Below the pieces are notes generated by a model. That model did no database searches. It saw only the letters and a list, made by a program, of their open reading frames with translations, and was not told the DNA's origin. A DNA stretch of 25,908 nucleotides, from the IMG/VR virus record IMGVR_UViG_3300042568_000180, positions 1-25,908 of that record. One strand, 5' to 3'. Made by a program: the position numbers and the translations under genes. Shown piece by piece: positions 1 to 25,908 of this stretch. The stretch's first letter is position 1; each line of letters starts with the position of its first letter. The DNA comes from a virus.

Positions 1-2388
1 ATATGTTCTAGCTCCAGATACTGAATACACAAGCAAAAGCCTAATCTTGTCCCTGTAATTTCCAATTGCTGTACTTCCAGTAATAGTGCATCCAACATTT
101 ACATAATGAGAGTCATTGTTTGAAGTGAAATCACATTCTGAACGAGCAACAATAGAAAGTTGATATGCGTCAGCGCCATCATATCTATGGTCGAAAAGTG
201 TACCATATAAAACAGCACCTCCACAGTTGTAAGCTAGTGTTATCTCTGCAATCGTAGTCCATCCAGCAGAACCTCCAGAAAACAAATCACCATATCCACT
301 AATGGTTCTGTAGTAAGCGTCCCTAACATACTTTCCATCATTCTGGCGTAGAACTCCAGCAAAGTATCCAGATGTAGTAGAATTAGGGTCTAAGTAGTAA
401 CTAGTGTTGTTGGAGTCATAAAAAATTGGGGCACGCATAGAGCCAGTGACAATCATATTACCACTAGTATCTATGCCGCCAACAGTTTGAGATGCCGCCT
501 CTGAGTAAAAATGGAATGACTCTGTTCCAACTAATTGATTTGCAGTCCTCTTACCTACATACCAACTACTACCAGAACCACCAATGTAGCGCACCATTGC
601 CTCATACCCATTGCCAGGATTTATTGTGAGGTACTTATGTGAAGAGCCTCCAATTAAAATATCATAAAAATAAGAATTTGGTGAATTTGTGGTGAAGTTG
701 AGATAAGAACCGTCCCAATACATACCTCTTCTGCTACTCCAAGAATTATCAGAAGCAAGTGACCAGAAGCCGTTGTTTTCGCCAGCCAGGTAAGCACCAT
801 CAATGAGAATACCCATTTGACCAGCATTCGGTAGACCATCACCAAAGACAATCTCACCTCCGCTAACACTAAATCCACCCCATCTAGAGCCGGGTAGACC
901 AGAACCATACCAAGCGCCACCTTTTACTAGGTACCTATCATCGTGAGTATGCGAAGAAGGTGGGAATGTAGCAGGTTTATTTTGTACACTAGTCCATTCT
1001 ACAGAGCCAGAGCTAGCAGAATACCCAGACTCATCAGCATATGATACTGATTGTGATGCGATGTTGCCAGAGTGAATGATTGTTCTAGCTGCATTCCAAG
1101 TACCATTAATACCCGAACGTAAATACCAGTTTTCATATGCAGTTGCTGTGGCAGTACCCATAATTTGCCAAGCAGCATATCCGTCGTGCCAACCCTGCAT
1201 TGTCATAATTGTCAACCAGTTGCTGTCGTGCGGCATCTGATTAGTAAACTCCCAGCTTACACGATAATCATCATAAGCATTAGGAGTCCTCTGTCCAGCC
1301 CTAGTATCTTCAATTATTCCACGATATGTATGTGTGGATGTACCACCATTTGCTGGCGCACTACCAGCTGTAGTAGCATAGTTTACAGACTGGCTTGCGA
1401 TATTTCCAGTGTTAATAGCAGTAGAGGCTGGTTGTGCCCAAGAAGAATAGTTTGATGAGTCTAAAACAGTTGCTAGTGTTCCACCACCATTTGCCTGTTT
1501 AGAGACAGATAATGTTCCATTATACCAATTTATTTGCCATCCAGCGTTTGCATTATAAAAACCACTGTCGTTGGCATTAGCCATTAATGTGTTACCACTA
1601 TCTCTAAAATAAATTCCAGACCAACCATTTTTAGAACCAATCATTTCCCAAGCACCGTGGGGACTACTTCCGTTAGGAAGAAGGTGTGCATTATTGGTAC
1701 CAGAATATATTCCTGCACCTCCTACATTTATCCAACTGGGCGGATACCAATATCCATTTGCATTAATAACTGCTATTCCTCCAGCTGCGTTATTAGCGTG
1801 ATATCCATCTACAGTATCAGCGTTTCCTGCACTGCTAGCATAATTTACAGACTGACTCCCGATGTTTGCAGTTGTAATTTTTTGAAACGCTGTCGCAGTT
1901 CTATTTACAGTACCAAAAGAAGTTACAAATCCAACAGACCAACCTGATAACCAACTTGTGTTGTAACCAACATAGCCCATCTGAACATCAGTGACAAACA
2001 CTTGTGGATAACTCCATTGATTGCTTGTCTCTCCAATCCATACACAGTTGACACCATCATCTATCCCGAAGCGAACAGTCAAGTTCTCACGATTGCCATC
2101 TCCATCAAAATAACAAAAGATATTATACCAGTTGTCACTATCCCTGTGCCCGCCAAATGTTATTGTAAATGACTTATTTGATGAATACTCATAAACTTTT
2201 ACCGTACAGGTCATCATCATACCTGAACCAAAAACAGGCATCTTAATCCTTATTGCTCCAGTAATAACCGAAGTTGTGGTAACAAAAGAACCACCGCTTG
2301 GATATAGAATCCTAGTGCTATCTGAAGTTCCGTACCCTTGAGTGGTTCTTAAATTACCAGTTATGAGTGTACCTAAAAGATTTGCCAT
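1..2388 (-). CDS. Tail fibre / receptor-binding-type structural protein, partial (3' end outside window)
   Basis: An uninterrupted frame of 796 codons runs from the ATG at 2388-2386 off the left edge, so the C-terminus is missing. The ATG lies one base after the stop of the preceding fibre gene (TAATATG), which implies coupled translation. The protein is rich in Gly, Ser, Thr, Asn, Tyr and Trp. It carries motifs common in phage tail fibres: SQSVNYASSAGNADTVDGYH near residue 180, a second SQSVNYAT-type copy near 335, IIHSGNIASQSVSYAD near 435, an HTHDDRYL collar motif near 480, and FYDSNNTSYYLDP near 650. The role is inferred to be adsorption at the tail tip, with trimeric fibrous architecture. 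The N-terminal 170 residues look like a separate globular or attachment domain that I do not recognise. The receptor and any C-terminal chaperone cannot be seen here. Confidence 0.8.
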   Translation of the reverse strand, partial: MANLLGTLITGNLRTTQGYGTSDSTRILYPSGGSFVTTTSVITGAIRIKMPVFGSGMMMTCTVKVYEYSSNKSFTITFGGHRDSDNWYNIFCYFDGDGNRENLTVRFGIDDGVNCVWIGETSNQWSYPQVFVTDVQMGYVGYNTSWLSGWSVGFVTSFGTVNRTATAFQKITTANIGSQSVNYASSAGNADTVDGYHANNAAGGIAVINANGYWYPPSWINVGGAGIYSGTNNAHLLPNGSSPHGAWEMIGSKNGWSGIYFRDSGNTLMANANDSGFYNANAGWQINWYNGTLSVSKQANGGGTLATVLDSSNYSSWAQPASTAINTGNIASQSVNYATTAGSAPANGGTSTHTYRGIIEDTRAGQRTPNAYDDYRVSWEFTNQMPHDSNWLTIMTMQGWHDGYAAWQIMGTATATAYENWYLRSGINGTWNAARTIIHSGNIASQSVSYADESGYSASSGSVEWTSVQNKPATFPPSSHTHDDRYLVKGGAWYGSGLPGSRWGGFSVSGGEIVFGDGLPNAGQMGILIDGAYLAGENNGFWSLASDNSWSSRRGMYWDGSYLNFTTNSPNSYFYDILIGGSSHKYLTINPGNGYEAMVRYIGGSGSSWYVGKRTANQLVGTESFHFYSEAASQTVGGIDTSGNMIVTGSMRAPIFYDSNNTSYYLDPNSTTSGYFAGVLRQNDGKYVRDAYYRTISGYGDLFSGGSAGWTTIAEITLAYNCGGAVLYGTLFDHRYDGADAYQLSIVARSECDFTSNNDSHYVNVGCTITGSTAIGNYRDKIRLLLVYSVSGARTY

Positions 2389-2389
2389 A

Positions 2390-5300
2390 TTACTTGTTTT
2401 CTAACTTGTTTACTCGTTCCGTTAATTCTTGTACTGCCTTCAGCAAAATTACGCTTAGGCGAGAGTAGTTGACGCCATCTGGTCGACCTTCCTTGTCGTA
2501 TTTAACAACCTCTGGGAACAGTTCTGCTACATCTTCTGCGATAAGACCAATCTCTTCTGATTCATCTTTTATCTTCTTATATCGTACTGGTCGAAGCAAT
2601 TCAATCTTTGAAGATGCAGGTTCAATATCTACTATATCTTTCTTGTATCGAATAGATGAGTTTTCCGTGATTGAGCCATCTACTGTAAGGCTTCCGAATA
2701 CCTGAGTATTTCCAGTCCCGCCTTCAACTCCAAATAACTGAACCCATCCATTTGAGTATATTCCAAATGCTGATTCAGAGTGAACGTGCCAACCAAATGA
2801 CTTTCTACCAAAAACACCTTTGTCTGATGCTGCTTTGATGATGTAGTCATTTAGTCCAGCCTCATCACTGTATGGAGCAAACATCAATCCATTATAATCG
2901 CTAGAATCAGCGGTGCTGTACTTCAGTGTGAAGTTGCCAGTCATCGTGTCACCAGACACGTTTACATAGTCGCTATCGTGATTGTGCGATGCAGTAGCAA
3001 AAGCAGATGCGTGATTACCATCAAGTAGGTCAGCGTCAAGTCCAGAACCAGTGCCATCGTTACCTGCGTGCCAAATTAAATTAGTCCCAACGTATGGATT
3101 AAATCCAAACTTGAATGTTCCAGTTGGGCTTACAGTAAAAATAGCATCTGAAGGACGGTCAGCAATACCACCAGTTAAGCCCTTTCTTAGTAAACCAAAG
3201 TGATTTAGTGCATTTGAGTCACCTAGGTTACCTATCGCCCAAGTGTTTGTTTGGTCAGTGTATGCTGCTCTAGTCCTATAAAACGACAAGGCATATCCAC
3301 TGTCTGTAGATGGATGTATTGCCAATCCCTCTGACCAGCTACTTCCACCTGAACGGATATGCAGGGCTGGCACTTCAGCACTTCCGCCAGCTAAATATAA
3401 TGCGGTGGTTGTGCTATTTCCTCTTCCAGTAACACTAGAAAGAGTATCAGTCTCAGTATATCCAGTAATGTATCCAGCTGGGTTAGAATCAGAGTATGCA
3501 TTTCTCCAAACTACAGTATCTCTGTTCGAGTAAGAAGAAACATCATTTGTCCCAGTAATAGACCAACCTTCGCCATATGAGCCGCCATCAGTTGAATTAT
3601 ATCCTAACCATAGGTCTCTTGCGACAATTATGGGATATTGCCAAGAAACACCAGAAATAATAAATGCGGTATTACCAATACTGTTTCTTGAAACCTGAAT
3701 TGTTGGCTTATACTGAGGGTTGGTTCCGTGAGCTTCAAATCCTTCAAATCCACCGTTTGATTCTGGATTCCAGTACCCGCCTAGGTCAACCTTTGTTTTA
3801 CTATTCTTGTCGTAATAATTACCGAATATCTCGATGGTAAAACCACCCATTTGATATTCATCCTGAGGAACATTAGTCTCAATTACATAGTAAGTATTCC
3901 CGCTCGAGTTTGCAGACATTGCAGCTAAAACACCAGAAGCTGTTTTGACTGGATTGTCACCAACTCCAGTGATTTTCTTTTTAATTACAGCAGCCGCATC
4001 AAACGATAGACTGCCACTCATCGTATCTCCAGATACGTTTACAAACCTAGAATCAGATTCTGTTTCGGTGTAATACCTATCATCGTGATTGTGAGACGGG
4101 AGTGATGTTAGATAGCCTTGAGCCTTCACAAAGGCTGTAGTGGCAATCTGAGTGCTGTTTGTGGCTGTCGGTGCCGTAGGAGCTAATGGTGTCCCAGTAA
4201 ACGAAGGAGAAGCAATCGGAGCATATCCGTACTGCGAGTGGTCTCCCCATCCGTATGCCTTCCCCCAATCAGTAATGTCAGTAGATGTAATCGACTTAAC
4301 GTGAGTTGGTACAGTTGGGTCGGTTTCTGTAAAGCTCGTTAGGTATCCAGCAATTGCGTGGTTACCCCAGCCATAAGCCGTATTCCAGTTTGATATTGTC
4401 GTAGAACTGAAGTCATTCGTACTCCAGAACTTATGCCAATCACTAAAACTTCCGTTGCTTACAGAGCGGAAGTAAATGTTGTTGCCGTTTGCAGCAGCAA
4501 GCTGATGACCATAAGATGCAGTGCCACCACTTGGGTGCGAGTAGATGTTGATGAGCCAGTTAGCATTATCACCACTTACTGGTTTGTTTGTGGCAACATC
4601 ATTATAACGATAAACACGGAACCCATTACCAATAGATGTGCCCGCCCCAGTCCAAGCCGCATTCAGATTTGTTATATCCCCACTTGCAATGTTTGCAACA
4701 GTACCAGATGTCGTTTGATAATCACTTGGGTTTGTAGCTAAATAGAATTTAGCGTCTGATTCAGTCTCAGTGTAATACCTATCATCGTGGTTATGGCTTA
4801 GTGCTGCCTTACCATCAAGTGCGGTCTGTAATCCTGTTACATCAGATATGGTATGAGTGTGGTCTGGCAGTGAAGTTAAATATCCAGCATCTGCGTGATT
4901 CCCCCAATCAAATGCAGTGTCCCAGTTGGTAATGTTTTCGCTAGTAATTCCATAGGCTACACTTGAAACAAACACTGGGTCAGACTCAGTAGTTATGTAA
5001 CTGCTGTTGTCGTAAGTTATCGTAGTTCCGTTTGCCTTTACAAATCCAGTACCATTAAGTTGGTTCTGCTTTGTTCCAATACTTGTTGCTACCGTTGTAG
5101 CAAAGTTTGCATCATCACCAAGAGCAGCAGCAAGCTCGTTTAGCGTATCCAGTGTAGTTGGAGCGCCATCAACAAGATTAGCTATCTGAGTGCTAACGTA
5201 AGCTTGTGTAGCAAAGTCTCCATCTGTAAGTGCAGCATTGAACTCAGCAATTGTTCCAGTGAGTGTGTTGCCTGCAACAGTTACTGAGAATCTACTTCCA

Positions 5301-7714
5301 CCTTCGGTAGCGGCATCGCCAGAATAATAACCAATACCTGGGTTAGATATGGTTATATTTCCTTGCTCATCAACATTTATTGTGCCTCCCTTGTCTATTC
5401 CGTCTTGGTATAGAAGTATGTCGTTTTGACCTAAAAATCCATCTATAGAGTCTACTGGAGTCGCGGATGTAAGGCCAGTAGATAGATTTATTCTCTTGTT
5501 CGTTAAGACATCAGAGCTACTAGCTGTAATGTAGTTTGGAGTCCAGTTCTTCCAAAGGCCATCAGAGTCCCTGCGAAGAAGTTGCCCAACAGTTGGGGAA
5601 GCAATTAAAGCATCGTGAATCTCATTGAGTTCAAATCCGTTTTGGATGTGAACAAAGATTTCACCGTTGTTTGCATTTGCACGAGTAACTACACCAATGT
5701 AAACGAGGTGAGCTGGAGCAACTGGTTTATTGGTTAATCCAAAGATTAGATTACCATTTGTTCCCAACCAAACAGGTTGACCAGCGGTTGCCCCTGCTGT
5801 ATTAAGTCCATCAATAAGACCTTCTGTGATTACAAAGAAGTGTCCGTTTATTGCGGCAGTTGAAAGAGCAAGTCCAATTGTCTTAGAAGATGTTGCCTCA
5901 CTCGCGTTAGAAGCAAGACCAACAATCATATTTGTTCCGTCAGCAGAAGTAACGTAAACAGCCTGGCCTTTCGTGATTGCTACGCCAGCCTTTACCTCGT
6001 GCTGTACTTTAGAAACGTAGTCTGCATTATCAATAGCAGCATTTACCCACTCTTCACCATCAAACATCAAAACATCACCAACAGCAACAGATGAGATTGT
6101 AACATCTCCAATGTCATCAATGTACTCTACCTCGGTAATGTAGGCGTTTGTGTCTACGGTTCCGTTAGCCTTTAGGAAACCAGAAGATGTGCCAGCAGGA
6201 GTCTTAAAACCATTGAAGGTAATCTTACCATCTGTATCGATGTAACCTTGTTGAGTTCCAGCCCATTCAAAAGACAGAACTGGTACAGCGGTGCCTCCTT
6301 GCTCTGGCTGTAGCCCACCATCAGAATCCGCATTAATGGTCAGTAATCCACCATAGTTAAGCTCAGGAGCAGTAACGCCACCAACAGTGATTGTGTTTGT
6401 GGTTGTGTTTCCTAAATCAGTAACAGCATCAAGAGTCTGAGTCTCTGTGTATGAGGTCAGGTAGGTGGTTGTGTCGATTGTTCCGTTAGCCTTAAGGAAG
6501 CCAGAGCCAGTGCCACCAACAACCTTAAAACCAGCATTTGCAATAGCGTAGCCGTCAGCGTTAACAACAAACTTATTGTCTCCCAACCAAGAGACATATA
6601 GCAAGTTTGGATTTGGGTCACCTTGGTCAACTACCTCTTCGCTGTTGATGGTGAGAACACCTTCACGCTCAATTAACGGAGTCGTTACAACAGCAGCAGT
6701 TAAAGTGCCACCAGTATTTAGGTTAGCAGCAGTAATTGAGTTAGTAGTTGTGCTACCTACATCAGTTACTTCTTGAAGACCTGGTATTCCTGAAACGCCC
6801 TCATCATCCGCTACCCACTGACCAACACCACCAGACTCAATCCATCGTAGAATCTGACCGCTTGTCGCTGCATTTGTAGAACTAACAGTTCCATCAGCAA
6901 GAAGTATTTGTTTTTTGATTCCAGATGGAGTCTTGAATCCAGTAGCCGTAACCAGTCCACCAAAAACACTTTGCCCACCGAGTGGCTGAATGTTTAGCGT
7001 TGATGGAGTAAATGTGGTCTCAGTTGTTCCTTCTTCTCCCTCTGTTTCACTTGGAATGAATTCCGTTACCTGACTTCCTACTTGAATCTTGTTCTTTGAC
7101 GCTAACAGATATATGTCAGCATCATCAACTCCGCCAATGTGAATGGAACCTTCTCCAATAACACCAGTTGTTATGTCTACTTGTCCAACTGTAAGATTTG
7201 TTGGCATTGCCAAACTACCAACACCTAATCTTGTTCCGTTCGTTACAACGGTAGATGTTTCGGCATCACCAAGATCCGTTCCGTAGTAAATCTTATTTAA
7301 CGAAAGTGGAGCAGCATCAATCCACTGACTAGTGCTGTGAACATACACTAACCTAGAGCCATTTACTGGCGTGGTTAATGTGACATCAGAGAGGTCATTT
7401 AGCGAGCCGTAACTCGTGAGGAAGTTAGGTGCCCAGTTAACCCACGAAGTGCCGTCATATCGCAGCAAATTGCCTGTAGCGGCAGTGCTGATAACTACAT
7501 CCGTAAGGTCGTTTAAGTTTTGTACGTTACTGCTTCCAACAGTAATCCAAGAAACACCACTTCCAGTAGATGAGAGAACCTTTCCAGCAGTACCAATAGA
7601 CCCGCTATTGTCACTTAGTGTACCAAGTAAACCAACCTGTGTAACGAAGAACTTTTTGCCTTCAATGCGTTGATTGCCCAGCGTTCGGACAAACGTAAAC
7701 AGATTCTCTATCAT
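2390..7714 (-). CDS. Giant tail fibre with C-terminal peptidase S74 intramolecular chaperone domain
   Basis: This is a 1774-aa structural protein. The last ~89 residues (from about 1686) read SSIRYKKDI, then LLRPVRYK, IGLIAEDVAELFPEVV, VNYSRLSVILLKAVQEL and a terminal coiled-coil stretch. That is the layout of the endosialidase-type S74 chaperone, which trimerises fibres and then cuts itself off at a Ser near the SSIRYKKD motif (family knowledge). Upstream are repeats of the form GFLKANGTxDTxxY and DVTDLGNTTTNTIT (first 550 residues). A domain at about 565-710 ends in GEIFVHIQNGFELNEIHD. Collar-type SHNHDDRYYTETESD copies lie near 971 and 1206, a pyocin-knob-like stretch near 1027-1105, SPSFTGTPLAPTAPTATN near 1190, and two VNVSGDTM repeats. 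The gene starts 5 bases after the connector stop. The likely role is host recognition. Confidence 0.92.
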   Translation of the reverse strand: MIENLFTFVRTLGNQRIEGKKFFVTQVGLLGTLSDNSGSIGTAGKVLSSTGSGVSWITVGSSNVQNLNDLTDVVISTAATGNLLRYDGTSWVNWAPNFLTSYGSLNDLSDVTLTTPVNGSRLVYVHSTSQWIDAAPLSLNKIYYGTDLGDAETSTVVTNGTRLGVGSLAMPTNLTVGQVDITTGVIGEGSIHIGGVDDADIYLLASKNKIQVGSQVTEFIPSETEGEEGTTETTFTPSTLNIQPLGGQSVFGGLVTATGFKTPSGIKKQILLADGTVSSTNAATSGQILRWIESGGVGQWVADDEGVSGIPGLQEVTDVGSTTTNSITAANLNTGGTLTAAVVTTPLIEREGVLTINSEEVVDQGDPNPNLLYVSWLGDNKFVVNADGYAIANAGFKVVGGTGSGFLKANGTIDTTTYLTSYTETQTLDAVTDLGNTTTNTITVGGVTAPELNYGGLLTINADSDGGLQPEQGGTAVPVLSFEWAGTQQGYIDTDGKITFNGFKTPAGTSSGFLKANGTVDTNAYITEVEYIDDIGDVTISSVAVGDVLMFDGEEWVNAAIDNADYVSKVQHEVKAGVAITKGQAVYVTSADGTNMIVGLASNASEATSSKTIGLALSTAAINGHFFVITEGLIDGLNTAGATAGQPVWLGTNGNLIFGLTNKPVAPAHLVYIGVVTRANANNGEIFVHIQNGFELNEIHDALIASPTVGQLLRRDSDGLWKNWTPNYITASSSDVLTNKRINLSTGLTSATPVDSIDGFLGQNDILLYQDGIDKGGTINVDEQGNITISNPGIGYYSGDAATEGGSRFSVTVAGNTLTGTIAEFNAALTDGDFATQAYVSTQIANLVDGAPTTLDTLNELAAALGDDANFATTVATSIGTKQNQLNGTGFVKANGTTITYDNSSYITTESDPVFVSSVAYGITSENITNWDTAFDWGNHADAGYLTSLPDHTHTISDVTGLQTALDGKAALSHNHDDRYYTETESDAKFYLATNPSDYQTTSGTVANIASGDITNLNAAWTGAGTSIGNGFRVYRYNDVATNKPVSGDNANWLINIYSHPSGGTASYGHQLAAANGNNIYFRSVSNGSFSDWHKFWSTNDFSSTTISNWNTAYGWGNHAIAGYLTSFTETDPTVPTHVKSITSTDITDWGKAYGWGDHSQYGYAPIASPSFTGTPLAPTAPTATNSTQIATTAFVKAQGYLTSLPSHNHDDRYYTETESDSRFVNVSGDTMSGSLSFDAAAVIKKKITGVGDNPVKTASGVLAAMSANSSGNTYYVIETNVPQDEYQMGGFTIEIFGNYYDKNSKTKVDLGGYWNPESNGGFEGFEAHGTNPQYKPTIQVSRNSIGNTAFIISGVSWQYPIIVARDLWLGYNSTDGGSYGEGWSITGTNDVSSYSNRDTVVWRNAYSDSNPAGYITGYTETDTLSSVTGRGNSTTTALYLAGGSAEVPALHIRSGGSSWSEGLAIHPSTDSGYALSFYRTRAAYTDQTNTWAIGNLGDSNALNHFGLLRKGLTGGIADRPSDAIFTVSPTGTFKFGFNPYVGTNLIWHAGNDGTGSGLDADLLDGNHASAFATASHNHDSDYVNVSGDTMTGNFTLKYSTADSSDYNGLMFAPYSDEAGLNDYIIKAASDKGVFGRKSFGWHVHSESAFGIYSNGWVQLFGVEGGTGNTQVFGSLTVDGSITENSSIRYKKDIVDIEPASSKIELLRPVRYKKIKDESEEIGLIAEDVAELFPEVVKYDKEGRPDGVNYSRLSVILLKAVQELTERVNKLENK

Positions 7715-7719
7715 AGACC

Positions 7720-8241
7720 TTATGCGTTAGTATCGCAATCGCCTTCAATTGGGTATACTGGGTAGTATACTGAAGACTGCTGCGAATCCTCCTCGTTGAA
7801 CAAATCGTTAGTGCTGGACTGAGCAAGCGCCAATAGCGTTGCATCACCCTTGATGTAATTTACAATCCGTTGATTGATGTAACTAATCTTAGAGTCCAAC
7901 CCACTAGAGATTCCATCGAGGGCATATTGGTCTAAATTTCTTTCTTCTGCCTTTGTCGTACCAATAGCCGTGCGAATGGTAGCAATAGCGCTACGGACAA
8001 CGTAAAGAGCAAGGCCGTACTTAACGAGCTTGAACAATCCAGCTTCAACTGTAGTCAAGTCCTCATCGTAAACCTTTTGCTCCAAATCTTCGTACAAGTC
8101 CGTACCAAGCAAGTCCTGAATAGAGGTAGCCTGCTCAAGCATAATAAGAGACAACAAAGAAGAACGGTCCAGCTTCTTTGGAAGAGGGTAGTTCTGGTAA
8201 ACGTAGTTGTCGTCAATAAAGATGACTTTTACAATGCTCAT
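7720..8241 (-). CDS. Putative head-tail connector (head completion) protein
   Basis: This 173-aa protein overlaps the portal stop by four bases (ATGA), so translation is probably coupled to the portal. It is predominantly alpha-helical by inspection, with a segment at about residues 27-110 (LLSLIMLEQATSIQDLLGTD, later LFKLVKYGLALYVVRSAIAT) that resembles the helical connectors docking under the portal ring in siphoviruses. Size and position directly after the portal agree with that role. There is no motif that proves it, so the assignment is inference from context plus a general likeness to connector proteins of Bacteroidota phages. The C-terminus is acidic and Ser/Tyr-rich and may be flexible. 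Confidence 0.5.
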   Translation of the reverse strand: MSIVKVIFIDDNYVYQNYPLPKKLDRSSLLSLIMLEQATSIQDLLGTDLYEDLEQKVYDEDLTTVEAGLFKLVKYGLALYVVRSAIATIRTAIGTTKAEERNLDQYALDGISSGLDSKISYINQRIVNYIKGDATLLALAQSSTNDLFNEEDSQQSSVYYPVYPIEGDCDTNA

Positions 8242-9482
8242 TGCTCGGCAGGTATGTCGTTAATGTTTGCTCCTTTGATTGATTCGAGGTCAATCTTCTC
8301 TTCAATGATGGACAAGTCAATCTTGTCGTAGCCAACCGTAGCCATAACTCGGTTTACCGAATCCATAATGTTAGCTCGGTTAGGAAGTGTTTCCGTAGCA
8401 CGGAAAATCTGGTATGCAGTAACAAGTTCGTTACCTGTGCCTCCAAGCTTACCAGCCACCATAACACCAAAAAGAGTTGGTGAGGTTACGTTGTGAGCAG
8501 TAAGAATCTTAGCATCGTTTAGACGGCTAAGGATGTCAATAGTCTTGTCAAGATTGCTGATGTCAAGCGGAGTGAAGATAGGAGCATCTTCTTTGCTCTT
8601 AACCCAAGAGGCGATTACAGTTTCTGCCTCAGCACCAACAAACGAAGCTTTGAACTTATCAAACTCTAACTTCTTTTGCTCATTCGACATATTACGTCCA
8701 ACGAATGTTGCGAGAACTTTCGGAGTAAAACCGTTTGCGGCTGAGTTTCGAATATGCTTACCAAATTCGTAATCCGCACTGATAAAATGGAACGCTGAAA
8801 TGTAGTTCGGCACACCATAATAGTAATTGTTGCTGTATGGGTTTTTGACATAAAGAATCTGCTCTTGTTCTTTACCAAACTTGTCAAAAGCAGCAATCTT
8901 ACGGGGCTGGTTGTGTTGCATAGACACATCGCCCTTACCGAACTTACGGCGCACAATGTAGTGAGTGATGCGACCATTCTCATCTGGCTCAGCAATCCGC
9001 ACACCTTTTACATCCAAAGACTTAAACTCAATAAGCTTGTTGTGGTCTTTGTTCCACTTGATGTAGAAAGCAAATGCTCCGTTCAGCTCCTGTTGGAATG
9101 ATGCGTGTACAATCTGCTCGTACAAACCTTGTGATTTTCCAGCACAGTTAGCCAAGAACGCCTTAATCTCTGCTCGTTTGATTGGAGCCTTGAATGCTGC
9201 ATCTACGTTGTAGAGCAATCCATTACCAGCAACCATCTTAGCTTTCTTGGTAACAATACCAGCGTGAACAGGTGATTGGTTGTATAGTCTTTGAAGCAGA
9301 ATAGGGAAGTCGTCTCCGTATCCAAACTTGATGTAGTCGCCAGCAAATGTATTGCCTACAGCATACCGACTATCAAGATTTTCAATTGACTTTTCGAGCG
9401 GGTTGGTTGCAATGTTGCTATCCTTCGCAACGACAAAAGTGTTGGAAGCAAAGAAGTCAACAACCTTATTGAAAATGCTCAT
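8238..9482 (-). CDS. Portal protein
   Basis: This 414-aa protein should form the dodecameric ring at the unique capsid vertex through which DNA is packaged and ejected. The N-terminal signature FPILLQRLYNQSPVHAG (about 59-75) followed by KAKMVAGNGLL (80-90) is the pattern I know from portals of Bacteroidota phages. Further on are a long helical stem-type region and a GTGNELVTAYQIFRATE segment with a following DSVNRVMA helix, as in many SPP1/HK97-type portals. The length is typical of short portals. The gene overlaps the next one by ATGA and sits 13 bases after the preceding stop, with a TAATTTACAAGTTA element just upstream. It lies far from terL (about 12.5 kb), after the capsid and tube genes, which is unusual for a portal. 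Confidence 0.85.
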   Translation of the reverse strand: MSIFNKVVDFFASNTFVVAKDSNIATNPLEKSIENLDSRYAVGNTFAGDYIKFGYGDDFPILLQRLYNQSPVHAGIVTKKAKMVAGNGLLYNVDAAFKAPIKRAEIKAFLANCAGKSQGLYEQIVHASFQQELNGAFAFYIKWNKDHNKLIEFKSLDVKGVRIAEPDENGRITHYIVRRKFGKGDVSMQHNQPRKIAAFDKFGKEQEQILYVKNPYSNNYYYGVPNYISAFHFISADYEFGKHIRNSAANGFTPKVLATFVGRNMSNEQKKLEFDKFKASFVGAEAETVIASWVKSKEDAPIFTPLDISNLDKTIDILSRLNDAKILTAHNVTSPTLFGVMVAGKLGGTGNELVTAYQIFRATETLPNRANIMDSVNRVMATVGYDKIDLSIIEEKIDLESIKGANINDIPAEQ

Positions 9483-9491
9483 CTTTTACAA

Positions 9492-9505
9492 TAATTTACA
9501 AGTTA
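9492..9505 (-). promoter_or_regulatory. Near-palindromic 14-bp element upstream of portal
   Basis: The top strand reads TAATTTACAAGTTA, one mismatch from the perfect dyad-type copy TAATTTACAAATTA at 21310. It ends 9 bases before the portal ATG and spans the stop codon of the preceding gene. Its function is unknown. It is listed because near-identical copies precede four other late genes. Confidence 0.4.
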
Positions 9506-9840
9506 CTTATCTTAACTGTAGTGGTAAATAACTCTTCGTTACTATCAGAGTTCTCAAAAGTGTAGTCTTCCACCAAGCAAACATACTTGCCATATGTGCG
9601 GAAGTCATCATAAATTTCAAGCTTGTACTCGCCACCAGCAATCTCTTGAGATGAGATGTCAAGGTCAAGGCCAATAAAGTCTTTGGCTACATCAAACTCG
9701 TACTTGTCGTATAGGTTGTCGAAGACATATTCCTGTCCGCCAACAATCTTGGTGAGCTTAATGGTAAATGGAATGTCTGACATAGCAGGAGCCTTCACAA
9801 ATGATAGCTCGTTAGTTTGTCCGTTCAGAATCAGTTTCAT
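9496..9840 (-). CDS. Hypothetical phage structural protein, 114 aa
   Basis: This is a small acidic protein that looks beta-rich, lying between the tail-tube-like gene and the portal. It has no recognised catalytic motif. The central pattern QEIAGGEYKLEIYDDFRTYG (about 65-84) resembles a beta-hairpin motif (xxGEYxYxLYDxxG) that I associate with small virion-linked proteins in Bacteroidota phages. That association is from memory and weak. A strong terminator hairpin lies between this gene and the upstream tube gene, so it may be transcribed by read-through or from its own start. Alternatives are a head decoration protein, a neck protein or a tail accessory protein. The start is the only ATG at the beginning of the open frame. 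Confidence 0.6.
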   Translation of the reverse strand: MKLILNGQTNELSFVKAPAMSDIPFTIKLTKIVGGQEYVFDNLYDKYEFDVAKDFIGLDLDISSQEIAGGEYKLEIYDDFRTYGKYVCLVEDYTFENSDSNEELFTTTVKISNL

Positions 9841-9854
9841 AGAATAAAGGTAAT

Positions 9855-9883
9855 AAAAAAAGGGAGGGGAAACCCCTCCCTTT
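9855..9883 (-). terminator. Rho-independent terminator after tail-tube gene
   Basis: An 11-bp perfect stem (9859-9869 with 9873-9883, GGGAGGGG core) closes a 3-base loop. Read on the minus strand it is followed by seven T residues (9861-9855). A second small hairpin, CCCCAAGTTTGGGG, lies at 9884-9897 between the gene stop and this stem. The geometry fits intrinsic termination of leftward transcripts, perhaps partial because essential late genes follow. Confidence 0.85.
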
Positions 9884-9906
9884 CCCCAAGTTTGGGGTTA
9901 ATCAAA

Positions 9907-10464
9907 TTATACGAGGTCAGCCCACTCAGCATCAGAGATAGTGTACGCAAGTGCGTTCTCTTCTCCAACGAGGGTCAACTGGTAGCGGTTCTTGTCGGTA
10001 CGAGCAGCGCCAGAAGCACCATCTACAGTACCAGCGTAAAGACCGAAGTCAAAACCAACCAAGTGCTTAGTTCCAGCAGCAGTCTCAACGAAAGCTACGA
10101 TTTCAGCGCCTGGAGTGGCGATTTCCTCAAGAGCGTTGCGCTTGGCAGGGTCCATACGCAAAAACTCCATAGTGATAGTAGGAACAACAGAAGCAGAACC
10201 GTCAGCGTTTACCGTCTTAACATCGGTAAAGTTAGAGAATCCGTCTTTGTTATTAAATCCAAGCTCAAGCAGGTCATTACCAGCAGTAACCAAAGCGGCC
10301 TTAAGGGTCGTAGTTACAGTGAAGGTGGCAGCACCAGCAGTAACAGATACAAGACCTTCGAGTTCTGACTTGTCAGCAAGGTATACGGCCTTCAGTCCAC
10401 CTGAAGCAATTGAGCCACAAGCGTAAGAAACTGCAAGACCAGTAAAATCAACAGCACATCCCAT
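9907..10464 (-). CDS. Putative major tail tube protein
   Basis: This 185-aa protein is Ala/Gly/Thr/Val-rich with strongly alternating beta-type patterns. Segments such as TKHLVGFDFGLYAGTVDG (about 130-147) followed by RYQLTLVGEENALAY (160-174) resemble tail-tube subunits of Bacteroidota siphoviruses as I remember them. Tube subunits are highly expressed, and this gene is set apart by GC-rich hairpins on both sides, which suits a separately dosed, abundant virion protein. It lies directly after the capsid gene, while the tape measure and tail-tip genes are encoded upstream of the head genes. If it is not the tube, a capsid decoration protein would be the main alternative. The ATG start lies 51 bases after the capsid stop. 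Confidence 0.6.
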   Translation of the reverse strand: MGCAVDFTGLAVSYACGSIASGGLKAVYLADKSELEGLVSVTAGAATFTVTTTLKAALVTAGNDLLELGFNNKDGFSNFTDVKTVNADGSASVVPTITMEFLRMDPAKRNALEEIATPGAEIVAFVETAAGTKHLVGFDFGLYAGTVDGASGAARTDKNRYQLTLVGEENALAYTISDAEWADLV

Positions 10465-10485
10465 TTTTATATAGTTTTTAAGTGA

Positions 10486-10506
10486 GAGGGGGCTTTCGCC
10501 CCCCTC
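10486..10506 (-). terminator. GC-rich hairpin between capsid and tail-tube genes (attenuator/weak terminator)
   Basis: GAGGGGGC at 10486-10493 pairs with GCCCCC(C)TC at 10498-10506 around a TTTC loop, with one bulged C. On the minus strand it follows the capsid stop (10516). No T-run follows, so full termination is unlikely. mRNA 3'-end protection or partial attenuation is more plausible. Confidence 0.6.
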
Positions 10507-10515
10507 GGTTAATTA

Positions 10516-11409
10516 TTAGGCGAAGTTCTTGGCGTAAACGACTTCCTCACCTTTCAGGTAAGAGAATCCCAGCTTGAACTGACCCCAGATTTTGTCGCTA
10601 GAAAGCTCTGATTCGTACTTCATATCGATAGCGCGAACGTCATTGTAGTTGTCAGTCAACATAACGATGTTCTCAGGAGCAGAGATGATGAATGAACCAG
10701 CAGCAAGTGAAGGGAAGTGGATAACCTCCATACCGTAGTAGGCAGGGATATTTCCCTCAACAACACCTTGAGCAGTCGTAGTGTACAAACCAGCGATAGC
10801 GATTTGGTAAGCTTGAACAGCAGCAGTTCCCATAAAGAAAGCAGGCTTCAACTGACGGTCAGCGTCACCGTAAACGGCAGACAACATATTAGCGCTCATA
10901 ACTTGGTAAGCGCCTTCCATCTTCTCGAGAATGTTAGCAGAAGTCAAAGCAGCGTTCGTGTCGTAGTCAAGAACAGCAGTGTCGGCAGAAAGCTCGGTAG
11001 CAAGTGCGGTAGCGGCAAGCTCGAGAGCCTTTTGAGCAGAAAGCTTAGCGAAGTAATCGAAAACCCAATCTTTGAACTGAGCGTCCATAGTCTCTTCGTT
11101 GTGCTGACCTTGCTTAAGTAATACAGAGCGGTAGGTAGCCTCAAGGACATCTTTACAGTTCAAGAAAGCCCACTTGTAGGTCTCAACCGTCATCTCCTTC
11201 TCATCGATAGAAGCAGAAGATTGTGGGTCGAATACACACAGGTCGTTACCAAAAGTCAAGCTAGCATCGAAGATGGGAACTTGTACTTTTGACTTAACAC
11301 CGTCGATAAGACGGAAACGGTCCAACACTTTGGCGCTCTTTACCATCGTATCGATAAAGAGGTCGGGGGTGCGGTTGCCCCAATCTAAAGTTGCAACTGA
11401 AATTGCCAT
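10516..11409 (-). CDS. Major capsid protein
   Basis: This 297-aa protein should form the icosahedral head. It follows the protease-scaffold gene, the usual slot for the capsid subunit. The N-terminus (VATLDWGNRTPDLFIDTMVK) and the C-terminal part with FKLGFSYLKGEEVVYAKNF resemble major capsid proteins of Bacteroidota phages. An HK97-like fold is an inference from length and context. There is no long N-terminal coiled-coil delta domain, which agrees with scaffold function being supplied by the fused protein upstream. The gene is preceded by the 14-bp TAATATACAAATTA element and followed by a GC-rich hairpin. The start is the ATG 29 bases after the protease stop. The alternating acidic/alanine helices around residues 120-165 fit a spine-helix region. 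Confidence 0.8.
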   Translation of the reverse strand: MAISVATLDWGNRTPDLFIDTMVKSAKVLDRFRLIDGVKSKVQVPIFDASLTFGNDLCVFDPQSSASIDEKEMTVETYKWAFLNCKDVLEATYRSVLLKQGQHNEETMDAQFKDWVFDYFAKLSAQKALELAATALATELSADTAVLDYDTNAALTSANILEKMEGAYQVMSANMLSAVYGDADRQLKPAFFMGTAAVQAYQIAIAGLYTTTAQGVVEGNIPAYYGMEVIHFPSLAAGSFIISAPENIVMLTDNYNDVRAIDMKYESELSSDKIWGQFKLGFSYLKGEEVVYAKNFA

Positions 11410-11427
11410 TTTATTTTGAAATTTTAA

Positions 11428-11441
11428 TAATATACAAATTA
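11428..11441 (-). promoter_or_regulatory. Near-palindromic 14-bp element upstream of capsid gene
   Basis: The top strand reads TAATATACAAATTA. It contains the stop codon of the protease-scaffold gene (11439-11441) and ends 18 bases before the capsid ATG. It belongs to the recurring set at 9492, 12460, 20153 and 21310. Confidence 0.45.
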
Positions 11442-12452
11442 GTAAAGACGCTTGCCAAAGAACTTGTCAATCATCTGGATTTTGTCAGAGGTGATTCGTT
11501 CGAATTTAACCGTCTTATCAACAGGCTTAGCTTCCTCTTCTTGTCCCTCTTGTTCAGCGGACAATGCCAATTCAGCTTCTTCGACAGAGGCATCCTCTAC
11601 CTCTTCTAGTTGTACTTCTACAACTGGCTCTTCAACTACTTCCTCAACAACCTCTTCAAGGACAACTTCCTCTTGAGCTTCTTCGGCGAGTTCTTCGGTT
11701 TGCTCTTCAGCTACTTCTTCAGCAACTTCTTCAGCAGGCTCTTCTGAAAGGGCTTCAGTAGCCTCTTCCGTTGCTTCAACTACTTCATTGAACTGCTCCT
11801 GAGATTCAGCCCAAAGCTCCATCAAAGCTTCAATTTGTGCGTTTTGAGCAGAGATAGTAGCCTCCATTTTCGCGAGGCGCTCTCCTAACTCAATAGCGAA
11901 TTTGAAATCCATATCACTTTCGAATTTATGTTCTACCATATCAAAATTTTTAACCTCAATAGAAAATCCATTAAGGCCGCTAGCTTTAATCTCATCACGA
12001 ATCTCTTCTGACTTGACATACGCTTTAGCAAATACAGTTCCGACTGGTAAATCGAAACCGTACATCTTACTCTTGTCTTCTTCTCCTTCCTTAACCCACA
12101 TCTCAAGCATATAAACCTCATCGGTCTCATATTGGTGCTGGATGTTGAACGAGTTGTGGAGACCTTTTTCTGCGTAGCCCATCATCATCTTCTCGATGGT
12201 GTCTACTGAGAACTGGACATAGTATCCACCGTTTTCTCCTTGACGGTAGATTGGTTTGTTTGGAATGATGACTGGCCCAACAACAACTCCCTTTTCATTA
12301 TCAACGAAGAACATATCTTTCTCTTCTGAGAAGTAAATAAAGTTCTCTTGGATTGCTGGGTTGGTCACCAAAGAAATACGATACATACCAGCTTCGCCAT
12401 TGTCTTTCATAACAATGTCAAAAAGAGGTAAATCTTGATTAATCGGTTTCAT
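11439..12452 (-). CDS. Prohead protease (XkdF / S78_2-type) fused to acidic scaffold
   Basis: This 337-aa protein has two parts. Residues 1 to about 175 match the XkdF-like serine protease pattern: PNKPIYR (64-70), FSVDTIEKMM (81-90), FNIQHQYETDEVYMLEMWV (102-120, with candidate catalytic His106), DLPVGTVFAKAYV (134-146) and GLNGFSIEV (159-167, with candidate nucleophile Ser164). From about 185 a coiled coil starts, followed by an extremely Glu-rich stretch (about 225-308, with EEVAEEVAEE-type repeats) and a basic C-terminal tail DKIQMIDKFFGKRLY. The acidic coiled part is inferred to scaffold head assembly and be destroyed by the protease on maturation, with the basic tail touching the capsid shell. 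The capsid gene follows after 29 bases. Confidence 0.82.
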   Translation of the reverse strand: MKPINQDLPLFDIVMKDNGEAGMYRISLVTNPAIQENFIYFSEEKDMFFVDNEKGVVVGPVIIPNKPIYRQGENGGYYVQFSVDTIEKMMMGYAEKGLHNSFNIQHQYETDEVYMLEMWVKEGEEDKSKMYGFDLPVGTVFAKAYVKSEEIRDEIKASGLNGFSIEVKNFDMVEHKFESDMDFKFAIELGERLAKMEATISAQNAQIEALMELWAESQEQFNEVVEATEEATEALSEEPAEEVAEEVAEEQTEELAEEAQEEVVLEEVVEEVVEEPVVEVQLEEVEDASVEEAELALSAEQEGQEEEAKPVDKTVKFERITSDKIQMIDKFFGKRLY

Positions 12453-12459
12453 ACTTCGT

Positions 12460-12473
12460 TAATATACAATTTA
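12460..12473 (-). promoter_or_regulatory. Near-palindromic 14-bp element upstream of protease-scaffold gene
   Basis: The top strand reads TAATATACAATTTA, one mismatch from the capsid copy. It lies 7 bases before the ATG of the protease-scaffold gene, in the 26-bp gap after the 175-aa gene. Confidence 0.4.
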
Positions 12474-12478
12474 ACGTA

Positions 12479-13006
12479 TTACTTTACGGAAGCCGCATCA
12501 ATTCCCACCATTGTGAGGAATTCTTCAAGGGTGATGTCAACGCCTTCAGATACTAAGTTTCGGTATTCCTTCATAGCCGTCTTCATACGGTTCTTTGGGT
12601 CTTCAATAGAGCGAATAATGTTTATGATTCCCTCTACCATCTCGACATCATTGTCATCAATTGAGTCAATTGAGAAACGACCATTGCGGATAGATTCTGC
12701 TTTGCGGATAGCCCAGTTCACACCACTTGTACCGCCCCAGATAAGCCAAGCGACATAACCGCGGTCTTTCCAAGGGGTAGCTGCGTACTTTGGGTCTACG
12801 TTGCTGTTCTGTCGGTGGCGATTAAATGCAGCCATCCGAGCAATCGTTGAGTACGAAAGCGCCTCACGGCTAGCGAGTTGATTGGCACGAGTCCAACCAA
12901 TAGAGGTTCCTCCTTTTACTTCATCTCCGTATTTCTCACGCCAAGCAAGCGCACGCTTAGCGTTATTGGTTGCTGACTGTGGGTAGTCGTTATAAGTCTT
13001 TGCCAT
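12479..13006 (-). CDS. Conserved phage head-module protein, function unknown
   Basis: This 175-aa protein contains a pattern seen in many phage proteins encoded beside or fused to prohead proteases or MuF-type proteins (recalled, not searched). It runs YPQSATNNAKRALAWREKYG (8-27), TSIGWTRANQLASREALSYS (34-53), TIARMAAFNRHR (54-65) and GYVAWLIWGGTSGVNWAIRK (83-102). The second half is acidic and helical. It ends just before the protease-scaffold gene, which supports a role in head assembly or DNA/protease handling, but the biochemical function is not known to me. It starts 4 bases after the stop of the tail-tip gene, and a TCTACAAAT sequence lies 7 bases upstream of the ATG. Confidence 0.72.
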   Translation of the reverse strand: MAKTYNDYPQSATNNAKRALAWREKYGDEVKGGTSIGWTRANQLASREALSYSTIARMAAFNRHRQNSNVDPKYAATPWKDRGYVAWLIWGGTSGVNWAIRKAESIRNGRFSIDSIDDNDVEMVEGIINIIRSIEDPKNRMKTAMKEYRNLVSEGVDITLEEFLTMVGIDAASVK

Positions 13007-13010
13007 CTGA

Positions 13011-15527
13011 TTAATCTACAAATATGACCTCAAATTTACCGTACATATACCCATCGTAAATCTTAGCATCGCTTAACGAGTTCACGATAAAGTTCTCTTC
13101 GGTTTTATTGAATCGAAACTTCTTTTTGTATAAGTCTCCGTTTTGGAACATAGTGTCTGGAATCGCAGCATAGAAAGACATTTTATTGCTTTCATTTGCT
13201 GCAAATCGCTCAGTAGCAACCAGATAGTCGTAAGCGTCTGCTGTTGAGCCATCTGCCAACATAAAGCGCAAGTCTTTCTGATTGCCTGTGAGTGAGTTTA
13301 CTGGATATCCCTGAAGCAAGTAAGTCCCAACCGTCTTGTATACTACTTGACGAATCTTTTGTCCGTAGTCGTTGTACTGACGGAATACTGGGTAACGAAG
13401 AGTTGTTTCAAAGCTTGGTGAACGCAAGTAGAATATGCGAAGACCAATCTGGTCGTAATCTTTTATTTCGTATTTGATGTCTCCAATCTCCTGAACTGGA
13501 ACAAGTCCATTGTTCAATAGTATTGGGTCGTTAAAAAACTCAACTCCACAAACAGACTTGTCTACTGCATTTATAAGAGCTGTCTCAAATTCTAAGCTTT
13601 TTTCTCCACTGCCATTAGCATTCCAAACACCCTCAAAGCTTCCAACTGCTACCTCTGAAGCCGTTTTGTCGTAGATTCCATCATTCGCTTTATTTAAAAG
13701 CTTTAGTGTTTTTGGTGGAACCACTCCAGACTGAATCTCAAAAGGCTTTAGTGTATCAAGGTACTGGTCAATTGCAGCAGTAGTCAATCTGACATCTTTT
13801 AGGTTGTCAAGAATGACATCTCCTGTTGTGTAGTCATAAACAACACTAAGCCCAAAGCGTTTCATTATGTCTACCATAATGTCGTAAACACTGTAAGACG
13901 TGTTGTTAAGAAGAGAAGCCTTAAACTGAAAGTTGTCGCTTGGGCAGGTAGCAGCAAGAGAACCAAAGTTGTCCACCTTTAATCCCAATACGCTCCAATC
14001 GTAACCAGAAGTTCTTTGTTTGGCAAAATCATTTTGAGTCAGCTCAACACCAGTGGTTAGGTTTATTTGTGTTATTCCGCCCTGACCGTTTAGTTGAGCC
14101 AGCGCAAATGTTGTTGCCTCAATATATCCAGATTCTATAAATACTCCAATTGCATAAGAGTATGTGCTTCCTCCATTTATTTTATATGGAATAGAATCAT
14201 CAAGATAAGCAGTAAAGTTTGAGAATACAATTGTACCATTTGGCTGCAAATACCCATTGCCAAGGTCGTCGAGTCCAGAGTTTGCGACAATTGAAGATAC
14301 AGATAGCTGTATTTTGTCTCCATTTGCATCAACCATCGGTATTCTGTACGAAGGAATGCTTGAAGTTGTATAAGACTCGTATATCAAAACATATGGAGAG
14401 AATACAGCATTGCTTGCATCTGTTATGTTTACCAAGTGTGGGTAGATTCCTCCATCAATCTCATCCTCCACAGACAGAAAACAAGTCTTTAGTCCAGATA
14501 CAGAAACTGAACCAGAATTAAAAACAATCTTTGCGTCAAAGCTAGAGCCGTAAGAAACATATCCTACGTTTTCATCTCCCCAATCTGACACCCCAGATGA
14601 AGTCCTTAGTTGGTCACCATATTCCCTGTTTATTACGGCCTCTGACGCTGCATAGTTCGTGGGTCCGTGTGGCTCGTATGTATCTTTAGCCACAAGCCTG
14701 TAAGTTCCAATTGGAAGAACGGTATGCGGAAATCCTTCATATGTTATTTCACCAACAGAGCTTACTTGGTCAGTGTTTGACTGAACATTGTAAGGAAAAG
14801 GAAACAGAAAGCTTTCTCTTTTGCTAGCTGGAGAATGCGAAAGATATGTTGGATATAAAATGTAAAGGTTTCTTGGGTCCCAAGAGCCCGTTCCAGATAC
14901 AAACTTAGAAGTGTATTCTATACCAGCTGCAGTAAACACACGGTCAATAAAGTCAACAACTCTAAGTGCTGGCATAAGGCCAAACTTCTTACCGTTAGTT
15001 CCCCACGAAGTAAATTGTCGAGATTCATATCCTGATACTTTTTGAATGTTGTCGAAATCAACGAATGGAATTTCAATATCCCGTTGACTGTAGTTTTGGT
15101 TTGCAGATAAGTATGTGCTTAGAGTACGAACCTGAGTCGAGAAGGAATCGTTGTAGATATCACCGATTGTAAGGTCACGAAGACTTTTTGAGAACTCAGA
15201 GACCTTATCCTTAAGCTCGAGAGTAAATATTGGCTCAACAGAGTTTATAACTACAGATTGAACTCTTGCCCTTCCAGAAGATATAATGTCTCCGTTGCTG
15301 TATACTTCATAGTTGTACTCAGTTAACGGAATACCATTATATCCGAAAGAATCATCGTAACCAAGAACAGTTTTGTTCTTTGCTGTATATGGAACATCAG
15401 CATTAAACGTAAACGGAATCTTGATTGCATCAATGTTTGTTGTATCGTAGTAGTCTACGCCGATGTTAATTTCCTGATTCGGAAACAAATCAAGAAACTG
15501 GTTATTTACTCGTAGCCTGTAACTCAT
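13011..15527 (-). CDS. Putative tail-tip / baseplate hub-type protein
   Basis: This 838-aa protein is translationally coupled by an ATGA overlap to the gene after the tape measure. The N-terminal ~130 residues (YRLRVNNQFLDLFPNQEINI, later AIKIPFTFNADVPYTAKNK) resemble a domain I associate with tail proteins of Bacteroidota phages. A segment at about 547-600 (SVYDIMVDIMKRFGLSVVYD, then GDVILDNLKDV) looks like the LysM/hub-type part of tail-associated proteins that convert from tube to tip. No cell-wall hydrolase motif was seen. The position after the tape measure gene is the usual slot for distal tail and hub proteins. The assignment to tail tip is good from context, but the exact role is uncertain. 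Confidence 0.6.
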   Translation of the reverse strand: MSYRLRVNNQFLDLFPNQEINIGVDYYDTTNIDAIKIPFTFNADVPYTAKNKTVLGYDDSFGYNGIPLTEYNYEVYSNGDIISSGRARVQSVVINSVEPIFTLELKDKVSEFSKSLRDLTIGDIYNDSFSTQVRTLSTYLSANQNYSQRDIEIPFVDFDNIQKVSGYESRQFTSWGTNGKKFGLMPALRVVDFIDRVFTAAGIEYTSKFVSGTGSWDPRNLYILYPTYLSHSPASKRESFLFPFPYNVQSNTDQVSSVGEITYEGFPHTVLPIGTYRLVAKDTYEPHGPTNYAASEAVINREYGDQLRTSSGVSDWGDENVGYVSYGSSFDAKIVFNSGSVSVSGLKTCFLSVEDEIDGGIYPHLVNITDASNAVFSPYVLIYESYTTSSIPSYRIPMVDANGDKIQLSVSSIVANSGLDDLGNGYLQPNGTIVFSNFTAYLDDSIPYKINGGSTYSYAIGVFIESGYIEATTFALAQLNGQGGITQINLTTGVELTQNDFAKQRTSGYDWSVLGLKVDNFGSLAATCPSDNFQFKASLLNNTSYSVYDIMVDIMKRFGLSVVYDYTTGDVILDNLKDVRLTTAAIDQYLDTLKPFEIQSGVVPPKTLKLLNKANDGIYDKTASEVAVGSFEGVWNANGSGEKSLEFETALINAVDKSVCGVEFFNDPILLNNGLVPVQEIGDIKYEIKDYDQIGLRIFYLRSPSFETTLRYPVFRQYNDYGQKIRQVVYKTVGTYLLQGYPVNSLTGNQKDLRFMLADGSTADAYDYLVATERFAANESNKMSFYAAIPDTMFQNGDLYKKKFRFNKTEENFIVNSLSDAKIYDGYMYGKFEVIFVD

Positions 15528-16168
15528 ACCTTGCTTGATGCCAAATTAAAACTTACTGAATTCTTAAACTTATCATTAAATATGTCAAAGGTAGAATCAT
15601 TAATGCTAATCTTGTAAGCCTTTTGACTGCACTCCTCAACGATGAAGATTGTGTCTGCCATCAAAGCATCCTTTGAATTCCAGAAGTTTCTGCGAAGATT
15701 GTCTACAGTAAGAACGTGAGTAATCTTTTTAGAGTAAGCAATCATCAAGTCTGAGTAGTGAGCCTTCTCAATTTCTGATGTGATTCGATATGTGTTTGCG
15801 TAATTTGCAACTGAATCGGAATAAAGGTCAACGCTGTAAACTACAACCATATAGGTTTGACCACCTCGCTTTGAAAAGTCGTAAAAGTTTTTGTCAATCT
15901 TTGCCGCAATTGTAACTGGGAAGTCTCCAATTGGCTCACCCATAGCTGTTCCAGTGACGTAAAAAACTCCAAACTCTTGAAGGTCGGCTGTGTTGTATAT
16001 GACTGCTACATCCCCACCGCTTGGAGTAAATGTTACGGTTCCACCAGCCTCAAAAGTAATTACAGCAGAACCATTAGTTTCATCGTAGTCAAGAAGCGCA
16101 CCGTTCCAACCGCGAACAACTGGAGCAAGCGGTGGTACTCCGTTATCGTATATAAGTTCTAAAGCCAT
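15524..16168 (-). CDS. Putative distal tail protein, hypothetical
   Basis: This 214-aa protein has beta-rich patterns and lies between the tape measure and the large tail-tip gene. Its start overlaps the tape measure stop by one base (TAATG), and its stop overlaps the next start (ATGA). Two halves can be seen: an N-terminal segment (about 1-90, VRGWNGALLDYDETNGSAVI then GGTVTFTPSGGDVAV) and a second segment from about 105 (TYMVVVYSVDLYSDSV, later YSKKITHVLTVDNLRRNFW). There is no motif I can name. The slot is where siphoviruses usually carry the distal tail adaptor, which is the basis of the proposal. A small tail accessory protein is equally possible. Confidence 0.5.
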   Translation of the reverse strand: MALELIYDNGVPPLAPVVRGWNGALLDYDETNGSAVITFEAGGTVTFTPSGGDVAVIYNTADLQEFGVFYVTGTAMGEPIGDFPVTIAAKIDKNFYDFSKRGGQTYMVVVYSVDLYSDSVANYANTYRITSEIEKAHYSDLMIAYSKKITHVLTVDNLRRNFWNSKDALMADTIFIVEECSQKAYKISINDSTFDIFNDKFKNSVSFNLASSKV

Positions 16169-19100
16169 TACAATTGAGAGTTACGTTCTTGAATTCTGCG
16201 AGCGTTTTCATCACTACGGAGGTCGTTAGATGCTACAAACGCACGAACTGGTTTATCTAATTTACCAACCATTGAAATGTTTGATGAGGCGATTGCTTCT
16301 AACAATTCAATCTGTCGGTTAGCGACTTCAGTTGGGTCTTTTACAACTCCACCAGCGGCAAACTTATAGTTTGATTTTCCGTAACCATTGATTTGGTCAA
16401 GAAGAGTCTTGTACTTCTGCGTAGACTTCTTGTTAACGATGTACTCGCCGCCCTCCATCTCGTAGCCACCTTGACCACGAACAGTGAATGGAACCCCGCC
16501 TTCTGCGTGAGAAGGTCCGTTGACAATACCACCTTCAGCAAACTTTGTTGGAAAGAACTTACGTTGGTTGATTGCCCGAAGCTCTGCGCCATATGATGCG
16601 GTAGCAAGCGCACCAGTAAGGGCCGCTTTTAACGCAATTCCAATTGGGTCACCGTTCTTATCTGTAACAATCAAGTTTGGAATGATAGAAGCAATTGCCG
16701 TTAGGTAATCGGTAAGCGCGCTTTGTCTATCTCTTTTTTGCTGAGCTTCAAAGATTTGTTTATCAATTTTATTCTGAGCCTGAATGTCTTTTTTTCTGTT
16801 TTTCTCGACTTGCGCACGATACTCAGCTTCAGTTATGAGTTGGTTTTCAAGTTTTGCAGAAAGAATATCATCTTCAATGTCAGACTGTTCACGCAAAGCG
16901 TCTTTCTCTGCTTCTAAGCGATTCTTTGTATTCTCAAAAGCGGTATCATTAAACTTGCTAATTGCATTGAGAGTAGTGTCCAACACCATCTGCAAGCCCT
17001 CGCCAATTGATGTGTCAATGCTTAAGATGAACTCCTTTCCAGAAGTTTCACCAATTACAGCAAATTGTTTCTTTAATTTTTCTTGGTCGTCATCACTAAT
17101 TATACTATTGAGTGATTCAGAGTATATCTTCTTTAAAGCTTTGAGGGCAAGCTCTATTTTGGCTTGCTCTTCTGGGCTAAGTTGAGCCTTTACTGAATTA
17201 TAGTATTCTTCAAGCTTTTTAATGTAGTCTTCAAGCTCCTTGGCTCCAGCACGTTGTGCTTTTGACAATTGATATTGCTCGTACGCAGTATCTCCAAACT
17301 GTTTCTCGAGATTAGATAGAGAGTCAGTAAATTCAGAAGTCAAGTCAATTCCAGACTGCAAAAAGAACTCAGCGTAGTCTTGACCTGTAATTTCAGCATC
17401 AGTGGCGAGCTTTGATGTTTGCTCACCCAAGCGAACTAATGATTGACGGAATCGCTCATTTACATTTAGTAAGTTTAACGTATTCTTTTCACTTGTATAG
17501 AAAAGAGTTGAGTATTTGTCAAAGAAAAGCTGAGAATCGGAATCCCAGGTCTTTATCTCAGACCTTATACCCTCAATGTTTGCCTTATAATCATCTGATG
17601 CCTGAGAAAGCTGTTTTGTCCTATCAATTTCAAGCTTAGTCCTTTCCTCCAATCCAGATGCAGCCTGTTCACGAAGATTAAACTCATCGTTTATATCCTT
17701 AACTCGTTTTTTATATGCGTTAGCTTGCGCGTCTTGCTCTAGGCCGATGTTTTTTAAACGCAAATCAAGAGCTTCACGTTCTTCATTAAAAACATTCAGA
17801 TAGATATCTGTAGAGTCTTTTACTACTTTATTTTTTTCTTTCTCTTTACTCGTGTATTCACTGAGGTCATTAGCCAAAGCCCTGTATGCTTGAGCTTGAC
17901 CCTGAAGGAAACTAGCATTGAATTTGTTTGCTTCTGCGTTTTCAGCCAAAAGCTTGTTTGCTTTTTCATCGGCTTGATTTGCAGCTTTGCGGAACCCAGA
18001 AGATGCCATAATTGCCTTGTTTCTTCTTTCCTCTGCGTTTTCAATTTCCGATATCCGTTTTACTTGTTCGGAGTATAGCCTGTTGACCGCCCTCTCTCCC
18101 TTTTGGACAAACTCGTTTGATTTAAAATCTTTTCTAATTACGGCAATCCTGTCAAGTGCGCCAAGAAGTTCTTTTGCGTCTCTTGATGACCAGTTTCCAG
18201 CATCAATTACTTTTTCTAGCTCTTTTCGTACTTCAGCAAGGTTTTTTGGATTAGCATTATTTACTTCATCAAGAACCCTTTTAATGTTTACATTATCTGT
18301 GTCCTTAAGAATTGAGTTTAAAATCTCCAATTCAGTTCTTCCTTCTTTTAATCCTTTTGCAACGCGCTTCTCAAAAGACTCGCCGAGTCGGTCTGATTCT
18401 TCGCGAAGGAATTTATATCCACGAGCAAGAACCTCTGACTCGCTACTTAAAAATCCTATAAGTTCAATTACAAGTTCATTACTTACTAAGAACTCACCAA
18501 CGGTAAGTAATAATTCGTTGTATGTGCTAGTTAGGATTTCGAGCTGACCCTTAAACGTAGCCATACTCTTTGCTGTTTGAGTAAGCTGATTTGCATAACC
18601 TTGTTCAGCTAATGTAACTTTTTCTAGCGCGTCGACATTGCGCAGCAAACTAATAAGTTGTGCCGCACCCTGTTTACCCACTAGTTCCTGGGCTTCAGAA
18701 ACGCCTATGTTTTGTTCGGCTAGTTGTCGAAGTGTTACAATTATATCTTCACCTGGTTTTTTGAGGTCAAGCAAAATTCTTCGTAGGCCAGTTCCAGCTC
18801 TTGATGCGCTAAAACCGCTATCTGACAAGATACCAAGTGCTGTTGCCGTTTCTTCAAATGATAACCCAACCTGACTAGCGATTGGACCAACATATCCTAT
18901 TGCTGTATTAAAAGAAGACAGCGATAAAGATGTTTCGTTTACAGCTCCAGTTAAAACTGCGGCAGTGGTTGCCGCTTGATTAGTAGAAACCTGAAACTGA
19001 TTGCTCACCTTAACGATTGCCTCACCAACTGCAGTGATGTCTTCACCAGTTGCAGCAGCTGCATCAGCAATTGGGCGAAGTAAGAATGGAATCTCTTTAG

Positions 19101-20145
19101 CTGATACGCCAAGCTTGCCGAGGGCAAGAGAAAGTTCTGACACTTCGTTTGCAGAAAATTTTGTTTCTACTGCAACATTTCTTATCTCCTCCTCTAGAGA
19201 TTTTAAAGATTCTCCGCTTGAGCCAGTAACTGCTGATATCTTTGCCAAAGATGACTCAAACTCAGTGAACGCGTTAAATGACCCAACAAAGAACTGCCTT
19301 GTGCCGCCAACCAGCGCACCAAGAACCTCGTATACTCCAATGAACTTTGTTACACTGGCTACTGCCTTACCAATTGATTCTGGAGTAAAGGCGGCAAAGA
19401 ATGATTTACCAAAGAACTTTCGACTTTCTGCTAACTTGTCAGCAGCAATCTGTTCTTTTTCAATCCTTTTGTTGTTGGCCCTTTCGAGTCTAGCGTAAAG
19501 TTTTTCTTGTGCCGCTACAAGCTTTTCATTTGCTGCCTTTTCATCCCTTATCCTTTTGTTTACAGCATCTAAACCACTTTGACGTATTTTGCTTTTTGCT
19601 CTTTCGGCCTTATTTAAATCATCTACCTCTTTTTGTAAAGATGCCTTTCGTTCTTTGTCAATTTGAATTCTTAGCTTTGCTTCGGCAAGTGCAACCTTCA
19701 GTGCCTCTCTTTTTGTCTTTAGTACCTCCTGCTCAAGCTGATTTGCCTTCTTGATTGCAAGAGCCTCATCATTTGATAGGTCAATGTATACCTGCTGAGC
19801 CTTATTAAACGCCTTAAGCTCTTTATTTGTTAGCGTGCTGTATTTATTTCCAAGGACACCAAGTGCGGTCTGCAACTTTAAAGCTGCATCGACCTGCTCA
19901 TCTGACGATTTTTTTGACTTCAGTGTTCTTTGAGCATAATCATCGGCTGTTTTTGCAATCTTTATAAATTCCTCTCTTGCATTGTTTAGCCTTGTGCCTA
20001 ACTGTTTTTGAATTTCAGAATAGTCGGTTGTCTCTTCTGTAAGCGCAGAAAACGCTGTGGTTAGAGAAGCTAAAGACTTGCTAAAGTCTTGTACAAGCTT
20101 TAACTGGTCTTTAAGTGTAGATTCTGAAAGTGGTCGGTTTGCCAT
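16168..20145 (-). CDS. Tape measure protein (TP901-type)
   Basis: This 1325-aa protein is expected to set tail length and pass into the host envelope on ejection. Residues ~130-240 are a Lys/Glu/Ala coiled coil. About 288-465 is the TP901 tape-measure core: FTEFESSLAKISAVTG, then AAAATGEDITAVGEAIVKVS, LTGAVNETSLSL, YVGPIASQVGLSFEETA and GFSASRAGTGLRRILLDLKK. Long helical stretches follow (about 560-1100). The C-terminal part has the usual Gly-rich sequence FAEGGIVNGPSHAEGGVPF and EGGEYIVNKKS near 1200-1245. If about 0.15 nm per residue holds as in lambda, the tail would be near 200 nm (inference). It starts one base after the upstream stop (TAATATG), and a dyad element lies 7 bases before the ATG. 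Confidence 0.93.
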   Translation of the reverse strand: MANRPLSESTLKDQLKLVQDFSKSLASLTTAFSALTEETTDYSEIQKQLGTRLNNAREEFIKIAKTADDYAQRTLKSKKSSDEQVDAALKLQTALGVLGNKYSTLTNKELKAFNKAQQVYIDLSNDEALAIKKANQLEQEVLKTKREALKVALAEAKLRIQIDKERKASLQKEVDDLNKAERAKSKIRQSGLDAVNKRIRDEKAANEKLVAAQEKLYARLERANNKRIEKEQIAADKLAESRKFFGKSFFAAFTPESIGKAVASVTKFIGVYEVLGALVGGTRQFFVGSFNAFTEFESSLAKISAVTGSSGESLKSLEEEIRNVAVETKFSANEVSELSLALGKLGVSAKEIPFLLRPIADAAAATGEDITAVGEAIVKVSNQFQVSTNQAATTAAVLTGAVNETSLSLSSFNTAIGYVGPIASQVGLSFEETATALGILSDSGFSASRAGTGLRRILLDLKKPGEDIIVTLRQLAEQNIGVSEAQELVGKQGAAQLISLLRNVDALEKVTLAEQGYANQLTQTAKSMATFKGQLEILTSTYNELLLTVGEFLVSNELVIELIGFLSSESEVLARGYKFLREESDRLGESFEKRVAKGLKEGRTELEILNSILKDTDNVNIKRVLDEVNNANPKNLAEVRKELEKVIDAGNWSSRDAKELLGALDRIAVIRKDFKSNEFVQKGERAVNRLYSEQVKRISEIENAEERRNKAIMASSGFRKAANQADEKANKLLAENAEANKFNASFLQGQAQAYRALANDLSEYTSKEKEKNKVVKDSTDIYLNVFNEEREALDLRLKNIGLEQDAQANAYKKRVKDINDEFNLREQAASGLEERTKLEIDRTKQLSQASDDYKANIEGIRSEIKTWDSDSQLFFDKYSTLFYTSEKNTLNLLNVNERFRQSLVRLGEQTSKLATDAEITGQDYAEFFLQSGIDLTSEFTDSLSNLEKQFGDTAYEQYQLSKAQRAGAKELEDYIKKLEEYYNSVKAQLSPEEQAKIELALKALKKIYSESLNSIISDDDQEKLKKQFAVIGETSGKEFILSIDTSIGEGLQMVLDTTLNAISKFNDTAFENTKNRLEAEKDALREQSDIEDDILSAKLENQLITEAEYRAQVEKNRKKDIQAQNKIDKQIFEAQQKRDRQSALTDYLTAIASIIPNLIVTDKNGDPIGIALKAALTGALATASYGAELRAINQRKFFPTKFAEGGIVNGPSHAEGGVPFTVRGQGGYEMEGGEYIVNKKSTQKYKTLLDQINGYGKSNYKFAAGGVVKDPTEVANRQIELLEAIASSNISMVGKLDKPVRAFVASNDLRSDENARRIQERNSQL

Positions 20146-20146
20146 A

Positions 20147-20845
20147 TTATCCTAATATACTAATTACCTTGTTTATTGAAGCTGTTCCTATATCTTGAAG
20201 CCAAAGTTGATTGAACTCCTCTAAAGCGGAAAGCAGTGCAAATTCAGCAACGATATTTCCCGAAGCAAAATATGGGCTTCTGTTCTTTAGTTGTTGGTTT
20301 TGGTTGATTGAGCGAGCAATCAAAAATGCTAAGCTTGCCCGAGCTTTTTTTGACTTTGGGGCACCAACTAGTGGATAAAGGTAAGTTTTACTTGTGCCAC
20401 CGCGGACTCCTTTGTTTACATTACCGCGCTCCCTGCGAGTTGAGTAATTATTGTTTTGAACGTAGTTGGCTCCGTACTTGTTTTTCCAAGTTCCGTTTTT
20501 AACTTTTGCTAGAATCCAGCTTTCGATAGTCCTTGCCTCTACATCAATATCTTGAGTTGATGTTTCAGCTAGATTAGAATCTATGAGTTCAGCATATTTA
20601 GGTTTTGCTAACCTGTTAAAAAAAGTAATGGATACGTTTTCTATAACATCAAACTCCTTATTGATGGTATAAGATATGCTTAGGTCTTTGGTAAAGTCTC
20701 TGCGTAGAATTGCATCTGAAAGCTTTCCAGTATAGTATTGACCTCTTCGATTTAGAGAATTAACCATAGCCTCGTTAAGCCCAGAAGAACGGAGCTTACG
20801 AAGCAAAATTGCTCTGAGCTGACCACCCTGTTTGCGTGCGCTCAT
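20147..20845 (-). CDS. Hypothetical basic tail-module protein
   Basis: This 232-aa protein, rich in Arg, Lys and Asn, lies between the tail-terminator-like gene (one-base TAATG overlap) and the tape measure (one-base gap). No known motif was recognised. Visible parts are an N-terminal basic helix region (GGQLRAILLRKLRSSGLNEA, 7-26), a middle region with WILAKVKNGTWKNKYGANY (about 109-127), an Arg/Gly/Asn-rich loop, and a C-terminal helical stretch LLSALEEFNQLWLQDIG. In other phages this slot can hold neck or tail-completion components, so a tail assembly role is likely but not shown. The coding end carries a copy of the 14-bp dyad that precedes the tape measure gene. Confidence 0.6.
   Translation of the reverse strand: MSARKQGGQLRAILLRKLRSSGLNEAMVNSLNRRGQYYTGKLSDAILRRDFTKDLSISYTINKEFDVIENVSITFFNRLAKPKYAELIDSNLAETSTQDIDVEARTIESWILAKVKNGTWKNKYGANYVQNNNYSTRRERGNVNKGVRGGTSKTYLYPLVGAPKSKKARASLAFLIARSINQNQQLKNRSPYFASGNIVAEFALLSALEEFNQLWLQDIGTASINKVISILG
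20153..20166 (-). promoter_or_regulatory. Near-palindromic 14-bp element upstream of tape measure gene
   Basis: The top strand reads TAATATACTAATTA, one base from the capsid copy and itself TAATTA-type at one end. It lies inside the last codons of the preceding gene, 7 bases before the tape measure ATG, so its match is constrained by coding but retained. Confidence 0.35.
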
Positions 20846-21297
20846 TATTCAGGAACATAGCTTGAGTTTAGAGACTCATCAGTACAAGAGATGTTCTTGT
20901 CAAAGTCAACTTCAAAGCTGCACACTGCTGCAGTTAGGTTGTACTCGTCGGTCGGCGCTTGAGCAATGCTCACCTCTTCAAACTCCACATCATTGTCAAG
21001 ACTTAGGATAAAGTCCTGTACCTGACCAACAACAAACAAATTTTCCTGCATTGAAATCACCAGTGACTCTTGGTCATCCGCCAAGCACTTGTCTACCACA
21101 AACAGGGCAAACGTAACCTTGTTAGTGTTTAGTCGGTGAGATATGTTGCTTGACTCAACAGAGATAAACAGTGAACGAGAATCTACGTTCATCGTGTCAA
21201 CCTCCTCAATAGAGCCAACAATCTTAAAAGCTTCAATCATTCTATGCCCTTCAGCAAAGCCCTTGAGGTGCTTGTAGAAATCAAAAAGAGTGGTCAT
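20845..21297 (-). CDS. Putative tail terminator / tail completion protein
   Basis: This 150-aa acidic protein has a beta-alpha pattern. Its opening helix (LFDFYKHLKGFAEGHRMIEA, 4-23) is followed by strands with SRSLFISVESSNISHRLN and KVTFALFVVDKCLADDQESL, then a helix (MQENLFVVGQVQDFIL) and paired strands. This order (target strand, FxLFVVDK, then NxxxVxxxxxDFI) is what I associate with the small tail-completion proteins of Bacteroidota phages that cap the tube at the neck. The position shortly before the tape measure supports a tail role. The dyad element TAATTTACAAATTA lies between the upstream stop and this ATG. Confidence in the exact role is moderate. Confidence 0.55.
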   Translation of the reverse strand: MTTLFDFYKHLKGFAEGHRMIEAFKIVGSIEEVDTMNVDSRSLFISVESSNISHRLNTNKVTFALFVVDKCLADDQESLVISMQENLFVVGQVQDFILSLDNDVEFEEVSIAQAPTDEYNLTAAVCSFEVDFDKNISCTDESLNSSYVPE

Positions 21298-21309
21298 AGA
21301 TGCTTTTGT

Positions 21310-21323
21310 TAATTTACAAATTA
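21310..21323 (-). promoter_or_regulatory. Best copy of the near-palindromic 14-bp element
   Basis: The top strand reads TAATTTACAAATTA, a perfect 6+6 inverted repeat (TAATTT/AAATTA) around AC. It contains the stop codon of the upstream gene (21321-21323) and lies 12 bases before the tail-terminator ATG. Confidence 0.5.
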
Positions 21324-21998
21324 CCGTCTGCGGGCCTCTTCAGCCCTGCGCTCTGCTTCGATTCGCTTAGCAAGCTGTACCCTGTAGGCCATCTCCACCA
21401 AAACATCAGACATCTTCATATCGTACACAAACTGAAACTTAGTCAAGTCCTCATTTGCCAACGCTCTTACAATCGAGTACCAAAACCACCTTTCGTTAAA
21501 GGTGTCTGGTTCATCTGGCTCTTCCTCCTCTTCTCCCTCGATTGGCTCAATCCTATTGTAGATTACGCCCTCAAACTTGGTAAAAAGAACATAGTCCCTG
21601 TTTTGCATCATACTCTTGATGATGTGCGCTATTGCTATAGCGTCCTCCTCGTAAATCGAGTCTATCAACTTCTCTTCCTTCTCTTGGTCGGTGTTGTCGA
21701 ACTCTGGCTCATCTTTAGGTCTTATGATAAGCGCAGCAACAGATGACTCATCAAACCCGTTCTTGATTGTATGCTCGAGTAAAATAAATTGCGTTAGAGA
21801 CATCTTTAGGATGTCGGTGTACACATTGTATCTGTCGGCTACAGAAGATGCGTCTATGGCCCTAAAACTGGCCTCCTCGAGCTTGTCTGTAGCTCGAATT
21901 ATATCTAGACGCTCTATTGCGGATATCTCTTTTAGAAATTCTTCTAATCTGTCGTTGCTGATTGCATCAGCTAATTTGAGTTTTAATCCGAACCTCAT
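21321..21998 (-). CDS. Putative tail assembly chaperone
   Basis: This 225-aa acidic, helical protein starts at the ATG that overlaps the terL stop (ATGA, 21995-21998). The frame stays open 15 codons further upstream, but that would lie inside terL, so the coupled start is preferred. The C-terminal part (about 167-225: FNERWFWYSIVRALANEDLT, then KFQFVYDMKMSDVLVEMAY, ending EAERRAEEARRR) resembles the WYxxLxxLAxxDxxKxxxV pattern of tail assembly chaperones, which bind tape measure protein during tail assembly. The middle is Glu-rich (EGEEEEEPDEPD). There is no room for a frameshifted extension, because the next gene starts 23 bases after the stop. This is inference from pattern and context. Confidence 0.5.
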   Translation of the reverse strand: MRFGLKLKLADAISNDRLEEFLKEISAIERLDIIRATDKLEEASFRAIDASSVADRYNVYTDILKMSLTQFILLEHTIKNGFDESSVAALIIRPKDEPEFDNTDQEKEEKLIDSIYEEDAIAIAHIIKSMMQNRDYVLFTKFEGVIYNRIEPIEGEEEEEPDEPDTFNERWFWYSIVRALANEDLTKFQFVYDMKMSDVLVEMAYRVQLAKRIEAERRAEEARRR

Positions 21999-23245
21999 AA
22001 GAACATTGTTACTCCACCGTCTTGCTCCTTGAACGCACACCACGCCCCAATAGCCAAAGACATCACCATATCATCGTGCTTACCAAGTGAGTTCGAGAAC
22101 TGGATGTTTCCAGTGATTGGATTTCTCTTGCTCTTGAAGTCGTAAAGTTCCTTAATCAGGTCTAGGTTGTCTGGGATGGTAATCTTCTTGTCCTCGAACA
22201 ACTTCATAAGGTTCCTGATGATTTCAGGCTTGGTTTGACCAGTAGTCTGGAACGGAAGCATCTTGTACATCCTGTCATCCTCGGTAATCTCATCAAACAA
22301 CAAATCGTTGTTGTTGACCTCAAAGTAGCAGGCCATCAACTTCTCATCGTGCTTCAGGTAGAAGTCCTTGATGCGATTCTTGAACATATCAGCATCCATA
22401 CCCAACTCACGATACTGAAACCTATCAATATCGATAACATCATAATCTTGGTTCATTGCGGTTAAAACAGTGTAGTCATACGCAACACCAATGTCCATCC
22501 CAATGTATACTCGTTCGGTGGTGTTTGGGGCATACTGCCGAGTGGCCTCCTCTACGTTGCTAAAGAGCGCATCACCACTTACAGGCTTACACAGGAACTC
22601 TTGGTCGAACTGAGCCTTTGTCATACTCTGCTTGATACCGAGTACCGTCTTCTCAACCAACGGGTCTTTTAGGTCCAGATACGTCCGCTTGATGGATTTA
22701 ATCTGTTCCCAGTTCTTCTCATCCATTCCCTGCACATACTTGTCCCAGTACCAGTTCTTGCCGTTGAATGTCGAAGACATCACCACCCGCCCGCCTGTGC
22801 GAGTCACCATAGGAAGCAAAACCTCGTTGATGAAGTCCTCACTCATAAACGCAGCCTCATCGATGTATATGAAGTCCAACGTAGCACCACGAAGGTTATC
22901 GCCAGAGTCAGCAGACCTAAACTTGATAAAGCTACCATTGTGAAAGAACATCTCATTGTTCTTCCTGTCGAATCGCTTCACTATCTGCTGGAACAGCTCC
23001 TGATGGTTTATGAACGCAGCCTCGATATCCTTCATCACCTTGTTGGCTTGGTCCTGAATAGGGCTAACCCAGAACATACGAGTGCGAGGCTTGTTGAGCG
23101 CCCTCATCACCGCATCGTTCATCATCATAAAAGTCTTACCTGTCTGCCGACCCGCAACGATAAGCGCAATAAACGGCTTGTCCTTGTGGATGACATTCAG
23201 GAAGTCTCTTTGAGGCTCCGAAGGGTTATAGAGATTAATCTTCAT
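21995..23245 (-). CDS. terL: Terminase large subunit
   Basis: This 416-aa DNA-packaging motor protein, which docks on the portal, has ATPase and nuclease halves. A Walker A GRQTGKT occupies residues 32-38, Walker B with catalytic acid (DFIYIDEAAF, 124-133; Asp129/Glu130) follows, and the coupling motif SSTFNG lies at 157-162. In the RNase H-like nuclease, candidate metal ligands are Asp251 (YIGMDIGVAYDYT), Glu309 (ACYFEVNN) and Asp391/Asp392 (KHDDMVMSLAIG). The length and all key residues are intact. The start overlaps the small-subunit stop by 11 bases, and the end overlaps the next gene (ATGA). The packaging type (cos or pac) cannot be decided from this sequence alone. Confidence 0.96.
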   Translation of the reverse strand: MKINLYNPSEPQRDFLNVIHKDKPFIALIVAGRQTGKTFMMMNDAVMRALNKPRTRMFWVSPIQDQANKVMKDIEAAFINHQELFQQIVKRFDRKNNEMFFHNGSFIKFRSADSGDNLRGATLDFIYIDEAAFMSEDFINEVLLPMVTRTGGRVVMSSTFNGKNWYWDKYVQGMDEKNWEQIKSIKRTYLDLKDPLVEKTVLGIKQSMTKAQFDQEFLCKPVSGDALFSNVEEATRQYAPNTTERVYIGMDIGVAYDYTVLTAMNQDYDVIDIDRFQYRELGMDADMFKNRIKDFYLKHDEKLMACYFEVNNNDLLFDEITEDDRMYKMLPFQTTGQTKPEIIRNLMKLFEDKKITIPDNLDLIKELYDFKSKRNPITGNIQFSNSLGKHDDMVMSLAIGAWCAFKEQDGGVTMFL

Positions 23246-23699
23246 CCTCGTAGTCTATGTCGATGAAGCCACCCACGTCTTCGGTTGTTTGTGTAAGGTC
23301 AATCGTTGCCTTCACATCAATCTTAGTCTGCTGGACCTTCACGGGAGCTTTGAAGCCTTGCATATCGTTAATCATCTTCATAGCCTCCATAGCCATCTTG
23401 ACATCACCAACAGACATAGCCTCATCACGAATCTTAATCAGCAACTCAAGGTTCATACCCTTAGTCGCCTCCACCTTCTCCTCGGTCTTGTTGACCACAC
23501 TACGCAAAGCCAAATAAAAAGCAGTGCCGTAGTTGTTCTTGTCCCGATAGTAGCTCGTGTAGTTAAGCTCCTTCGCAATCTTACCCTGCTGCTCGATGCC
23601 CTCAGTGCGGACACGCTCAATGAACTCCTCCTGCATCGCAGTAAGCCCAGAGCCTCTTCCAGAGACCACCTCGTTCTTAGCGTTTCTTATGGATGCCAT
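23235..23699 (-). CDS. terS: Terminase small subunit
   Basis: This is a 154-aa protein from the ATG at 23699. The frame extends to 23750, but that longer start lies deeper in the preceding gene and gives a Cys/Ser-rich leader unlike the rest. Residues ~15-60 (SGLTAMQEEFIERVRTEG, GKIAKELNYTSYYRDK, FYLALRSVVN) form a helical region compatible with the DNA-recognition helix-turn-helix of small terminases. A central helical stretch (MNLELLIKIRDEAMSVG) suits oligomerisation, and the acidic tail (VGGFIDIDYEDED) may contact TerL. The stop overlaps the start of terL by 11 bases, the classical terS-terL arrangement. Its role is recognition of the packaging site and activation of TerL. Confidence 0.78.
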   Translation of the reverse strand: MASIRNAKNEVVSGRGSGLTAMQEEFIERVRTEGIEQQGKIAKELNYTSYYRDKNNYGTAFYLALRSVVNKTEEKVEATKGMNLELLIKIRDEAMSVGDVKMAMEAMKMINDMQGFKAPVKVQQTKIDVKATIDLTQTTEDVGGFIDIDYEDED

Positions 23700-23964
23700 A
23701 CACAGGGATGCTGTTGATACCAAAACGCAAGGTGAAGTAAAACTCATCATCGAACTTAGGCTCGAACTCGTAGTGGTAATACTTCATCACATTAGACTTC
23801 ACACGCTGGATGCAACTACCACAAGCAGTCTTCGGATTCTCAACCACCCGAATGTAGTTTGACTTTCCAACCATAGAGTTGTGAAACTCGAACATCGCTG
23901 CCCTCAAGTCACCCTTCGGCATACTGTGAGTCAACAGCTCTCTAATCAATTCTCTGAATTCCAT
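23677..23964 (-). CDS. Hypothetical CxxC protein preceding terminase
   Basis: This is a 95-aa protein from the ATG at 23964. A TTG six bases further up would add two residues, but it falls inside a -7-like box. The core PKTACGSCIQRVKSNVMKYY (about 45-64) has one CxxC pair, and its last 8 codons overlap terS by 23 bases. Similar small CGSCIQR-type proteins beside terminase genes are familiar to me from Bacteroidota phages and prophages, but I do not know their function. The single CxxC could bind metal as a dimer or act in redox chemistry. It is the first gene of the leftward block. The ATG is only three bases after the -7-like box, so the transcript could be nearly leaderless. Confidence 0.75.
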   Translation of the reverse strand: MEFRELIRELLTHSMPKGDLRAAMFEFHNSMVGKSNYIRVVENPKTACGSCIQRVKSNVMKYYHYEFEPKFDDEFYFTLRFGINSIPVYGIHKKR

Positions 23965-23967
23965 ATC

Positions 23968-23975
23968 CAAATATA
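23968..23975 (-). promoter_or_regulatory. Perfect -7-like box (TATATTTG) at the head of the late block
   Basis: On the minus strand the sequence is TATATTTG, an exact match to the Bacteroidota -7 consensus TAnnTTTG, and the only exact match on the minus strand in the intergenic region. No clear TTG or TTTG box sits about 19 bases further upstream. The first ATG lies three bases downstream, so use of this box would make the first gene leaderless or nearly so. Confidence 0.35.
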
Positions 23976-24010
23976 CAATGAATTACGTTATGAATTACTA
24001 AAAGAACTTT

Positions 24011-24131
24011 GTATAATAGTATACTATATATAGTATACTATCTATATTAGTATACCTATATTACTCTACATTATACTATTATTAATGATATAATAGTAGA
24101 ATACTCGTATAGAGTATTCTATAGTAGTATA
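24011..24131. repeat. Cluster of palindromes and TAGTATA/TATACTA heptamers
   Basis: Seven heptamers lie within about 115 bp: TAGTATA at 24017, 24031, 24048 and 24125, and TATACTA at 24020, 24034 and 24072. The first four form a 26-bp perfect palindrome at 24016-24041. A 9-bp stem with a 7-base loop lies at 24074-24098, and a 10-bp stem with a GTATA loop at 24097-24121. The density is beyond simple A/T richness. A cooperative operator, replication origin or recombination site is possible. Confidence 0.8.
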
Positions 24132-24261
24132 ATAATAGACAGGATAAAATGGGAGTGAGAGCGAATGTTGGCAGAATCGTTCATTCCCCGCGTACAAAGG
24201 GGCTAGTTAAGAACAAAACCAAAATTTTTTACGGTCACACACTAAATTTTTTTTTTACACC

Positions 24262-24291
24262 TTGTTTGTAATTATTTTAGCCCCACATTTG
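24262..24291 (+). promoter_or_regulatory. Candidate rightward promoter (Bacteroidota type)
   Basis: TTG at 24262-24264 (within CTTGTTTG) is followed after 19 bases by CACATTTG at 24284-24291, one mismatch from TAnnTTTG. The spacing fits the Bacteroidota -33/-7 arrangement. The predicted leader to the first rightward ATG is about 60 bases and includes the TTTATACAAATAAT sequence at 24327-24340. This suggests an early promoter recognised by host sigma factor. Confidence 0.5.
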
Positions 24292-24359
24292 TAGTGCGGT
24301 ACGACTAAACCAAACCAACCGCACTATTTATACAAATAATCTCTAAAACAAAAATTCAA

Positions 24360-24617
24360 ATGTCAACCTCTTCAAATCCACAAATGACTAAAGTTCTTGT
24401 AAACAAATCACGGAACCGCATTGCTACGGAGAACGACCTAGCAAAGTTCACAATTATTTCTGTGCTTCAGAACTATTTAGACGAGGATGCCGTCGGAATG
24501 TCTGAAGAATTTCGTCGACACTATGCTAAACACCTTGAAGCAATAACCGCCAAACTTGGCGCACCTGAAGTAGTCGAGGCATATGTACCGAAGCAAAAGT
24601 TCGTATTCGCTGAGTAA
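24360..24617 (+). CDS. Hypothetical small early protein, 85 aa
   Basis: This is the first gene of the rightward block. The protein is hydrophilic with a helical middle (DLAKFTIISVLQNYLDEDAV, about 26-45, and MSEEFRRHYAKHLEAITAKLG, 47-67). It has no recognised motif, no membrane segment and no signal peptide. The ATG follows an A-rich leader (TCTAAAACAAAAATTCAA) without a Shine-Dalgarno sequence, as is usual in Bacteroidota. It is preceded by a candidate promoter and followed by a terminator-like hairpin, so it may be expressed as a single-gene unit. The function is unknown. Small early phage proteins of this kind often bind host factors, but nothing here shows a target. Confidence 0.75.
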   Translation: MSTSSNPQMTKVLVNKSRNRIATENDLAKFTIISVLQNYLDEDAVGMSEEFRRHYAKHLEAITAKLGAPEVVEAYVPKQKFVFAE

Positions 24618-24627
24618 GTTCCTGGAT

Positions 24628-24655
24628 GGGTGGATGAAATACTCCACCCTTATTT
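24628..24655 (+). terminator. Terminator-like hairpin after first rightward gene
   Basis: GGGTGGA (24628-24634) pairs with TCCACCC (24643-24649) across an 8-base loop and is followed by TTATTT. The stem is modest and the T-tract broken, so termination may be partial. It starts 10 bases after the stop codon. Confidence 0.5.
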
Positions 24656-24685
24656 CTACAAATAATCCCCAAAAATTCCTACAAA

Positions 24686-24961
24686 ATGTCCGTACAATTT
24701 GAACAAATCAGTGCCGAAGATTTAGCGTTATTCCTGGCCAAGCATAGCGCCAGGAAATCCCAGGCTAGAAATACAAATAAGCCCAAGGCTAAAACTGTAA
24801 AAACCCGCAAGGGATTGATGCAAGTATTAGACAAGGATGGATACAAGTTTATTCCTGTAAGGGATACAGATAGTATGAAGATTATTGTAAAAACTTACAA
24901 GAAGCCAAAGTACAGAAAGAATATGTATGCTCGTATTTTTTGGGAGCAAGAAAAGTGGTAA
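24686..24961 (+). CDS. Hypothetical small basic protein, 91 aa
   Basis: This is a strongly basic protein. A short acidic N-terminal helix (EQISAEDLALFLAKHSARKS, 6-25) is followed by a Lys/Arg/Asn-rich linker (about 26-43) and a C-terminal part rich in Tyr and Lys (MKIIVKTYKKPKYRKNMYAR, about 64-83). The charge suggests nucleic-acid contact, but no known fold can be named. The leader TTTCTACAAATAATCCCCAA plus further A-rich sequence precedes the ATG and closely matches the leader of the previous gene, so the two may be regulated alike. No Shine-Dalgarno sequence is seen. Confidence 0.7.
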   Translation: MSVQFEQISAEDLALFLAKHSARKSQARNTNKPKAKTVKTRKGLMQVLDKDGYKFIPVRDTDSMKIIVKTYKKPKYRKNMYARIFWEQEKW

Positions 24962-25000
24962 CTGTCTAACTATTATTTATACAACTCTAAAACTATTATT

Positions 25001-25111
25001 ATGATTTCATTTGTCCAACTATTAATGCTAATGGGCCTGGTAATTATTGTACCAATGCTCGTGTCCGAAGGTGTACAACTATTTAAAGAACTGTTCAACG
25101 ATGCAAAGTAA
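25001..25111 (+). CDS. Small membrane peptide, 36 aa
   Basis: This short frame runs from the ATG at 25001 to TAA at 25109-25111. Residues ~3-22 (SFVQLLMLMGLVIIVPMLVS) form one clear hydrophobic segment long enough to span a membrane, followed by a short charged tail (EGVQLFKELFNDAK). The last 11 bases overlap the start of the next gene, so the two are probably co-translated. The leader TATTTATACAACTC resembles those of neighbouring genes. The function is unknown. A single-span peptide in an early block could modify the host membrane or take part in superinfection exclusion, which is speculation. Support comes from the leader, the overlap and the composition. Confidence 0.55.
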   Translation: MISFVQLLMLMGLVIIVPMLVSEGVQLFKELFNDAK

Positions 25112-25361
25112 AGAACTTATACAAGTATCCGAAAGCCTATTTGGTCAGGATTTATCCAAGCCTATGAATATAAATGGCGCTGCAAGTTCTCGAGGATATT
25201 ACAATTTAATTATATCAATAAGGGATGTAAGATTGTACAAAGCAGGTATCAAGCCTCATAGAAATTGGAAGGTAACAGATGTAAAGAAATACTTTGGTAT
25301 TTCTGGAAATACTGATACTGTATTGTCCAAGTTAGAAAAGATTAAAGATATAATTAAGTAG
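25101..25361 (+). CDS. Hypothetical small protein, 86 aa
   Basis: The start is taken at ATG 25101, which overlaps the stop of the membrane peptide gene by 11 bases. The frame is open further upstream (from 25047), but that would overlap most of the peptide gene and add a Cys-rich leader with no support. The protein is basic, with SRGYYNLIISIRDVRLYKAG (about 30-49) and NWKVTDVKKYFGISGNTDTV (about 54-73), the latter compatible with a small helix-turn-helix-like or winged segment, though this is only an impression. It ends 26 bases before a strong terminator, so it closes a transcription unit. Confidence 0.7.
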   Translation: MQSKELIQVSESLFGQDLSKPMNINGAASSRGYYNLIISIRDVRLYKAGIKPHRNWKVTDVKKYFGISGNTDTVLSKLEKIKDIIK

Positions 25362-25387
25362 GTAAGTTTATAGGGATTCTTACCTCG

Positions 25388-25414
25388 GGGTCTGTAGAAA
25401 TACAGGCCCTTTTT
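25388..25414 (+). terminator. Rho-independent terminator
   Basis: A 9-bp stem (25388-25396 with 25401-25409, one G-T pair) closed by a GAAA tetraloop is followed by TTTTT at 25410-25414 and another T-rich stretch. It is the strongest rightward terminator in the window and ends the two-gene unit before it. Confidence 0.85.
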
Positions 25415-25449
25415 ATTCCCTTTTTATTTAATTATCAATTCTACAAGTT

Positions 25450-25713
25450 ATGACCTATTCAGAATTTCAAAAATCATTTACACATTTCTACTTATACCAC
25501 AAGTTGATTAAGCCACTGGGTTCCGAGAAATCCGAAGAAGTTATTCATTCTTTTTATACAAATGTCGCAGATAAAAAGTCGGATTCCTACTTTGAGTATA
25601 TGGAGCGCAAAGGTCCAGACACTGATATAATTTTAGGGGCGTTTCCTTGGACAGATAGCAAGGAAGGACACGACTTTTGGTCGCTCGTAAGTCATATTAT
25701 TCAACATCAATAA
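25450..25713 (+). CDS. Hypothetical small protein, 87 aa
   Basis: This is a helical protein rich in His, Tyr and Phe with no recognised domain. Features are FQKSFTHFYLYHKLIKPLGS (6-25), an acidic middle (SDSYFEYMERKGPDTD) and ILGAFPWTDSKEGHDFWSLV (61-80). The ATG follows TCTACAAGTT, a leader like those of the other rightward genes, and comes after a strong terminator, so a separate promoter in 25415-25449 is implied. No -33/-7 match is obvious there. The function is unknown, and the next gene starts 9 bases after the stop. Confidence 0.7.
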   Translation: MTYSEFQKSFTHFYLYHKLIKPLGSEKSEEVIHSFYTNVADKKSDSYFEYMERKGPDTDIILGAFPWTDSKEGHDFWSLVSHIIQHQ

Positions 25714-25722
25714 AAAAAAGAT

Positions 25723-25908
25723 ATGGCATCACATTTATTTACAGAAACTGTCGCTGACCCATTAGATTATAATATCGAGTTGGGTCTCGATTTTTCCGCT
25801 CGAGTATACGAGGATTACGACTCGGGTAATTATACAATCTTTGAGCGTACTCCAAGATTATATATCAACGGAAAAGTGTACGATTTGCCGAAAGATGTTT
25901 CGGATAAG
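25723..25908 (+). CDS. Hypothetical protein, partial (3' end outside window)
   Basis: A frame open for 62 codons runs from the ATG at 25723 to the right edge. It starts with MASHLFTETVADPLDYNIEL, is rich in Asp, Tyr and Leu, and later has YEDYDSGNYTIFERTPRLYI. No motif can be recognised in the visible part. It lies 9 bases after the preceding stop, with an A-rich leader (AAAAAAAGAT), and is probably co-transcribed with that gene. Confidence 0.65.
   Translation, partial: MASHLFTETVADPLDYNIELGLDFSARVYEDYDSGNYTIFERTPRLYINGKVYDLPKDVSDK

Follow-up and report, generated by a model that had tools for sequence, protein, structure and literature searches.

The stretch of DNA analysed here (the window) comprises 25,908 bases of an incomplete virus record, G000 in our own labelling. 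Genes to the left of position 23964 run leftward and include those for the portal protein, the large terminase (TerL; 21995..23245, minus strand; phrog_2, E 3.5e-51) and a probable small terminase (TerS; 23235..23699, minus strand) with a predicted HTH and helical hairpin. The first gene of this late operon, orf95 (23677..23964, minus strand), is a conserved orphan whose 95-aa product is present in every relative and carries the motif MFxFHNSMVGKS...ENPKTxCGSCIQRVK. Its structure is modelled confidently (pLDDT 92.7), and a fold search of solved structures gave no match; one member of the orf95 family has a single weak match to an HNH family. Genes to the right of 24360 run rightward, and the first of these early genes (24360..24617, plus strand) encodes 85 aa.

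A DNA search of the phage collection found no isolate that matches the window, and searches with the orf95 and capsid proteins found no isolated phage relatives. The TerL protein is less than 26% identical to those of isolated phages among the matches listed; relatives of 55–100% identity are plentiful among uncultured virus contigs, and no prophage relative of TerL is present among 84,980 genomes. Near-complete relatives are about 37–43 kb long, several of them with end overlaps: 135 b in G004, 216 b in G014, 345 b in G047 and 28 b in G034. The helicase-like early protein of the relatives matches those of Flavobacterium and Riemerella phages, and for this reason the host is likely a member of the Bacteroidota. 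In certain clades only (G034, G029, G017 and others) an early protein has a sigma-70 region 4 domain above the Pfam cut-off, and this is possibly a late sigma factor.

The palindrome array and its surroundings

The non-coding DNA that separates the divergent early and late genes contains an AT-rich array of palindromes and dyads (24012..24139). It includes a 26-bp perfect palindrome, ATAGTATACTATATATAGTATACTAT, that consists of two TAGTATACTA units (24016..24041), a perfect stem-loop with 9-bp arms and a 7-nt loop (24074..24098), and a perfect hairpin with 10-bp arms and a 5-nt loop (24097..24121). An earlier account made from the letters alone (the sequence-only reading) had reported the palindrome, the two stem-loops and seven TAGTATA/TATACTA heptamers, and all of these are exactly where it placed them. 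The 26-bp palindrome is the sole palindrome of at least 14 bp in the whole window, the longest in whole-window dinucleotide shuffles being 12–18 bp, and four heptamers occur in the rest of the window against seven in 24011–24131. The latter 121 bp are 20% GC, a local composition that favours much of the palindrome and heptamer density; dinucleotide shuffles of these 121 bp themselves reach a 26-bp palindrome in 7 of 1000 cases, and shuffles reach seven heptamers in 44 of 2000. Inverted repeats cover 70 nt of the same stretch (shuffle mean 18), which none of 1000 dinucleotide shuffles matched. Conservation in relatives, described below, is stronger evidence for the array than these shuffle statistics. 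The sequence-only reading had also suggested that a GC-skew turning point be looked for here; the skew minimum does fall in the region, and near the site in most contigs, yet this is also where the genes change direction, and the coincidence is therefore no proof.

A putative late promoter with a -7-like element, TATATTTG, lies 3 nt ahead of the start codon of the next gene (23968..23975, minus strand); we assign it by the consensus known for Bacteroidetes. In relatives the late promoter motif is ATTCA..TTGTATATT, and the array lies 63–198 nt (usually 63–108) upstream of it. The late promoter region carries a conserved dyad of its own, AATGAATG..CATTCATT, at 23970–24000 of the window and in many relatives. 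On the other side, inspection alone picked out a weak -7-like element of a possible early promoter, CACATTTG (24284..24291, plus strand), with one mismatch to TAnnTTTG.

Outside the 24011–24131 cluster is a second conserved module, the core (24186–24237), which the sequence-only reading had missed. On the minus strand it contains a GC box, CTAGCCCCTTTGTACGCGGGG (24186..24206), proposed to be a cosN/pac cleavage or recognition element on the strength of its conservation and its co-variation with TerS, and a nearly invariant, cosQ-like TGACCG hexamer (24232..24237; CGGTCA on the plus strand), 48 nt from the G-run of the box.

Conservation in related phages

Dozens of related phages, all uncultured, share this layout ahead of their terminase genes. 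Read in the direction of the late genes it comprises TGACCG, about 40 nt, the GC box (e.g. CTCGGAGCGGGGGG), a variable stretch, the AT-rich array, the late promoter, orf95, TerS and TerL. Across 55 distinct loci the spacing between TGACCG and the G-run is 43–49 nt, and the hexamer holds 1.5–2 bits per position, against 0.0–0.6 in the 40 nt that precede it; for the core as a whole the figures are about 2 bits per base and, in the flanks, 0.1–0.4. Among the contigs examined this combination occurs once per genome, the exceptions being looser chance matches and the terminal repeat of G014, and a degenerate scan of the whole collection for the core found only the phage family of the window plus chance matches in GC-rich contigs.

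Array sequence varies by clade, and the dyads and architecture are kept: relatives carry a hairpin and palindromes TATTATAATA, TAGTATACTA, GTATATATATAC or others, and the TATTATAATA unit is retained across loci whose TerS proteins are down to about half identical. The comparison with related phages that the sequence-only reading had proposed thus finds palindromes and hairpin persisting beside conserved flanking genes. A hairpin with a 5-nt loop and arms of 8–17 bp beats 99% of shuffles in 44 of 55 loci, and equivalents of 24097–24121 in most relatives differ in arm sequence and pair perfectly. In a structure-blind alignment of 20 loci from one clade, 96% of hairpin cells pair and 29 cells are changed on both sides (shuffled mean 7.8; 0 of 500 as high), with no one-sided changes and no G-U or G-T intermediates. 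This absence, in our view, is better explained by a dyad in DNA (protein sites, a cruciform or template-switch repair) than by RNA. An RNA element was rejected on the same ground, and also because the region has no Rfam family or tRNA and both predicted promoters would transcribe away from the array.

In alignment A5 (L022–L151) the central segment of the array reads AGAGTAAAGTA in some phages and its reverse complement, TACTTTACTCT, in others, flanked by inverted TACTATTATAATA arms, as if this segment were able to flip. A separate idea, that the whole array is inverted in the clade of the window, was unsupported, as forward and reverse alignments score alike.

Co-variation with phage proteins

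Array and core were compared with phage proteins by partial Mantel tests on 13–24 de-duplicated but related genomes, with k-mer distances for the array in place of a first-pass local-alignment distance that proved too noisy. With the caveat that false positives arise easily in such tests when the genomes are related, kinship being understated and many families having been scanned, array distance given TerS is correlated with the SSB-like protein (partial Mantel 0.61, p=0.0005, n=22), a 98-aa helicase-adjacent protein (0.71, n=13), a 104-aa early protein (0.51), DnaA-like protein A (0.44, n=21) and the helicase (0.27, p=0.03). The reciprocal comparison of the array with TerS, given the early proteins of the replication module, yields -0.09 to 0.05, and there is no peak with the array at the HTH segment of TerS in a sliding-window scan. 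Recombination-type nuclease and annealing-like genes, although sited among the replication genes, give 0.05 with the array. The orf95 protein, considered as an array-binding protein, was set aside because it shows no co-variation (0.19) and its fold search found no match.

The GC box follows TerS when early genes are controlled for (0.15–0.34; p<0.05 in 6 of 7 tests). It is correlated with the SSB-like (0.36) and 98-aa (0.31) proteins as well, so that the separation of the modules is imperfect. One contig, L110 (G058), is a natural mosaic: several of its early proteins are 84–91% like those of G049/G050, its TerS is 72–78% like those of other clades and 62% like those of G049/G050, and while its GC box belongs with those of the other clades, its array belongs with those of G049/G050. 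Dropping this mosaic and its clade changes the co-variation little. The two modules, array and core, vary separately.

Of 15 relatives, 14 carry the Pfam domain Bac_DnaA_C, many of them in two copies, and six genomes score above the curated cut-off; the PHROG name is DnaA-like replication initiation protein, and the relatives also encode a DnaB-like helicase. The gene for DnaA-like paralog A adjoins that for the SSB-like protein in relatives. We infer that the phage of the window has a DnaA-like gene too: its contig ends before the position of the gene, and relatives at 90% TerL identity have it. Along paralog A the correlation with the array reaches its maximum, 0.74, in the HTH/recognition helix, a value to be read beside maxima near 0.7 in other proteins, TerL included. 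The remainder of paralog A accounts for only 0.06 when the helix is controlled for. When two clades are left out the top segment is the C-terminus, with the helix still a local peak (0.59). Recognition helices of the KGV form occur together with TATTATAATA arrays, those of the DRKSV form with the TAGTATACTA array found in the clade of the window, and those of the SQRMA form with GTATATATATAC. Paralog B keeps the DnaA-like signature (e.g. NHATIIHG) and a conserved recognition helix, and it serves as a useful internal control: the whole protein correlates with the array and its helix does not (about 0.05).

Function of the array and the core

These observations are best explained, in our judgement at slightly under even confidence, if the array is a binding array for DnaA-like protein A, most likely a replication origin, and the core a separate terminase site, most likely the start of packaging. 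Under this model 24012–24139 would be the multi-site target of the DnaA-domain-IV-like paralog A; the protein would bind at the dyads, the AT-rich DNA would then open, and the process would pass to the phage's DnaB-like helicase and its SSB-like protein, while terminase would bind 24186–24237 separately. An origin is favoured because the array co-varies with proteins of the replication module, above all with the recognition helix of paralog A. It is not classed as a DnaA-box origin, since the region has no canonical DnaA box (TTWTNCACA) and the whole window has one match, below chance. The proposal shares with bacterial oriC and DnaA (domain IV, Bac_DnaA_C) an AT-rich array, here with two small domain-carrying phage proteins and a DnaB-like helicase; it differs in that the phage proteins have no AAA+ domain, as far as their length allows, and in that the sites, in place of DnaA boxes, are dyads made up of A and T only, with a sequence that depends on the clade.

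The origin of the Ceduovirus (c2-like) phages of Lactococcus is the nearest precedent that has been tested, both for such a location, as it is sited in the intergenic region that separates divergent early and late genes, and for the occurrence of dissimilar sequence types (PMC7150918). The array studied here likewise occupies a non-coding stretch where early and late genes diverge and likewise comes in several dissimilar types within one phage group. However, c2 origins support plasmid replication with no phage protein supplied (PMC7150918), whereas the co-variation found here points to a phage DnaA-like protein, and here a packaging-like core abuts the array. More tentatively, a stand-alone DnaA-domain-IV-like protein without an AAA+ part may recognise an AT-only array as origin, its helix having changed with the array in several clades, and this origin may be fused head-on to a cos/pac-like core, such that replication and packaging would start within about 225 bp. 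The small DnaA-like protein and the palindrome array would then be a testable pair for the start of replication without a full initiator in an abundant uncultured phage family, with a candidate packaging site as a further yield, and natural variation would supply several matched pairs for studying how DnaA-type recognition helices change specificity.

The sequence-only reading had offered an operator for the late/early switch, a replication origin or a recombination site; the origin is now favoured, the operator retains some plausibility and the recombination site is unsupported. The operator is the main rival, although we consider it rather unlikely. The DnaA-like or another early protein would bind the dyads between two promoters and thereby switch transcription from early to late. 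The array does lie between the predicted early and late promoters, DnaA-type proteins act as transcription factors too, and an operator suits the co-variation with an early DNA-binding protein just as well, as a regulator would give the same co-variation as an initiator. Against this, the strongest co-variation is with the SSB-like protein and the neighbours of the helicase, proteins that would not be expected to follow an operator; about 130 bp at 20% GC exceeds what a simple operator needs; and the late promoter is already provided with the separate conserved dyad described above.

It is less probable, and we disfavour it, that array and core make up a single packaging site in which TerS binds at the array (cosB/pac). 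The order core, array, terS, terL corresponds to the cosQ-cosN-cosB order of lambda-like phages, the total length of about 225 bp is close to that of lambda cos (roughly 200 bp, with a 120-bp cosB; PMC4669245), and array types differ by clade as cosB specificities do. But array type does not follow TerS once the replication genes are controlled for, which is why the array is not classed as cosB, and the TerS HTH gives no peak; the array and TerS of the mosaic L110 derive from different clades, and the distance from G-run to hairpin ranges from 78 to 246 nt.

We think it very improbable that the array is a (nearly) neutral AT-rich spacer whose palindromes grow and stay perfect through template switching at hairpins. 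Its low complexity would suit such a spacer, and quasi-palindrome correction could produce the same uniformly two-sided hairpin changes; its position and architecture are, however, shared by diverged phages with compact genomes, the TATTATAATA unit is conserved despite the divergence of TerS, and the array correlates with the recognition helix. Perfect dyads and a middle segment in two orientations would also suit a site for site-specific recombination, of att, dif or inversion type. This reading can be given very little credence, as no tyrosine or serine recombinase domain was found in 12 relatives by a search that detected its controls (the window's own genome being incomplete), nor any prophage relative of TerL among the 84,980 genomes.

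The core, which sits directly upstream of the terminase genes, is probably a cos/pac-like packaging start bound by terminase, and is read in this way because its GC box varies with TerS. In order and rigid spacing it resembles the cosQ-cosN of lambda-like phages (PMC4669245): a short invariant hexamer keeps an almost constant distance to a GC-rich box, the two stand immediately before terS and terL, and the box follows TerS. It differs in having no sequence match to lambda-like cos and in that the array, which takes the place of cosB, varies independently of TerS. Contig ends are scattered and at most mildly frequent near the core, and no exact ends that would prove a cos were found among the relatives' contigs. 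The terminal repeats of the near-complete contigs G014 and G047 (216 and 345 b) overlap the core, and G040 starts 37 b before TGACCG, which could hint at physical ends there. We note also that contig L014 (positions 1–70) matches L013 exactly from the core's G-run on, with no relation between the two ahead of that point; it may be a recombinant, a chimera or a DNA end.
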